From contig CAJXKD010000001.1 in the NCBI GenBank assembly GCA_913055735.1, positions 62,001-126,000 on the forward strand: DNA of 64,000 bases, in the 5' to 3' direction. Positions 1 to 64,000 of this stretch are shown here, one piece after another. This DNA comes from an uncultured Rhodospirillales bacterium. Its GTDB lineage: Bacteria; Pseudomonadota; Alphaproteobacteria; Rhodospirillales; UBA2165. Position numbers and translations under genes: made by a program. Numbering within the stretch: position 1 is the first letter of the stretch; every line of letters begins with the position of its first letter. The notes beneath the pieces were generated by a model. It was not told the DNA's origin. It searched no databases and saw nothing but the letters and a program-made list of their open reading frames with translations.

Positions 1-587
1 GCACCTCGTCCAACGCGCAACGTGTGATCGAATCTCTCGGAACCGACACGGTCATTTTCCTGCCCGATCAATATCTCGCCGGCAACGTCGCCGAACAACT
101 GGGCTGGAAGATGTACTTCCCGCAGGACGACGCCGACGGGTCGAAGCAGCCGGCCGATTTGAAAAAGACCGTTATCGCCTGGCATGGCGCTTGCGAGGTC
201 CACGAGCTTTTCACGCCCGCCGACGTGACCTCGGTGCGTCAGCAGTTCCCCGACGTCACCGTTCTGGCCCATCCAGAATGCAAGCCAGACGTGGTGCACG
301 AAGCGGACTTCACCGGCTCGACCACGGCGATGATCAAATATGTCGAGGAACACCAGGCCGAGGAGTATCTGCTGCTCACCGAATGCGCCATGGGCGACAA
401 TATCATCTCGGAGCATCCGGATAAGAATATCCTGCGGCTGTGCAGCCACCGGTGCCCGCACATGGCCGAGATCACCCTCGAGGACACCTTGGATTCCCTC
501 GAGAACATGCGTTACGAGATCACCGTGCCCGAAGATATCCGGGTCAAGGCGCTGACCTCCATCGAACGTATGTTAGAGATCGGATGA
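1..587 (+). CDS. nadA: Quinolinate synthase NadA, 3' part (start lies outside the window)
   Basis: NadA condenses iminoaspartate with dihydroxyacetone phosphate to give quinolinate in NAD biosynthesis, using a [4Fe-4S] cluster. The frame is open to the left edge and reads TSSNAQR just before the first possible GTG at 24, so this is the body of a larger gene and the GTG is not the true start. Visible motifs are the family's TSSNA stretch, HPEC, TECAMGDN and a C-x3-CPHM stretch near the end. HPEC and C-x3-CP supply two of the expected cluster cysteines. The N-terminal third is missing because of the window edge. The gene ends 20 bases before the stop of the convergent SGNH hydrolase. Confidence 0.93.
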   Translation, partial: TSSNAQRVIESLGTDTVIFLPDQYLAGNVAEQLGWKMYFPQDDADGSKQPADLKKTVIAWHGACEVHELFTPADVTSVRQQFPDVTVLAHPECKPDVVHEADFTGSTTAMIKYVEEHQAEEYLLLTECAMGDNIISEHPDKNILRLCSHRCPHMAEITLEDTLDSLENMRYEITVPEDIRVKALTSIERMLEIG

Positions 588-607
588 CCTTTGGCTGACA
601 TCACCCT

Positions 608-1975
608 TTAGCGGGTTTTCCGAACCCGCATCTCGTCGCCCAGGTTCGCTTTCAAATATCGGTACAGATTGTTGGCGAGCGCTTGGTTCCCGGCCTCGTT
701 GGGATGCGCGTCGTTGCGTGAGCGGACGACCTTGTCGACACTGTCGACGAAGCCAATGCCATTCGCTTCGGCAAATTCTTTCAGGTGCACGGAAAAGGCC
801 AGGTAGCGTTTCTTGGTTTCGTCATCTGGAGCCACGCGATGCCAATAGAGATCCCACTCATAATGCCCCTCGTCGGCATCCGAAATTATCGCCAATTCGG
901 CGCCCGCGCTTGTCGCGACTCTTTTTGCTTCCACTAACATGGCAAGAAACAGGCGCCACCCCTTCTTGCCGATATGGTCGTTAGGATGGCGATAGAAACT
1001 CGGCCCCCAATGTTCGTGGAAATGCCTGTTTTCTGCGATCCGCAGAATTGCGCCGATGCTTTCACTTTGGCCGAACCGTTGTGCCAATGCTGTTAGCTCG
1101 TCCGGCGTAATGGCTTGGTTCTCAACCTCGCGAAGCGCCGCAACAAACGGATCGCCAGGACCAACGCCGACTACAAAGGCGATCTGCCGTATTTGATTGT
1201 TCCCCAGTTGATAGGGAGGACGTGACGAATACTTGTAAGCCTCGATCACCGACCACGCCCGTTTCAGAATCTCGGAGCCTGAAATAATCCGCTCTCGTAA
1301 AGCACGGTTGCGCCAAGCGTCGCGGCTGAAACGCAGATTAACGCGGCGCTCCGCGCTCCCAGTTTGTGAGAGCTCGTAAAATACCGGTTTGCGCGCGCCG
1401 AATTTCCCGGGATCGGTATGCATTAGATTGTCGAAAATATCGTTCTCGGTCACGTGCAGCACAACAAGCTGCGGTTTATAAAGCACCGCCTCGCGCCGCA
1501 GCGCCTCCAGTTCTTGATCGGTACCCCACCCCGAGTATCCCATACTGATAATTTCCGCGTTTACCCCGTCCCGCCGCAACCGCTCTTCCAACACACGCGT
1601 GTAAAGCTTCGTTGCCGGAACGGTAACGCCAAACACATTGGAATCGCCGATAACAACGACACGGAATCTCCCCTCGGGATTCTCGATCTGCCTGTCCCGA
1701 TCCCGCCAACCGTGATTGTTGGCGCGCGAGACATGGAGTTCTCCCGTGTCGGGGTCCTGAATACGGATGCGTTCGTGAGGGTTGTATCCCCACCCATAAT
1801 AAGAGGCATTTGCCGCTTCGACGTGACCGACCGTACTTACGGCCGTCATATTGAACGGCAACAAAAGCCGCAGCCCCAGTTCAACGAGGAAAACGACGAC
1901 GACCGCCGCCACAAAAGAAATCAATACTCCGCCGATTTTAGGATGACGCGATAGCCAAGAATTTCGAGCTGTCAA
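608..1975 (-). CDS. Membrane-anchored SGNH/GDSL-type hydrolase
   Basis: The protein has 455 residues. A single hydrophobic segment at about 14-38 looks like an uncleaved N-terminal anchor placing the rest in the periplasm. Residues 106-116 (VVVIGDSNVFG) are SGNH block I with nucleophile Ser112. A late NDAHPNEAGN stretch is block V and carries the Asp-x-His pair. The family includes esterases, lipases and carbohydrate O-acetyl-modifying enzymes, so the substrate is unknown. It lies 27 bases downstream of the GST gene on the same strand and may be its operon partner. A second, divergent SGNH protein is present at 32.5-33.6 kb. Confidence 0.75.
   Translation of the reverse strand: MTARNSWLSRHPKIGGVLISFVAAVVVVFLVELGLRLLLPFNMTAVSTVGHVEAANASYYGWGYNPHERIRIQDPDTGELHVSRANNHGWRDRDRQIENPEGRFRVVVIGDSNVFGVTVPATKLYTRVLEERLRRDGVNAEIISMGYSGWGTDQELEALRREAVLYKPQLVVLHVTENDIFDNLMHTDPGKFGARKPVFYELSQTGSAERRVNLRFSRDAWRNRALRERIISGSEILKRAWSVIEAYKYSSRPPYQLGNNQIRQIAFVVGVGPGDPFVAALREVENQAITPDELTALAQRFGQSESIGAILRIAENRHFHEHWGPSFYRHPNDHIGKKGWRLFLAMLVEAKRVATSAGAELAIISDADEGHYEWDLYWHRVAPDDETKKRYLAFSVHLKEFAEANGIGFVDSVDKVVRSRNDAHPNEAGNQALANNLYRYLKANLGDEMRVRKTR
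611..629. repeat. Inverted repeat at the convergent nadA/SGNH ends
   Basis: GCGGGTT and AACCCGC arms are separated by TTCCG. The repeat lies within the last codons of the SGNH gene, 24 bases after the nadA stop. There is no T-run on either side, so it is not a canonical rho-independent terminator, although it could still shape the convergent 3' ends. Confidence 0.4.
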
Positions 1976-2002
1976 AATTTTTCCTTTTTATTGGGACGTG
2001 GC

Positions 2003-2701
2003 TTAACTTGGCTTGGCCGTGGCCGCGCGCCGCGCCAGCCCGTCATGTAAATCGAGCATACGCTCGAACCAGGCAGCGACGGGATCGCCACCGGGAATGG
2101 TGAACTTTGCCGAAGCACAACGGCCCCACATGAACGCGCCCATCACAATGAAGTCGGAATAGTCAGGCGCCTCGCCACCGACAAAGGACTGCTCCTTCAA
2201 TGTGACGGCCAACGGCACCACGGCCTGTTCCAGCCTTTCCCGTGCTGCGTCGCTTTCCGCCATCACCGCTTCAAGGGGACGCCCGAAACGCTTCTCGCGG
2301 CTTTCGCGGAAGTAAGGTTTGTCGCCGTCGTCGATGTTTGCAAACAGATCCTCGAGAATCACGAACAAAATAGCCGGTTGGACCTGCCGCTCCATCCAGT
2401 GCTTGATGAAACGCGGACCTGCCGTTCCGTTGGGAAATAATAGCGGCGCGTTTGCGTAAGTTTCTTCGAGGTAGCCGGCGATGGTCCAGGAATCCGACAC
2501 GACCTTACCGTCATTATCGTTATCGACGATCACGGGCACGAGCCCCTGGCCCGAAAAGGCGATCTTATCCTTCTCTGTAAACCGCACCGGCACCGTTTCG
2601 AAATCCAACCCCTTGTGCGCCAACGCCATCTTGATGCGCCAGCAATAGGGGCTGAACCGGACCGACGGATCTGCCGCCGCCAGATCGTAGAGCGTGATCA
2701 T
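2003..2701 (-). CDS. Glutathione S-transferase, beta-etherase (LigE)-like
   Basis: The protein has 232 residues: an N-terminal thioredoxin-like domain (about 1-85) and a C-terminal helical domain. The start (MITLYDL), SPYCWRIKMALAHKG, VPVIVD, DSWTIAGYLEE and the C-terminal DPVAAWFERMLDLHDGL resemble LigE-type glutathione transferases, which open beta-aryl ether bonds in lignin-derived compounds. That resemblance is from memory of the family and the substrate is not shown. The ATG overlaps the stop of the upstream GMC oxidoreductase by four bases (ATGA), so the two are probably translationally coupled and work on related substrates. Confidence 0.8.
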   Translation of the reverse strand: MITLYDLAAADPSVRFSPYCWRIKMALAHKGLDFETVPVRFTEKDKIAFSGQGLVPVIVDNDNDGKVVSDSWTIAGYLEETYANAPLLFPNGTAGPRFIKHWMERQVQPAILFVILEDLFANIDDGDKPYFRESREKRFGRPLEAVMAESDAARERLEQAVVPLAVTLKEQSFVGGEAPDYSDFIVMGAFMWGRCASAKFTIPGGDPVAAWFERMLDLHDGLARRAATAKPS

Positions 2702-4341
2702 GGGGTTCCTCCTACGGTCACCGGTGACGGCGGCGACTTGCCGAGTATCAGATCGGCGGCCTTTTCCGCGATCATCAGCACCGCCGCATGGATGTTGCCG
2801 CTCACCAGGTCCGGCATCACCGAGGCATCAACTACCCGGAGATTATCGATTCCACGGAGCTTGAGCGAGCCGTCAACGACCGCGCCTTCGTCACTTCCCA
2901 TGCGGCAGGTGCCGCACGGATGATGCACGGTCGTACAGGTCTTACGGATGTGGGCGTTGAGCGCATCGTCATCCGCGACCTCCGCCGGAGACAGGCGCGC
3001 CGCGCCGCGATGCCTGTCGAGCACCGATTGCATGAAAATGTCGTTGGTATAGCGGATGCCTTTCCGGAGCTTGGCGAGATCCGCGTCGACGGCAAAGAAA
3101 TTCTGCCGCAGACGCACTCTCTCTTTCGGATCGGGAGAGGCGAGTTCGACCTTGCCGCGGCTTTCGGGGTGCAGCAGCACGGCACGGCACCCGAAGCTGT
3201 CCACCCACGCAGGCTTTATGCCGGGGAACCAGACATGGGCAAAGCGCGGCACGAAGGAATAGAGAAGCTGGATGTCGGGCACCACCTCGGACGGATCCGT
3301 TTTGGCAAAACCATTCAGCCCGCCGGGGAAATCCGTCGCCGGCCCCGTACCGGTCAAATAAGCGCGTGGGATATTCACTGCCACCCGATCGGCCCGTAGC
3401 GTATCGCGGAATAAGCCGGACTGGGTCCGCTCGTAATCGACACCCGACGCGATATGGTCCTGCAAATTCTCGCCGACACCGCTCGCGTCATGGACAACCT
3501 GGATCGAGTGTTCCCGTAGGTGATCGGCAGGGCCTATTCCTGACAACATCAATAGCTGCGGCGAGTTGATGGCGCCGGCACTCAAAATCACTTCGCGCCC
3601 GGCACGGGCTTCAACTTCTTGGCCGTTCGCCTCATAGCGCACCCCGACGGCGCGGCCGTCGCGGATCACGATCCGGGTGACCAGCGCATTCAATTGAAGC
3701 TTCAGGTTCGAACGCGACAAAGCCGGACGCAAGAAGGCATCGGCGGCGCTCCAACGGCGGCCGTCTTTGATTGTCTGCTGAGACTTGCCAACCCCGATAT
3801 TTTGCGCGCCGTTATAATCGGGTGTCGTGGGCAAACCTGCCGCCGCCGATGCGGTTAAGACGGGCTCGAGCAACGGATCGTCGTAGCTGCCGGTACGGAC
3901 ATGCAGCGGACCGCTGCCGCCGCGATAGGCATCTTCTCCGCCCTCCCAGGATTCGCACCGCTTGAAGTACGGCAATATATCGGCGAACGACCAACCGGGA
4001 AGTCCTTTCGACGCCCACCGGTCGTAATCTCCCGGGCTGCCGCGGACATACCCCATGGCATTAACCGATGAGCAGCCCCCGAGGACGCGCGCCCGGACGC
4101 ATTCGATCAAGCGATTATCCGCAAAAGGTTCCGGACCGCTTTTGTATCCCCAGTCGTGAAGGCCCTCATCGACGAACTTGCGCATCCAGACGAGCGGGAT
4201 TTTGATCCATGGGTCGCTGTCACGGCCACCCGCCTCGATCAACAGGACCTGCGCGCCGTCGGCACTGAGCCGATTCGCCAGAACGCACCCGGCCGATCCG
4301 CCGCCAACGATGATAAAGTCTGTCTCTATGACATCTGTCAT
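2698..4341 (-). CDS. GMC-family FAD-dependent oxidoreductase (choline dehydrogenase-like)
   Basis: The protein has 547 residues, usual for glucose-methanol-choline oxidoreductases, which oxidise alcohols at the expense of FAD. The dinucleotide-binding motif VGGGSAGC is at 12-19. GGCSSVNAMGYVRG is GMC signature 1 and GAINSPQLLMLSGIG is signature 2. The C-terminal HHPCGTCRMG and SGNIHAAVLMIAEKA blocks carry the catalytic His; the usual Asn/His partner position reads His here. There is no signal peptide. It is the first gene of a minus-strand run GMC-GST-SGNH. Substrate is unknown; pairing with a LigE-like GST hints at aromatic or ether alcohols (inference). Confidence 0.88.
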   Translation of the reverse strand: MTDVIETDFIIVGGGSAGCVLANRLSADGAQVLLIEAGGRDSDPWIKIPLVWMRKFVDEGLHDWGYKSGPEPFADNRLIECVRARVLGGCSSVNAMGYVRGSPGDYDRWASKGLPGWSFADILPYFKRCESWEGGEDAYRGGSGPLHVRTGSYDDPLLEPVLTASAAAGLPTTPDYNGAQNIGVGKSQQTIKDGRRWSAADAFLRPALSRSNLKLQLNALVTRIVIRDGRAVGVRYEANGQEVEARAGREVILSAGAINSPQLLMLSGIGPADHLREHSIQVVHDASGVGENLQDHIASGVDYERTQSGLFRDTLRADRVAVNIPRAYLTGTGPATDFPGGLNGFAKTDPSEVVPDIQLLYSFVPRFAHVWFPGIKPAWVDSFGCRAVLLHPESRGKVELASPDPKERVRLRQNFFAVDADLAKLRKGIRYTNDIFMQSVLDRHRGAARLSPAEVADDDALNAHIRKTCTTVHHPCGTCRMGSDEGAVVDGSLKLRGIDNLRVVDASVMPDLVSGNIHAAVLMIAEKAADLILGKSPPSPVTVGGTP

Positions 4342-4600
4342 TTTGTTCCCCCTGTTGGGTCATCGGACCTCAGCAGCCGGGGCACGTCAAGGCGTTAAAG
4401 TTCGCCGCAAGGCCCGTTTTCCGCGTATTCCGGTGACGGCAAACGGCCCTTTAATTCATCGCCGATCATCCCCAAATTCATAGATTAAGGAGCTGGCGGA
4501 GGGGAAGATTACCCGTTCAGAGGCCGCAGAAAGCTCCGCGCCATACTCGCAACAAGCCCGCGGAACAAATCCGCGCCGCATAGCCGAACGGTGATATAAG

Positions 4601-4873
4601 ATGACCAGGTTCCTTGTATCCGACACCAACCCCACGGGGTTCAAGCTCGAGGATATCCTCCTCGCGATCCGTAAGGACATCATCCACCGGTGTCAGAAAA
4701 TCGAAGATGACTTGCGCCCCGAAGCGCTCCACGTCATGGACAACAACATGCGAATCCTGGCGTTGCTGAGCGAGGCGATCAATCTGTCCATGGAGTCGAG
4801 CAAAACGCTCGACCGTGCTTTCGGCCCCAGCCAAGCGGCCGGGGGCGGCGAACCTCGTATCGGCGAGCCCTAA
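4601..4873 (+). CDS. Small hypothetical protein
   Basis: The protein has 90 residues, is predicted soluble and largely helical, and has a Gly/Ala-rich tail after about residue 75. I do not recognise a named family. The charged, amphipathic body (KLEDILLAIRKDIIHRCQKIEDDLRPEA) looks like a real protein and not a shadow, and the frame has the GC-rich third positions of the neighbours. It stands alone between the GMC gene and the bufferin operon. Confidence 0.6.
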   Translation: MTRFLVSDTNPTGFKLEDILLAIRKDIIHRCQKIEDDLRPEALHVMDNNMRILALLSEAINLSMESSKTLDRAFGPSQAAGGGEPRIGEP

Positions 4874-4933
4874 GTCCCCGGTATCCCCGACTTAACTCAC
4901 CACCATCTACACATTCGGAACGGTACGTCCCTC

Positions 4934-4950
4934 ACGGTTCTTTGAACCGT
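4934..4950. promoter_or_regulatory. Inverted repeat upstream of the bufferin operon
   Basis: ACGGTTC-TTT-GAACCGT is a perfect 7-base-arm repeat about 135 bases before the precursor start. No T-run follows, which argues against a terminator for the upstream small gene. It could be an operator or leader hairpin. I could not place a convincing ECF-sigma -35/-10 pair around it, although related operons in Caulobacter are known to be ECF-controlled. Confidence 0.35.
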
Positions 4951-5084
4951 CGTGATCGTTCCTCACCTCCTTTTGAGTTCTCGTTGAACGGGTGCCCCCC
5001 TTAGCCTCGCAATTGCATCGGCGGGGCAGTTCATGCTTTGCCCGATCATATGAAAACACCAGAACTCAGAGAGAGGTTAAGTCC

Positions 5085-5387
5085 ATGTCCAAGTTGAATA
5101 AGGCCGTCACGTCCGCCGCGCTTGCCGGTGCCTTCGCTGCCGGTCTGGCCATTGCCGCGGCCCCTGCCGCACAGGCACAGGAAAAAGAAAAGTGCTTCGG
5201 CATTTCCCTGGCGGGCAAGAACGATTGCGCCGCCGGTCCGGGTACGACCTGCGCCGGTACCTCCAAGGTCGATTACCAAGCCAACGCTTGGAAGTATGTT
5301 GCCAAAGGCACCTGCACGACTATGGAGTCCAAAACGTCGCCGACCGGCCATGGCCAGCTCGCGGCCTATACGCCGAAGTCCCGCTAG
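5085..5387 (+). CDS. bufA: Bufferin-type RiPP precursor (DUF2282 family)
   Basis: The precursor has 100 residues. The N-terminus (basic start, hydrophobic 8-30, cleavage after AQA at about 31) is a Sec signal peptide, which is the unusual leader of this RiPP class. The mature part has four cysteines: 37, 48, 56 and 77. In characterised bufferins, DUF692 enzymes convert core cysteines to thiooxazole-type groups and the exported peptide sequesters copper (established for the family; not shown here). The start is the ATG at 5085, preceded by GAGAGG; longer readings from 4992 lack a signal peptide at the N-terminus. It is first in a four-gene operon with the DUF692, DUF2063 and DoxX genes. Confidence 0.9.
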
Positions 5388-5414
5388 CCTTTAGCGCGAC
5401 AACACCTAACGCCA

Positions 5415-5483
5415 TCGGGGACCCCATGAACAGGAACGTTGCACCTGGCCATCGTGCCGAGCGCCGCTCTCCGGGGTCCCCGA
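5415..5483 (+). promoter_or_regulatory. Possible stem enclosing the bufB start region
   Basis: TCGGGGACCCC (5415-5425) is the exact reverse complement of GGGGTCCCCGA (5473-5483). Pairing would form an 11-base, GC-rich stem with a 47-base loop that starts at the ATG of bufB (5426). The only Shine-Dalgarno-like purines (CGGGGA) are inside the 5' arm. Such a stem would reduce MNIO translation relative to the precursor. This is read from sequence complementarity only. Confidence 0.4.
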
Positions 5484-6367
5484 GTGGCTTCGTCTTGACG
5501 GATCTGCCGGCACAGGCCGGCGTCAGTCTCAAACCGGTTCATTATGACGCGATCCTGAACGAATACGACGAGGCGCCGGACAGAATCGGTTTCTTCGAAA
5601 TCCACGCCGAGAATTACATGGGTGCGGGCGGCCCGCCCCATCATTACCTGTCGCGTATCCGCCGCGATTGGGCGCTTTCCGTTCACGGTGTCGGGCTGTC
5701 CATCGGTGGCGAGGCGTCACTCGATACCGAACACCTCGACCGGCTGAAGGTCCTATGTGACCGCTACGAGCCCCACTCATTCTCGGAACATCTCGCCTGG
5801 TCGAGCCATGGTGGCCGTTTCCTCAACGATTTATTGCCCGTCCCCTACAATCACGCGACGCTTACGCGGATCGTCGAGCATATCGACGAGCTTCAGACCC
5901 ATCTCGGACGCCGCATGTTATTGGAGAACCCGTCGACGTATCTTGCATTCGACAATTCCGCTATCGAAGAGGTCGACTTCCTGAGCGAGATAGCCGCGCG
6001 TTCGGGGTGCGGTCTTTTGCTGGATGTCAACAACGTGTTCGTTTCCGCCGCCAACCACGGCTTCGACCCGGCGGCCTATATCGATGCCTTCCCCATTCAG
6101 CATGTCGGCGAAATCCACCTTGCCGGTTTTTCGGTGGACAGCAGTATGGGGCCGACACTGCTCATCGATTCCCATGGTGCGCCGGTGGACGACCGTGTCT
6201 GGCGGCTGTTCGAACGCACGCTCGCCCGGACCGGCCCCGTCCCCGTGTTGATCGAATGGGACAACGACGTTCCTACATTTACGACCCTACTCGACGAAGC
6301 CGAAAAAGCCGGTGCTTGCTTGTCGGACGTGGACGCCGAAGCCGATTGGAGGGCGTGCGTCGCATGA
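5426..6367 (+). CDS. bufB: MNIO (DUF692) oxidase, bufferin-maturing enzyme
   Basis: The protein has 313 residues, typical for DUF692 multinuclear non-haem iron oxidases, which modify cysteines in RiPP precursors. The expected metal-ligand pattern is intact: His87 (SVHGVG), His122 (SEHLAW), Glu167 (LLENPS), Asp200 and His211 (LLDVNN...ANH), His231 (EIHLAG), His250 (DSHGAP) and Glu277 (LIEWD). The start is the ATG at 5426; the open frame extends upstream through the precursor gene, but that part is a shadow. The stop overlaps the next start by four bases (ATGA), so it is coupled to the DUF2063 partner. Confidence 0.92.
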
Positions 6368-7131
6368 CCGGCTATCAGAGCGCCTTCGCGGCCGCACTTC
6401 TCGATCCCGAGGCTTCCCCGCCGCTGAGCCTTCGCGTCCGCGACGGCGATTCGATGGAACGCTGCTTCGCGGTCTACCGGAACAATGTAGCGGTATCTCT
6501 GGTCGACGCGTTGGCCGAACGTTTCCCGGTGTGCCAGCGGCTCGTTGGAGAAGAATTCTTTCGCGCCATGGCGCGTCTCTATGTTGCCCAATCGCCGCCG
6601 TCCTCACCGCTCCTCATGACCTACGGTGACGGGCTGGCCGAATTCATCGCCGCGTTCCCTCCCGCGCAGTCGGTTCCCTATCTTGCAGATGTCGCTTACC
6701 TCGAAGCGGCTCTAACCCGCGCATACAACGCACCCGACGCCGAACCGCTCGATGCCGCCGCGTTCACCGCCATCGATCCCGAAACACTCCCCGACTGCCG
6801 GATCGGCTTGCATCCGTCTATCGAAATTATCCGCTCGCCCTGGGCAATCGGCACCATTTGGTCAGCCAACAAAGATGAACACGAGCCGGCCGCCCTTGAT
6901 CCGTCACAAGCGGAAGATCTCGTCGTCGTACGGCCCAGCCTGGATGTCGAATTGCACCGGCTGTCCGCCGACGGACACGCCGAGTTCCTCATCGCGCTCG
7001 CGCAAGGGGAAACATTGAGCGTCGCCGCCTCGGCAGCAAGTGCGGCCTGCGCGGACTTCGATCCGGCAGACGCTTTTGCTATGCTGGTCAGCCTCAAGCT
7101 GACTTGTGATATCCGTCTTCCATCGTCTTGA
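6364..7131 (+). CDS. bufC: DUF2063 partner protein of the MNIO oxidase
   Basis: The protein has 255 residues and begins at the ATG overlapping the bufB stop. The N-terminal part (about 5-95) has the DUF2063 pattern: QSAFAAALL, then [37 protein letters not shown]2063 proteins are needed together with DUF692 enzymes to bind and present the precursor peptide (family knowledge). The C-terminal half is a less conserved mixed domain. There is no signal peptide, in keeping with modification in the cytoplasm before Sec export. Confidence 0.88.
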
Positions 7132-7143
7132 AAGGATTAGAGT

Positions 7144-7650
7144 GTGAGTGTAGCCAGAGCCGGTTTGACCGGGCTGATCCGTCGCGTCACCGATTTGATG
7201 GAGCTCATCCCCTATTGGGTCGTTGCCTTCCTGGGACGTTTTTCCATTGCCGCCGTGTTTTGGAAATCCGGTCAAACAAAGGTCGAGGGATTCGCGATCG
7301 ATATCTTTTCGGGCACCTTTAATCTCGGTATCCCGCGCCTGTCCGACACCGCCGTGTTCCTGTTCAAGGAAGAGTACAAGCTGCCACTGCTCCCGCCCGA
7401 AGTCGCCGCGCCGCTGGCGGCATTGGCCGAGCATGTCCTGCCTGTGTTGTTGTTGGTGGGACTTGCCTCGCGGTTTTCCGCGCTCGGCCTGCTGATCATG
7501 ACGGCGGTCATCCAGATATTCGTCTATCCCTCCGCCTATCCGACACATGGCACGTGGGCGGCCATCCTGTTGATGATCATGGTCTATGGGCCCGGCAAGC
7601 TTTCGGTCGACCAATTCCTCGCGAGTAAGGAAAAAGCACCGAAAACCTGA
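7144..7650 (+). CDS. DoxX-family membrane protein of the bufferin operon
   Basis: The protein has 168 residues, with a GTG start 12 bases after the bufC stop and an upstream AAAGGA ribosome site. It has about four hydrophobic segments, with WKSGQTK and the GLASRFSALGLLIMTAVIQIF stretch typical of DoxX. DoxX proteins are regular last genes of bufferin-type operons; their role is unclear and may concern redox handling in the membrane. Position and orientation support co-transcription with the three preceding genes. Confidence 0.85.
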   Translation: MSVARAGLTGLIRRVTDLMELIPYWVVAFLGRFSIAAVFWKSGQTKVEGFAIDIFSGTFNLGIPRLSDTAVFLFKEEYKLPLLPPEVAAPLAALAEHVLPVLLLVGLASRFSALGLLIMTAVIQIFVYPSAYPTHGTWAAILLMIMVYGPGKLSVDQFLASKEKAPKT

Positions 7651-7709
7651 CAAGAAGAGCGAACTACGTGTAAAGTTCTCCCATAACGGGATGCGTTTTG
7701 GGAGACGAC

Positions 7710-9842
7710 ATGACCGCAAGTCCGCCCCGGGCGGCAACGCCGCTGGCCGCATTGCCGGTGGCAGTCCTCGATACGGAAACGACGGGCCTCGATCCGGAAC
7801 GGGATCGTATTGTCGCGCTGGCGGCGCGCCGGTTGACCGGCGCGACGTTCGCCGAAACACCGCCTTTGGATTTGCGGATCAATCCGCAAGTGCCGATCCC
7901 GGCGGCATCCACCGCCATTCACGGACTGGGCGATGCCGACGTAGCGGACCAACCCGATTTCGCCGCTATCGCCCCCGAGATTGCGACCTTTGTCTCTGGC
8001 CAAGTGGTGGTCGGCCATCACATCGGCTTCGACCTCACCATGCTCGCCAAGGAAAGCGAACGGGTAAACTGGCCGTGGCAACGCCCGCCGTCTCTCGATA
8101 CCGGTTTGCTCGCCACCGCCCTCAACCCAGATCTGCCCGATAACTCACTCGAAACCATCGCCACTTGGCTCGGGGTCGACCTCGGCCCCCGCCATACGGC
8201 ACTCGGGGACGTCGACACGACCGCCGCCATTTATGCCGCGTTGGTCCCCCTATTGTCCGAAAACGGCGTGCGCACCCTTGCCGAGGCGCAGCGTTTCGTT
8301 CAGCGCCGCGCCAGCCAACTGCGCGGCCAGGAACTCGCCGGCTGGCATGACGATAGCGATGGTGCCGGCGATCTCGCCGGTTCGTCCCTGCCCCGGATCG
8401 ATAGCTATCCGTACCGGCACAGCCTCGCCGACGTCATGTCGTCGCCGCCTGTTTTCACGGAGGCGGCCAATCGGATCAGTACCACCGCCGCCCTGATGCG
8501 CGCCAAGGGGATCAGCGCCGTTCTGGTGAACGACAGCAGCAACCACAACATCACAGGCATCATCACCGAGCGGGACCTCGTTTCCGCGCTGGCCGAACAC
8601 GGCGCGGCGGCCGCCGACATGCCGATTTCCAAGTTCATGGCGGCACCAGTCGAATCCCTGCCGGAAACCGCGCCGGTCTATCGCGCGCTCGGCCGGTTGC
8701 AACGTCTGGGCATCCGGCATCTTGCGGTTACCGGCGACCGGGACGGTACCGTCGGGCAAATTGTCGGCATCGTGTCGGCCCGTGACCTGTTGCGTCAGCG
8801 GGCAACGGACGCTCTTGCTCTAGGCGACGAGATCGCCAGTGCAACCTCCGAAACGCTCGGCCATGTCATGGCCCAGTTACCGGATGTCGCGCGCGGCCTG
8901 TCGGCCGAAGGCGTGTCGGCGCGCCAAATCGCCTCGGTCATCAGTTCGGAAATCCGCGCGCTGACACGGCGCGCCGCCAGCCTCGCCATTGCCGAGATGG
9001 CCGAGGCCGGAAAGGGCCCGCCGCCGGCGCGCTGGTGTCTGCTGGTTCTTGGATCGGGCGGCCGGGGCGAAAGCCTTCTGGCGCTCGATCAGGACAACGC
9101 CCTAATTCACGAAGGAACCGACGAAACTGCCGAGACATGGTTCGCCGAATTCGGCGCGCGCATCGCGGACATGCTCGATGCCGCCGGGGTTCCCTATTGC
9201 AAGGGCGGCGTGATGGCCAAGAACGCGGAATGGCGGCGAACGCCGCAAGGCTGGCGCGATGCCGTCGGCCATTGGCTGTCACGCGCCAAACCCGACGACA
9301 TCCTCAACACCGATATTTTTTTCGACTACAAACCGGTCGCCGGCACACGTGAATTGGCCGACAGTCTCTACGCGACGGCTTTGCGCGCCGCCGGCGGGTC
9401 ACCGCCTTTCCTCAACTTGCTGACGGCCATGGTTTCGGGGATGCAGGCGCCCATCGGTTTCCTCGGCGGCATCCGAACGGACGGCGGTCGGGTCGATCTC
9501 AAGGCAGGGGGTCTTTTACCCCTGGTTTCCATCGCCCGTGTAGCGGCCCTGCGTTTCGGAATCGAGGCCCGTTCCACCCCTGACCGACTGGCGACGGCGG
9601 CCGAGCTCGGCGCTTTGCCCACAGGGGACACGGCGTTGCTGATCGAATTGCATGAGTTCATCTTGCGGCTGGTCCTCGACCAACAGATTGCCGACATCGG
9701 CGCCGGCATCCCACCTTCCACCAAGGTCGATCCGTCGCGTCTGTCACGGACCGAACGCAAAAGATTACGCGACTCGTTGAAGCAGCTCGACACCATCCTC
9801 GCCATGGCCAAATCGACGCTTTCACAGGGCAAAATGAAATAA
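7710..9842 (+). CDS. DEDDh exonuclease-CBS pair-DUF294 nucleotidyltransferase fusion
   Basis: The protein has 710 residues and three parts. Residues 17-180 are a DnaQ-like 3'-5' exonuclease with a complete DEDDh set: Asp21, Glu23, Asp108, His162 and Asp167. Residues of about 240-375 are two CBS motifs (PVFTEAANRIS..., ...KFMAAPVESLPETAPVYRALG), which usually sense adenine nucleotides. From about 440 there is a GlnD-like DUF294 nucleotidyltransferase with GSGGRGE followed by DQD, then the DUF294 C-terminal helical domain. A TTG at 7698 is possible, but the ATG at 7710 has a well-placed GGGAG. It may be regulatory RNA or protein nucleotidylation linked to exonuclease activity; substrate unknown. 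Confidence 0.82.
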   Translation: MTASPPRAATPLAALPVAVLDTETTGLDPERDRIVALAARRLTGATFAETPPLDLRINPQVPIPAASTAIHGLGDADVADQPDFAAIAPEIATFVSGQVVVGHHIGFDLTMLAKESERVNWPWQRPPSLDTGLLATALNPDLPDNSLETIATWLGVDLGPRHTALGDVDTTAAIYAALVPLLSENGVRTLAEAQRFVQRRASQLRGQELAGWHDDSDGAGDLAGSSLPRIDSYPYRHSLADVMSSPPVFTEAANRISTTAALMRAKGISAVLVNDSSNHNITGIITERDLVSALAEHGAAAADMPISKFMAAPVESLPETAPVYRALGRLQRLGIRHLAVTGDRDGTVGQIVGIVSARDLLRQRATDALALGDEIASATSETLGHVMAQLPDVARGLSAEGVSARQIASVISSEIRALTRRAASLAIAEMAEAGKGPPPARWCLLVLGSGGRGESLLALDQDNALIHEGTDETAETWFAEFGARIADMLDAAGVPYCKGGVMAKNAEWRRTPQGWRDAVGHWLSRAKPDDILNTDIFFDYKPVAGTRELADSLYATALRAAGGSPPFLNLLTAMVSGMQAPIGFLGGIRTDGGRVDLKAGGLLPLVSIARVAALRFGIEARSTPDRLATAAELGALPTGDTALLIELHEFILRLVLDQQIADIGAGIPPSTKVDPSRLSRTERKRLRDSLKQLDTILAMAKSTLSQGKMK

Positions 9843-9911
9843 CCCAACCGTGCTGGTATCCACCGAATCCAACGGCTAAAGTCTCCTCCAACCGAGATTG
9901 GGGAGGAAAAC

Positions 9912-11000
9912 TTGGAAATAGCCGTCCTTGGCGGGGGCCACGGTGCCTTTGCCGCCGCTGTCCATCTGACCGAACAGGGCCATAAGGTCCGTTTCTGGCG
10001 CCGAAATGCCGCCACCTTCGGACCCGTCCTCGAAACGCGGTCCATTAAAGTCACCGATTGGCAGGGAACCCGCGATGTCGCCATCGATACCGCAACCACC
10101 GACCTAGCTGCCGCCGTCGCCGGTGCCGCACTGATCGTCATCCCCCTGCCCTGTACCACCCATGCCGACCTTTCCAAGCAATTGGCCCCGCATCTTGAGG
10201 ACGGGCAGGTTGTCTATCTTCCACCTGGGACCTTCGGCAGCTATCTGTTTGCCAAGGAACTGCACGCCGTGCGCCCCGGCGCGAAAGTCGCCTTCGCCGA
10301 AACCGGCACGCTGCCCTACCTCGCGCGCAAGCAGGCCGCCGATCATGTACGCGTCAGCGTCTATGCGACACGCCTGCCGACCGGCGTGTTGCCATCCGCC
10401 GATACCGACCGGGCGCTGGACATCATCGGTGCCGCCTATCCCGCGGTCGAGCGGCTCGATGACGCCCTGAACGCCGCCCTGATGAACGCCGGTCCCATCA
10501 TCCACCCGCCGCTCATTCTGATGAACGCCGGGCCGCTGGAACATTTCGACGCCTGGGATATTCACAACGAAGGTACCCAGCCGTCGATCCGCCGGGTCAC
10601 CGATGCGCTCGACGCCGAGCGAATTCAACTCCGCGAGGCCCTCGGCTATGGCGCGCCGCATTTTCCGCTTGCCGATCACTATGACGATTCCCGCGACGAA
10701 TGGATGTACGGCAACGCTTCGCACGAACGCCTGACCGATAGCGGTGATTGGCGGGAGAAGATCGACCTCCATACCCACCGCTACATGGTCGAGGACACGG
10801 CCCTCGGCCTGTCGTTCCTCGCGTCGTTGGGCCGCTGGGCCGATGTGAAGATGCCGATCGTCGAGGGCTTTCTCGCCATCGCCGCCGCCATCACGGGGCA
10901 AGACCTCTATGGCGCGGGACGGACCCTGGAAAATATGGGGCTCGCCGGGCTCGACCGCGCGCAAATGACGGCACTGTTGAAGAACGGTCTTACATCATGA
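9912..11000 (+). CDS. NAD(P)-dependent opine/octopine dehydrogenase family protein
   Basis: The protein has 362 residues. The Rossmann motif is at the N-terminus (VLGGGHGAFAAA), and the second domain carries NAGPIIHPPLILMNAGPLEH, the hallmark of the NAD/NADP octopine/nopaline dehydrogenase domain with its catalytic His. The start is TTG, supported by GGGAGG nine bases upstream. It is first in a three-gene plus-strand group with a 3-hydroxyacyl-CoA dehydrogenase-like protein (four-base overlap) and an SMP-30-type lactonase. The physiological substrate, an N-(carboxyalkyl)amino acid or a related 2-keto acid, is not determined. Confidence 0.85.
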   Translation: MEIAVLGGGHGAFAAAVHLTEQGHKVRFWRRNAATFGPVLETRSIKVTDWQGTRDVAIDTATTDLAAAVAGAALIVIPLPCTTHADLSKQLAPHLEDGQVVYLPPGTFGSYLFAKELHAVRPGAKVAFAETGTLPYLARKQAADHVRVSVYATRLPTGVLPSADTDRALDIIGAAYPAVERLDDALNAALMNAGPIIHPPLILMNAGPLEHFDAWDIHNEGTQPSIRRVTDALDAERIQLREALGYGAPHFPLADHYDDSRDEWMYGNASHERLTDSGDWREKIDLHTHRYMVEDTALGLSFLASLGRWADVKMPIVEGFLAIAAAITGQDLYGAGRTLENMGLAGLDRAQMTALLKNGLTS

Positions 11001-11983
11001 CGGCGATCGTCGCCCTCGGCGCTGGCCGCATGGGCCGGGGCATTGCCCAGGTGTTCGCCACCGCGGGACACGACGTGACGATCCTCGATTTCAAGGACCG
11101 GCCCGCCGACGACGCCGAGGAGCTTCTCGACACGGCGAAAGCCGAGGTTGCCGAAAACCTCGCTTTCCTCCAAAGCCTAGACGTGATCGACGTCGATGAC
11201 ATCGACATAATTTTGGCGCGCGTTCATCTTGCGGCCAATGATGCCGCCCCCGACCTGTTGGCAAAGGCCGAATTCATCTTCGAAGGCGTACCCGAAACGC
11301 TGGAGGCTAAAAAAGACGCCATCGCACGTGCGAGCGAACTGGCCGGCGACGACACGATCATCGCCTCGACCAGTTCGACCATGCTCCCGGAAGAGCTTGC
11401 CGGATTTTCGGTGCGGCCCAATCACTTCCTCAATGCGCATTTTCTCAATCCCGCCTATCTCATCCCGCTGGTCGAAGTAAGCCCCGGCGATGCGGCCGAC
11501 GTTGCGGTGCAGGACCGGCTGATGGCGCTGCTCGAAGAGATCGGCAAGACGCCCGTGATCTGCCGCCATTCGCCCGGTTATATCGTCGCGCGCCTGCAAT
11601 GCATCGCCATGAACGAGGCCGTGCGCATGGTCGAGGAAGGCATTGCCACGGCGGAGGATATCGACCGCGCCGTGCGTACCGGTTTCGGCATTCGCTACGC
11701 GACGATGGGACTGATCGAGTTCACCGACTGGGGCGGCGTCGACATCCTTTATTACGCGAGTAATTATTTGTCGCGCACCGTCGGCGACCGCTTCGCGGCA
11801 CCGGAGATTCTCGGCAAGCTCATGGAACGCGGCGATCTCGGTCTCAAGACCGGCAAGGGGATTTACGATTTTGCGGATACCGATACGGATGCCTACCGCC
11901 GCGAGAAACTTTCCACCTTCGTCGATTTGCTCCGTCACTTGGATTTGATGCCGGTCGACGCCAGCGGCAAACGAATTTCTTAA
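10997..11983 (+). CDS. 3-hydroxyacyl-CoA dehydrogenase family protein
   Basis: The protein has 328 residues. The N-terminal NAD site LGAGRMGRGIAQVFATAGHDV (about 7-27) is followed by VPETLEAKKD, STSSTMLPEEL and HFLNPAYLIPLVEV, with the catalytic His in the last block. The C-terminal dimer domain has GYIVARLQ and LMERGDLGLKTGKGIYDF. The length fits 3-hydroxybutyryl-CoA dehydrogenase and its hydroxyacid-dehydrogenase relatives. It is translationally coupled to the preceding opine dehydrogenase-like gene. In this context it may act on a free 3-hydroxy acid in place of an acyl-CoA (inference). Confidence 0.86.
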   Translation: MTAIVALGAGRMGRGIAQVFATAGHDVTILDFKDRPADDAEELLDTAKAEVAENLAFLQSLDVIDVDDIDIILARVHLAANDAAPDLLAKAEFIFEGVPETLEAKKDAIARASELAGDDTIIASTSSTMLPEELAGFSVRPNHFLNAHFLNPAYLIPLVEVSPGDAADVAVQDRLMALLEEIGKTPVICRHSPGYIVARLQCIAMNEAVRMVEEGIATAEDIDRAVRTGFGIRYATMGLIEFTDWGGVDILYYASNYLSRTVGDRFAAPEILGKLMERGDLGLKTGKGIYDFADTDTDAYRREKLSTFVDLLRHLDLMPVDASGKRIS

Positions 11984-12003
11984 GACAGCCGGGAGGAACG
12001 GTC

Positions 12004-12879
12004 ATGGTCGATGTAGAATGCGCCTTGGAGATTCCCGCGCTGCTGGGTGAAAGCCCGGTCTGGAGCATGGAAGAGCAGGTTCTTTATTGGACCGACATTC
12101 CCGGCCAGACCTTCAACCGCTTCGATCCCGCAACCGGCAAAAACGAAGTGCGGGAAATGCCCGAAATGCTTGGCAGTTTTGCGCTGCGCGAGGGTGGCGG
12201 CTTCGTTGGCGGCATGCGATCCGGGTTCGCCTTCCTCGATTTCGACAGCGGCCAGGTGGATTTTTTCGATCGCGTGCTCGCCGACCAGCCGGATATCCGC
12301 CTCAATGACGGGCGCTGCGACCGGCGCGGCCGCTTCTTTTGCGGCGGTATGGACATGCCGCGCGAGCAACACAGGGGCGATCTTTACCGGCTCGACCCCG
12401 ACCGGCGCGTCACGGTGATCGACAGGGGCGTGCAGATCGCCAACGGCCTTGCCTGGAGCCCCGACGACAGCCTCATGTATTTCGCCGATTCGCGCGCCAA
12501 GGAAGGCCCCGTCGTCTGGGTCTACGATTACGATATCGAAACCGGCACGGCATCGAACAAACGAGACTTCATCCGTCCGGAAGCCGGCATTCCCGACGGC
12601 TGTGCCGTCGATGCCGACGGGTTCTATTGGAGTTGCCACCCGCGGACGTCATCTATCGTCCGCTATTCGCCGAGCGGCAAGGTGGACGGCGTTCTCGAAC
12701 TGCCGGTGCGCGACGCCACCATGTGCGCCTTCGGCGGGCCGGACCTCGACACGCTCTACATCACGACGGCCCGTCAAATGATGACCGATGAGGAACTGGC
12801 GGCACAGCCTCTGGCCGGTTCCCTCCTCGTCTGCAAGCCCGGGGTCAAAGGCCTGCCGGAACCGAAGTTCGCGGGATAA
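12004..12879 (+). CDS. SMP-30/gluconolactonase family lactonase
   Basis: The protein has 291 residues and forms a six-bladed beta-propeller typical of SMP-30/regucalcin lactonases, which hydrolyse sugar-acid lactones. The metal-binding residues can be placed: Glu in LLGESPVW, Asn in IRLNDGRCD, Asn in QIANGLAWSPD and Asp in IPDGCAVD. GGAGG lies a few bases before the ATG. It lies 20 bases after the dehydrogenase stop in the same orientation, which suggests a catabolic route for a sugar acid or hydroxy acid. Its stop directly abuts the stop of the convergent restriction enzyme gene. Confidence 0.88.
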   Translation: MVDVECALEIPALLGESPVWSMEEQVLYWTDIPGQTFNRFDPATGKNEVREMPEMLGSFALREGGGFVGGMRSGFAFLDFDSGQVDFFDRVLADQPDIRLNDGRCDRRGRFFCGGMDMPREQHRGDLYRLDPDRRVTVIDRGVQIANGLAWSPDDSLMYFADSRAKEGPVVWVYDYDIETGTASNKRDFIRPEAGIPDGCAVDADGFYWSCHPRTSSIVRYSPSGKVDGVLELPVRDATMCAFGGPDLDTLYITTARQMMTDEELAAQPLAGSLLVCKPGVKGLPEPKFAG

Positions 12880-15800
12880 CTAGCTAACGATTAGGTATCC
12901 GTCGTCGACACGCTCTGCCTGCCCCAGCAGCGCCAAGGTCGTCAGCACTTCTTCGACTTTCTTTTCGACTCGCTTGCCCTGAGCGAAGCGGCGCGCGAGC
13001 GCCGCAGCCGAAATTGCTATCTCCTCGGCTTCCAACATGGCGCGGACTGCCGCGACTTGTTCCGGTAGCTTGGTCGGAAGCTTGGGCTTTTTGCCGCCCT
13101 CCTCAGCAACGAATAGCTCGGCCTCAATTTGATGGCCTTTTTTGGCTGCGACTTCCTTGGGAGCTTGGAATTCGGGACGTAGCCACCGCACCTTACCGTC
13201 ACGCTCTTCCGCCGCACGCTCGTGATTAAGCGCCACCAGCCGTTCGAGAATTTCCGCCTCCGGTAAATCGGCCGGCCAGCCATAGGCGTCGGCGACGGCG
13301 GCGTCGAGGTCGTCGTGAATTTGCCGCAAAACGCCGATGAGCCCAGCATCGTAAACGTCTTTCTCGGAATCGGTCAGTTCTTCGCCGGCACGGACTTTCT
13401 CCAGCACGTTGTACATGCCGGTCATGGTGAGTTGCTTGTGCTTGGCCATGACGTCCTTGCGGTGCATGTCCAACCGCTCGCCCAAATCGCGAATGCGTGC
13501 CTTTTGCGCTTCGCTCGTTTCGGGAAAGGGAAAGGGATCGAAACAAAGAGATTTCACGTAAACAGCATCTCGATCATATACGCCCAATTTTCCCGCATTA
13601 CCCAAATACCACGCTCGATGCGTTCGCGACGACAAGACCGCTAAATCGAAGGCATCTGAACTAGCGATTACAATTAACTTGTTGTCGGCTAAGATTTTCG
13701 CATCTAGAAATTGAAAAAACCGGTGCTTGGCGGTTTCGACCGTGGCGATATTTCTGGGCAGGTCCTTCAACGCTGGTCTTAAGTCCTTTCTCGGTTCGCC
13801 GAAAATCCACCATGTCTCTCTGTAGCTTTTCCGATTGTTACTATCCCTCTCAGGCTTAACGCGATCCGCCACCCATTGATAAACTGCAGGAAACTGCTTC
13901 TGGACTTCTTCAGCCCTCAACCCGAATAGATCGATCACCATCACACCGCGGGGATGACCGGTGAGATCATGACCGTTGCGGTAAGGACGGATGATCTTCT
14001 CCAACCCATCGATCTTGCCTAACCCAAGACTCGCAGCCTGTTGAGGGGTGACGATAAATCCCGAGCCGTGAAGCTTTACCCCGGGAGAGCAAAGTTTCTC
14101 ATTCGCCAAAAGAGATTGCGCCGACGTGACGTCAGCCCCGACGCTCAAGTCTGCGTGAATCTTTCCTTCCCGCGCCCGCAACTCGACCTGCGGTGCGTCC
14201 GTGTTGAGGCCACTTTCACGGATAACAGCGTTGAGCAAACCTTCCCGGTTGCCAGCCTCGCTAACGGTCATTGCGATCCGCACGGCGGCCTTGTCGGATG
14301 ATTTCAGCCACGGGTGATCGGGGATCGCCATCACCAGGGACAGTTGCTTTTTCGCCTTCAAGTGCGGTTCGATCACACGCCGCGAAAATTTCTGGGTGAT
14401 CGAGTTCGTGGTAATGAGACCGAACCGCCGCACCTTCCCGGATCGAACGAGCTCGGCCGCCTTGTCCCAGAAATGCATCACGAAATCCGCGCCGCCGGGT
14501 ATCTTCGGCCGGGCTTTCCAGCACGCTTCGGCGTAGCCATCACCCAGTTCCTGGCGCATATCCTTCCCGCCGATAAAGGGAGGATTGCCGACGACGAAGT
14601 CGGCATTTGGCCAGTTCGCGGGCCTGGGATTGGAGTAGGTGTAGAGTGCCACTTGCGCCTTTTCGTCCGGCACTTCTTCGCCGGTGATGGGATGTAAAGT
14701 GTAGGTCACCCCATCCCATCGGGTCACGGGGCGGCCATCATCCCCGCGCAGGATTTCCTGTTTGTCGTAAGCGAGAACCGCGTCCTGTTCCTGAATATTT
14801 TGAAAATTCTTGAGCACGGGTTCGGCCGGCATGGTCCTGCCGAAGGTTCGGAAATGCCATTGCAGATAGCCGATCCACAGAACGAGCTCCGCGATCGCGA
14901 CCGCGCGCGGGTTGAGTTCCAAACCGAGGAATTGATGGGGATCGACGGTATGACCCGCGAGCTTCAGTGCATCCTGCTTTTCACCCAGATCGCTCAAGGT
15001 TTCGAGCACCTCACCTTCCAGGCGTTTCATCAATTCCATCGTGACATAAAGAAAATTTCCGGTCCCGCAGGCAGGGTCGAGAATACGCAGCTTGCAGAGA
15101 TCGTCGTGAAACGTCCGTACCAGATCACGCGCCTGCTCACTCTTCCCGGCCTCAGCCAATTGAGTAGCTGCAGCCTGCACATTACGCCAATCGTCCTGAA
15201 GCGGTTCGATAACGGTTGCCACCACCAACCTTTCTACATAGGCGCGCGGTGTGTAGTGCGCACCCAATTGATGACGCTCGGCCGGATCCAACGCGCGTTC
15301 GAGGAGTGCGCCGAATATAGCAGGCTCGACGTTGTGCCAATCCCGTTCGGCGGCAATCGTCAGCCAATTTAAATCGTCTTCCGTTATTTGAAGTGCGTCG
15401 GCATTTCTGAATAGACCGCCGTTGAAGCGGAGAACGTCGGCACGCAGCTCCGGCGAAAATCCGCCCTTGTCCATTTCGCTCCATAGCCTTTGGAGCGGAA
15501 TATGGATTTTATCGGCTTTTCCTCTGTATTCCTTGAGCAGGTTTGCAAAGCTGTCTTTGGGCAGCAGATTGACGTCTTCAGCAAACATAGTGAACAGGCA
15601 GCGCATCAAAAACATTGCTGTTTTCTCGGCAATGGCCCGCTTCTCCGCGATCAGCTTTTCATTTTCCTGCTTTTTCGGAAGCGCGCGGATCATCCGTGTT
15701 TCGAGCGATTTCGACAACCTTGCCAATAACTCGGCAATTTCACGGGTCACCTCGGCGGTACGTCGCGCAGGATTCAGGCTTTCCGGCTCCTCCCACACCT

Positions 15801-16386
15801 TGCGCAGGAGTTCACGGATTTCCGGCCTACGTAAATCTTCCAGGTAGATACGATAGGATTGCCGGTCAGGGAACTGCGCGTAATTTTTGCCCTGGAGTGA
15901 GAAATCCGCGAAAAGTTCGATCACGTGACCGACATCGACAACAACCAGAAACGGCGGCCAGCCTTCCTCCGGGGGCAAGCGTTTTGCGTATGTTTCCGCT
16001 TGCTCACGCGCATTGCGCATCAATGTGTCCCACTGAGCGCCACCACGTTTTCCCGATCCGGTCCGCTGTACCGGCATATCTAGATCGAGTTGACGGAGTT
16101 CTTTGTATTGTTCAAGGCGCTTCGTGCTCTGCTTTGCTTCAAGAACAAAGCAACCACGTTTGTAGAGATCGATGAAATTGGTGGTGGTCCGGCCGTTCGT
16201 GCGCGGTGCCGGAACCGTGCGTTCGAAAACATACTTGTTTTGGGATTCAATTTGGACTGCGGGTTCCGGTTGCGGCGCGCCTATCAGATCGCAGAGTTGG
16301 GTTAAGAACAGCTGATAGTTGGAGCGCTCCGCCCCGCCGCTTTTCCCCCAACGCTCGATATATTCTTCAATTTCTACTTCAGTCAC
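12880..16386 (-). CDS. MmeI-like type IIL restriction-modification enzyme (nuclease-methyltransferase-specificity in one chain)
   Basis: The protein has 1168 residues. The N-terminal nuclease pattern is Asp73-X9-Glu83-X-Lys85, nearly the same numbering as in MmeI. A helical linker follows at about 150-370. The gamma-class N6-adenine methyltransferase has motif X GAHYTP at 375-380, motif I LDPACGTG at 436-443 and motif IV NPPF at 601-604. A target-recognition region at about 700-960 has MmeI-type stretches (GSGFIVTPQQA, SLCFDPFPFP). The last 180 residues are charged and helical, ending in a winged-helix-like segment. The start is GTG. No separate partner genes flank it, as expected for a self-contained system. 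The stretch near 13560-13740 is clearly AT-richer. Confidence 0.86.
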   Translation of the reverse strand: MTEVEIEEYIERWGKSGGAERSNYQLFLTQLCDLIGAPQPEPAVQIESQNKYVFERTVPAPRTNGRTTTNFIDLYKRGCFVLEAKQSTKRLEQYKELRQLDLDMPVQRTGSGKRGGAQWDTLMRNAREQAETYAKRLPPEEGWPPFLVVVDVGHVIELFADFSLQGKNYAQFPDRQSYRIYLEDLRRPEIRELLRKVWEEPESLNPARRTAEVTREIAELLARLSKSLETRMIRALPKKQENEKLIAEKRAIAEKTAMFLMRCLFTMFAEDVNLLPKDSFANLLKEYRGKADKIHIPLQRLWSEMDKGGFSPELRADVLRFNGGLFRNADALQITEDDLNWLTIAAERDWHNVEPAIFGALLERALDPAERHQLGAHYTPRAYVERLVVATVIEPLQDDWRNVQAAATQLAEAGKSEQARDLVRTFHDDLCKLRILDPACGTGNFLYVTMELMKRLEGEVLETLSDLGEKQDALKLAGHTVDPHQFLGLELNPRAVAIAELVLWIGYLQWHFRTFGRTMPAEPVLKNFQNIQEQDAVLAYDKQEILRGDDGRPVTRWDGVTYTLHPITGEEVPDEKAQVALYTYSNPRPANWPNADFVVGNPPFIGGKDMRQELGDGYAEACWKARPKIPGGADFVMHFWDKAAELVRSGKVRRFGLITTNSITQKFSRRVIEPHLKAKKQLSLVMAIPDHPWLKSSDKAAVRIAMTVSEAGNREGLLNAVIRESGLNTDAPQVELRAREGKIHADLSVGADVTSAQSLLANEKLCSPGVKLHGSGFIVTPQQAASLGLGKIDGLEKIIRPYRNGHDLTGHPRGVMVIDLFGLRAEEVQKQFPAVYQWVADRVKPERDSNNRKSYRETWWIFGEPRKDLRPALKDLPRNIATVETAKHRFFQFLDAKILADNKLIVIASSDAFDLAVLSSRTHRAWYLGNAGKLGVYDRDAVYVKSLCFDPFPFPETSEAQKARIRDLGERLDMHRKDVMAKHKQLTMTGMYNVLEKVRAGEELTDSEKDVYDAGLIGVLRQIHDDLDAAVADAYGWPADLPEAEILERLVALNHERAAEERDGKVRWLRPEFQAPKEVAAKKGHQIEAELFVAEEGGKKPKLPTKLPEQVAAVRAMLEAEEIAISAAALARRFAQGKRVEKKVEEVLTTLALLGQAERVDDGYLIVS

Positions 16387-16473
16387 ACGTCAACCCAGCC
16401 ACCCCGATCATCTGAATTATAAAATAGCAAAACCAATCGTTGTTTTCTCATCCAAAATTCGCAGGGTAAATCC

Positions 16474-16507
16474 ACAAAAAAAGGCCGCGTCCAAAATGGA
16501 CGCGGCC
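16474..16507 (-). terminator. Rho-independent terminator of the dctP gene
   Basis: On the minus strand GGCCGCGTCCA pairs with TGGACGCGGCC (11-base arms at 16483-16493 and 16497-16507) around a 3-base loop, followed by a run of seven Ts. It is about 45 bases after the dctP stop and would also separate that transcript from the downstream restriction gene. Confidence 0.9.
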
Positions 16508-16551
16508 GGTATTTTACGTCTGACGGCAGGCCGGTATGGTCCGCCTAAGTC

Positions 16552-17625
16552 TTACATATTCTTTTCGTCGTATTTCTTGACCAGCGCTTCGGCATCCGCC
16601 ATCAGCGCAGGACCGTCGACACCGATCTTCTTCATCTCGGCGAACCAACGCTCGGCGACCGGCTTCTGCAAGGCGCGCAGCTTGTTGGTCTCGGCTTCCG
16701 ACAAGGTCGAGAACTTGTTCTTCTTCTTCGATTCGACAACCTTGCGGCCGGGAACTTCGATGTCTTCCCAGTTCTGACCCGCCCATTCGGCGATGCTGTG
16801 ACGGGCGTTGTTGTCGATCACCGTCTTCAGATCCGGCGGCAGCTTGTCGTAGCTGGCCTTATTCATCAGATAGGTGAAGATCGAGGTGCTGAGCCGGGGC
16901 GTCGGCTGCGCAAGATCGGTGAAGTAGCTTACCAGATCCTGGGTTTTCACCGCCGGGGCGATTTCATATGGCAGGAGAACGCCTTCGACCACGCCCTTGG
17001 ACAGAGCGGACGGAATCTGCGGCAGCGGCAGACCGATGCCGACCGAGCCCATTTCTTCCAGCATCCACACGCCGACACGCGTCGGGGCGCGCAGCTTGCG
17101 GTCCTTCAGGTCCTCGAATTTCGTGACCGGGAATTTGGTCTGAAACAGGAAGCCTTGCTGCGCATGCGGGAGCAGCATGTGGAAGTCCTTGTACTCGTCG
17201 GTCAGGTGCTTATCGAAGAAGTCCTGAAGCGCGAGAGTGGTCGACCGGGCGTTGCGGTGCACGAACGGCAGCTCGAACACTTCCGTCTTGGGGAACCGGC
17301 CCGGCGTGTAGCCCGGCAGGGTCCACACGATATCGACGACGCCGTCCTTCACCTGATCAGCGAGTTGCGGCGGCTTGCCACCGAGCTGCTGGGCCCAATA
17401 GCCCTGCACCTTGATGCGGCCGTTGGATTCCTTTTGGACCTTCTCGATCCACGGAATCATGAAGGTCTTCACCGGATTGGCCACCGGCGGCAGGAAGGTG
17501 TGCAGCTTCAGCGTCACTTCCTGCGCGGTAGCGGACGGTGCCGTCACGCCAAACGCGGCCACGGCCGCAGACAAGGTCAGCGCCGATACAAGCACCTTCC
17601 TCGGTAGGTTGATGAGAATTTTCAT
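16552..17625 (-). CDS. TRAP transporter DctP-type substrate-binding protein
   Basis: The protein has 357 residues. It has a Sec signal peptide (1-31, ending PSATAQE), then a DctP fold with LHTFLPP near the mature N-terminus and the family stretch RKLRAPTRVGVWMLEEMG, whose Arg normally binds the substrate carboxylate. The start is the ATG at 17625, with GGGGAG upstream; the longer frame has no such site. It lies downstream of a TAXI-type fused permease on the same strand but belongs to a different binding-protein family and has no dctQ or dctM of its own here. Mature protein acts in the periplasm; the ligand is unknown. Confidence 0.9.
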   Translation of the reverse strand: MKILINLPRKVLVSALTLSAAVAAFGVTAPSATAQEVTLKLHTFLPPVANPVKTFMIPWIEKVQKESNGRIKVQGYWAQQLGGKPPQLADQVKDGVVDIVWTLPGYTPGRFPKTEVFELPFVHRNARSTTLALQDFFDKHLTDEYKDFHMLLPHAQQGFLFQTKFPVTKFEDLKDRKLRAPTRVGVWMLEEMGSVGIGLPLPQIPSALSKGVVEGVLLPYEIAPAVKTQDLVSYFTDLAQPTPRLSTSIFTYLMNKASYDKLPPDLKTVIDNNARHSIAEWAGQNWEDIEVPGRKVVESKKKNKFSTLSEAETNKLRALQKPVAERWFAEMKKIGVDGPALMADAEALVKKYDEKNM

Positions 17626-17959
17626 GGTCTCCCCTCTCACAGTTAAACTCTCCGGTTTCTTAACCGGCATTTCGTTTTTTCCGGCGCCGCCGTCCTTTGT
17701 CAGGCAAGGAACGACAGGTCCCGAAACAGTGAACAAATATAGTGATCGATTTAGCCGCCCTATACGGACATCGGGCCTATTCGAGCCTCTCTTAATCCAG
17801 GTTCCCCTATACCTGCCCCGTTCCTACGGGTGTTGCTTCTTTATCGGCCTTAAAAGCCTATAGACCTAAACCTATAGGAGAAATGACCTTAAGCCAAGTG
17901 GGTATAGGCCCACCAGACGGCGATAGGCCGATCCGCTTCAGCGGCTGATTTTTGCCAAA
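17626..17959. other. 334-base intergenic region between permease and dctP
   Basis: No credible gene is visible. The region must hold the 5' end and probably the promoter of dctP (transcribed leftwards). It contains repeated CCTATA words, listed separately. I see no terminator for the permease gene, so read-through from it is possible. Confidence 0.5.
17759..17908. promoter_or_regulatory. Cluster of CCTATA(C/G) words upstream of dctP
   Basis: CCTATAC occurs at 17759 and 17806, CCTATAG at 17857, the 8-base palindrome CCTATAGG at 17871-17878, and GGTATAGG at 17901-17908, which is the reverse complement of the copy at 17806. Five related words within 150 bases suggest a multi-site operator, although the binding protein is unknown. 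Confidence 0.4.
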
Positions 17960-19918
17960 TTAGGCGATTGCGGGGGTTCGAGCGAGACGCTGTGCCTTGA
18001 GATAATTGAACCCGATAAGCGCCAACGCGACAATAAACGCCGGCCAATGGATCCAGGGGTCGATTACCACCACTAAAATCACGAGAACAAGGCGGAGCGC
18101 CGCCTCGGGCAGCTTGATCGGTATGGCGTCGTACAGGCTGAAAGCGCTGGTCATCAGCCACAAACCGACGGTGATCCGGACCAGGATGGAAATCAGCGTG
18201 CCAAGCTCGAAGCCGCCCGCTTCCTCGACCAACAGAATGTCCGGGTAATAGGCGAACACGAAGGGCACCAGCAGGATCGCCGCCCCGATGCGGATGGCCA
18301 TGAAGCCCGTTTTCAAGGGGCCTGCCCCGGCGATCGACGCACCGGCGTAGGCCGCGATGGAAACCGGCGGCGTTATCGCCGACGAACAGCCGAAATAGAA
18401 CACGAACATATGTGCCACCAGAAGCCCGAGGCCGAGTTTGGTCAACGTCGGTCCGAGGATCAGGATGATCGTCAGATAGGCCGGCAAGGTCGGCATGCCC
18501 ATGCCGAACACAATGGCTGTGACGGCGGTAACTGCGAGCGCAATGAACAACGAATGCCCGAGTAGGAAATCAACCGAATTGGCGAGCCGGATAGGCAGGC
18601 CGGTCGAGGTGAGGACGGCGAGCACGACGCCGACAACGCCAACCGCTATCAACAATTCCGAAAATTGGATGCCGCCCCTGGCCATGCCCTCGACGACGCG
18701 GACGGGCTGTGAGCGCACCTCGCGACTGAAAAACGACGCCGGGATCATATAGAGCACCGCAAACACACCCGCCGCCGATGCCGACAAACCATGTAACAAC
18801 GCCGCCACGATGACGGCGATGGCGCCCACCAATATCAGGAGGTTGGTGACGTCACCGACCATGAGGGCGGCCGCATTGCCGTCGCCGGTGGTCTGAATGT
18901 TCAACCGCCGGGATTCGAAAGTAACGGTAAAAAACAGGCTGAGATAATAGAGCAGCGCCGGAATGATCGCCGCGACGATGATCACCAGATACGAAACCTC
19001 CAACGTATCGGCCATGATCAGCGCGGCCGCACCCATGATCGGCGGCATGATCTGGCCGCCCGTGGAGGCGGTCGCTTCGATCGCCCCGGCGAATGTCGGC
19101 GTGAACCCCCGTTTTTTGATCATCGGAATCGTCATCACGCCGGTACCGACGACATTGGCCACAGGCACGCCGGACATCGTGCCGAACAGGCTGGACGCCA
19201 GTACTGCTGCATGGGCCGGACCGCCCCTTGTACGCCGGGTGGCCATGAAGGCGAAGCGGATCAGCGATCCGCCCACGCCCGTCGCCTCCAACATGGCGCC
19301 GAAGACGATGAACGGGAAGACGGTAAAGGTGACGACCTCAAAAATCTGGCCCAAGGCGCCCTTGGAGAGGTTGAACCAGACGTCTTCGGCGAACTGTTCC
19401 TCGAAGGTCATGGGCAGGATATTAAAAATCCAGGGCGCGTATTCACCGGTGAAGTAATAACCCACCATGATGATGCCGAAGATGGCCAACGGCGCGCCCC
19501 ATATCCGCCAGCATAGGAGGATCAGCAACACCACACCGGTCAAGGTGATCCACGAATGGATGGGATCGAAGAAAAACAGAGCTTCCTGAATCTGCAGGTT
19601 GACCACTGCGAATTGGTAGGCGACCCAGGCGGTCCCAACGACGATCGCCGCATCCACGAGTCCCCCGATCCAAACGAACCGTGGGTATCTCTCCGCTGCC
19701 AGCTTGGTAAAACCCTGGGTAAACAGGATAACCAGCGTCGCCACCATCAAGATGATCGCGCGCAGATATTCGGCCTGAAAGGGACCCACGGCCTTGATGA
19801 ACCAAAACGTCGGCATGGAGTTGACCAACGACGTCACCGCCATCGCGAATCCGATAACAAGGGCAAGCCGAGGTGCGAAATAGAAGTATTTTGCCAGGGT
19901 CGGGTTTTGGCCGGTCAT
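17960..19918 (-). CDS. TRAP transporter fused permease (small + large subunit; TAXI type)
   Basis: The protein has 652 residues with many hydrophobic segments. About four N-terminal helices correspond to the DctQ-like small subunit and the remainder to the DctM-like large subunit (VFPFIVFGAMLEATGVG, GTMSGVPVANVVGTGVMTIP, GMGMPTLPAYLTIILILGP). Such fusions serve TAXI-type binding proteins, and one is encoded 137 bases upstream. It imports a small, usually carboxylate, solute driven by an ion gradient. ATG 19918 is preferred; a GTG at 19963 would add 15 residues including three consecutive Cys, which looks unlikely. Confidence 0.9.
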   Translation of the reverse strand: MTGQNPTLAKYFYFAPRLALVIGFAMAVTSLVNSMPTFWFIKAVGPFQAEYLRAIILMVATLVILFTQGFTKLAAERYPRFVWIGGLVDAAIVVGTAWVAYQFAVVNLQIQEALFFFDPIHSWITLTGVVLLILLCWRIWGAPLAIFGIIMVGYYFTGEYAPWIFNILPMTFEEQFAEDVWFNLSKGALGQIFEVVTFTVFPFIVFGAMLEATGVGGSLIRFAFMATRRTRGGPAHAAVLASSLFGTMSGVPVANVVGTGVMTIPMIKKRGFTPTFAGAIEATASTGGQIMPPIMGAAALIMADTLEVSYLVIIVAAIIPALLYYLSLFFTVTFESRRLNIQTTGDGNAAALMVGDVTNLLILVGAIAVIVAALLHGLSASAAGVFAVLYMIPASFFSREVRSQPVRVVEGMARGGIQFSELLIAVGVVGVVLAVLTSTGLPIRLANSVDFLLGHSLFIALAVTAVTAIVFGMGMPTLPAYLTIILILGPTLTKLGLGLLVAHMFVFYFGCSSAITPPVSIAAYAGASIAGAGPLKTGFMAIRIGAAILLVPFVFAYYPDILLVEEAGGFELGTLISILVRITVGLWLMTSAFSLYDAIPIKLPEAALRLVLVILVVVIDPWIHWPAFIVALALIGFNYLKAQRLARTPAIA

Positions 19919-20054
19919 GGGAAGGCTTTCACGAATGGGCTTAAAGCAACAGCAGCGGGACACCCCCGCATTGGTACAGTGAGTGCCCCTGCTGCATTTC
20001 AGTCAGCGAAGGATGCGATGCGTCCTAGCTCTCGCTTAGCTTAGCTTTGCTCGC

Positions 20055-21086
20055 CTAACTCTGCCCCGGGGGGACCAGGTTTGCGGGTACCTTGACGCCT
20101 TTTTCCTTGAAATATTTGTACGCCCCCGGATGCAAAGGCACGTTTAGCGTCGCAAACGGATCCTTCAACGAAACACTCCGGAATGCCGGGTTATTCTTGT
20201 GAATTTCTTCGATGTTGTCGAAGAACGACGCGGTGATCTTATAAATCACGTCGTCAGGCACGTGCTTGCCCGCGATCTGCATCAGGCCGAGACCCGGCAT
20301 GGGCATATCCTTGTCGTTACCCTTCAAACCCGGATAGGCACCGGCCTTGAGCGTCGTTAGCAGATTGCCGGCCTTCGTGACGAACTTCTGCATGCCGGGT
20401 TTCTTCATATCTTCCGGTGTCACCGGCAGAATGCGCAAGGTCCGGATACTCTGAAGTTCCTCCACCAAGGCGGACGGAATCGTCATCGGACGCATGTAAA
20501 CGTCGAACTGCCCATCCCGCATGCCGGGCTGGGCGCCGGGCCAGTTGAGGCGGACCGCGGTATAGTCGACGTTGGGCTTGTAGCCGGTCATGGCTTGGAT
20601 GAACTGCTCCATGTCCTGGGCGGCGGCGCCTGACGGCGGCCCGGTGAAGACTTTTTTACCCTTCAGATCTTCCCAGGTCCTGACCGGGGATTCGTCCCAG
20701 ACCATGGCGAGGAACACGCCGCAGCTATACCCCCACATGCCGCGCAAGTTGGCGGCGAGAGCGCTGGACTTTTCCTTGCCCAAGCTCTTGTACATAGCGG
20801 CGCCGGCCTTCATGAAATTGTACGGCGCCGGCACCGCCGAGGTTACGTCGATGCGGCCCTGACCTGCGAGCATCATGGATTTGGTCAAGGTCTTGCCGTC
20901 GTTAACCTGCATGTTGATGCCGCTGCGGCTGGCATACTTAGCGCTAATCACGGTAATCACCTGCGGACACCCGCCGGCGGTTTCCACCTTCACGCTCTGG
21001 GCGGCGGCAGGCGCAATGGCGCCAGCTGTCAGCAACGCACCAAGTGCCGCGCCTGCAAATAATTTTCGAGGAAATTGAAAGCTCAT
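20055..21086 (-). CDS. TAXI-family TRAP transporter substrate-binding protein
   Basis: The protein has 343 residues. It has a signal peptide to about 29 (APAAAQS) followed by a TAXI fold: the early GGCPQVITVISAKYASRSG and later GPPSGAAAQDMEQFIQAMTGY fit the family. It is the periplasmic partner of the fused permease just downstream. The gene is divergent from a MarR regulator across a 143-base spacer that holds a symmetrical operator-like sequence, so ligand-dependent control by MarR is plausible. The ligand is not deducible. Confidence 0.9.
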   Translation of the reverse strand: MSFQFPRKLFAGAALGALLTAGAIAPAAAQSVKVETAGGCPQVITVISAKYASRSGINMQVNDGKTLTKSMMLAGQGRIDVTSAVPAPYNFMKAGAAMYKSLGKEKSSALAANLRGMWGYSCGVFLAMVWDESPVRTWEDLKGKKVFTGPPSGAAAQDMEQFIQAMTGYKPNVDYTAVRLNWPGAQPGMRDGQFDVYMRPMTIPSALVEELQSIRTLRILPVTPEDMKKPGMQKFVTKAGNLLTTLKAGAYPGLKGNDKDMPMPGLGLMQIAGKHVPDDVIYKITASFFDNIEEIHKNNPAFRSVSLKDPFATLNVPLHPGAYKYFKEKGVKVPANLVPPGQS

Positions 21087-21123
21087 TGTCGTCTCCCTAT
21101 AGTCAGCCTGTTGTTGTTTTAAT

Positions 21124-21137
21124 GGTGAATTTTCACC
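21124..21137. promoter_or_regulatory. Candidate MarR operator in the divergent spacer
   Basis: GGTGAA-TT-TTCACC is a symmetrical 14-mer with 6-base arms, 38 bases upstream of the TAXI gene start and 93 bases before the MarR start. Short palindromes in such a spacer are the usual targets of MarR dimers. The identification rests on symmetry and position only. Confidence 0.45.
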
Positions 21138-21229
21138 TATATTATTCCGGTGTTAGATAGAGAGTCAAAGCGTTCGACACCAAAATGAACGGAAAAGTGA
21201 AAAAGCGCCCAACTAAACGGTAAGGGGAA

Positions 21230-21781
21230 ATGGCTGGGAATCCCGACAGTACCAGAAACGAAATGCGCGAGATCGGCATCGTGGAGGATTTGGTGGAAGC
21301 CAGTCTGTCCCCCAAGAATGCACCGGTAATCGACTTCGATCCCTATGATTGGCCTATAGCGTGGCTCGCCGCCATCGAACGGCAGCACATGCGCAATTCG
21401 ACCGAGATGCTGACAGCGCAAAATTTGCATCACCGCGAGTTCCGCATCCTGATCTGGCTGGGCCGGGATCCGGGTGTGGGGGTCGGCGCCCTCGCGGAAT
21501 GCGTCGGCCTGGAACGTCCAACGGTGAGCAAGATGGTCGATCGGCTGGTCGAGCAGCGCCTGCTCGAACGGCGTCGTCACCCTCATGACGGCCGCCGCAC
21601 GGCGCTGTACCTCACCGACGAAGGCCGCCGCAAACTGGACCAGGCTATCCCGTTTGTCCGGGGGTTGTTGGGAAATTACTTTCACGGCCTTTCAGCCGAA
21701 GAACAGGAGACCCTGATGCGGCTCCTGAAAAAGTTCGGCAAGAACGTCAAGAATGCCTCTCTCCCCCTCGCGGCGGAGTAG
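21230..21781 (+). CDS. MarR-family transcriptional regulator
   Basis: The protein has 183 residues. A winged helix-turn-helix lies at about 80-150: VGALAECVGLERPTVSKMVDRLVEQRLLERR is the recognition part and HDGRRTALYLTDEG the wing. The N-terminal extension of about 45 residues is longer than in minimal MarR proteins and might contact ligand or dimer partner. AAGGGG lies upstream of the ATG. It is divergent from the TAXI transporter genes and probably regulates them and itself. Confidence 0.88.
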   Translation: MAGNPDSTRNEMREIGIVEDLVEASLSPKNAPVIDFDPYDWPIAWLAAIERQHMRNSTEMLTAQNLHHREFRILIWLGRDPGVGVGALAECVGLERPTVSKMVDRLVEQRLLERRRHPHDGRRTALYLTDEGRRKLDQAIPFVRGLLGNYFHGLSAEEQETLMRLLKKFGKNVKNASLPLAAE

Positions 21782-21812
21782 CCTGCCTTCTTCTCTCAAC
21801 GATCTTGGAAAA

Positions 21813-21888
21813 TGGTGGGTGCACTAGGACTCGAACCTAGGACCCGCTGCTTAAAAGGCAGCTGCTCTACCACCTGAGCTATGCACCC
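21813..21888 (-). tRNA. tRNA-Lys (UUU)
   Basis: It is 76 nt including an encoded CCA. The acceptor arm GGGTGCA pairs with TGCACCC, the anticodon loop is CUUUUAA with anticodon UUU at 21853-21855, and the T-arm carries GGTTCGAGTCC. All arms pair. It stands alone between the marR and cocE-like genes. I see no adjacent integrase or repeated 3' end that would mark it as an integration site. Confidence 0.97.
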
Positions 21889-21966
21889 ATCCTCAAGAAG
21901 GGCGGCACCTTACGGAGGCCGGTCGGCAGGGTCAATATAGGATTGCCGGCTTGCCGCGCCAAATCC

Positions 21967-23727
21967 CTATTTCTTTGGAATCACGGGCAAAAGCAGGTAC
22001 GCGGCACGATCCGGTCCGGTGTGCAGAGTGACCGTATTGTCGAAGATTTCCGGCGGCCGGTCGCGGGGATCGTCATGCAGGAACGGCCCGCATCCCGTCA
22101 GCGCGTTCTTGAAGTTGCTCAACCGCTCACCGTCCGTCGCGCCGGCCCATTCATAGTCGCCGCCGCGCACATTGAGGCGAATCGTATAGCCCTTGGGTAC
22201 GACGATGGAGGTCGGCCAAATTTCCACATCCAATTCCACCACCTCACCGGGCTGCAATGACTGCTTCTCGTCGTGGGTGTGATAGGGCCGGTAGGGCTCC
22301 GACAGGTCCGGATCGAGCTTTCGATGCGAGGCGCGCAACCACCCCTGGGCCACCGGTGTATGCGGATCGATGGCGCCCTGGAACACCACTTCCTCGCCAT
22401 CCGGGTCATAGACACCCACCACCAGGAACAGATCGGCATCCTCCGTCGAAGACGAGGCCCACAGCTTGGCCGCAAGCGGCCCGGTGATTTCCGTGTCCTC
22501 GTCCAAAGGCGGGGTCGAGAAGAAGACGCCGTCACCCATGGCGGCATAGTCGAGGCTCGCGCCCTCCGCCGGCGGTTCGGGCCGGAGGCTCATATCGCCC
22601 GGATGGAGATAAAGTGTCGTCCATTCCGTATGCGGGATCGGCCAGTCCTCTTCTCCGCGCGGCACGAATTCATCGGTATGACGCACCAGAAGCTGCACAC
22701 GCGGCGACTTGTCCCAGCCGTTGTCTTCGCCCTTGAGGAAGTGATCGAAGAATTTGAGCTGAATTTCGCGGCCGTAGTCGGTGTAGAACTCCGTCCAATG
22801 TTCGATGCCATGCACTTCCAGCCATTTGTCCTTGGAAGCGGACTGCACGAAGCCTTCGAAGTTGCCGCGCGGGTGCAGACCTTGCCCGCCCCAGTTGGCG
22901 GACGACAGAAGCGGCACGTCGATGTTCTCCCATATCGGCGAGCGTTCCCTGTGATACGCATCGTCCATGGGATGGGCGCAAATCTCGTCGCCGAACGCAC
23001 AGCGGTTGGCGGCAAGCTCTTCCTCGCTGAGCGTTTCCGGCCCGCAAACCAGATCGCCGTGCACGCGGCTGCGCGGCCCGTTCTCGCCGAGGCCGTATTG
23101 CACGGTGCGCACCTGCATGTCGTACCAATTTGCCCAAAAGGTGCACAGAATGCCGCCGTGATGGGTCATATCGCGGTACCAGTCGGCGGCGCCTTCCCAG
23201 ATGCACAGCGCCGCGAGATGCGGCGGGCGTTTCGACGCCACATGCCACTGATTGCTGCCGTAATAGGAAATGCCGTTGAGCCCGACGCGGCCGTTGCTCC
23301 ACGGCTGCTTCCCCGCCCATTCGATGCAGTCGTAAAAATCCTGCGTCTCGCGTGCCGAAAAGTGGTTGATATAGCCCGGCGAACGGCCGCAGCCGCGTGA
23401 ATCGACACGCACGACGGCGTAACCTTCGGGCACCCATTTCTCCGGGTCGACCACTTCCCAGGCTTGGTAGAGGTTCGATGAATTGGCGGGCACGTCCGGG
23501 TGCTCTTCCGCCATGCGTTCCCAGGCACTGGGATACCCGTCCTGGAAAGCGAGACCCTTGGCATAGGGGCCATAGCTGAGAATGACGGGATAACGACCTT
23601 CGTCCCCGTCTTCATTTCCTATGGGCAGGAACACGTCCGCCCGCAGGATCAGCCCGTCGTCCATTTCTATGGGAACATCCCAGGCGATGCGCATGGCATC
23701 GCGAATCTCGCTAACGGAATCCGGCAC
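21967..23727 (-). CDS. CocE/NonD-family alpha/beta hydrolase
   Basis: The protein has 586 residues: an N-terminal S15-type alpha/beta hydrolase domain and a C-terminal jelly-roll (X-Pro dipeptidyl-peptidase C-terminal domain), as in cocaine esterase and acylase relatives. The oxyanion and early core stretch ILSYGPYAKG and DSRGCGRSPG precede the nucleophile in NGRVGLNGISYYG (Ser at about 153). There is no signal peptide. The family hydrolyses esters or amides of diverse compounds; no substrate is indicated. It is transcribed towards the tRNA gene. Confidence 0.88.
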   Translation of the reverse strand: MPDSVSEIRDAMRIAWDVPIEMDDGLILRADVFLPIGNEDGDEGRYPVILSYGPYAKGLAFQDGYPSAWERMAEEHPDVPANSSNLYQAWEVVDPEKWVPEGYAVVRVDSRGCGRSPGYINHFSARETQDFYDCIEWAGKQPWSNGRVGLNGISYYGSNQWHVASKRPPHLAALCIWEGAADWYRDMTHHGGILCTFWANWYDMQVRTVQYGLGENGPRSRVHGDLVCGPETLSEEELAANRCAFGDEICAHPMDDAYHRERSPIWENIDVPLLSSANWGGQGLHPRGNFEGFVQSASKDKWLEVHGIEHWTEFYTDYGREIQLKFFDHFLKGEDNGWDKSPRVQLLVRHTDEFVPRGEEDWPIPHTEWTTLYLHPGDMSLRPEPPAEGASLDYAAMGDGVFFSTPPLDEDTEITGPLAAKLWASSSTEDADLFLVVGVYDPDGEEVVFQGAIDPHTPVAQGWLRASHRKLDPDLSEPYRPYHTHDEKQSLQPGEVVELDVEIWPTSIVVPKGYTIRLNVRGGDYEWAGATDGERLSNFKNALTGCGPFLHDDPRDRPPEIFDNTVTLHTGPDRAAYLLLPVIPKK

Positions 23728-23747
23728 ACTACTCTCCCTGTCGATAG

Positions 23748-23769
23748 CCGCCCCTTCAAACCGGGGCGG
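23748..23769. repeat. Inverted repeat between coaD and the cocE-like gene
   Basis: CCGCCCC and GGGGCGG arms with an eight-base spacer lie in the 68-base gap downstream of coaD. No T-run follows in the coaD direction, so it is a stem-loop candidate and not a proven terminator. Confidence 0.35.
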
Positions 23770-23795
23770 TCAATGTCTTATAGAAGAGTGGCAGG

Positions 23796-24311
23796 TTATT
23801 CGGCGGCGGGCTTTCCGGCAAGCTTTTCGGCCATACGCTCCACCACCCGGGGTGACACGAACGGCTTGATATCGCCGCCCAGACTGTGGATTTCCTTGAC
23901 CAGCCGCGAGGAAATGAACTGGTGCTTTTCCGACGCCATGAGGAACACCGTCTCGACGGTCGGATCGAGATGAGCGTTCATGCCGGTCATTTGGAACTCA
24001 TACTCGAAGTCGGAAACCGCCCGCAGGCCGCGCACGATCAAGCCGGCGCCGCACGATTGGGCAAAATGCATCAACAGGCTGTCGAAAGGCCGCACCTCGA
24101 TCTTGGTGCCGTCACCGGTGGTCAGCTGATCGATCTCCGCCTGGACCATGTCGACGCGTTCCTCGAGGGAGAACAGCGGCCCCTTGCCGGCATTGACCGC
24201 GACGCCGACGACGAGGTGGTCCACCACCCGCGTGGCACGGCTGATAATATCGATGTGGCCCTTGGTAATGGGGTCGAACGTGCCCGGATAAACGCCGATA
24301 CGGCTCGCCAT
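23796..24311 (-). CDS. coaD: Phosphopantetheine adenylyltransferase CoaD
   Basis: The protein has 171 residues, normal for CoaD, which adenylates 4'-phosphopantetheine in coenzyme A synthesis. The nucleotidyltransferase motif T16-K-G-H19 lies in YPGTFDPITKGH, and VRGLRAVSDFEYEFQM and ISSRLVKEIHSLGG complete the active site. The ATG at 24311 is the start; the frame extends upstream without family similarity. It is 84 bases after gyrA on the same strand, a common alphaproteobacterial arrangement. Confidence 0.96.
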   Translation of the reverse strand: MASRIGVYPGTFDPITKGHIDIISRATRVVDHLVVGVAVNAGKGPLFSLEERVDMVQAEIDQLTTGDGTKIEVRPFDSLLMHFAQSCGAGLIVRGLRAVSDFEYEFQMTGMNAHLDPTVETVFLMASEKHQFISSRLVKEIHSLGGDIKPFVSPRVVERMAEKLAGKPAAE

Positions 24312-24395
24312 CTTGTCTTTCCCCTCTTCTTCCGTTCCTGGTGCCGGCAATCGTTCGAAGCGCCGGTTCTGATCTTTATATCCTACTTGCCGGCA

Positions 24396-27275
<2,880 letters not shown>

Positions 27276-27336
27276 GCGCGTATATCCTAGCTGTTACCGG
27301 GACGTGGCCGAGCGGCCGAATAGGGGCAGAATCTGC

Positions 27337-27423
27337 ATGGCAATTTATAGCAAATTCAACGTTTTAGGACAACCGGCGCCAATCGAAATCGACACCCAAG
27401 AAAGCGCTCATAAGGCATTGTAA
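27337..27423 (+). CDS. Possible 28-residue small protein
   Basis: ATG follows AGGGGCAG at suitable spacing and the frame ends with TAA after 28 codons. The peptide (MAIYSKFNVLGQPAPIEI...) is mixed polar with no membrane segment. Codon use is AT-richer than the neighbours. No family is recognised; it could be a chance frame in the gyrA spacer. Confidence 0.25.
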   Translation: MAIYSKFNVLGQPAPIEIDTQESAHKAL

Positions 27424-27443
27424 TACAAAAGGTTTTCAAGCCT

Positions 27444-27464
27444 CTTCCGTCTCAATTCCGGAAG
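27444..27464. repeat. Inverted repeat in the gyrA-MFS spacer
   Basis: CTTCCG-TCTCAATTC-CGGAAG lies 149 bases before the MFS start. Outer AAGCC and GGCTT segments could extend it with bulges. Function is unknown. Confidence 0.3.
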
Positions 27465-27612
27465 ATATATGGGGCTTCCTTAAGAAAAGCAAAGAGGGAC
27501 GAAATTTCGCGCGAATCGCGCCATAGCAGACCCTGGCCACACCCCGGCCATTCCTTGTCCCATGCAGGGTTTTGAATTCTTTTGCCTTGCCAGGAATCCT
27601 GCCGTTCCTTAA

Positions 27613-28830
27613 ATGGAAGGAATGGCTCTCTCCGCAGAAAAACGTAACGTCGGCGTTCTCGCGCTATGTCAGGTGCTGTTCAACACCGGGCGCGGGCTGA
27701 CATTCCTCATGGCCTCCATCGCGGGCGCGGCTATGCTCGGCGACGATTTGACCTTCGCCACGGCGCCTATTACCGCCATGCTGGTCGGCACCGCTTTCGG
27801 CACGCTGCCGAGCGCACAGCTGATGCGCCGTATCGGCCGCAAGGCAGGATTCGTCGTCGGCTCGCTGATCGGTGCGGTCGGCGGTGCGGTCTCCATGGTC
27901 GCGGTGATGGAACAGAACTTCCTGCTGTTCAATTTCGGCATCCTGTTGTTCGGCATCTATTCCGGTTTCGCCCAACAGTACCGGTTCGCCGCCGCCGATT
28001 CGGCCAGCCCCGCTTTCAAGGCCAAGGCGATCTCCTGGGTGCTGGCCGCCAGCGTTATTGGCGCCTTTACCGGGCCGGAGGCCGCCAATCTCACCAAGGA
28101 TTTGATCGGTGGCGCCGAGTTCGCGGGCGCGCTGGGCTTCCTCTCTATTGTCACCTTGCTGTCGGGTATCGTCGTCCTGGGCATCGACATTCCCAAGCTG
28201 AGCAAGCAGGAAATGGCCGATACGGGCCGCCCGCTGGGAGAGATCTTCCGCATGCCCGTGGTCATCGTTGCGGTGATTTCGGCGACTTTCGGCTATTGCG
28301 TCATGACCTTCCTCATGACCGCGACGCCCATCGCCATGACCATCGGCGCCAGCCATGCGTTCAACGACGCCAAGTTCGTCATCGAATGGCACATCGTCGG
28401 CATGTTCGCACCGGGCTTTTTCACGGGATCGCTGATCGCCCGCCACGGCGCGCCCAAGATCATCTATGCCGGCAATATCCTTATGCTCGGCTCCCTCGCC
28501 GTCGCCATCGCGGGTACTGAAGTTCTGCATTTCTGGGTCGCCCTGTTCCTGCTGGGCGTTGGCTGGAATTTCGCCTTCACCGCGGGTACGGCGCTCTTGA
28601 CCGAAGTAGACGTGCCGTCGGAACGGGCCAAGGTGCAGGGTACCAACGATCTGATCGTTTTCACTTGCCTCGCCTTCGCCTCGCTTTTCTCGGGCACCGT
28701 CTATCACCTGATGGGTTGGGATTGGGTGATCATCCTGGCCCTGCCGATGATCATCATTCCCATGCTGTCCGTCATGTGGCTGGGCATGGTGCGTCGCCGC
28801 GCCGTGGCCGCGGCGGAAGCCGCCGAATAA
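27613..28830 (+). CDS. Major facilitator superfamily transporter
   Basis: The protein has 405 residues and about 12 hydrophobic segments. The MFS loop 2-3 signature appears as LMRRIGRKAGFVVGS, and the central cytoplasmic loop (PKLSKQEMADTGRPLGEIFRMP) splits two six-helix halves. The start is uncertain: ATG 27613 or ATG 27622, the latter with GGAAGGA immediately before it. Nothing in the sequence tells the substrate. The next gene is convergent. Confidence 0.88.
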   Translation: MEGMALSAEKRNVGVLALCQVLFNTGRGLTFLMASIAGAAMLGDDLTFATAPITAMLVGTAFGTLPSAQLMRRIGRKAGFVVGSLIGAVGGAVSMVAVMEQNFLLFNFGILLFGIYSGFAQQYRFAAADSASPAFKAKAISWVLAASVIGAFTGPEAANLTKDLIGGAEFAGALGFLSIVTLLSGIVVLGIDIPKLSKQEMADTGRPLGEIFRMPVVIVAVISATFGYCVMTFLMTATPIAMTIGASHAFNDAKFVIEWHIVGMFAPGFFTGSLIARHGAPKIIYAGNILMLGSLAVAIAGTEVLHFWVALFLLGVGWNFAFTAGTALLTEVDVPSERAKVQGTNDLIVFTCLAFASLFSGTVYHLMGWDWVIILALPMIIIPMLSVMWLGMVRRRAVAAAEAAE

Positions 28831-28837
28831 TCTCTCT

Positions 28838-29611
28838 CTAAGAACGCGTTGCGAGAAAGCGCTGTAGCGCCGCGGCCGTTTCCGCCGGCTTGTCGGCATG
28901 CACCCAGTGACCGGCGCCGTCGATCACCGCGATATCCGCGGTCGGGAACAAGCGGCGGATTTCCGCGCGTCCATTCCCGTCGATGTAATTGGATTTGGCG
29001 CCGGCAACGAACAAGGTGCGCCCCTTAAACGCAGCCTCGCGCAAGCCGTCGGGAAAGCCGTGCAATGCGGCCAAACCAGTGTGTAAGCCGTCAAGGTTGA
29101 TGCGCCATTCGTAGCCGTTTTCGCCGCGCGCCAGATTCTGCAACAGCAATTGACGAACGGCGGGATCGCGCACCGCGCCAGAGAGAAGTTCGTCCGCGTT
29201 GTCGCGGCTTTTGACATCGGCCAGCGGCAGGGCCCGCATCGCCGCAAGATAGTCGCCGGTGTCATGGTCGTAGGGCACCGGCGCGATGTCCACGACCGCG
29301 AGATCACCGATGGCGCTCGGTTCGTTCAACGCCAGGGTCATCGCCACCTTGCCGCCCATGGAATGACCGACCATTGCCGCGCCCGTCAGTCCCTTGTCGG
29401 CCAAGAAGGCCCGCACTGCGTCGGCCATGACCGGATAGTTCACGACATCGGTCCAGGGCGACCGCCCATGATTGGGGACATCCACGCTGACAACGCGGTA
29501 TCGGTCGGCAAGGAGCTTCGCCACGCCCGCCCAATTGCGCGCCTGGCCGAACAACCCATGCAGGATAACCACCGGCGGACCGTCACCGGCTTCGAGGAAA
29601 TTGAGGTTCAT
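28838..29611 (-). CDS. Alpha/beta hydrolase, YbfF-like esterase
   Basis: The protein has 257 residues. LHGLFGQARNW holds the oxyanion region, GHSMGG the nucleophile Ser, DIAPVPYD follows the nucleophile strand, and DGAGHWVHADKP the catalytic His. This set is typical of the YbfF group of small acyl esterases. ATG 29611 is chosen; the TTG at 29647 gives a basic extension outside the fold. The gene follows the SirB1-like gene by 48 bases on the same strand. Confidence 0.85.
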   Translation of the reverse strand: MNLNFLEAGDGPPVVILHGLFGQARNWAGVAKLLADRYRVVSVDVPNHGRSPWTDVVNYPVMADAVRAFLADKGLTGAAMVGHSMGGKVAMTLALNEPSAIGDLAVVDIAPVPYDHDTGDYLAAMRALPLADVKSRDNADELLSGAVRDPAVRQLLLQNLARGENGYEWRINLDGLHTGLAALHGFPDGLREAAFKGRTLFVAGAKSNYIDGNGRAEIRRLFPTADIAVIDGAGHWVHADKPAETAAALQRFLATRS

Positions 29612-29659
29612 GGAAAAGGAACTACGCCGCTTGGCACGACATCGCAAGGGGCGAGAGGT

Positions 29660-30493
29660 TTAGTTCAGACCGCGCTTCAGTTCCGACAGCATGCGTTCGG
29701 CATCGCTGTTCTTGCGCTTCTTCGACGCGGTTCGGTCGAGATGTTCCTCGAGAACCATCACGGCGGCCTTCAAGTTGCCCTGCCCCGCCTCCAATGCCGC
29801 CAATTCGACAATGGTTTCGCCATGATCGGGCGCAATCAGCGCCATACGCCGAAGGATGTCGATGGCGCGTTCGGGATCGCGCGCCTGCAACGCCCGCGTC
29901 TTAAGATTATTTTGCAGCCGGAGCAGGATTTCACGATTGCCGACGGAGCGCAAAAACTCCGCCTTGAGCGGAAGTTCGTTGCCGTAGATGTCTTTGAGCA
30001 ATTTTGCCAACTCGCCCATCTGCAAAACGCGGGCACCGTCGAACGGATCGATGATCGCGGTCTCACCGTGCGCTTGCAGACGCAGCAGGAAATGCCCCGG
30101 GAAACGAAGCCCGGCGATATCCCATTTCAAGGACCGCGCCACGTGGATGAGGATAATCCCCAACGCCACCGGCAGCCCCTTGCGGCGGTCGATCACGCTG
30201 ATCAGGTCGGCATTGGCGGGGTCGTCATAGGTATCGTCGTCACCGTGATAGCCATTATCGGCAAACACGACGTCATGCAGCACCGCCGCCCGGTCGTAAA
30301 CGTCCGCCGCCTGGCCTTTGACGGCGGCGGCATTCGCCACCAATCCGGCCAAGTGATCGCGATATTGTTGGATTTTTTTGTCGGGATGATCGAGAGCCGC
30401 CAGCATAAGCGCGGTATCGGCAAGGTCTATCTCGTTGTCGTTCAAATCGCCGACAATGTTGAGGTTGACCAGTACGCCGGTTTGCTCGGTCAC
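29660..30493 (-). CDS. SirB1-family protein (transglutaminase-like fold with TPR)
   Basis: The protein has 277 residues. The central block NADLISVIDRRKGLPVALGIILIHVARSLKWDIAGLRFPGHFLLRL is the SirB1/transglutaminase-like core, with the His of PGHFLLR and Asp of IDPFDGA. The usual Cys nucleophile is not obvious (SVIDRRKGLP region), so it may not be an active peptidase. The last 80 residues resemble tetratricopeptide helices (PERAIDILRRMALIAPDHGETIVELAALEAGQGN). Cytoplasmic; role unknown. Confidence 0.85.
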   Translation of the reverse strand: MTEQTGVLVNLNIVGDLNDNEIDLADTALMLAALDHPDKKIQQYRDHLAGLVANAAAVKGQAADVYDRAAVLHDVVFADNGYHGDDDTYDDPANADLISVIDRRKGLPVALGIILIHVARSLKWDIAGLRFPGHFLLRLQAHGETAIIDPFDGARVLQMGELAKLLKDIYGNELPLKAEFLRSVGNREILLRLQNNLKTRALQARDPERAIDILRRMALIAPDHGETIVELAALEAGQGNLKAAVMVLEEHLDRTASKKRKNSDAERMLSELKRGLN

Positions 30494-30614
30494 GCGCGTT
30501 TTCCTCGTTCGATCCCTGAAAAGATTTTCAAAGTATGACGCAACCCCATTACGCTTCCGTTAACGAAACGGCTGAACGGAAACCGGAAAGCGTCGCTCTC
30601 AACTTTCTGTGCAC

Positions 30615-31094
30615 TCAAAATGGAATTTCATCATCGAGATCGTCAACGCGTCCACCGCCACCGCCGGCACCCGCCGCCGCGTATTCCGGTTCGGCCGGCG
30701 CGCCACCGGCACCGGCACCCGCGTACTCGCCACCGCCGCCGCCGCGGCCGTCGAGCATGGTCAACTCACCCCGGAAGCGGCCGAGCACAACCTCGGTCGT
30801 ATACCGGTCCTGTCCGTCCTGACCTTGCCATTTGCGCGTCTGCAACTGGCCCTCGAGGTACACCTTGGACCCTTTCTTGAGGTATTTCTCGGCAACATCG
30901 GCGAGACGGTCGTTAAAGATCACGACGCGGTGCCACTCGGTGCGCTCCTTGCGCTCACCCGACGCCCGATCGTTCCAGGTCTCGGAAGTGGCAACCGACA
31001 AGTTCGCTATTTTCGTCCCATCCTGGGTAAAACGGATTTCCGGGTCGCGGCCAAGATTTCCGACCAGAATGACCTTGTTGACGCTGCCTGCCAT
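30615..31094 (-). CDS. ssb: Single-stranded DNA-binding protein
   Basis: The protein has 159 residues. The OB fold occupies about 1-110 ([51 protein letters not shown]). A Gly/Ala-rich linker of about 45 residues follows, then the acidic tip DDEIPF that recruits repair and replication partners. ATG 31094 follows GGGGAGAG and is preferred to the in-frame ATG seven codons upstream. No SOS-box repeat (GTTC-N7-GTTC or GAAC-N7-GTTC) is visible upstream. Confidence 0.96.
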
Positions 31095-31263
31095 AATCTC
31101 TCCCCGGGTTTTCATCTGTCGTGATAGGAACTGATTTTGTAGCGCGTTTGCCGGGGCCGTTCACCCCCTAAATTCCCGTCTGCATCTCGGCCCCTCTGTC
31201 ATCCTGGCGTACAATTCGCAAAATTATGCTTGTGGCGCGGCGTGGGCAGGGTATGCACGGACC

Positions 31264-32457
31264 ATGACTTCATCGCCGAATCCTCCCGCGTCTTCGTCGG
31301 CCTGGAACCGGAATGCCGCATTGATTCTGGGAATCACCCTGATCAACCTCCTCGGCATTCCGATGATTACGCCGGCCTTGCCCGCCATGCGCGAGGCCGT
31401 CGGCGTTACCGACGAACAGCTCGGCCTGGTAATGACGGCCTATGCCCTGCCCGCCTTGATCATTGTTCCCTTCGTCGGACTGCTCGCCGACCGCTACGGC
31501 AAGAAGCTGGTGCTTATCCCGTCACTGTTCCTGTTTTCCATCGCCGGCAGCGCGGTTGGATGGGCGGAGAATCTAGAAACACTTTTGACACTACGGTTGG
31601 TTCAAGGCCTCGGCGCGAGCGGCCTGTCAAATCTCAGCGTTGCCTTGATCGGCGATTACTTTTCCGGGCATGACCGAGCGCGGGTTATGGGACGTATGGG
31701 TGCCGCGCAGATCATCGCCGCCGGCGGCTACCCATTGCTCGGCGGGTTTCTCGTTGCCTTCGGCTGGCATTACCCGTTCCTCACCTGTCTCTTGGGTCTC
31801 CCGGTCGGTCTGTTGGCCATGGCCTTCATGACCGAAACCAAAACCACACGAACGACCAAAGGCCGCGAATTCCTAGGTCACGCCGGACGCAGCCTCGCCG
31901 ACAGGCGGGTGGTCGAAATCCTGATCATGACCGCCGGTTTTATTTTTGTCGGTTTCGGCGCGCTCAACACCTATCTGCCGGTGCTGCTTGCCGACAAGTT
32001 CGGGACCAGCGCCGTGTTCATCGGCGTGATTATTTCTGCGCGCTCCTTTTCCGGCACCATCGCCGCGCTGCAATTGGCGCGGCTCGCCCAAATTTTCAGC
32101 TATCGCGGATTGATCACGGCGGCGTTCCTGGTACAGGCGGCGGCCGTCGCCATGGTGCCGCTGCTGCCCACCGACATGTCGATCATGATCGCCATGCTCG
32201 CCTATGGCGCCGCCTTCGGGGTCGTGCGTCCCGGCCTACAAGTTATGATCATCGAAAACGCGCCCGAGGATCTCCGCGCCACTTTCGCGTCCGGTGTCTC
32301 TTTCGCCCTGCGGCTCGCGCAAACCCTGGGCCCGGTGGCGTCCGGCGCCGTGATCGCGTTCGGCTCGTTCGATCTCATGTATTACGGCGGCGCGGCCATT
32401 GCCGTAGCGCTCTCCGTTTTGGCCTTTACAGCAAAGGCTTTGAAACCTGCCACCTAA
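31264..32457 (+). CDS. Major facilitator superfamily transporter
   Basis: The protein has 397 residues with 12 hydrophobic segments. The signature after helix 2 is GLLADRYGKKLVLIPS and an RVMGRMGAAQ stretch follows helix 4-5. GAAFGVVRPGLQVMIIENAPEDLRATFASGVSF near helix 10 suggests a drug:H+ antiporter-1-like exporter. The substrate is unknown. Its stop overlaps the stop of the convergent SGNH gene. Confidence 0.87.
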   Translation: MTSSPNPPASSSAWNRNAALILGITLINLLGIPMITPALPAMREAVGVTDEQLGLVMTAYALPALIIVPFVGLLADRYGKKLVLIPSLFLFSIAGSAVGWAENLETLLTLRLVQGLGASGLSNLSVALIGDYFSGHDRARVMGRMGAAQIIAAGGYPLLGGFLVAFGWHYPFLTCLLGLPVGLLAMAFMTETKTTRTTKGREFLGHAGRSLADRRVVEILIMTAGFIFVGFGALNTYLPVLLADKFGTSAVFIGVIISARSFSGTIAALQLARLAQIFSYRGLITAAFLVQAAAVAMVPLLPTDMSIMIAMLAYGAAFGVVRPGLQVMIIENAPEDLRATFASGVSFALRLAQTLGPVASGAVIAFGSFDLMYYGGAAIAVALSVLAFTAKALKPAT

Positions 32458-33575
32458 TTTGGAAGCAAACGCGCCGTCTCGCTGAATTGGAGGCGATCTT
32501 TTAGCGCTTCATAGAGGGCGCGCCCGACCTTGGCCGAGCCGCGTGGCGTCGTATGGATAGCGTCATAATGATCGCCGTCCTTAAAGCGCAGTGTTTCCGC
32601 CAGATCGACACAAATGGCCCGCACTTCCTCGCACACCGTCATGGTTCTCCAGTTGATCAGGGTCAGCAGCGCAAAATGACCGGTATCGATGGCGCCATCA
32701 GCCGTCGGCCGGCCGAGAACGTCGCCGTTTTTGTCGACGCGGTAGTCGCCCGCATGTTGGGTCGCGAAAATGGGTTCCGCCCCGAGTTTGCGGATCATCT
32801 CGGACAAGGTCCGGAGCCGCGCGGCATAGGCATCGAGGGCCTCCGCGTACACGCTGGCGGTCGCCGCCAAGTCAAGGGGTTCGGGTAGCGGGACGAACGT
32901 GCCTTCGACCTTTTTCCCTTCGGGCAACGGCATGGAGGCACGCCCCTCCGGCTCGCCGAACAATTTGCGGTAAACGGCATAGAAGGCACTGTTGTTCCGG
33001 AAATACTGTGCCGTCGGGCTTTCCGTGGCGCCGAGATTGTCGCGCGCCGCTTCGGCGGCTTGGTTGTTGGTCATCACCGTCATGTCGTCAAGGCCAAGGT
33101 ACGCCAGAACGTACCGCGGCCGCAGACCGGGGATTTTCGGGAACCATTGTTCGAAATTGCGGATGGTGCCCGCCGTGCTTTGGCCGTCCACCCCCGCATT
33201 GACCACGGCGACGCGGCGGCCCGCCATTCGCGCCAGCCCGGCGGCCAGAATATCGGTCCAGGTCTTGCCCTCGCCGATCAACGCCTCGTCGGTGGTGCCG
33301 CCGCCGACGGCGAGAATATCGATTCGCGAGGGGCGTTCGTACGTCCCGCGCAAACCATGTTTGTCGCGCTCGTAGCGGATATTGCCGCCGTCATAGACTC
33401 CGGCCGTGTCGAATTCGTGCTCGACGTCCCGCGTCACCTCGAGCGTGCCGTAATTCTGGCCGAAAATCCAATTGCCGAAGATCAGCTCGAAGCAGATGGC
33501 CAGGGCGAGCGAAAGCCCCGAGGCGGTCACGAGCGCCCGGCGGATTTGGCGGCGTCTGCGGCTTCGAGCAGGCAT
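32454..33575 (-). CDS. SGNH-hydrolase-like membrane-anchored protein
   Basis: The protein has 373 residues. A basic start (MPARSRRRRQIRR) and one hydrophobic segment at about 15-35 suggest a type II membrane anchor. ILAVGGGTTDE occupies the block I position but with Gly-Thr in place of the canonical Gly-Asp-Ser. VVNAGVDGQST, LGLDDM and the C-terminal DHYDAIHTTPRGSAKVGRAL resemble blocks II, III and V. The altered nucleophile region means activity is uncertain. The ATG at 33575 is used; the upstream extension lacks a good ribosome site. Confidence 0.65.
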   Translation of the reverse strand: MPARSRRRRQIRRALVTASGLSLALAICFELIFGNWIFGQNYGTLEVTRDVEHEFDTAGVYDGGNIRYERDKHGLRGTYERPSRIDILAVGGGTTDEALIGEGKTWTDILAAGLARMAGRRVAVVNAGVDGQSTAGTIRNFEQWFPKIPGLRPRYVLAYLGLDDMTVMTNNQAAEAARDNLGATESPTAQYFRNNSAFYAVYRKLFGEPEGRASMPLPEGKKVEGTFVPLPEPLDLAATASVYAEALDAYAARLRTLSEMIRKLGAEPIFATQHAGDYRVDKNGDVLGRPTADGAIDTGHFALLTLINWRTMTVCEEVRAICVDLAETLRFKDGDHYDAIHTTPRGSAKVGRALYEALKDRLQFSETARLLPN

Positions 33576-33700
33576 GATCGCGACTTTAGCACGAAGACTT
33601 ACCCAAAACTTAAACTCTGGTATCAAATCTTTGGGCAAATCTTGGGAGCCGGCCGTATCGGGACTCGCCTTACCCCCTCCTGCCGTCCTATATATCGGCC

Positions 33701-36604
<2,904 letters not shown>

Positions 36605-36609
36605 ACGGC

Positions 36610-37677
36610 CTAAGACACCATCTCATTTTCCAATTCGCGGCTACGCCCCAAGTTCCAGATCCGCTGTGCCTTCGAACCCAGGTACCAAAGGCTCACGCCA
36701 AGAACGGCAAAGAAAATCGCTTTGTGCAATGGGTCCCAGAAATACTCGAAGAACCGCGTGTAAAGGTTGATGAAAAGAAATGTGATTCCGAAACCGCGTG
36801 ATATAGCGTTATCGAATTTGAGCCCATGCCAGATAACGGCGGCCGCCACGGCTGCGAACAAGATTGACCAGTGGAACAATTCGATTTGCTTGGCGGCGCG
36901 CCAGGACTCACCATCTCCATAATTTCCAAAAATCGACATCAGCCAAAGCGCCATGAAGAGATAAAGCAACCCGATCACATAGGTGCTTTTGAAAAGGTAA
37001 TCGAGCTTATCCGACTTGGTCAGTGCATAGCTCGCGAAACAGAGCGCCGCGCCGAAGAACACGAAACGCAGGGGATAGTTCATGCCGAAATAATATGCTC
37101 CCCACCCCGACACATACCCTGTTTCAGCGCCGAGCCATCCACCCAAACTCAGGAGGCTGAAAATCCAAATCAGTTTCGAGCGGGCATAGAGGGCGACTCC
37201 TGCATAAACAAAACAGGCGAGTAAAATTAGGACGGAGAAATGACCGCTACCGTTGTCGATGACTTTTCCGAAAAAGAATATCCCGCCTGCTGTCGCGACG
37301 ACAGCGAGCAAATAGATCGCTTCATTCGTGAAGATTTTTTCCGGATGCCTACGATGACGAACGATTCCGCCCCAATACAGGACAGCCGCCACTACCGAGA
37401 GGGCTAAACATAACGCGAGGTCCGGGGCCGTGAAAATTCTTTTTACGAACTCAACGAACTGCTTGTCCGCGAAGAGCGTGACGACAGCGATCACGATACA
37501 AATGACAGCCGCCAGTATTGAGATGCGCGCAAGGCCGCGCCAGTTAAAGGGCACTGCGGTATAGCTCGCTGATAAGGTTGCGGCGGTTTGTTCGTCGATA
37601 ACCCCAGTTTCTCGCCAGCGTTCGATAACCCGCGCGACCCGCCGGGCGTCACGACGCGGCAACTCAAAGTCAGTCAA
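36610..37677 (-). CDS. DUF2157-type integral membrane protein
   Basis: The protein has 355 residues. A cytoplasmic N-terminus of about 45 residues (RVIERWRETGVIDEQTAATL) is the DUF2157 signature and is followed by about ten hydrophobic segments. No enzymatic motif is visible. The gene is noticeably AT-richer than uvrA beside it, with its stop six bases from the uvrA stop. Function unknown. Confidence 0.75.
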   Translation of the reverse strand: MTDFELPRRDARRVARVIERWRETGVIDEQTAATLSASYTAVPFNWRGLARISILAAVICIVIAVVTLFADKQFVEFVKRIFTAPDLALCLALSVVAAVLYWGGIVRHRRHPEKIFTNEAIYLLAVVATAGGIFFFGKVIDNGSGHFSVLILLACFVYAGVALYARSKLIWIFSLLSLGGWLGAETGYVSGWGAYYFGMNYPLRFVFFGAALCFASYALTKSDKLDYLFKSTYVIGLLYLFMALWLMSIFGNYGDGESWRAAKQIELFHWSILFAAVAAAVIWHGLKFDNAISRGFGITFLFINLYTRFFEYFWDPLHKAIFFAVLGVSLWYLGSKAQRIWNLGRSRELENEMVS

Positions 37678-37726
37678 TTTCTAGCCCCCCCTTAACCAAC
37701 CGCTCGATGGCGGACAGTTTGATCGC

Positions 37727-39292
37727 CTATATCCAGAACGGATCGGACTTCGAGAACGCTTTCCAGCCGGTCATCAGCGAGCCCTCGCGTTCGGCGGCCG
37801 CGTGCGCGTGCCAGCCGACCACCACGCCGCCCGCGTAACGCACTTGTCTTGCTTGCTCGCCGTCGAGGCCCTTGCCGAGGCTGTTGACCAAATGGCGCGC
37901 CACTTCGAGGTCGTTTTGCACCCCGAGCGCATCCTGCAACTGTTTCAGGTTGGCGAGGTAGGCGGCCACCGCTTTCTTGCCGTAAAGCGGCGCGAAAAAC
38001 TCCGCCGCGTAGCGCACCTTCTTCACGTCGATGCGCAGATCATGACGCGCGCGTTTCGACATCTTGTCGATTTTCTTGCCGCGCTTGAGCAGTTTGCTGT
38101 GCGCCTTGTCCAACGCATGCGCGGCAAGCTTCGTCGCGTCGGAAAACAGGTAGGCGAGCACGTCCTTGTCCGTCGATAGCCGCCAGTCGCAGGCATGGAT
38201 GAAATCGGCGACGTCGATCTGCATGCGGGTGTACTCGGGCGAGGTCAACGACCCCGATGCCAGTGCATAGGCCATGTCGCGCTGATGCTCGACCTCGTCG
38301 CGCAGCAGCTTGAGGTATTTGTCGCCGGGCATGGCTTTTTCGACGGGGGCCAAAACCTCCGCCCCGAACACGTCCCAATCGCGCGCGGGCCCGAGACTGC
38401 TCGCGATGGCCTTGACCTGATCGCCGACCTGCTTGCGCCGGTCCTTCGGCAACAGCGGCTTGTACAGCGTCAGCGCGGCGCGCAACCGGCGCAGCGCGAT
38501 GCGCGCCTGATGCACACCTTCGATATGCGCACGTTGCAGCACGCAATCGACATTCGCCGACAGATGATCGAGACAGGCGGCAACGGAGCGCACCAGCACA
38601 TCCTCGCCGGTGACACCGTCGGGCAGTTTCACCTTCGGCTGCTTGATCCACTCGGCGCGGCCGCCATTGAGCAACGCATAGCCCTGCTCCGATTTCGAGG
38701 CGTGGACGAGCCGCAAGGGAACGATCTCGGCGATGCGGCGGGCGATATCGAACAGCCGCCGCGGATCGCCGGACTTCAGTTCCAGCTCGAGCTCGCTGAT
38801 GGCTTTGGATTTCTCACCGGCAGCGATCTCGCCGACGTCCAAGTCGCAGGCGATCTGCGTATCGCCGTCGGCAATCAGATTGCGGGTGGTGCGCCGGATG
38901 CGGGTTTCGAACACCGGCTCCAGGGTTTCCACTTTGCGGCCGTTGATATGGCGGCGGAAGTCAGGATTGCTGAATACCTCGTCGCGGTTAGGCACCGGTT
39001 GGCGCACCCGGGTTTCCCATTCGCGGCGCACGAACGCCGCCGCGTCCTGCGCCTTCAGGGTTTGCTTGTAGGCGCGGCCTTCCTTGCGCACCCGCAACGA
39101 CAGGCCGCTTTGATGCAGGTCCTTCTCCGGCGTGTCGAAATAGGTGGCAGTCAACGCGCGTGTCGAGGCGCGTCCGCTTTGAATGGCACGTAACCATGCA
39201 ACCTTGCTGAGCCGCCGTGCGAACGCGGGATCGAATTCGAATTTGAGTTCCAGCTCCTCGTGGGGCTGGTTTCCTCCGGCTTCCTCGCTCAT
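37727..39292 (-). CDS. CYTH and CHAD domain protein (polyphosphate-related)
   Basis: The protein has 521 residues. The N-terminal CYTH domain (about 10-205) carries the triphosphate-tunnel signature ExExK as Glu13, Glu15 and Lys17. The C-terminal CHAD domain (about 225-510) is helical and rich in conserved His/Arg/Lys: VHQARIALRRLRAALTLYKPLL, ARDWDVF and HDLRIDVKKVRYAAEFF. CHAD domains bind inorganic polyphosphate and CYTH enzymes hydrolyse triphosphates, so tripolyphosphate or polyphosphate handling is likely (family knowledge). Confidence 0.9.
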   Translation of the reverse strand: MSEEAGGNQPHEELELKFEFDPAFARRLSKVAWLRAIQSGRASTRALTATYFDTPEKDLHQSGLSLRVRKEGRAYKQTLKAQDAAAFVRREWETRVRQPVPNRDEVFSNPDFRRHINGRKVETLEPVFETRIRRTTRNLIADGDTQIACDLDVGEIAAGEKSKAISELELELKSGDPRRLFDIARRIAEIVPLRLVHASKSEQGYALLNGGRAEWIKQPKVKLPDGVTGEDVLVRSVAACLDHLSANVDCVLQRAHIEGVHQARIALRRLRAALTLYKPLLPKDRRKQVGDQVKAIASSLGPARDWDVFGAEVLAPVEKAMPGDKYLKLLRDEVEHQRDMAYALASGSLTSPEYTRMQIDVADFIHACDWRLSTDKDVLAYLFSDATKLAAHALDKAHSKLLKRGKKIDKMSKRARHDLRIDVKKVRYAAEFFAPLYGKKAVAAYLANLKQLQDALGVQNDLEVARHLVNSLGKGLDGEQARQVRYAGGVVVGWHAHAAAEREGSLMTGWKAFSKSDPFWI

Positions 39293-39374
39293 TTTCTTTT
39301 CTTCTTCTGACTTTCGCCAATATTGTCCGCGTCATTATTTGCGCGAACCGCATTTAACTATCACAACCGCCATA

Positions 39375-39401
39375 AAGACACGAGCAAGTTTAGCGTGTCT
39401 T
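39375..39401. repeat. Inverted repeat upstream of the MgtC-like gene
   Basis: AAGACACG and CGTGTCTT, 8-base arms with an 11-base loop, lie in the 210-base divergent spacer between the CYTH-CHAD and MgtC-like starts. It may be an operator serving either gene; no T-run is present for termination. Confidence 0.4.
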
Positions 39402-39502
39402 GCCCTCTCGCCAATTGAGCGCCGTCAAAGACCGCTCAGCGAAAATACTGTCCCCTCGACCGTCATCGAACTGTCACATTGGCATTGCCGCCGACCTGCT
39501 AC

Positions 39503-40771
39503 ATGAACGGAACAATGGGCGAGCTTGAAATCTTCTACCGCGTCGGGCTGGCGTTGGCGATCGGCTTCCTGATCGGCGCCGAACGCGGCTGGTACACGCG
39601 CGAACTGACCGGTGGCCTTCGGCGCGCGGGTATCCGGACCTTTACTTTGGTCGGACTGCTCGGCGGCTTGTGGGGGCTTCTTGCGCAAGTCGCCGGAGAG
39701 TTGATCCTCGCGGCGGCGTTTTTGGGATTGGCGGCCCTGATGACGGTCGATCATTGGGTCAGCTACCGGCGCGCCAAAGGGGAATTCGGCACGACAACGC
39801 TTGTCGCCCTGTTCGTGACCTTCGCCCTCGGCGCTTTGGCGGTTCTCAACGACATGGCACTCGCGGCGGCGGCGGCCGTGGTGACCATGGCCGTGTTGCA
39901 AATCAAACCGGAATTGCACCGGTGGGTCGCCGCCATCGAACGCTTCGAGCTCAACAGCGCCATCAAGCTGCTGCTTATTTCCGTCGTTGCCTTGCCGCTG
40001 CTGCCCGACAAGGGGTACGGGCCGGACGGCATTCTCAATCCGTTCCAATTGTGGTGGATGGTCGTCCTGATCTCGGGCCTATCGTTCATCGGCTATGTCA
40101 CCATCAAGCTCATCGGGCCGCGCCTCGGCGCACTGCTGACCGGTATCTTCGGCGGGCTCGCCTCGTCCACCGCGGTGACCCTGAATTTCGCGCGCCTCTC
40201 GCGGCACGCGCCCGATATCGCGCCGGCGCTGGCCGGCGGCACGGCGGTCGCGGCGGCGATGATGTTCCTTCGGGTGATCGTCGTGTCGAGCGTGATCGAT
40301 CCGGCACTCGGATGGCAACTGGCGCCGAGCCTTGGCGTGATGGCTATCGTGACGGCCATCGGTGCCGCCATTTTGGTCTTCGGCGCCGCATCGCACGAAA
40401 ATCATGCGCCCCCCGATATTCGCGACCCCGCCGATTTGACCAACGCCCTCTTGTTCGGCCTGCTCCTCGCCGTGCTCGTGGTGGCATCGCATTATCTCCA
40501 GCAATGGGCCGGAGAGGAATCCTTACTGCTGATCGCGGGCGCCGCGGGACTGGTGGATGTCGATGCCATTACCTTGACCATGTCGCGCATGGCCGGCACC
40601 CAGATTTCCGGACACATTGCGGAACTGGCGATCATCATCGCCGTGGTGACCAACACCGTGATCAAGGCGGGGCTCGCCGCCGTCATCGGCAACGGCGCCA
40701 TGGCACGGCGCACGGGGATCGTCCTGGCGCTGGGACTGGCCTCGGGATTGATCGCCTGGCTGGTAAAATAG
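39503..40771 (+). CDS. MgtC/SapB-type membrane protein with DUF4010
   Basis: The protein has 422 residues. The N-terminal MgtC module (YRVGLALAIGFLIGAERGW, RRAGIRTFTLVGLLGGLWG) is followed by the DUF4010 membrane domain with AGLVDVDAITLTMSRMAG near the end. About 12 hydrophobic segments in total. MgtC-type proteins affect magnesium and phosphate or membrane-potential homeostasis; the DUF4010 fusion is common but uncharacterised. ATG 39503 is chosen over a TTG at 39479; ATG 39515 is also possible. Confidence 0.85.
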   Translation: MNGTMGELEIFYRVGLALAIGFLIGAERGWYTRELTGGLRRAGIRTFTLVGLLGGLWGLLAQVAGELILAAAFLGLAALMTVDHWVSYRRAKGEFGTTTLVALFVTFALGALAVLNDMALAAAAAVVTMAVLQIKPELHRWVAAIERFELNSAIKLLLISVVALPLLPDKGYGPDGILNPFQLWWMVVLISGLSFIGYVTIKLIGPRLGALLTGIFGGLASSTAVTLNFARLSRHAPDIAPALAGGTAVAAAMMFLRVIVVSSVIDPALGWQLAPSLGVMAIVTAIGAAILVFGAASHENHAPPDIRDPADLTNALLFGLLLAVLVVASHYLQQWAGEESLLLIAGAAGLVDVDAITLTMSRMAGTQISGHIAELAIIIAVVTNTVIKAGLAAVIGNGAMARRTGIVLALGLASGLIAWLVK

Positions 40772-40778
40772 GGAAAGG

Positions 40779-42176
40779 TTAGCTACGCGGGAACCCTTTG
40801 ACGCCGCGCAAGTCGGCGGATTTGAGCCGGGCGCCTTGCAATTCGGCGTTGGTGAAATCCGCGTCCACCAGCTTGGCCCCCCGCAAATCGGCATTGCGCA
40901 AATCGGCGTTGCAGAAATCGACACCTTCGAGGTTGGCGTTGACGAAATCCGCCCCATTGAGTTTCGCGCCACGCAGTTTGGCGAACTGCAGGTTGGCAGG
41001 CCAACGGCCGTCGCTCTTACCTTCCTTGCGCACACCGTCGAAACGCGCGCCGACAAGATTGGCCCCGGACAGATTGCACCGCTGCAATTGCGTGCCGCGC
41101 AAATCGGCTCCCGTCAGGTTGGCATTGCGCAAATCGGCAAAGCACATGTTGGCCATCAGCAGATCGGCGAAAGACATATCCGCGTCACGCAACACGCAAT
41201 AGGACAGATCGGCCGCCGACAGGCGGACATGGCGCAGATCGTACCCGCCCAGATTCACTTCCGACAAATCGGCCTTGATGCCTTCCGTCCCGTCACTATC
41301 CAGCCATTTCCCGTGATCCTCGATGATGGTTTGGATTTCGCGGTCCATTTTGGCGATGTGACGCGGCAAGCGGGCATCCGCCGTATTGGCGTTAAGGAAA
41401 TCGACGGAATCGATGATCGCCCCGGTCAGGTTGGCGGCATTCAAGATGGCATTGTCGAGAACCGTGTGGGTCAGCACCGCGCCATGGAAAATGGCCCCGG
41501 TCAGATTGGCTTCGGTAAAGTCGGCCCCGTCCAAAACGGCGCCGGTGAAATTCGCATATGACAGGTCGGCACGGACAAAGCGCGCGTTGCGAAGCACCGC
41601 ATCGGTCATGTCCGTTTGCACGACAAAGGCATTCGACACCCGAGCGCCGGAAAGATCGGCCTCGCGCATGATCGCCTTATCGATAGAGGCGCTTTCACTC
41701 TCATTCATGATGGGGAGCAATTCGCCGCGTTCCACCGAGCGCATGAGCAAACCGTCACGCATATCCGTTTCGGTCAAATTGGCGTTGGTAAAATCGGCCC
41801 CCCGCAAACAGGCGCCGCGCAGGTCGGCCCGTGACAGATCGGCACCGATCAAGGAAACGAACCTCATGTCCGCGGCATATAGATTCGCTGCCCGAAGATT
41901 GGCATCGTCCATAGTGGCATGGCCGAGCCGCGCGCCGGTGGCATCCGCCTGATTGAGGTTACGGCGCGTGAAATCCAGATAGGACATATCAAGGAATTTG
42001 AGATTGGCCCGCTTGGCGCCCATCTTGCGATCCAGATATTCTTCATGTTCCGCCAGGATCTCTTCGAGCTGCGGCTGAGAAATCTTCGTCCATACGGCAT
42101 CGTCGTCCCCGAGGATTTCCTCGAGCGACTCGATTGCTTCTTCAACGTCGAGCACTTCTTCGTTGTCCGAGCTCAC
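40779..42176 (-). CDS. Pentapeptide-repeat protein
   Basis: The protein has 465 residues. After an acidic N-terminus (1-50) nearly the whole chain is A(D/N)LXX repeats (for example ANLYAADMRFVSLIGADLS, ADLRGACLRGADFTNANL), forming a right-handed quadrilateral helix. An interruption at about 275-305 (PRHIAKMDREIQTIIEDHG) lacks repeats. The start is GTG with GGAG seven bases upstream. Repeat proteins of this kind have many roles; nothing here supports a Qnr-like gyrase-protection role specifically. Confidence 0.9.
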   Translation of the reverse strand: MSSDNEEVLDVEEAIESLEEILGDDDAVWTKISQPQLEEILAEHEEYLDRKMGAKRANLKFLDMSYLDFTRRNLNQADATGARLGHATMDDANLRAANLYAADMRFVSLIGADLSRADLRGACLRGADFTNANLTETDMRDGLLMRSVERGELLPIMNESESASIDKAIMREADLSGARVSNAFVVQTDMTDAVLRNARFVRADLSYANFTGAVLDGADFTEANLTGAIFHGAVLTHTVLDNAILNAANLTGAIIDSVDFLNANTADARLPRHIAKMDREIQTIIEDHGKWLDSDGTEGIKADLSEVNLGGYDLRHVRLSAADLSYCVLRDADMSFADLLMANMCFADLRNANLTGADLRGTQLQRCNLSGANLVGARFDGVRKEGKSDGRWPANLQFAKLRGAKLNGADFVNANLEGVDFCNADLRNADLRGAKLVDADFTNAELQGARLKSADLRGVKGFPRS

Positions 42177-42456
42177 GCTACAACTCCGTCCGCCGCCCCG
42201 TCCACTTGGCTGCCAACTTGGGCATATGGCCGCAAATGGCCCACACGGCTTAGTTTACGTCAGGTGGTCAAGGCACGGCTGTGATTTGGCGCATAGCGGC
42301 ACCGAGCCCTCCATATGGTGATGATTTCTTCTTTTTCATCAGATAGTTAGCAGGCCGTTAACCAGCCTTACGTGGATAGAATCCTCAGTTTTCCAGCGTT
42401 TGAGCCGCCTTGCGCTTACCTTGCACGCCGGGGGCAGCGGGAGTATCAGTTGGCCG
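42177..42456. other. 280-base divergent spacer upstream of trmFO
   Basis: No RNA gene or strong hairpin is visible. It holds the start regions of the pentapeptide-repeat gene (minus) and trmFO (plus). An open frame from 42400 runs into trmFO but lacks family similarity before the ATG at 42457. Confidence 0.4.
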
Positions 42457-43842
42457 ATGAACCATTCCCAAAGGCAATCCACAGAGCGCCGTGTTCACGT
42501 GGTTGGCGGCGGCCTCGCCGGGTCTGAGGCCGCGTGGCAACTCGCGCAGGCCGGAATTCCCGTCATTCTGCACGAAATGCGGCCGGAACGGGGCACCGAC
42601 GCGCATCAAACGGACGGGCTGGCCGAACTTGTCTGCTCCAATTCCTTCCGCTCCGACGACGCCGAATTCAATGCCGTCGGGCTGCTGCACGAAGAGATGC
42701 GGCGCGCGGGATCGCTCATTATGACCATGGCGGACAGGCACCGACTGCCCGCAGGCGGCGCCTTAGCGGTCGACCGGGAAGGGTTTAGTGCGGCAGTCCA
42801 AAAAGCCCTCGAGGATAATCCCCTGGTCGAAATCGACCGGCGCGAGGTGACCGGCCTTCCCCCCGCCGACTGGGAAAAAGTGATCGTCGCCACCGGCCCT
42901 CTCACGTCTCCCGACCTGGCGAACGCCATCCGAGGCCTCACCGGCGACGACGGTCTCGCTTTCTTCGATGCCATCGCGCCCATCGTCTATAAGGACAGTA
43001 TCGATTTTTCAAAGGCGTGGTTCCAATCGCGCTACGACAAGGGCGACGGCGCCGACTATATCAATTGCCCCTTGGACGATGATCAATATGCCCGGTTCAT
43101 CGGGGAACTGCTCAGCGCCGAGCGGGTCTCCTTCAAGGAATGGGAAGAAAACACCCCTTATTTCGAAGGCTGTCTGCCCATCGAAGTGATGGCGGAGCGC
43201 GGCCCGCAAACCTTAGCCTTCGGCCCCATGAAGCCGGTCGGCCTCACCAATCCCCATGCGCCCGACGTCAAACCCAAAGCAATCGTTCAGCTGCGCCAGG
43301 ACAACGCTTTCGGGACGCTCTACAACATGGTCGGCTTTCAAACCAAATTGACGTATGGCGAGCAGAAGCGGGTATTCCGGACCATCCCCGGCCTGGAGAA
43401 TGCCGAATTTGCGCGCCTTGGCGGGCTGCACCGCAACACGTTCATCAACTCGCCGCGTCTGTTGGATAGCCATCTCCGCCTCAGGGCGGATTCGCGCCTG
43501 CGGTTCGCCGGCCAGATCACCGGTTGCGAAGGATATGTCGAAAGTGCCGCCGTTGGGCTGCTGGCGGGTAGATTTGCCGCCGACGATTGCCTTGGGCGGG
43601 CGACCGACCTTCCGCCACCGACCACGGCGATGGGAGCACTTCTCGGTCATATCACCACCGGCGATCCGGAAACCTATCAACCGATGAACGTCAATTTCGG
43701 ATTGTTTCCGCCACTTTCCGCTGAACCCGGTGAAAAGAAACCGCCGCGCGGACGCGCCCGTAAAGCTGCCGTAAGCACACGTGCATTGCGCGATCTCGAA
43801 TTATGGCTGGCAAAGGTAGAAAAAATTAACGTAAGTAGTTGA
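42457..43842 (+). CDS. trmFO: Folate-dependent tRNA (uracil-54-C5)-methyltransferase TrmFO
   Basis: The protein has 461 residues. It makes ribothymidine-54 of tRNA using methylene-THF and FAD. FAD-binding [44 protein letters not shown] (with the conserved Cys) and the late [14 protein letters not shown] and HITTG...[11 protein letters not shown] stretches are characteristic. The last 25 residues are a basic extension ([12 protein letters not shown]). ATG 42457 is used because similarity begins there; an in-frame GTG/ATG further upstream gives an unrelated leader. Confidence 0.96.
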
Positions 43843-43917
43843 AAATAATGCACTGACTCCTCAAAATTTAATGTGAGGGGGACAACGAGCGGTATTTAGC
43901 CGCCGCCACGCGGGCAA

Positions 43918-46053
43918 ATGAGGGACACGCCCACGATGAGGGACCTCGACCAGATAGGCCGGACGGCGGGCCGATATTTGCGCCGTCGAAAACATTTTTC
44001 GCGCTGGGCACTTGTTTGCCTTGTCAGCGTCTCTTTTCTTGCTCTCGCCCTACCGGCGGGCGCCCAAGACCTTGCCTTCCGTCTCGATCCAGCGCGGGCG
44101 CCGTCGCTGTTTGCAGCCGTGCAAAACAACGATCTGGCGGCGGTTTCGTCGGCCATCAAAAACGGAAAGAACGTCACTGAAACTGACGAATTCGGACGGA
44201 CGCCGCTCGACCTCGCTATGGAAATGGGCCATTTCGAGGTTGCCCAGGCCCTGATGCAGGCACGACGGGCAGAGATCGACCGGCTGACTAAATCAGAAGA
44301 ACAAGTGCAGCAAGATGCAGCGGTTGCCGTTCCGCCGTCCCAAGTCCCCCAAGTCCTTCCCGTCGCCCAAACCGATGTGTCTCCCGACCCCGAGGACGCT
44401 CCAGTACAAGCCCAAATACAAGCCGTGACCCATCTCGCGGAGGCCGCCGACATGCTCACGGGCGCCGCGCATCGGATCAGCACTGCCGCCGCCCTTTCCC
44501 CGGGCCAGATTACCAGCGGATCGGCGATCCAATTGGCCGAAGCGGCCGCCAAGTTGGCCGCCGCCGCCGACGAGCTTGTGGAAGCCGTCCAGAGTGGTGG
44601 GCGAAACGCGCCGCGACCGGACCTTATGGCCGAAGCGCCGCCGGCACAGCCCGCCAAGGACGTTGAACCCGAAACCGTCCAAACCGTCGCCGCCACCGAA
44701 GAAACGGCGGCGTCCATTGAAACAGCGGCTCTGATCCCGGCGGAGCCTGTCGAAACCCGTACCCTCGAACAGGCGGCCGCGGTCACGTTCCGGCCAACGC
44801 CCCGACGCAAGCCGGCGCCACCGGCCCCTGTCGTTGTGGCCCGCATCGAGCCGCCGGCGCCTGCTCAGATGGAAATTATCGACGCGCGCCCCGTACCCCC
44901 GGTCTCGGTCAGGCCGCTCGAAGCCGTCGATCTCGTCGCTCCCCCTCGCGATGAAGCGCCCATACCCGCGCAAACCGAGGATGACGGGCCCGTTGGTTCG
45001 CTGTTGGCCGGGATCGGCCGCGTGTTGGGTGTCACCGACGATAGCCCGGAACCGAATGAGGGGCCGATCCAACAGGCATTGCGTGAGCGACAAGCTGCCC
45101 CCGCCCCTTCCGTGCGGCCCGAAAAAGAGGCCCCGGTGATCCAAAGAAGCACGGCCCGTGCCCCCATCATCCAACGCCTCGGCGACAATGCGCCGCCGCC
45201 GGTCCCGGCCTTGCCGGAGATCGTTCGTGAAACACCGCTCGAAACGGCGAGCGCACCGGTACTGCCGATCGCCTCGGTTGACCCTGTGGCGCCGGAACCC
45301 GTGGCGAGCGAAACACCGGCGCCACAAGCGGCGGGGCCCAAGCCGTCCGTAGACGCCGTCCACGAACTGCCCGCCGAGGAAACCCGGCTTCTTCCGCAAC
45401 AGGACGCATCGGGCATGCCGATTCAGAGGCTCCGAGATGCACTGCAGGGTGTCCACCTTACCCTCGGCGATTCCGTTGCGATGGGCCACCCCCAACGCCG
45501 GTACGGCGCAGATGAACCAAGCGCCTGTATCTCCAAACGGCAACGCCATTCGGCATTCTGCGTCGTCCCCGTCGATTGGCCAGCGGAGATCGCCGATGCC
45601 TTCTCGGTCAACACAATCCTGTATCAGGGATCGCGGGCCCTCGCCCGCTATGACCGCGACGCGGCCGTCCATATCCACGCCATTTTCGACAGCGGCGCCT
45701 ATAACCGCGTTCTCTCCTTTCTGCGTGGCCGGTTCGGCTCCCCGACGGACGAATGGCGGCGGGTCGTCGCCCCCTTCGGCAAACCGCGCCAAGCCAATCC
45801 CACCTATGTGTGGCGCAGCCGGGACCCGGAAACCCAGCAGATTTCGGTGCTGGAAGTCCGCAAATTCGATGATGCCCGCGCCGTCTTTCCCGATATGGAG
45901 CACGGCTCGGTCCGGCTCTACATGGCCGGTGGCCCGACGGTCTTTCCGGCCGTTACGGCCATCGATATCATGTCGATCGATTGGGCGGCCCGCTCCGATC
46001 CCGTCGCGCCCGATGGGAACGCCCTCGCGAATACGCTTCCCGTTTCGCGCTGA
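43918..46053 (+). CDS. Exported ankyrin-repeat/proline-rich protein
   Basis: The protein has 711 residues. A basic N-terminus plus hydrophobic segment ending PAGAQ (about 33-51) is a signal peptide. One to two ankyrin repeats follow (LFAAVQNNDLAAVSSAIKNG..., GRTPLDLAMEMGHFEVAQALM), then a coiled helix (about 115-135), a low-complexity Ala/Pro/Glu linker of about 370 residues, and a folded C-terminal domain at about 520-690 with GDSVAMGHPQRRYG and two nearby Cys (ACISKRQRHSAFCVV). I do not recognise that last domain. ATG 43936 is an alternative start. The 3' end overlaps the convergent gene by 86 bases. Confidence 0.75.
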   Translation: MRDTPTMRDLDQIGRTAGRYLRRRKHFSRWALVCLVSVSFLALALPAGAQDLAFRLDPARAPSLFAAVQNNDLAAVSSAIKNGKNVTETDEFGRTPLDLAMEMGHFEVAQALMQARRAEIDRLTKSEEQVQQDAAVAVPPSQVPQVLPVAQTDVSPDPEDAPVQAQIQAVTHLAEAADMLTGAAHRISTAAALSPGQITSGSAIQLAEAAAKLAAAADELVEAVQSGGRNAPRPDLMAEAPPAQPAKDVEPETVQTVAATEETAASIETAALIPAEPVETRTLEQAAAVTFRPTPRRKPAPPAPVVVARIEPPAPAQMEIIDARPVPPVSVRPLEAVDLVAPPRDEAPIPAQTEDDGPVGSLLAGIGRVLGVTDDSPEPNEGPIQQALRERQAAPAPSVRPEKEAPVIQRSTARAPIIQRLGDNAPPPVPALPEIVRETPLETASAPVLPIASVDPVAPEPVASETPAPQAAGPKPSVDAVHELPAEETRLLPQQDASGMPIQRLRDALQGVHLTLGDSVAMGHPQRRYGADEPSACISKRQRHSAFCVVPVDWPAEIADAFSVNTILYQGSRALARYDRDAAVHIHAIFDSGAYNRVLSFLRGRFGSPTDEWRRVVAPFGKPRQANPTYVWRSRDPETQQISVLEVRKFDDARAVFPDMEHGSVRLYMAGGPTVFPAVTAIDIMSIDWAARSDPVAPDGNALANTLPVSR

Positions 46054-46951
46054 GCCAAAGCCGGAGTTGCCGTCCGGCGCGCCCCCGCTCCAGTTTTTCG
46101 TCAAACGGGTTGTGACCCAATCGTTCGAGCCGGTCGAGGTATAGCTCGGCCAGACGCGCCTGCAGCGTCACGCCCTGCCATAGACGCGGCGCCGGGTAGG
46201 AATAGCGCCGAGCTTCTGCAATGTATGTCCGCGCTTCCTGGACGAGCTTTTTAACCGCCTCCACCAGTGCGGCCGAGGCGCGTCCACCCAGAATATCCGC
46301 GCCAACGGCGCTCTCCGCAGTCGCAACCGAGGACGGCAGCGTGATCCATCCCTTGCGGGCATGAAAGGGAATGGCGCGTAACCGCCCGGCAACGGACCAA
46401 GCCGCGCCTGTTGCGCGGGCCGCCTCCACTGCGTCTTGGGGAGCGTCGGGATCCAGAATATGGAGGAGAAGCTCGTTCAACGCCCCATCGGTTTCGGCGC
46501 CATGCGCGACAAAGGCCTCGACATCTACGGGAGGGGACGAGGTCACCTCGGCGGTACGGGCATCCAGCAACCGGTCGAAGGGCGCGCGCGGCAGATCGTA
46601 GTCGCGAACAACGTCGGCAAGCCTATCCAAGACCTGATTGCCCCGGGGGGCGGTTCCTTCCCCGTAAAGCGCCGCAACAACGTCGCGCCACCACTGCACC
46701 CGCATTTCCCCGAGAAGCGGCTCGCTGATGACCTCGCGGGTGCGGGCGATTTCGATATTGAAAGCAAGCAGCGCCCAAAGCGCTTCCAGCCGATCATCCG
46801 GCGCAAACAGCGTGCACAGGAACCGATCACGGTCCTGCCGCGCCACCTGGTCGCCGCAATAAGAAAGCCTTTTGGCCACTTTTCGGGAAACTCCGCCTAC
46901 GAATTCAGCCGTTCTTGCGATATAGAAGCGATATAGGTCGTAAAACGACAT
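45968..46951 (-). CDS. Squalene/phytoene-synthase-fold protein, NDUFAF6-like (likely non-catalytic)
   Basis: The protein has 327 residues. It has the all-helical prenyl-synthase fold, but the first aspartate-rich motif (DDxxD in HpnC/HpnD/CrtB) reads AFNIEIARTREVISE and the second reads GRLRAIPFHARKGWITLP, so the magnesium-binding aspartates are absent. The block YCGDQVARQDRDRFLCTLFAP...MRVQWWRD resembles mitochondrial NDUFAF6, a complex I assembly factor. That is from family memory. ATG 46951 is preferred; an ATG at 46987 lies within ATGACGTCAT, which is also the start of the divergent hpnE. It overlaps the ankyrin gene end. Confidence 0.75.
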   Translation of the reverse strand: MSFYDLYRFYIARTAEFVGGVSRKVAKRLSYCGDQVARQDRDRFLCTLFAPDDRLEALWALLAFNIEIARTREVISEPLLGEMRVQWWRDVVAALYGEGTAPRGNQVLDRLADVVRDYDLPRAPFDRLLDARTAEVTSSPPVDVEAFVAHGAETDGALNELLLHILDPDAPQDAVEAARATGAAWSVAGRLRAIPFHARKGWITLPSSVATAESAVGADILGGRASAALVEAVKKLVQEARTYIAEARRYSYPAPRLWQGVTLQARLAELYLDRLERLGHNPFDEKLERGRAGRQLRLWLSAKREAYSRGRSHRARRDRSGPPNRST

Positions 46952-46977
46952 AAGAGCAAGGTTCGGACAAGCCCGGC

Positions 46978-48264
46978 ATGACGTCATCCCCTACCACCGC
47001 CACCTCCCCTGGCACGGTCACCGTGATCGGCGCCGGGTTGGCCGGCTTGGCCGCCGCCGTGCGAGCAACGGCCCTCGGCAGGCCGGTGCGGGTGATCGAG
47101 GCGGCCAACCAAGCGGGCGGGCGCTGCCGCTCTTTCCACGATACGGTCCTCGACCGCGTCATCGACAACGGCAATCACCTGATCCTCGGCGCCAACACGG
47201 GCGTCTTCGACTTTTTGCACGAGATCGGTGCGCAAAATGCCCTGACACCCTTGGACCCGCCCGACTTCAATTTCATCGATTTATCCGCAGATATGTCGTG
47301 GACCTTACGGCCGGGGGTTGGGCGCCTCCCCTGGTGGCTGCTGCATCCGCACAACCGCATACCGGGCAGCCGTCTCGCCGACCTGCGTGACGCCTATCGC
47401 CTCGCGACGGCATCCGAGGATGCGACGATTGCCGACTGTGTCGACCCGGCGGCCCCTCTGTTCGAACGCTTCTGGCAGCCGCTGGCGCGCGCCATCCTCA
47501 ATACCGACGCCACCGAGGGGTCGGCGCAACTCCTGTGGCGGGTGATACGCGAAACTCTGCTCACCGGCGCGGCAGGCAGCCGGCCCTATCTCGCTGCCAA
47601 GGGTCTGTCGGCGGCGTTGGTCGATCCGGCCCTCGATCACCTTCGGCAACGGGGCGTTTCCGTATCCTTCGGTACCCGCATTCGCGGCCTGGAAGCGGAG
47701 CATGGCCGGGCGAAAGCGCTTGTCACCAGCGGCGGCACGATCGAGATCGCGCCCGAGGACACAATCATCCTCGCCATACCGCCGAGCGAGGCGCAGGCGC
47801 TGCTTCCCGATCTAACCGTTCCGACCGAAACCCGGCCCATCGTCAACCTGCATTACCGTGTCGAGAGCGGCCTACGGCTGCCGGGCGGCGTGCCGTTTAT
47901 CGGCCTCGTCGGCAGCGAGGCCCAATGGGTCTTCAATCGGGGGGACATCCTCTCGGTGACAGTGAGCGCGGCGAGTGCGCTCGCGGCGCAATCGGCCGAG
48001 GCCATCGCGGCAACCGTTTGGGCCGAGCTCGCACGCGTCACCGGGGCACCGGGAACGCCGATACCACCGCACCGCGTGATCAAGGAACAGCGCGCCACAA
48101 TCGCCCAAACGCCCGCGCAGTTGCGGTTACGCCCCCCTGCCGGAACCCGAATCGGCGGCCTGTTTTTGGCGGGCGATTGGACCGACACGGGTCTTCCCGC
48201 CACCATCGACGGAGCGATTAGATCGGGATTTCAGGCCGCAGAAATGGCGGCTTCCGGCAATTGA
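46978..48264 (+). CDS. hpnE: Hydroxysqualene dehydroxylase HpnE-like FAD oxidoreductase
   Basis: The protein has 428 residues. GAGLAGLAAAVRATALGRPVRVIEA is the FAD site at 18-42, and GGRCRSF with VIDNGNHLILGAN is the HpnE-type second block. The C-terminal FLAGDWTDTGLPATIDGAIRSG matches the family's substrate-side motif. HpnE reduces hydroxysqualene to squalene in hopanoid synthesis with HpnC and HpnD, neither of which is in this window in active form. Divergent from the NDUFAF6-like gene. Related phytoene desaturase-like activities remain possible. Confidence 0.8.
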   Translation: MTSSPTTATSPGTVTVIGAGLAGLAAAVRATALGRPVRVIEAANQAGGRCRSFHDTVLDRVIDNGNHLILGANTGVFDFLHEIGAQNALTPLDPPDFNFIDLSADMSWTLRPGVGRLPWWLLHPHNRIPGSRLADLRDAYRLATASEDATIADCVDPAAPLFERFWQPLARAILNTDATEGSAQLLWRVIRETLLTGAAGSRPYLAAKGLSAALVDPALDHLRQRGVSVSFGTRIRGLEAEHGRAKALVTSGGTIEIAPEDTIILAIPPSEAQALLPDLTVPTETRPIVNLHYRVESGLRLPGGVPFIGLVGSEAQWVFNRGDILSVTVSAASALAAQSAEAIAATVWAELARVTGAPGTPIPPHRVIKEQRATIAQTPAQLRLRPPAGTRIGGLFLAGDWTDTGLPATIDGAIRSGFQAAEMAASGN

Positions 48265-48387
48265 ACGCATCCCGGCCCCGAATATCCTACCAAATCAGTT
48301 GATCTTTAGGGTCCGTTCGGGGCACTGTTATCTCATAACTATATTGTCCAATTGTCGTGGCACCGAGGGAGCAAAAAGGGGGAGCAC

Positions 48388-48483
48388 ATGGGTAACCCAC
48401 TAGATTCATTGACCGGTACTGTCATCCTGGGCCTGATCATTACGGTGATCATGGTCCTCGTCGTCAACGCAATCGGCATGTAA
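48388..48483 (+). CDS. 31-residue single-pass membrane peptide
   Basis: ATG follows GGGGGAG at seven bases. The peptide starts MGNPLDSLTG and then has one hydrophobic helix (11-30) rich in Ile, Val and Leu, with no charged residue after Asp6. It is 22 bases before the Urate_ox_N gene and in the same orientation, with a terminator after that gene, so the pair looks like an operon. Small single-helix subunits of this kind often stabilise membrane oxidase complexes (CydX-like analogy, inference). Confidence 0.7.
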   Translation: MGNPLDSLTGTVILGLIITVIMVLVVNAIGM

Positions 48484-48505
48484 CGGAAGACAGAGGAGGT
48501 CAATC

Positions 48506-49012
48506 ATGGAATTCGGATTTGAGTTTTGGGCGTTCTTTGTCCGCTGGCTGCATGTTCTGTCGGGCGTGATGTGGATCGGCCTGTTGTGGTACTTCAACTT
48601 CGTTCAGACGCCGACCGTGCCGACGATCCCGGCCGAGCTGCGTCCGGCGATCCCCAAGCACATCATGCCGGTGGCGCTGTTCTGGTTCCGCTGGGCGGCC
48701 CTGTCGACGGTGGTCTGGGGCTTGGTTCTCGCCTGGATGAACGGCTATCTGGGTCAGGCACTGTCCATCGGCCTCGCCGACAACGTCGGCAAACACGCGA
48801 TGATCGGCATCGGCATGTGGTTCGGCCTGATCATGGCGTTCAACGTGTGGTTCATCATTTGGCCGAACCAGCAGAAGGTCATCGGTCTGGTGGAAGCCAG
48901 TGACGAGGAGAAACCGAAGGCAGCCCGCAAGGCGGCTCTCGCCTCCCGCGTCAACACCATGCTGTCGATCCCGATGCTGTACGCGATGGTATCGGCACAG
49001 AACCTGTACTGA
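48506..49012 (+). CDS. Urate_ox_N (PuuD-like) four-helix membrane protein without the cytochrome c part
   Basis: The protein has 168 residues and four to five hydrophobic segments. WLHVLSGVMWIGLLWYFNFVQTP (His16 region) and GIGMWFGLIMAFNVWFIIWPNQQ match the N-terminal membrane domain of PuuD-type urate hydroxylases. Full PuuD is longer and ends in a c-type haem domain, and no CxxCH occurs here. His16, His52 and His97 are candidate haem or metal ligands. GGAGG lies before the ATG and a terminator follows. Role may be a membrane redox subunit; urate as substrate is unproven. Confidence 0.75.
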   Translation: MEFGFEFWAFFVRWLHVLSGVMWIGLLWYFNFVQTPTVPTIPAELRPAIPKHIMPVALFWFRWAALSTVVWGLVLAWMNGYLGQALSIGLADNVGKHAMIGIGMWFGLIMAFNVWFIIWPNQQKVIGLVEASDEEKPKAARKAALASRVNTMLSIPMLYAMVSAQNLY

Positions 49013-49040
49013 TCGACGAGCATCAATCACTCAAAAGAAA

Positions 49041-49067
49041 ACGGGGCCTAACGGCCCCGTTTTTTTG
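49041..49067 (+). terminator. Rho-independent terminator after the Urate_ox_N gene
   Basis: ACGGGGCC-TAAC-GGCCCCGT has 8-base arms and is followed directly by a run of Ts. It is about 30 bases after the stop. The reverse strand has only a short T-run, so termination of the convergent MetE-like gene is less certain. Confidence 0.92.
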
Positions 49068-49087
49068 TGGTGGGTAAGCGACGGCGC

Positions 49088-50191
49088 TTAGCCCCAGACC
49101 TCCTCGGCAACCTCAACCACCAGTTCGAGCTTCTTGCGCTGCTCGTCCATGGTCAGCTTGTTGCCGTGGTGGGTGCTGGAGAAGCCGCATTGCGGGCTCA
49201 GGCACAACTGATCGAGGGGCACGAACTCGGTCGCCTCGTCGATGCGCTTCCTGAGTTCGTCCTTGGGCTCCAATTCCGGGAACTTGGACGTGACAAGACC
49301 CAGCACCACGAACTTGCCCTTGGGCACAAAGCGCAACGGTTCGAAATCGCCGGCGCGGTCGCTGTCAAACTCCATGAAGAAGGCATCGACATCGAATTCG
49401 TTGAACATCTTATCGGCCACCGGCTCATAACCGCCCTGCGCCATCCACTCGCTTTGGAAGTTGCCGCGGCACATGTGGGTCGCCGTCGCAACGTTGTCGG
49501 GAAGACCGGCGAAGGCCGCATTGTTGGCCTTAATGTAGACATCGAGCAACTGATCGGGGTCGTCACCGCGCGCCTTCAGACGCTCGCGCTGCTCGTCGTC
49601 ACAGAAATAACAAAGGGTCACGTCATCCATCTGCAGATAGGTGCAGCCCGCGGCGACGAAATCCTTGAGTGCGTCGTTGTAGGCCTTGCCGAGATCGGAC
49701 CAGAATTCGCCGAGATCGGGATAAGCGTCGGAGGAAATGCCGTCACGGCCCGGACGGAAGTGGAACATGCCCGGCGCCGGAAAGCTGAACTTGGGGGTTT
49801 CCTTGGTCACCGACTTCAGGAACTCGAAGTGATCGACCATGATACCGCCCGCCGGATTGGAAACCTTGCCCTCGACGAATGTCGTTGCGACGGAAATACC
49901 GCCGTGGAACTTGTGACCGTAGGTTTCCTCGTTGAACTTCACGCCATCGAAGCCGCACATGAAATCCAGGTGCCAGTAGTCGCGGCGGAATTCGCCGTCG
50001 GTAATGGATTTGAGGCCGACGGATTCCTGTAGCGCCACCGCATCGCGGATCGCCGCGTCCTCGATTTCCTTGAGCTTCTCGCCTGAAAGTTCGCCCTTCT
50101 TCCATTTTTCGCGGGCGTCGTGGAGGTTGTCGGGCCTGAGCAGGCTGCCGACGTGATCGGCGCGGAAGGGGGGCTTGGTACGAGCGGCCAT
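49088..50191 (-). CDS. Cobalamin-independent methionine synthase C-terminal-like protein
   Basis: The protein has 367 residues. It corresponds to the catalytic C-terminal half of MetE, as in stand-alone YxjG-type proteins. The N-terminal RADHVGSLLRP is a substrate loop, DGEFRRDYWHLDF a core motif, and zinc ligands are the His and Cys of THMCRGN plus the Cys of LSPQCGF near the end. It may methylate homocysteine from a donor other than methyl-folate, or act in methyl-group detoxification; the donor is not known. GGGAG precedes the ATG on the minus strand. Confidence 0.87.
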   Translation of the reverse strand: MAARTKPPFRADHVGSLLRPDNLHDAREKWKKGELSGEKLKEIEDAAIRDAVALQESVGLKSITDGEFRRDYWHLDFMCGFDGVKFNEETYGHKFHGGISVATTFVEGKVSNPAGGIMVDHFEFLKSVTKETPKFSFPAPGMFHFRPGRDGISSDAYPDLGEFWSDLGKAYNDALKDFVAAGCTYLQMDDVTLCYFCDDEQRERLKARGDDPDQLLDVYIKANNAAFAGLPDNVATATHMCRGNFQSEWMAQGGYEPVADKMFNEFDVDAFFMEFDSDRAGDFEPLRFVPKGKFVVLGLVTSKFPELEPKDELRKRIDEATEFVPLDQLCLSPQCGFSSTHHGNKLTMDEQRKKLELVVEVAEEVWG

Positions 50192-50344
50192 TGGTTTTCT
50201 CCCTGGAAAGGCGGTATTCGTTGGCCGACATATATCATGGCCGGACCGGCGAGACAGGCAAAAATCGCCATTTCCCGGCCGTTTTCCCTGTGACGGAAGT
50301 CATAGTGGCCACCCCCCGGACAGCCTAATCTAATCAGCGGAAAA

Positions 50345-50387
50345 GTGGGCAGAATTCCCACGATTTGAGCGCCCCTAAAAGGAGGGG
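50345..50387 (+). promoter_or_regulatory. Paired leader hairpins before the rod-like gene
   Basis: GTGGG/CCCAC (50345-50361) is followed by CCCCT at 50372-50376 opposite AGGGG at 50383-50387. The second pairing would cover the strong Shine-Dalgarno sequence GGAGGGG (50381-50387) of the ATG at 50393, suggesting translational control. Confidence 0.3.
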
Positions 50388-50392
50388 ATCGG

Positions 50393-50704
50393 ATGAGCTT
50401 ATCGGCCGCCATGTCAACGGCAATCACGGGACTGCAGGACAGCGCGCTCAGAGCGCAGGTGGCGGCGTTCAACGTCGCCAATGTCAGCACGCCGGATTTC
50501 AAGGCGCAGAAGGTGCAGTCTTCGAGCTATGTCGCCAACGGCGCCGGCGCGGGTGTCCGCTCGACCGTCGTGGAGGGCGGCCCGGTCGACCTCGCCGAAC
50601 AGCTCGTCAATATGAACTTCGCGGAAGTCACTTACACGGCCAATGCGAAAGTGATCTCTACCCTCGGCCGGATGACCGGCGCGACGCTCGATATCCTCGC
50701 TTAA
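50393..50704 (+). CDS. Short flagellar basal-body rod-like protein
   Basis: The protein has 103 residues. It has the two terminal modules of the FlgB/FlgC/FlgG family but almost nothing between them: the N-terminal helix with AAFNVANVSTPDFKAQ (the ANxxTPxFKA rod signature) and the C-terminal VDLAEQLVNMNFAEVTYTANAKVISTLGRMTGATLDIL. FlgG is about 260 residues and FlgC about 140. No other flagellar gene is in the window. It may be a minor rod protein or a stray paralogue. The stop is six bases from the convergent glycosyltransferase stop. Confidence 0.82.
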   Translation: MSLSAAMSTAITGLQDSALRAQVAAFNVANVSTPDFKAQKVQSSSYVANGAGAGVRSTVVEGGPVDLAEQLVNMNFAEVTYTANAKVISTLGRMTGATLDILA

Positions 50705-50710
50705 TATTTC

Positions 50711-51880
50711 TCAGAGAAGATCGCTTAAGACCTTGGCCACTTCCGCCATACGGTGGGACGCCGTGTGTTCGGACAGGAACCGAAGCCTGCCCGCCGCCGC
50801 GATACGGGTGCGGGATTCCTCGTCGGCGAGATAGCGATCGATCAGACCCGGCAATTCATCCAGCGATTTGAAATAGACAACCTCTTCATCCGGCTCGTAC
50901 AACGCCGCCGCGTCATCGCGCCAATCGGTGATCATGAACGCGCCGCTGGCCGTCGCTTGGAATACCCGGTGGTGACAGGACTTTGGCCAGGGCGTGCAAT
51001 TGACATTGACCGCCGTCGAGCAAAAGAAGCGTGACAACTCGTGCCACTCCATGCCGCGATGCATATGGACGTTGGGCCGGTCGGTCACCGCGCTGCCGAT
51101 TCCGACGATATCCAAAAGGCGATCCCCCATCGCCTCAATCACTTGCCGGCGGACGATAGCTTTCTGTTCGAAATACATGGCGTGCGAGATCAATGAAAAT
51201 TCGAGCGACCAGGGATCCCACTCATCGGCCAGCATATCGAATACGTCAACATGATCCTTTTCGGCATCCAGCCGCGCGATCACCGTATTCGCCGCAGCGT
51301 TCATCCGGTAGTCCCAAAAATTACGCCATTTGGCGCGTTCGGCTTCGTAGGCATTGACCGTCGCGGCAAAGCCGACCTGGCACGTCAACTCCGGTTCCGC
51401 GGGAACCGGCCGGAATATCTCCGGATCGATATGCCACGGCGGCAAGTAATGGAGGTTGTCGAATCCCAGCCCCTCCATCTGGGCAATGACCTGCGTATCC
51501 GGAACAAACTGTGCCTTGTGATTGGGGGTGCGGACGTCTTTGAGTAGATAGAGATGCTTGACCGGGTTATCCGTCCACAACGTGGCGTAAGGGACTTCCA
51601 TATCATCGAGGAAAAAGGGCCCCTCGGCGGACATCAAAAAATTCTGTAGGCTGCTGCCCCAAAGCAGCACCACATCAACCTTCAATCGCTCGATCACCTT
51701 GCGGTAGGCGTCCGGCGACAGGATGTCCTCGATATAAATAACCTCGTGGCCCAGATCGGCGAGCGCCTGCAAAGCCGGCGCGCGCTGTGCGTCCCACCGG
51801 GCCCGCAACATGGTTAGCACACGCAGCGGCCTCTCCGCGGTTGTGCCTTTTCTGCCCGCGATTACCCGTGCCCGAAACAC
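50711..51880 (-). CDS. CgeB-like glycosyltransferase
   Basis: The protein has 389 residues. It is a two-lobed GT-B-like protein. An N-terminal lobe with LRVLTMLRARWDAQRAPALQALADLGHEVIYIED is followed by a glycosyl-transferase-1-type lobe ending CHHRVFQATASGAFMITDWRDD...LYEPDEEVVYFKSLDEL, the typical late CgeB block. The start is GTG with GAGGCAGGT upstream. It is last of three minus-strand genes with GT functions and lies convergent to the rod-like gene. The acceptor may be flagellin or another surface protein (inference). Confidence 0.8.
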   Translation of the reverse strand: MFRARVIAGRKGTTAERPLRVLTMLRARWDAQRAPALQALADLGHEVIYIEDILSPDAYRKVIERLKVDVVLLWGSSLQNFLMSAEGPFFLDDMEVPYATLWTDNPVKHLYLLKDVRTPNHKAQFVPDTQVIAQMEGLGFDNLHYLPPWHIDPEIFRPVPAEPELTCQVGFAATVNAYEAERAKWRNFWDYRMNAAANTVIARLDAEKDHVDVFDMLADEWDPWSLEFSLISHAMYFEQKAIVRRQVIEAMGDRLLDIVGIGSAVTDRPNVHMHRGMEWHELSRFFCSTAVNVNCTPWPKSCHHRVFQATASGAFMITDWRDDAAALYEPDEEVVYFKSLDELPGLIDRYLADEESRTRIAAAGRLRFLSEHTASHRMAEVAKVLSDLL

Positions 51881-51946
51881 ACCTGCCTCGCACTCAAATG
51901 ATCAGATTTCATGGCGTTGGAGATTAGGCGCAAGATGTTAACGGAA

Positions 51947-53011
51947 TTACCCATTTGCCCCTTCGCTCAAGGAGCCACCCACCCGCCAGTCCGTTGCTTG
52001 CCGGGTACCATCGGCGGGTTGCAGCGCCGGGTGCGTGTAACAGCGATCGAGATCGAGATAGGTTTCGCAGGCTACCCAGTCGCGAAACGCCGGATCGTTC
52101 TGAAAAGCGTCACAATGCATCCGCAAACCGTCGGTCAAACCCTGCGTCACCGCGGTCCGCAATTCCGCCGGTACCGCACTCGCGTCGCGGAAGTAGCGCG
52201 AAGCGATACCTTCGATGTCGTCGTCAGAAGGAAAGTCATAGAGCTCGCCCGATTGACGGAGGAACTGATAGGACCGCGCACAGCCCGCCGAGACGAATTT
52301 GGCGTGTACGCTCTCCAAGGTCAGGCGGCGATCCGGTATGGCGTGGATGACCGCCGCCTCGGGATGATAGACCACCCGATGCCCTTGCTCCGCGACCGTC
52401 CGGCCGACATACACCTCGCCGTCGCCGTAAAAGCGGATCAAGTTCCACGGCATGGCGCACGGGTGAAATCCGCCGACATTGATCAGAAGTTGCCGCCGAA
52501 CGGTGAAATTGCTCCCCCATACGAAATTTCCGGGAATATCGAGAGGCTTGCTTCCGGCATCGAGCAAACCGAGAAACGGATTGGTTTCGGCGCCGGGATC
52601 GCCCAACCGCAAATGATCCAACCAATCAGGGGGCGTGCCATCATACGACGGGCGGATGGGGCCGGTGGCCATCCCGACGCGCGCGTCCGAATAAGTTTCC
52701 GCCAGCGCCGCCAGCCAGGACGGTTGGGGACGTACGTCATCGTCGATAAAGCACGCAATGTCGCCCGTCGCAACGGCGAGCGCGCGATGCCAGCCCACCA
52801 ATTGGCCGGGGCGTGCATCATAGATGTATTGGAAATTGGGAAATCGGGCCGCCATGCGATCACAGACGGCACGGGTTTCGTCGCGGCTGCCGTTATCGGC
52901 AACGACCACCTCAACATCCTGAAACGGAAAATCCTGTGCCGCCAAGGCGGCAAGGCCCTCCGCCAAACTGTCGGCGCGGTTGCAGGTGACGATGGCGACG
53001 GTGAACTGCAC
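51947..53011 (-). CDS. Family 2 glycosyltransferase
   Basis: The protein has 354 residues. It has a GT-A fold: FTVAIVTCNRADSLAEGLAALAAQ at the N-terminus, VVVADNGSRDET for the nucleotide site, and an Asp triad at 90-92 (CFIDDDVRPQPSW) that is the metal-binding DxD equivalent. The rest, including VWGSNFTVRRQLLINVGGF, is the acceptor half. No membrane segment, so likely cytoplasmic. It is 14 bases after the 721-residue gene and 66 before the CgeB-like gene. Confidence 0.9.
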   Translation of the reverse strand: MQFTVAIVTCNRADSLAEGLAALAAQDFPFQDVEVVVADNGSRDETRAVCDRMAARFPNFQYIYDARPGQLVGWHRALAVATGDIACFIDDDVRPQPSWLAALAETYSDARVGMATGPIRPSYDGTPPDWLDHLRLGDPGAETNPFLGLLDAGSKPLDIPGNFVWGSNFTVRRQLLINVGGFHPCAMPWNLIRFYGDGEVYVGRTVAEQGHRVVYHPEAAVIHAIPDRRLTLESVHAKFVSAGCARSYQFLRQSGELYDFPSDDDIEGIASRYFRDASAVPAELRTAVTQGLTDGLRMHCDAFQNDPAFRDWVACETYLDLDRCYTHPALQPADGTRQATDWRVGGSLSEGANG

Positions 53012-53025
53012 AGAAGCGATCCGGG

Positions 53026-55191
53026 TTAGGCGTCCTCTTTCACCATATGGTTAACAATCTCGGCAATCCAAGCATCCAGATTGGCTTGTCGCGCGATCGC
53101 GGTGTTCAGACTGTCTGGCTGCATCATGACCCGTTTGCCTTCCGGGCTACGGACACGGTCCGCAAGCAGCACCCACCAGCGCGTCAACTGATCCGCGTCG
53201 AGTTCCCTTCCCAAGGCCGACAACGCATCGACGGCAAAGGGCAAAAGATTCTTCAGGTTGGGTGGATAAAGAGCAATGGCACGAGAGCAGGCGTGCCAAG
53301 TTTCTTCCGGTGCCGCGCCCATTTCGGCACATAAAGGCACCAAAGCCGCCCAGGCCGGGAAATGATCGGGAAAGAGTTCAACTGCCGCCTTCAAATCCTG
53401 CCGTGCGCCGGCAGAATCTCCCGCCGTGACCTTCTGCCTGCCGAGATAAAAGCGTGCGGTCGCCTGCAAAATCCTGCGCGCGTCCGCACACATTGCGTCA
53501 CCCGCCCGAAGTCCCCGCGTCACCGCCCAATAATAATCTTCATAAGGAAGCGCCGCTGCCATCGGGCGAATGCGATGGCTGAGCAAGGCGTCCCGGCGCG
53601 GATTGAAAGTCAATGCATCGCCTTTCTCGGCCACTGTACTGAAATATTCAACGGCCTCCGCCGCCGCCCCAAGCGCCGACAGCGCACATCCCGCATTAAA
53701 CTGAGCAACAAGCGACTGCGGGAATCTATCCGCGCATGACCGATGCAGATCGTAGGTCATTTGCGTCAATCGCTGGTTGTCGTGAGCCGCCATGGCAGCA
53801 TAAAAGGCCGCCGCCGCCGCGCGAATTGCCGGCGCCGCCTCATCGCCAACCTCTTCCAGATTCAATGATGCCAGGCGCGTATAGATTGCGATGCCGCGGC
53901 TCGGTTCGTACCCGCGGAACTCAACCGCCCCAACCTGCGACTCTTCCGCCGGCTTTTGCCGTGGCCCCGCCAGCAACGTCTGCAAAAGCGCAAATTTCAA
54001 AAAACGCGTTTCCCGCTGGGGAGAAGACCAAAGAAAATCAGAGAGAACCGACGGATCGGGTTTTGCATCGTGGCCATGGGCAAGCCGCGCCAACACGTCG
54101 TCCGCATCGGCGCCTGCCAGAGAGATATAGCCGCCATTCTCTCCGCCCATGAGATCGCCAATCAAGTTTTCCTCCGGCGACAAGACATTGGCCCCGGCAA
54201 AGAATGCATCGATTGCGCGAGTTTGAACGGATGCTGCATAGCGACAATGGATGGGAATAAAGCGCGCCGACGCCAATGCTGTTCGGTAGCGGGAGTTGTC
54301 GAGGTAGCCGTCGACGATTTCGATCCGCAGGGCTGGATCTTCCAACGTCGCCAATTGGAACAGGTACTGCGCTTTGTCCCGCATATACGGAACGAACGCA
54401 CGACCGGTAAAACGAACGTCGCAATCGCGGTCGATGGGAGCCGACCCCGCCGGTGGTGCGTCGTAGAATTCATGCCCAGGCAAGGTCACGATCCGCGTCT
54501 CATAAATGTCCGTCATCTCGGCCTGCTCGGCAGCCCCATTGACGATTACTACATCTGCGCGCTCGAAATCCGCCGACCGGGAAGCCACGAAATAGTCGTG
54601 ATCGCTGGCCCAAAGTACCGTTGGGATACTGGCATCAAAAAAACCTTTGGGAAGGTACGGGCCGTAGGCATCGACGCTCAATACGAAGACGGGATCGAAG
54701 CCCTGCGGCAATGCTGCCATGACGTCTGCCATAGGTATCCCGAACTGGGCCGGCTCGAGGGAAACAACATGAAGGTTAAACCCTTTTGCCGTTTCAAATT
54801 CCACGGCCTTTGCCGAGCCCGGCATGGTAAAAACCAGAACATCCAACGGACCGCCTTCGATAAATTGCTTCAATTTCGTGCTGTCTGGGTCTGACTCCGC
54901 GCCGCCATTTAACGACGCAATTGCCGCCTGATCGTCACCGAGGCACCAGTTTCCGTAAGCGAGAGCCAATCGAGACCGCGCCGACAACGGCGCCATTTGA
55001 CGTAAAGCGTCAATGCCGGGTGCCACCGCACCGCACATTATCGCGGCGGCGGCAGTCAACTCGGCGTCGACGCCGGCAAGAACACACGCCAAGACATAGT
55101 TGCCAGCGTCGAAGGCAGAGGCGGCATCGCGGTAGCTGTGAGTAACGGTTGGCGGTGTCGGAAAAATGTCGAGATCGGTGATACCGTTCAT
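53026..55191 (-). CDS. Large CgeB-like glycosyltransferase with TPR-type C-terminus
   Basis: The protein has 721 residues. Residues of about 100-400 look like a CgeB-type GT (VLVFTMPGSAKAVEF, PTVLWASDHDYF, CDVRFTGRAFVPYMRDKA, IHCRYAASVQTRAIDAFFAGANVLSPEE). Helical TPR-like repeats follow from about 430, for example VAQFNAGCALSALGAAAEAVEYFSTVAEKG and KVTAGDSAGARQDLKAAVELFPDHF. TPR-GT chains often glycosylate flagellin-like or other Ser/Thr proteins. The gene starts 19 bases after the Mth938 gene, so it could be read from the secDF transcript. Confidence 0.7.
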   Translation of the reverse strand: MNGITDLDIFPTPPTVTHSYRDAASAFDAGNYVLACVLAGVDAELTAAAAIMCGAVAPGIDALRQMAPLSARSRLALAYGNWCLGDDQAAIASLNGGAESDPDSTKLKQFIEGGPLDVLVFTMPGSAKAVEFETAKGFNLHVVSLEPAQFGIPMADVMAALPQGFDPVFVLSVDAYGPYLPKGFFDASIPTVLWASDHDYFVASRSADFERADVVIVNGAAEQAEMTDIYETRIVTLPGHEFYDAPPAGSAPIDRDCDVRFTGRAFVPYMRDKAQYLFQLATLEDPALRIEIVDGYLDNSRYRTALASARFIPIHCRYAASVQTRAIDAFFAGANVLSPEENLIGDLMGGENGGYISLAGADADDVLARLAHGHDAKPDPSVLSDFLWSSPQRETRFLKFALLQTLLAGPRQKPAEESQVGAVEFRGYEPSRGIAIYTRLASLNLEEVGDEAAPAIRAAAAAFYAAMAAHDNQRLTQMTYDLHRSCADRFPQSLVAQFNAGCALSALGAAAEAVEYFSTVAEKGDALTFNPRRDALLSHRIRPMAAALPYEDYYWAVTRGLRAGDAMCADARRILQATARFYLGRQKVTAGDSAGARQDLKAAVELFPDHFPAWAALVPLCAEMGAAPEETWHACSRAIALYPPNLKNLLPFAVDALSALGRELDADQLTRWWVLLADRVRSPEGKRVMMQPDSLNTAIARQANLDAWIAEIVNHMVKEDA

Positions 55192-55210
55192 CCGCTCTTA
55201 CCGATGACGG

Positions 55211-55594
55211 TCAATCCACCGGGAACAAAGCGGCCGCCACCCGCCGTTCCTCGGCAAGCAAGACGTTGAAAGTGCGGCATGCAGCGCCCGTATCCATGGG
55301 TTCCAATACCACACCGGCGGCTCGCAATCCGTCTCGGATTCCCGAATCGATCATAACATTGCGTGGCCCGCAGCCGAGCAACAGGATATCGACATCCGCC
55401 TGCGCATCAAAAACAACCGACAGGCTTTCCAACGTCATTTCGGAAATGGAGGCCGGCGCCCAGGAGATCGTTCGGTCGGGAAAAATGACGACAGACCCGG
55501 AATAGGCCTGCTCTCCAATGCGGAACCCGCCATTGCCATAGCTCAGGATAAGCTGTTTGCCGGCGGGAACCATCGGCGTGATGTCGAGGGACAT
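55211..55594 (-). CDS. Mth938/NDUFAF3-like protein
   Basis: The protein has 127 residues. It is an Mth938-like domain (formerly DUF498): GKQLILSYGNGGFRIGEQAYSGSVVIFPDRTISW, then ILLLGCGPRN and the C-terminal TGAACRTFNVLLAEERRVAAALFPV. The mitochondrial relative NDUFAF3 is a complex I assembly factor, and the gene's place directly after secF is the known alphaproteobacterial arrangement. Forty bases separate it from secF. Confidence 0.87.
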   Translation of the reverse strand: MSLDITPMVPAGKQLILSYGNGGFRIGEQAYSGSVVIFPDRTISWAPASISEMTLESLSVVFDAQADVDILLLGCGPRNVMIDSGIRDGLRAAGVVLEPMDTGAACRTFNVLLAEERRVAAALFPVD

Positions 55595-55634
55595 GCCCTA
55601 TTCTACCAATGATGGCTTGTGGCGCCAACCGCGG

Positions 55635-56561
55635 TTAGGTGGCTTCGCTCTCCGCGCCGACGCCGTCGGCACCCCGGTTGATGTTCAGGTAAAGCAGGAT
55701 CGGCACGGCGACGCAGATGGACGAATAGGTGCCGATCACAACGCCCCAAATCAGCGCAAAACTGAAACCGCGAATGACCTCGCCGCCAAGAATGTAGAGG
55801 GACAGCAAGGCGATCAAGGTCGTGCCCGACGTCATCAACGTCCGGGACAAAGTTTCGTTGATGCTGTCGTTGAACAGTTCGGGCAACGGCTTGGTCTTGT
55901 ATTTGCGCAGATTTTCACGCACCCGGTCGAACACCACGACGGTATCGTTGATGGAATAACCGGCAATGGTCAGAACGGCGGCGACCGTCGCCAAATTGAA
56001 CTCGATACCGGTCAGCGCGAAGATGCCGATGGTCGCCAATACGTCGTGCATCAGCGCAATGATCGCGCCGACACCGAACTGCCATTCGAACCGGAACCAG
56101 ATGTAGATCAGGATACCGATCATGGCGAACAACACGGCGAGCACGCCGTCACGCAAAAGCTCGGCGCTCACTTTCGGGCCAACGGATTCGGTGCGCCGAT
56201 ACTCAATATTGGACCCCAATGCCGCGCGGACTTTGTTGATGGCTTCCTGCTGCGCCTCGTCACCCCCGTCCTGACGCTGGATGCGGATCAGAATGTCATC
56301 GGGCGCCCCGAACTCCTGCAACGATACTTCGCCCAATCCGAGGTTCGACAGATCGGTGCGCAAATCGCTGATCGTCGTGCCATCCGTCGTCCGCACCTCG
56401 ATGAGGATGCCGCCTTTGAAGTCGATGCCGTAATTGAGGCCTTTGGTCAGAAACAATCCCAATGAAGCCGCAACAAGGAGCGCCGAAAAGATGAAATAGA
56501 TCACACGGCGGCTGATGAAATTCAGGTTGGGTTGAGTAGGCAGAAGCTTGATGGGTTTCAT
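55635..56561 (-). CDS. secF: Protein translocase subunit SecF
   Basis: The protein has 308 residues with six membrane segments. The first helix is at about 22-42, followed by GLNYGIDFKGGILIEV and the periplasmic P1-like part, then five C-terminal helices with AGYSINDTVVVFDRVREN, the conserved region involved in proton-motive-force use. It acts with SecD downstream of SecYEG. The gene follows secD by ten bases. Confidence 0.95.
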   Translation of the reverse strand: MKPIKLLPTQPNLNFISRRVIYFIFSALLVAASLGLFLTKGLNYGIDFKGGILIEVRTTDGTTISDLRTDLSNLGLGEVSLQEFGAPDDILIRIQRQDGGDEAQQEAINKVRAALGSNIEYRRTESVGPKVSAELLRDGVLAVLFAMIGILIYIWFRFEWQFGVGAIIALMHDVLATIGIFALTGIEFNLATVAAVLTIAGYSINDTVVVFDRVRENLRKYKTKPLPELFNDSINETLSRTLMTSGTTLIALLSLYILGGEVIRGFSFALIWGVVIGTYSSICVAVPILLYLNINRGADGVGAESEAT

Positions 56562-56571
56562 GCGCGCCTCC

Positions 56572-58140
56572 TCAAATCGGCAATTCGGCGGGCCGCCGCC
56601 GACGCAGCCAGGTGACCACCATCAGCCGGGTGAGCATGATCGCCGTGAACATGGAGGTGACGATCCCGATGGACAGCGTCACCGCGAACCCGCGCACCGG
56701 ACCCGAGCCGAAATAGAACAGGATAAGCGACGCGATCAACGTCGTCAGGTTGGCGTCGATAATGGTGGTAATGGCGCGGGAGTACCCGGAATCGATCGCC
56801 GAAATAGGCGTTCGGCCGGCACGAATTTCCTCCCGTATTCGCTCAAAGATCAGCACATTCGCATCCACCGCCATACCGATGGTCAATACGATACCGGCGA
56901 TACCGGGCAAGGTGAGCGTTGCCTGGAACAAGGATAGCAAAGCCAGGATCAGAACGATATTCACGGCCAGCGCGACGTCCGCCATGATCCCGAAAAGGCC
57001 ATACGTTATAACCATAAAGACGATGACCGCGACCAAACCGACGATTGAGGCGATCTTTCCGGCGGCGATTGAGTCGGCACCAAGGCCGGGACCGACAGTC
57101 CGCTCCTCAAGGATGGTCAATGGCGCCGGCAAGGCACCGGCCCGCAACAGCAATGCGAGGTCGTTGGCGTCATCAACGGAGAAATTACCGCTGATCTGCC
57201 CTGACCCGCCCAGGATCGGTTCGCGGATCACCGGGGCTGAAATCACTTTCCCGTCGAGCACAATGGCAAAGGGCCGCCCGACATTGTCCCGCGTCACGTC
57301 GCCAAACCGTTTCGCGCCGAGGGTATCGAAACGGAATGTCACTACCGGCTCATTGGTGCGTTGATCGAACGAGGCCTGCGAATCCACCAACCGGTCGCCC
57401 GAAACCGCGACCCGGCGGCGCAACAAATAGCTGCCTTGAGCGTTCGGATTGGTCGCGTCGGCGTCTGCGGCCCGCATGCATCCCGGCGGCACCGCATTGG
57501 GCGACGGCGCACTCGACTCGCACATCAAATGGAAGGTCATTTTGGCCGTGCGCCCCAACAGGCGTTTGACCCGCTCGGGGTCTTCAACGCCGGGAAGCTG
57601 CAAAAGAATGCGGTCTTCGCCCTGGCGCTGAATGGTCGGCTCCTTGGTACCGGTTTCGTCGATACGGCGGCGCACGATCTCGATGGACTGCGCCACGGCG
57701 GCGGTCCGGCGCTCGGTTATGACTTCGTCGCTCAACTGGAGACGGATGCGATTTCCTTGCGGGACGACCTCGATGCCCTCCTCCACGTCCTGGAGAAGCT
57801 CGATCGCCCTTGCCATTTCTGCCGAATCCCGGACAGTCACCATGACGCCCAGTCCGCTGACCCCAAGGCCGGAATAGCGGATGCGCTCCTTGCGCAACGC
57901 GGCGCGGACGCCGTCGATCAACGCTTCGAGTTGCTCCCCAATAACGACATCGGTCTGCACTTCGAGAAGAAGGTGAGACCCACCCTGCAGGTCGAGGCCG
58001 AGATTGACTTGCTGGTGCGGCAACCAGTCCGGCAGGTTCTCCGACGTCTGCTTATCTATAAGGTTGGGCGCGGCGAAAACGAACCCCAACACCACGAGGG
58101 CGAGAACGACGGCGATCTTCCAGTTGGAGAAATGAACCAT
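56572..58140 (-). CDS. secD: Protein translocase subunit SecD
   Basis: The protein has 522 residues. It begins with a membrane segment (9-25), then NLGLDLQGGSHLLLEV and a large periplasmic P1 region (about 40-340) including NVGRPFAIVLDGKVISAPVI, then five C-terminal helices with GMAVDANVLIFERIREE. It is 70 bases after yajC and ten bases before secF. It assists late stages of Sec export, which would include the bufferin precursor and the transport binding proteins here. Confidence 0.96.
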   Translation of the reverse strand: MVHFSNWKIAVVLALVVLGFVFAAPNLIDKQTSENLPDWLPHQQVNLGLDLQGGSHLLLEVQTDVVIGEQLEALIDGVRAALRKERIRYSGLGVSGLGVMVTVRDSAEMARAIELLQDVEEGIEVVPQGNRIRLQLSDEVITERRTAAVAQSIEIVRRRIDETGTKEPTIQRQGEDRILLQLPGVEDPERVKRLLGRTAKMTFHLMCESSAPSPNAVPPGCMRAADADATNPNAQGSYLLRRRVAVSGDRLVDSQASFDQRTNEPVVTFRFDTLGAKRFGDVTRDNVGRPFAIVLDGKVISAPVIREPILGGSGQISGNFSVDDANDLALLLRAGALPAPLTILEERTVGPGLGADSIAAGKIASIVGLVAVIVFMVITYGLFGIMADVALAVNIVLILALLSLFQATLTLPGIAGIVLTIGMAVDANVLIFERIREEIRAGRTPISAIDSGYSRAITTIIDANLTTLIASLILFYFGSGPVRGFAVTLSIGIVTSMFTAIMLTRLMVVTWLRRRRPAELPI

Positions 58141-58210
58141 GATGGAGATTTAGAGCCTGATGTGAATGCCAGGGCCGTGAATGCTGGGGCGACGGGCCGA
58201 CCGTACGGCC

Positions 58211-58612
58211 TTATTTCTTGCCGAACAATCCGCCCAGCAGACCGCCGACGCCGCCCGGTTTCTGATCGTCCTGACCGCCCGGGGCACCCGCAGTTCCGCC
58301 AACGGGTTCTGTCTTGGAAAGAACCGCCGCCAGCATGCCACGTTGCACGCGGACCTTGATGCCTTCGGCAATTTCGACCGCGATTTCATTGTCGTTCACG
58401 ACCTTTGTCACGGTGCCGATAATGCCGCCGCCGGTCACGACCTTGTCGCCACGGCGGACACTGGCCAGCATCTCGCGGTGCTGCTTGGCCTTTTTCTGCT
58501 GCGGGCGGATCAGCAGGAAATAGAATACCGCGAAAATAAGAACCAACGGTATCAGTGTGGTGAACCCGTCCGCGCCGCCGGCGCCTTGCGCATATGCTGG
58601 CGAAATCAACAT
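58211..58612 (-). CDS. yajC: Sec translocon accessory subunit YajC
   Basis: The protein has 133 residues. There is one membrane helix (about 17-36), then the YajC signature RPQQKKAKQHREMLASVRRGDKVVTGGGIIGTV. The C-terminal 35 residues are Gly-rich and disordered, longer than in Escherichia coli (110 residues). The gene leads the yajC-secD-secF-Mth938 block on the minus strand. Confidence 0.93.
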   Translation of the reverse strand: MLISPAYAQGAGGADGFTTLIPLVLIFAVFYFLLIRPQQKKAKQHREMLASVRRGDKVVTGGGIIGTVTKVVNDNEIAVEIAEGIKVRVQRGMLAAVLSKTEPVGGTAGAPGGQDDQKPGGVGGLLGGLFGKK

Positions 58613-58885
58613 GTAGATGAACTCCTAACCCTGCGATGACTTGGGCGGGAATATAGTCCCCCACGCCCTGCTTGCAAACGTAAAGCCACCCGGCGGGAGC
58701 CGTTGCGTGGTCCCGCTGGACAGCCATCCGGCCTCATATCGAAATGGGCCGGTTTATGAATTTCTGCCCTTTTTACGGGGACATAGCATACTGAGGGGGC
58801 CACGCCAACTCACGACAGCGGCATTGACCGGCAGGGCCATTATGCTAGTGTCCCGCCGCTTTTTATCCCCAACGGAGACCGGTTC

Positions 58886-59755
58886 ATGAACGAGCGGGAG
58901 TTCGAGCCCCTTTTGACCCGCATTGCCGAGGCCTTGGAGCGCCTGGCGCCGCCGCCGGCGGCCCATCACGATATGACCGCCGCAGACGCGTTCGTCTGGC
59001 ATGCGAGCCCCGAATATCTGGAGCCCATTGCCAAGGTGAACCGCGTCGACATCCAGCTGCTGCGCGGCATCGACCAGCAACAAGACATCCTGCTCGACAA
59101 TACCCGCCGGTTCTCCAAGGGTTTTCCCGCCAATAACGCTCTTCTATGGGGCGCCCGCGGCACCGGCAAGAGCTCTCTGGTCAAGGCGGCCCACGCGACA
59201 ATCAACGCCGAATCCGAAAAGGAAGGCGGCGCGCCGATGGCCTTGGTGGAAATCCACCGCGAGGATATCCCCTCCCTTCCCCGCTTGCTTCAGGTTTTGC
59301 GTGACGGTGGTCGGCGCTGCATCCTGTTCTGCGACGACCTTTCCTTCGAAAACGAGGACGCGACGTTTAAATCGCTGAAAGCTGTCCTAGAAGGCGGTAT
59401 CGAAGGCCGCCCCGACAACATCATTTTCTATGCCACTTCCAACCGGCGCCATTTGATGCCCCGGATGATGATCGAGAACGAACGGTCCACGGCCATCAAC
59501 CCCGGCGAAGCGGTGGAGGAAAAAGTGTCGCTGTCCGACCGTTTCGGCCTGTGGCTCGGTTTCCATCCGGTCACGCAGGACACCTATTTCGAGATCATCG
59601 ACGGATACGCCAAGCAATACGGCCTCAAGATCGACGCGGAGACCCTGCATGCCGAGGCTCTTGAATGGTCCATGACCCGGGGTTCTCGGTCGGGCCGCGT
59701 GGCGTGGCAATTCATCCAGGATCTGGCAGGACGTTTGGGGCAGCCGCTCGGCTAA
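58886..59755 (+). CDS. DUF815 AAA-type ATPase
   Basis: The protein has 289 residues. Walker A is GARGTGKSS at 89-97 and Walker B is CILFCDDLSFE. The late SGRVAWQFIQDL arginine is the likely sensor 2. DUF815 ATPases are conserved next to yajC/secDF in alphaproteobacteria but their function is unknown. It is divergent from yajC across 273 bases, which presumably hold both promoters. Confidence 0.9.
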   Translation: MNEREFEPLLTRIAEALERLAPPPAAHHDMTAADAFVWHASPEYLEPIAKVNRVDIQLLRGIDQQQDILLDNTRRFSKGFPANNALLWGARGTGKSSLVKAAHATINAESEKEGGAPMALVEIHREDIPSLPRLLQVLRDGGRRCILFCDDLSFENEDATFKSLKAVLEGGIEGRPDNIIFYATSNRRHLMPRMMIENERSTAINPGEAVEEKVSLSDRFGLWLGFHPVTQDTYFEIIDGYAKQYGLKIDAETLHAEALEWSMTRGSRSGRVAWQFIQDLAGRLGQPLG

Positions 59756-59803
59756 TCCACCGGCATTTGAACCCGCTGAAAATCTGAGTCCACTGGCCGG
59801 TCC

Positions 59804-59828
59804 TTCCGCAATTCGTTGAATTGCGGAA
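59804..59828. repeat. Perfect 25-base hairpin after the DUF815 gene
   Basis: TTCCGCAATTC-GTT-GAATTGCGGAA has 11-base perfect arms, 49 bases after the DUF815 stop and 27 bases before the next gene. No T-run is present on either strand, so it is an unusual terminator or an operator for the downstream dehydrogenase gene. Confidence 0.5.
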
Positions 59829-59854
59829 AAGCCGAGATTCGCTAATCTCACGGC

Positions 59855-60967
59855 ATGGCTAAGATGATTGCTGCGCGGCTGCACAAGTATGGCGGGCCGC
59901 TGCATCTCGACGAAGTTGAACGTCCGGAACCTCGCCCTGGCGAAGTGCGCATCCGCGTTGCCGCCTGCAATATTGTCCCCAATCTGAAGAACGTGCTGTC
60001 GGATTATTGGCAGGATCTGTTTCCCCACTTACTGCGCCCAAAGCTTCCCGCGATCTTCGGGCTCGATGCCGCGGGAACCGTGGATACGGTCGGCGAAGGC
60101 GTCTTTGCCTTCCAGCCGGGGATGCGGGTGTACGTTAATCCCGCGCGCGGTTGCGGCGATTGCCGTCATTGCCGAAACGGCGAGTACCTATATTGTCCGC
60201 GCGGCATTTTCCAAGGCTATTTCTCGCGCACCCCGGAAGGCGTCGCCCTGTTTGACTTTTACCCGACGGGCGGGCTCGGTGAATACCTGATTGCGCCGGC
60301 GGATGCGCTGGTGTCGCTCCCGGACAATGTAAGCTTCGAAGCAGGCGCCCGCTTTGGCTATATCGGCACCGGTTACGGCGCCCTTGTGAAGGCACGCATG
60401 CGGCCGGGCGAAACCGTGGTCGTCAACGGGATCGGCGGCACCCTTGGCTTGGGTGCGGCGATCTCCGCGCTCGCAATGGGAGCGACGAAGGTATTTGGCA
60501 CCGGACGCAACCAATCCCTTTTGGACCGGGTCAAAGCAGTCGATCCCGACCGCATCGAGGTATTGGCGGTGGGTGGCGATACGCGTATCGGCGACTGGGT
60601 TCGCGGGCTGACCGCGGGTTATGGCGCGGATTTGGTCGTTGACGCCCTCCCACCCGGCGCACCAGCGTCGGCCTGGATGGAGGCCGCGGACGCGGTGCGG
60701 GTGGGCGGTACCCACGTCGATATTGGGGCGGTCAACGAGCCGCTGACCTTCCCCGGCTATTGGATAAAGGCGCGTAACGCCACCATTATCGGGTCGCGCT
60801 GGTTTACCGCCGCCGAAGGTCAGGAGATGGCAGAAATGGCGGGCGCGGGCACACTCGATCTCTCGATCTTCGACCACCACCGTTTCGCGCTTGCCGACGT
60901 CAATAACGCCCTCGCCGCGCTGCATGGCGAGGTCCGCGGTTTCGACAATTTCGTGGTAATGCCCTAG
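59855..60967 (+). CDS. MDR-type alcohol dehydrogenase with structural but no catalytic zinc site
   Basis: The protein has 370 residues. Cys100, Cys103, Cys106 and Cys114 form the structural zinc lobe. The catalytic zinc ligands are not conserved: Cys38 is followed by Asn not His, GHE is replaced by Gly69-Leu-Asp71, and the usual third ligand near the nucleotide fold is replaced (IGTGYGAL). The NAD(P) loop is VVNGIGGTLGLGAAISALAMGA. It may be a zinc-independent reductase of the quinone-oxidoreductase type, or have a reworked metal site. Confidence 0.85.
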   Translation: MAKMIAARLHKYGGPLHLDEVERPEPRPGEVRIRVAACNIVPNLKNVLSDYWQDLFPHLLRPKLPAIFGLDAAGTVDTVGEGVFAFQPGMRVYVNPARGCGDCRHCRNGEYLYCPRGIFQGYFSRTPEGVALFDFYPTGGLGEYLIAPADALVSLPDNVSFEAGARFGYIGTGYGALVKARMRPGETVVVNGIGGTLGLGAAISALAMGATKVFGTGRNQSLLDRVKAVDPDRIEVLAVGGDTRIGDWVRGLTAGYGADLVVDALPPGAPASAWMEAADAVRVGGTHVDIGAVNEPLTFPGYWIKARNATIIGSRWFTAAEGQEMAEMAGAGTLDLSIFDHHRFALADVNNALAALHGEVRGFDNFVVMP

Positions 60968-60972
60968 CGCCC

Positions 60973-61959
60973 TCAGCGAGTCGTTACTTGCGTGCCAAGA
61001 TGATCGGTCGGGTTCACCGCCTGCTTTCCCCGGCGAATTTCAAAATGGAGCTGCGGCGAGGCGACATTGCCGCTGCTCCCCACCCGGGCGATCATTTGGC
61101 CTTTGCGCACCCGGTCCCCCCGGCGCACCAACAGCGCGTCATTATGGGCATAGGCGGTAATCCAACCGCCCGAATGGCGGATCAGCAACAAATTCCCGAA
61201 ACCGCGCAATTCGTTCCCGGCATAGGCGACGGTGCCGTTCTGGGCGGCGCGAACCGGGGCCCCCTTCGCCGCGGCGATATTGATCCCATCATTGTGCAAG
61301 CCTCCACTCTTGGGGCCGTAAGACGACAGAATTTTCCCGCTGACAGGCCACGAGAACCCGCCGGCGGCCTTGGGTGGCGGGGCAGATGTGCGCGGACGGC
61401 TGCTCGATGACGGACGGCTGGCGGTCGATGCCGGCGCCCGGCTTGCCGTTTGGGTACGGGCCGGTGAGATGGGCGTCACCTGTCCCGGCAGCTGCAGCCG
61501 CTGACCGACGAGAAGCTCATAGGGCGGCCGCAACCGATTGACCCTGGCCAGACTGGAAACATCGACACCGTACCGGCGCGAAATGCCATAGAGCGTATCG
61601 CCCCGGCGCACCACGTGCGAGCGGGGCGCGGGCAGGACAAGCCGTTGGCCGGGATAAACGATATACGGGGGAATCAGGCTATTGGCCTCAATCAGCCCGC
61701 GGAGCGGCACATTGTGGCGCTGCGACAGCGAATAGAGCGAATCGCCACGGCGCACCAGAACCGTTCCGCCATTGGCCCGGCGTTGGTTTTGTACCTGTGA
61801 CGGCGGACGGTTGGCCAGCTGCGGCACGCCCGAAGAAGGCGGCCATTCCAGCGACCCGCAAGCGGATAAGGCCACCAGCGCCCCGGCAACGAGGCACAGC
61901 TTGCGGACGAGAACGGAGACAGGCGAACGAGCCAATTTGCGGGGGTGCGCGAATCTCAT
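60973..61959 (-). CDS. nlpD: NlpD/LppB-like lipoprotein: two LysM domains and degenerate M23 domain
   Basis: The protein has 328 residues. The lipobox L31-S-A-C34 makes Cys34 the lipidated residue. There are two LysM repeats (RRGDSLYSLSQ... and RRGDTLYGISRRYG...), a Ser/Pro-rich linker and a LytM/M23 domain from about 225. In that domain the expected HxGxD pair reads NDGIN, so zinc binding is impaired, while AYAHND and QLHFEIR are kept. Such degenerate domains activate amidases rather than cut peptidoglycan themselves. It is 62 bases after pcm. Confidence 0.9.
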   Translation of the reverse strand: MRFAHPRKLARSPVSVLVRKLCLVAGALVALSACGSLEWPPSSGVPQLANRPPSQVQNQRRANGGTVLVRRGDSLYSLSQRHNVPLRGLIEANSLIPPYIVYPGQRLVLPAPRSHVVRRGDTLYGISRRYGVDVSSLARVNRLRPPYELLVGQRLQLPGQVTPISPARTQTASRAPASTASRPSSSSRPRTSAPPPKAAGGFSWPVSGKILSSYGPKSGGLHNDGINIAAAKGAPVRAAQNGTVAYAGNELRGFGNLLLIRHSGGWITAYAHNDALLVRRGDRVRKGQMIARVGSSGNVASPQLHFEIRRGKQAVNPTDHLGTQVTTR

Positions 61960-62021
61960 AAGGCGATTATCACCAAACGCCGGAATCGCCGCAACGATTG
62001 TACGTTCGCGTGGGGTTTCGA

Positions 62022-62659
62022 CTAGTCCTCTCCCTTTTCAGGGATAAGGGGAACGAAACGCACATCGCGGATTTCCTCGGCGGTGATTTCGCCATCCTCG
62101 TTTCGGACCCGCACGATGGTCTGCTCGGCGGGATCATGCCCGACCGGCACCACCATGATGCCGCCCTCGCGCAACTGTCCTGCGAGAATCGGCGGGATAT
62201 CGGCGGCCGCAGCGGTCACGATGATCCGATCGAACGGCGCCTGCTCGGGCCAGCCCAGCGTGCCATCTCCCGCCTTGGTGACGACATTATGCAGACGTAG
62301 CGCTTGGATACGTTGTTCCGCCTCTTCCAACAAAGGCTTATGCCGTTCGATTGTGTAAACCCGGCGGCACAGCTTGGCGAGTACCGCGGTCTGATAGCCC
62401 GTGCCCGTGCCCACCTCGAGCACCTTGTGCCGGTCGGTCAATTCCAGCGCCTGGGTCATGATCCCGACGATCCCCGGTTGGCTGACGGTCTGATGATGGC
62501 CGATCGGCAAGGTCACGTCGTCATAGGCCTTATCTCGGAAAATGGACGGAACGAACATCTCGCGCGGCACCGCCTCCATCGCCGAAACGACATTGGTTTC
62601 GGTGACGCCGGCGGCGCGCAGCACCATGATCAAACGGGCTTTGTTGTCTTCCGTGACAC

Positions 62660-62663
<4 letters not shown>
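62022..62663 (-). CDS. pcm: Protein-L-isoaspartate O-methyltransferase
   Basis: The protein has 213 residues. It repairs isoaspartyl residues with S-adenosylmethionine. VLEVGTGTGYQTAVLA is the SAM site, preceded by the isoaspartate-binding REMFVP and GHHQTVSQP. The C-terminal VRFVPLIPEKGED is typical. The gene start overlaps the surE stop by four bases, so the two are translationally coupled. Confidence 0.95.

Positions 62664-64000
<1,337 letters not shown>

Follow-up and report, generated by a model that had tools for sequence, protein, structure and literature searches.

A predicted Buf1 bufferin operon of ordinary composition in an uncultured Rhodospirillales bacterium

Four adjacent genes of an uncultured Rhodospirillales bacterium raise the question of whether they form a bufferin operon and, if so, whether the cysteine spacing of the encoded precursor sets it apart from the rest of the family. 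We analyzed these genes within a window of 64,000 nucleotides, whose numbering is used throughout. As judged from sequence, the Buf1 bufferin operon at positions 5085–7650 is genuine and complete, and it is an ordinary copy of a known gene set.

The four genes all lie on the plus strand, and their reading frames are open. The precursor gene bufA1 (5085–5387, ATG to TAG, 100 aa) is preceded by an RBS-like AGAGAGG at 5070–5076 on the same strand, read from the sequence 8 nt ahead of the ATG. It is followed by bufB (5426–6367, ATG to TGA), encoding a multinuclear iron oxidase (MNIO, DUF692) bufferin maturase of 313 aa, by bufC (6364–7131, ATG start), encoding a DUF2063 partner (PME-type 1) of 255 aa, and by a gene for a DoxX-family membrane protein of 168 aa (7144–7650, GTG start). 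The gaps between them are, in order, 38, −4, and 12 nt. The original prediction of four same-strand genes in the order precursor, DUF692, DUF2063, and DoxX is correct to the base, and the ATGA by which the two enzyme genes were said to overlap is present at 6364–6367, where the start of bufC overlaps the stop of bufB.

The precursor belongs to the DUF2282 family (PF10048, 86.9 bits against a cut-off of 22.4; E = 8.6e-25 over residues 34–82) and is encoded by the sole DUF2282 gene detected in the genome. Residues 1–31 resemble a Sec signal by eye, with MSKLNK, a hydrophobic stretch, and AQA|Q, and a predicted cut behind residue 31 would leave a mature peptide of about 69 residues. The normal signal peptide that had been proposed in place of a leader is in agreement with this, and in the published description of bufferins such a replacement is a general trait (PMC12452194). 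Cysteines are found at positions 37, 48, 56, and 77, as had been read earlier, giving a spacing of 11-8-21. In the alignment to the family, which had been suggested as a check together with the profile searches, all four match columns that are 99–100% conserved in 130 sequences. The precursor carries the family residue at all 10 columns conserved at ≥95% among its relatives, the four cysteines included.

The enzyme BufB matches the Pfam family MbnB_TglH_ChrH (PF05114) with an E-value of 2.8e-102. It scores 377.2 bits against the NCBIfam model NF050167 (MNIO_BufB), above the cut-off of 310, and 225 bits against the model of the oxazolin enzyme HvfB, below the cut-off of 360. It aligns to solved DUF692 structures, best to 3bww (4e-42) and next to TglH-type and MbnB chains, and shares acidic, His, and Asn motifs with them; for the precursor and for BufC, no solved structures were found. 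All 51 columns conserved at ≥95% have the family residue in BufB, as do 5 of 5 in BufC and 7 of 7 in DoxX. Pfam places BufC in PF09836 (7e-28 over residues 4–95) and the membrane protein in PF07681 (1.4e-15), and both score under the cut-offs of the Hvf models. The Pfam matches of all four proteins greatly exceed what chance would give. A C-terminal RRE domain was not detected in BufC with the profiles used. No other MNIO gene than bufB was detected in the genome. The DUF2282 match, the passing of the BufB cut-off, and the gene order together support the bufferin-type identity originally proposed; family, gene order, and conserved residues are observed directly at this locus.

For comparison, we assembled 80 loci from named genomes by protein search and about 50 loci from the same order with a DUF2282 profile, deliberately taking the weakest-scoring DUF2282 members into the latter sample. 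The order bufA–MNIO–DUF2063–DoxX is the commonest arrangement, found exactly in 71 of the 130 loci, a lower bound because of contig ends and a DoxX profile built on a single query. The first three genes occur in a further 35 loci in which DoxX was not detected.

The original prediction held that the 11-8-21 spacing and the short Gly-rich middle could define a distinct subtype. It was made without a comparison set, and the loop between the second and third cysteines (C2–C3) does vary in the family, with a length of 7, 8, or 9. The spacing 11-8-21 is nevertheless the majority pattern. Of the 86 precursors from named genomes, 83 have it; this set is biased towards the query, from which the search seeds were taken. 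Of the 50 precursors from the same order, a set free of such bias, 27 have it, and it is still the commonest form there despite the deliberate choice of divergent members. The spacing 11-7-21 accounts for 3 and 16 precursors in these two sets, and 11-9-21 for none and 6, respectively. In addition, the segment in the middle, [18 protein letters not shown], is almost identical across alpha-, beta-, and gammaproteobacteria, and a near-identical motif is present in a Phenylobacterium (Caulobacteraceae, L110). The motif [22 protein letters not shown] and the 11-8-21 spacing are the commonest form of the family. We therefore rejected the subtype, which is almost certainly not real; the proposed marker is the family default. 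A useful lead is the length of the C2–C3 loop, which takes all three values within the order; another is the apparent exchange of these operons between lineages.

Loci with 11-7-21 spacing (L004, L007, L024, L025, L027–L031, L125, L126, L128–L130) represent part of the order, and their C2–C3 loop is one residue shorter, reading SSCAG or GSCAG where others have GPGTTCAG. A single tree group of 21 rows holds most of the MNIO enzymes of these loci, and loop length and MNIO clade may have changed together. Other precursor arrangements were also seen. At one locus of the same order (L120, 2818–3207), the precursor is devoid of the third cysteine (spacing 11-26) with an MNIO gene in the same locus, and the genome (G152) has a second precursor elsewhere. 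In an uncultured Vibrio (L045, 3995–5491), four tandem DUF2282 precursors precede one MNIO–DUF2063–DoxX set. Three Rhizobium loci (L066, L106, and L109, at about 3560–4260) have two different tandem precursors upstream of one MNIO gene, one of the two being 11-7-21 with CAGKS instead of CAGTS.

By analogy with characterized relatives, from which the chemistry, the reacting cysteines, the disulfide, the export, and the copper binding are all drawn, the operon very probably makes an exported, thiooxazole-bearing, periplasmic copper-chelating peptide that lowers copper stress. In the Buf1 bufferins described in PMC12452194, modification falls on the two central cysteines, and the first and last are disulfide-linked. 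The modified groups are thiooxazoles with a copper-chelating role in the periplasm. Ring installation by related MNIO–partner pairs lowers the mass by 4 Da per cysteine (PMC12668002). Here, BufB and BufC would act on the cytoplasmic precursor and convert the central Cys48 and Cys56 into thiooxazole-type heterocycles. The peptide would then be exported by Sec, with cleavage of the signal after residue 31, and Cys37 and Cys77 would pair as a disulfide. The mature peptide would chelate copper in the periplasm and so reduce copper stress, with DoxX as a putative membrane accessory protein.

A search for the Caulobacter-type sigma-F promoter GTAACC-N16-CGAA gave 69 matches across the window, none of them upstream of the operon, and none between 2710 and 6673 with up to two mismatches. 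The anti-sigma factor NrsF was not found in the genome. As neither element was recognized and the flanking genes scanned include no copper-related one (see below), copper induction is not readable from the sequence. The regulation probably differs from the Caulobacter type, given these two results. A sigma-70 promoter scan found no site upstream of the operon, and an Rfam search returned no matches. A perfect 7-bp dyad, ACGGTTC-TTT-GAACCGT, lies 135 bp upstream of bufA1 (4934–4950, no strand assigned), and the genome has no second perfect copy. It is absent from all 129 other loci, and approximate copies of the pattern number 11 in the genome, against 22 for a reversed control, so that the pattern is not enriched. 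For these reasons we rejected it as a conserved operator and retain it only as a candidate operator, one not supported beyond chance.

No copper-related gene is present among the four flanking genes scanned. Those that match Pfam families encode a GST, a GMC oxidoreductase, a DUF294/CBS/exonuclease protein, and an octopine-dehydrogenase-type protein, none with an obvious role in metal handling. The third of these, at 7710–9842, is a 710-aa protein in which an exonuclease domain is fused to CBS and DUF294 domains; its halves are neighbouring separate genes in several genomes of the same family. Upstream, 4601–4873 encodes a protein of 90 aa that matches no Pfam family and is 63–67% identical to proteins in four other genomes of the family. 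In the genomes that have this protein together with DUF2282 (G019 and G092), the two are on different contigs.

DUF2282 is present in 6 of 24 genomes of the same bacterial family, and in 6 of 10 among the most complete. The MNIO genes of this family sit in separate parts of the tree, and their monophyly was rejected with p-AU values of 1.2e-7 for all six and 2e-4 for four, the latter somewhat flattering because the four-row group was picked after the tree had been seen. The MNIO of the window falls within a starred set of 22 in which beta- and gammaproteobacterial rows predominate. This failure to group suggests horizontal exchange of bufferin operons between lineages as the simplest reading, although paralogy with loss could also account for the pattern. 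We considered a further step, in which a standard bufferin operon moved here horizontally and was rewired to a metal-responsive regulator outside sigma-F/NrsF, whose site of action might be the dyad at 4934–4950; this is a tentative idea and on the whole unlikely.

Two other readings of the operon bear on its role. It may have decayed into an inactive copy, as the patchy distribution in the family might suggest; the four open frames, the retention of every strongly conserved residue, and a GC3 of 0.68–0.73 in the operon genes, resembling the 0.75 of the neighbouring gene, make this very improbable. Alternatively, the same operon could serve mainly against another soft metal (gold, silver, chromate, or cadmium) or general redox or sulfur stress. 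The homologous GIG operons of Legionella pneumophila and Cupriavidus metallidurans respond to gold besides copper (PMC5413113), DoxX has been tied to oxidative or sulfur stress, and Caulobacter-type regulation was not found here. Chromate and cadmium induce the Caulobacter operon (PMC3511200). Copper does so too, but loss of sigF renders the cells copper-sensitive and leaves their sensitivity to chromate and cadmium unchanged (PMC8224329). We consider a main role outside copper rather unlikely, and favor the periplasmic copper-chelating peptide described above, a reading that the copper induction and the copper-sensitive sigF mutant of Caulobacter also support.

The locus is one more well-formed example in a bufferin family of thousands, and its closest counterparts are known. 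The same four-gene operon was described in Caulobacter vibrioides (CC3254–CC3257, PMC3511200; CCNA_03363–03366), with DUF2282, DUF692, DUF2063, and DoxX in the same order and similar protein lengths. That operon adjoins sigF/NrsF and is controlled by it from a GTAACC-N16-CGAA promoter, whereas neither this promoter upstream nor NrsF was found here. The GIG operon, studied for its gold response, has the same four gene families. The oxazolin/Hvf and fontiphorin (captophorin) clusters likewise combine an MNIO, a DUF2063 partner, and DoxX/HvfX with Sec-type precursors and thiooxazole chemistry. Their precursors, however, carry EGKCG repeats, while the one described here has the four-cysteine DUF2282 domain, and the MNIO of this operon lies above the BufB cut-off and below that of HvfB (225 versus 360).

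Follow-up and report, generated by a model that had tools for sequence, protein, structure and literature searches.

Does a gene that resembles a squalene synthase and lies beside a hopanoid gene encode a hopanoid enzyme, or a bacterial counterpart of NDUFAF6, the human protein required for building respiratory chain complex I? This question is raised by an NDUFAF6-like open reading frame (AF6L) in a 64,000-nucleotide stretch of an uncultured Rhodospirillales genome, hereafter the window, in which the following features are relevant:

42400..43842, + strand: trmFO, which bounds the conserved block at its opposite end
43918..46053, + strand: ankyrin-repeat protein, convergent with AF6L
45968..46951, - strand: AF6L, 327 aa from the ATG at 46951, predicted squalene/phytoene synthase (SQS_PSY) fold without catalytic aspartates
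46978..48264, + strand: hpnE, hydroxysqualene dehydroxylase, head-to-head with AF6L
48506..49012, + strand: small membrane protein with a match to PF06181 (Urate_ox_N)
55211..55594, - strand: DUF498/Mth938-type protein, putatively NDUFAF3-like (PF04430, 109.3 bits, above the cut-off of 33)
55635..56561, - strand: secF
56572..58140, - strand: secD

The AF6L reading frame is genuine, and its 3' end shares 86 bases with the convergent ankyrin gene. Its true start is probably the GTG at 46879, which is preceded by GGCGGAG and is a better candidate than the ATG at 46951: counted from the ATG, matches of relatives start only at residue 18-36, and residues 2-8 and 11-22 have a pLDDT below 50 in the structure model.

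Fold and catalytic motifs

AF6L matches the Pfam SQS_PSY family with 149.7 bits, and its structure model (pLDDT 87.6, pTM 0.85) predicts a squalene/phytoene synthase fold. By fold, the nearest solved structures are the dehydrosqualene and phytoene synthases CrtM and CrtB (Z 27-30), including the CrtM-like 8is8 (Z 29.9 over 268 residues, rmsd 2.5 in the structure comparison), and HpnC 4hd1 aligns with Z 25.1. Identity to CrtM and CrtB is 12-16% in structural alignments and, unlike these enzymes, AF6L lacks the catalytic aspartates. A PDB search with the single AF6L sequence gave no matches, and no NDUFAF6 chain was among the 13 matches obtained with the AF6L profile.

The initial annotation had proposed that both aspartate-rich motifs are missing, and this holds in an alignment of 80 HpnD and 56 HpnC rows with 155 rows of the AF6L family, among them AF6L itself and its copies. 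In HpnD every one of the five motif aspartates (three in motif 1, two in motif 2) is conserved at 100%, and in HpnC at 88-95%, whereas AF6L has E73, V74 and E77 at the motif 1 positions and A193 and H197 at those of motif 2. Glutamate replaces two of the motif 1 aspartates in 84% and 83% of the AF6L family, such that two acidic residues are mostly kept there, while motif 2 mostly carries A/S and H/L/Q and offers no metal ligand pair. The family is nevertheless prone to be named after the enzymes, as had also been anticipated: across 37 members scanned, the only NCBIfam models matched at E <=0.001 were squalene or phytoene synthases. For AF6L, a "squalene synthase" label would be a misannotation, and the risk of it recurs throughout the family.

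Relationship to NDUFAF6 and the hopanoid enzymes

HpnD (presqualene diphosphate synthase) and HpnC (squalene synthase) of the hopanoid pathway share a Pfam family and fold with AF6L and are often encoded next to it, but they keep the DDxxD and DxxxD metal-binding motifs, neither of which is found in AF6L. NDUFAF6 (C8orf38), a mitochondrial complex I assembly factor of the same fold family, has in common with AF6L the loss of both DxxxD motifs, as described for NDUFAF6/NDU1 in the available text of PMC8007014. A phylogeny had been set beforehand as the means of separating these relationships. In a maximum-likelihood tree of 95 rows, AF6L, 49 relatives and human NDUFAF6, the single eukaryotic row and one with a long branch, form one group with 100/100 support; HpnC is one clade (100/100), and HpnC and HpnD both fall outside the AF6L/NDUFAF6 group. 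The human row, which agrees with 11/11 wild-type residues named in PMC13036829, scores 263.9 bits with a profile built from bacterial rows only, versus 79.6 with HpnD and 35.5 with HpnC. The similarity to NDUFAF6 that had been noted from the sequence is thus supported by both tree and profile.

Profile scores of AF6L itself point the same way. With the profiles built here, it reaches 28.8 bits for HpnD and 11.6 for HpnC versus 347 for its own family, of which it is a member, and with the NCBIfam models it stays far below the equivalog cut-offs for HpnD (72.3 bits, cut-off 278.6) and HpnC (37.2 bits, cut-off 250.45). The genome's own HpnD (323.9 bits) and HpnC (260.8 bits) both exceed these cut-offs and are encoded elsewhere.

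Human NDUFAF6 and AF6L are 24% identical over 278 aligned columns, and the human row has the AF6L residues D40, N65, E67, R84, Q86, W88, R132, R192 and H197. Variants of NDUFAF6 cause mitochondrial disease (available portion of PMC13036829). At the 11 human disease positions, AF6L has the human residue at four (human D69, L77, A89 and R274, corresponding to D40, L48, A60 and R248) and differs at seven; across 154 rows, conservation is 99% at D40 and 84% at R248. Unlike NDUFAF6, AF6L is bacterial and would need no mitochondrial targeting, and a complex I assembly role in this lineage is putative.

The conserved gene block

AF6L is part of a widespread alphaproteobacterial block, newly described here, in which secD, secF and an NDUFAF3-like (DUF498) gene precede the NDUFAF6-like gene, which faces trmFO; the window keeps this order. 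In 43/55 named loci the DUF498 gene shares the strand of AF6L and is upstream of it, with other genes listed in between, and in 40/55 secF lies upstream; each holds for 16/20 class genomes as well, and trmFO faces AF6L in 53/66 named loci and again 16/20 class genomes. The 20 class loci were hand-chosen from across the class, mostly on large contigs, and at least one (G050, whose contig equals that of L114 in length) recurs among the named loci. Named genera in which AF6L was found include Azospirillum, Telmatospirillum, Thalassospira, Kiloniella and Magnetospirillum. A literature search (PMC8007014, PMC3436739, PMC10910544, PMC7050145, PMC13036829) returned no report, in the text available from these articles, of a secDF-NDUFAF3-NDUFAF6 block or of co-loss.

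Hopanoid genes are a further recurrent neighbour: 22/55 named loci and 4/20 class genomes have an hpnC, hpnD or hpnE gene upstream and oppositely oriented, and the cassette is often head-to-head with AF6L. In the window hpnE remains, as the only HpnE over cut-off genome-wide and away from the hop locus (contig C2). Two other neighbours have homologs at some loci, namely the PF06181 small membrane protein (upstream, opposite strand, 19/55 named loci) and the ankyrin-repeat protein (downstream, opposite strand, 6/66 named loci).

The Mth938/NDUFAF3-like gene had been put forward as a second respiratory-assembly candidate in the same region. Its linkage to AF6L is borne out by the locus counts, but in the bacterial family examined below (f48) it is present in only 1/51 genomes and does not follow complex I, which rules it out as a second marker of the complex there and indicates that the synteny with AF6L is not a strict functional pair.

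Co-occurrence with complex I and proposed role

AF6L occurs with mitochondrial-type complex I, and the converse fails in part. Among 143 genomes of the class, 77 have an AF6L-profile match of >=129 bits, and NuoD is matched in every one of them, in 76 over cut-off; no such AF6L match was found in the 13 genomes without NuoD; weaker profile matches, which could be AF6L or HpnD, were left out of these counts, and of the 35 genomes without any AF6L-profile match 20 were listed as such and the rest taken from absence among the matches. The NuoD-less genomes are all small (0.8-1.8 Mb), which makes general gene loss a confounder. Conversely, 53/130 class genomes with any NuoD match have no AF6L-profile match of >=129 bits. 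Many of these measure 1.2-2.1 Mb, and two genomes of 3.9 Mb (G125) and 5.0 Mb (G177) have a NuoD match and no AF6L-profile match at all. In the taxonomic order to which the window belongs, 6/40 genomes have no match to AF6L, five of them with NuoD over cut-off. Only two SQS_PSY genes are present in each of G038, G008 and G034 (the latter two from one family), fragments in G014 and G033 may be a cut AF6L copy, and G015 (63% complete) has AF6L and no NuoD. Since many genomes with complex I, mostly small ones and some normal-sized ones in this order, are without AF6L, it is not universally required. The respiratory-assembly role suggested initially is supported by the co-occurrence and tempered by the complex I genomes that do without the gene.

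A contrast within one family comes from f48, the family sampled most densely. Here 100 genomes were screened for NuoD and 51 searched for AF6L, including 30 hand-picked from the 78 with alpha-type NuoD; the 49 left out comprise the other 48 alpha-type genomes and one with a NuoD fragment at a contig edge (G470), and G477 (NuoD 567 bits, 460-aa frame) was counted as alpha-type by its frame. AF6L is present in 29/31 sampled genomes with NDUFA12, i.e. with mitochondrial-type complex I, and in 0/20 without it, all 20 of which keep HpnD. Nine of these 20 have no NuoD over cut-off and 11 have a second NuoD type only, which is E. coli-like on a NuoD tree for 5 of the 11. The two exceptions are G500, with alpha-type NuoD and NDUFA12 and no AF6L match, and G510, with only a frame-broken AF6L remnant. 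An apparent case of AF6L without complex I (G514) was rejected, as NDUFA12 is present and NuoD is thus probably missing from the assembly. On the HpnD tree of the family (45/51 rows; G487, G540, G521, G463, G462 and G350 were left out for want of a clean HpnD), NDUFA12 loss is one change, so the contrast of 29/31 versus 0/20 is one event and not 51 independent ones; we rejected its use as genome-by-genome evidence, and a sign test on it cannot reach significance. One genome of a second lineage (G071, family f63) agrees with the f48 pattern: it is without NuoD, and the best of its two AF6L-profile matches is an HpnD beside HpnC. Another genome of that lineage (G166) has a weak AF6L-profile match. 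The window genome's own NuoD is alpha-type.

Taken together, the modelled fold, the lost Mg2+-binding aspartates, the grouping with NDUFAF6, the synteny and the co-disappearance in f48 make it likely, on sequence evidence, that AF6L is the alphaproteobacterial ortholog of NDUFAF6, having lost prenyl-transfer chemistry and serving as an assembly factor for alpha-type complex I. It is unlikely, by comparison, that AF6L is an isoprenoid- or quinone-binding protein with a general part in respiration or lipid supply and only an indirect tie to complex I. The predicted cavity-type fold is kept, complex I can persist without AF6L, and what NDUFAF6 does at the molecular level is described as unknown in PMC8007014, as are the eukaryotic protein's ligand and activity, all of which would suit such a role. 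A general quinone or lipid function would, however, be expected to remain in the 11 f48 genomes that have the second-type complex I and HpnD, and the absence of AF6L from these NDUFA12-less genomes argues against it. Very improbable is a working squalene-pathway prenyl-transferase whose metal ligands have changed from Asp to Glu and that acts with the head-to-head hpnE. The hpnE arrangement in the window, the recurrent hpnC/D/E neighbours and the acidic residues at motif 1 are in its favour; against it stand the motif 2 residues, the HpnC and HpnD encoded elsewhere in the genome and the place of human NDUFAF6 within the AF6L group, and a pairing with hpnE was rejected because squalene genes stay where AF6L is absent, as HpnD does in the 20 f48 genomes. 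That AF6L is a diverged HpnC or HpnD, and so an ordinary hopanoid gene, is scarcely credible: HpnD is its best NCBIfam match, but the low scores, the separate group and the genome's own HpnC and HpnD refute this, unless the tree reflects a long-branch artefact.

As an assembly factor for alpha-type complex I, AF6L would be cytoplasmic and membrane-bound. Its former substrate cavity and a conserved face (D40, R43, E67, R84, QWW 86-88, R132, R192) may hold a hydrophobic partner, perhaps a membrane-arm subunit just after its insertion (for example NuoH/ND1) or else the tail of an isoprenoid or quinone, during assembly of the proximal membrane arm next to the SecDF-assisted insertion machinery. 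More tentatively, we propose that AF6L is a dedicated factor dropped once alpha-type complex I disappears or the E. coli type takes its place, that it belongs to an ancestral secD-secF-NDUFAF3-NDUFAF6 cluster linking membrane-protein insertion to complex I assembly, such that two of the mitochondrial assembly factors for complex I may have been inherited from a single bacterial block, and that the factor evolved from a squalene synthase of a cassette that is often still head-to-head with it. The f48 contrast predicts that AF6L is needed for alpha-type complex I and useless for the E. coli type, and a bacterial ortholog in genera such as Azospirillum and Magnetospirillum would permit clean deletion and reconstitution.

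Relationship to NDUFAF6 and the squalene proteins

The initial annotation described AF6L, the NDUFAF6-like protein of the window, as a squalene-synthase-fold protein without catalytic aspartates, similar to NDUFAF6, and the phylogeny it called for, with NDUFAF6 and the hopanoid-pathway proteins HpnC and HpnD, agrees with this assignment. In a 95-row tree, AF6L, 49 relatives and human NDUFAF6 form one group at 100/100 (order inside the group is mostly poorly supported, the bootstrap had yet to converge completely, and the human protein sits on a long branch), and HpnC forms a separate, single clade. HpnD is paraphyletic under the midpoint root, with the HpnD row L039 adjoining the AF6L group, so that the parent paralog of AF6L is not fixed by the tree. 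A profile built from bacterial rows only scored 263.9 bits on human NDUFAF6, versus 79.6 for the HpnD and 35.5 for the HpnC profile, and median identity of the human protein was 29.1% to 154 AF6L rows, 19.5% to HpnD, and 15.1% to HpnC. The human sequence in the tree and profile comparison, which we take to be NDUFAF6, agrees with 11 of 11 wild-type residues of the disease variants quoted in PMC13036829, and its length, 333, is the one given in PMC8007014; the window's AF6L carries the human residue at 4 of these 11 positions. One of the 49 relatives comes from a contig titled Anaerolineae MAG (L105), which has a secDF-DUF498-AF6L-trmFO block and an AF6L very near that of the alphaproteobacterial locus L126, and is probably wrongly binned. 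At four loci (L076, L092, L227, L228), hpnC and hpnD appear as a gene fusion, a single open frame matched by the HpnC and the HpnD profile alike.

The noted absence of both aspartate-rich motifs was borne out across 155 AF6L-family (own copies included), 80 HpnD, and 56 HpnC rows: the DDxxD and DxxxD aspartates are kept in 100% of HpnD and 88–95% of HpnC rows, whereas in the AF6L family motif 1 reads E (84%)...E (83%) and motif 2 shows A (77%) and H (62%). That NDUFAF6 and NDU1 have lost the DxxxD motifs has been published (PMC8007014, citing Lemire 2017). Conservation within the family exceeds 90% at, among others, D40, R43, N65, E67, R84, Q86, W87, W88, H105, R132, and R192, of which W88 and R192 are also common to HpnD; the window's AF6L has N at 105. 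In Foldseek, an AlphaFold2 model from 37 rows (pLDDT 87.6, pTM 0.85) matched 5iys, 8is6, 4hd1, and 2zco, structures of CrtM-like proteins and HpnC, at E 6e-8 to 7e-7; Z scores to such structures were 25–30.

46951–45968, minus strand: AF6L open reading frame, 327 codons

Because matches of relatives start at residues 18–36, residues 2–22 mostly have pLDDT <50 in the model, and GGCGGAG lies upstream of a GTG at 46879, this GTG is the likelier true start, which would leave 98 bases to the hpnE start. AF6L has the lowest Pfam score of the three SQS_PSY genes in its genome. Contig C2 carries the remaining pair, a canonical HpnD (323.9 bits, cut-off 278.6) and a canonical HpnC (260.8, cut-off 250.45), within a hop locus with squalene-hopene cyclase; the single HpnE above cut-off is the head-to-head neighbor of AF6L and is absent from that locus. 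The hpnE gene (46978–48264) thus no longer lies in the hop locus (C2:20000-38000, L004), which holds hpnC, hpnD, shc, and other genes, and is retained beside AF6L; in some relatives (e.g., L085, L283, L284), hpnC, hpnD, and hpnE lie together beside it.

Loss together with alpha-type complex I

By NuoD, 100 genomes of family f48, which we infer from genome sizes and gene content to be Acetobacteraceae, comprise 11 with none above cut-off, 11 with only a second type (541–569 bits, frame of ~600 aa), and 78 with the alpha type, that of mitochondrial-type complex I. AF6L was searched in 51 of them: 10 of the 11 without NuoD above cut-off (all except G470), all 11 of the second type, and 30 of the 78 of the alpha type. 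NDUFA12, a mark of mitochondrial-type complex I, was present in 31 of the 51, namely the 30 alpha-type genomes and G514. AF6L was found in 29 of these 31 (26 called by best profile, three weak ones by separate check) and in none of the 20 without NDUFA12, where no match started before profile position 31. All 20 kept HpnD and had an HpnC-like match (13 by profile, seven by match position only). The exceptions are G500, whose matches are HpnD-like and HpnC-like, and G510, in which an AF6L remnant in several frames (about 3700–4244 of L255, G510:C1:286000-294000) reflects either decay or sequencing error. Both NDUFA12 and alpha-type NuoD are retained in G510.

When mapped on an HpnD tree with 45 of the 51 genomes, NDUFA12 loss is one change and AF6L requires three; the split provides a single independent pair, for which no significance can be claimed. 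In a second lineage without NuoD, f63, the best AF6L-profile match of G071 is HpnD, with HpnC beside it. DUF498, the NDUFAF3-like gene, was found in only 1 of the 51 f48 genomes, and therefore does not track complex I in this family.

In the NuoD tree, five second-group f48 genomes group with E. coli, apart from the alpha type. One of the five, G478, branches immediately next to E. coli, which points to two acquisitions. E. coli nuoC has a 66.6% match to the G388 gene and no match to the alpha-type gene of G056. Fused E. coli-type nuoCD, probably acquired twice, is seen at L257–L262 (G388, G476, G478, G474, G489, G516), in some genomes, such as G516, beside the alpha type.

Wider distribution and putative role

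Of 40 genomes from the order to which the window belongs, 34 had a match to its AF6L, and five of the six lacking one had NuoD above cut-off. Of these five, G008, G034, and G038 have only two SQS_PSY genes each, and G014 and G033 have fragments; in G015 (63% complete), AF6L was matched and NuoD was not found. G008 and G034 (family f9; HpnD loci L061 and L046), with NuoD above cut-off, are naturally occurring examples of genomes that have complex I and lack AF6L.

The class set held 143 genomes, among them the window's own (94.79% complete); all others had a completeness of 95% or more. Clear AF6L hits (A1-profile, ≥129 bits) occurred in 77 of the 143, all with a NuoD match (above cut-off in 76), and in none of the 13 genomes without NuoD. 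These 13 are small (0.8–1.8 Mb), and 53 of the 130 genomes with any NuoD match had no clear AF6L hit, so class-wide co-occurrence is weak on its own, and f48 offers the better contrast. Complex I does not generally require AF6L, since it occurs without AF6L in alphaproteobacteria with small genomes and in a few with genomes of normal size.

The persistence of squalene genes without AF6L, its absence where E. coli-type complex I stands alone, its presence in 29 of 31 NDUFA12-encoding f48 genomes, and its orthology to NDUFAF6 favor a role in the assembly of alpha-type complex I. NDUFAF6 is tied to ND1. A table in PMC10910544 assigns NDUFAF6 to the proximal-pump portion of the membrane arm, and the abstract of PMC3436739 supports an NDUFAF3-C8orf38 interaction.

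Conserved neighborhood

The order and strands conserved in the window are trmFO (+), ank (+), AF6L (−), hpnE (+), a PF06181 gene (+), further genes over ~6 kb, DUF498 (−), secF (−), and secD (−).

49088–55191, ~6 kb between the PF06181 gene and DUF498: methionine-synthase-like gene, glycosyltransferase, protein with a weak TPR match

Named loci are the best 80 of at least 590 confirmed stretches, counted where flanks sufficed; the class set of 20 genomes from 18 families was hand-picked from the 77 clear hits.

Neighbors of AF6L, as named loci (upstream flank ≥4.5 kb; downstream ≥3 kb for trmFO); class genomes; f48 loci
DUF498, upstream, same strand: 43/55; 16/20; 1/9
SecF, upstream, same strand: 40/55; 16/20; 0/9
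Any HpnC/D/E, upstream, opposite strand: 22/55; 4/20; 0/9
PF06181 gene, upstream, opposite strand: 19/55; 4/20; 0/9
trmFO, facing: 53/66; 16/20; 1/9

The regional association of AF6L with DUF498, proposed from the window alone, thus recurs among the named loci and across the class, and the block is dissolved in the nine f48 loci. With secD-secF nearby, AF6L may assist a proximal membrane-arm subunit during its insertion into the membrane or afterwards. AF6L immediately follows DUF498 in six named loci (L098, L101, L107, L128, L129, L138), and the gap between the two often seems to be <2 kb in relatives.
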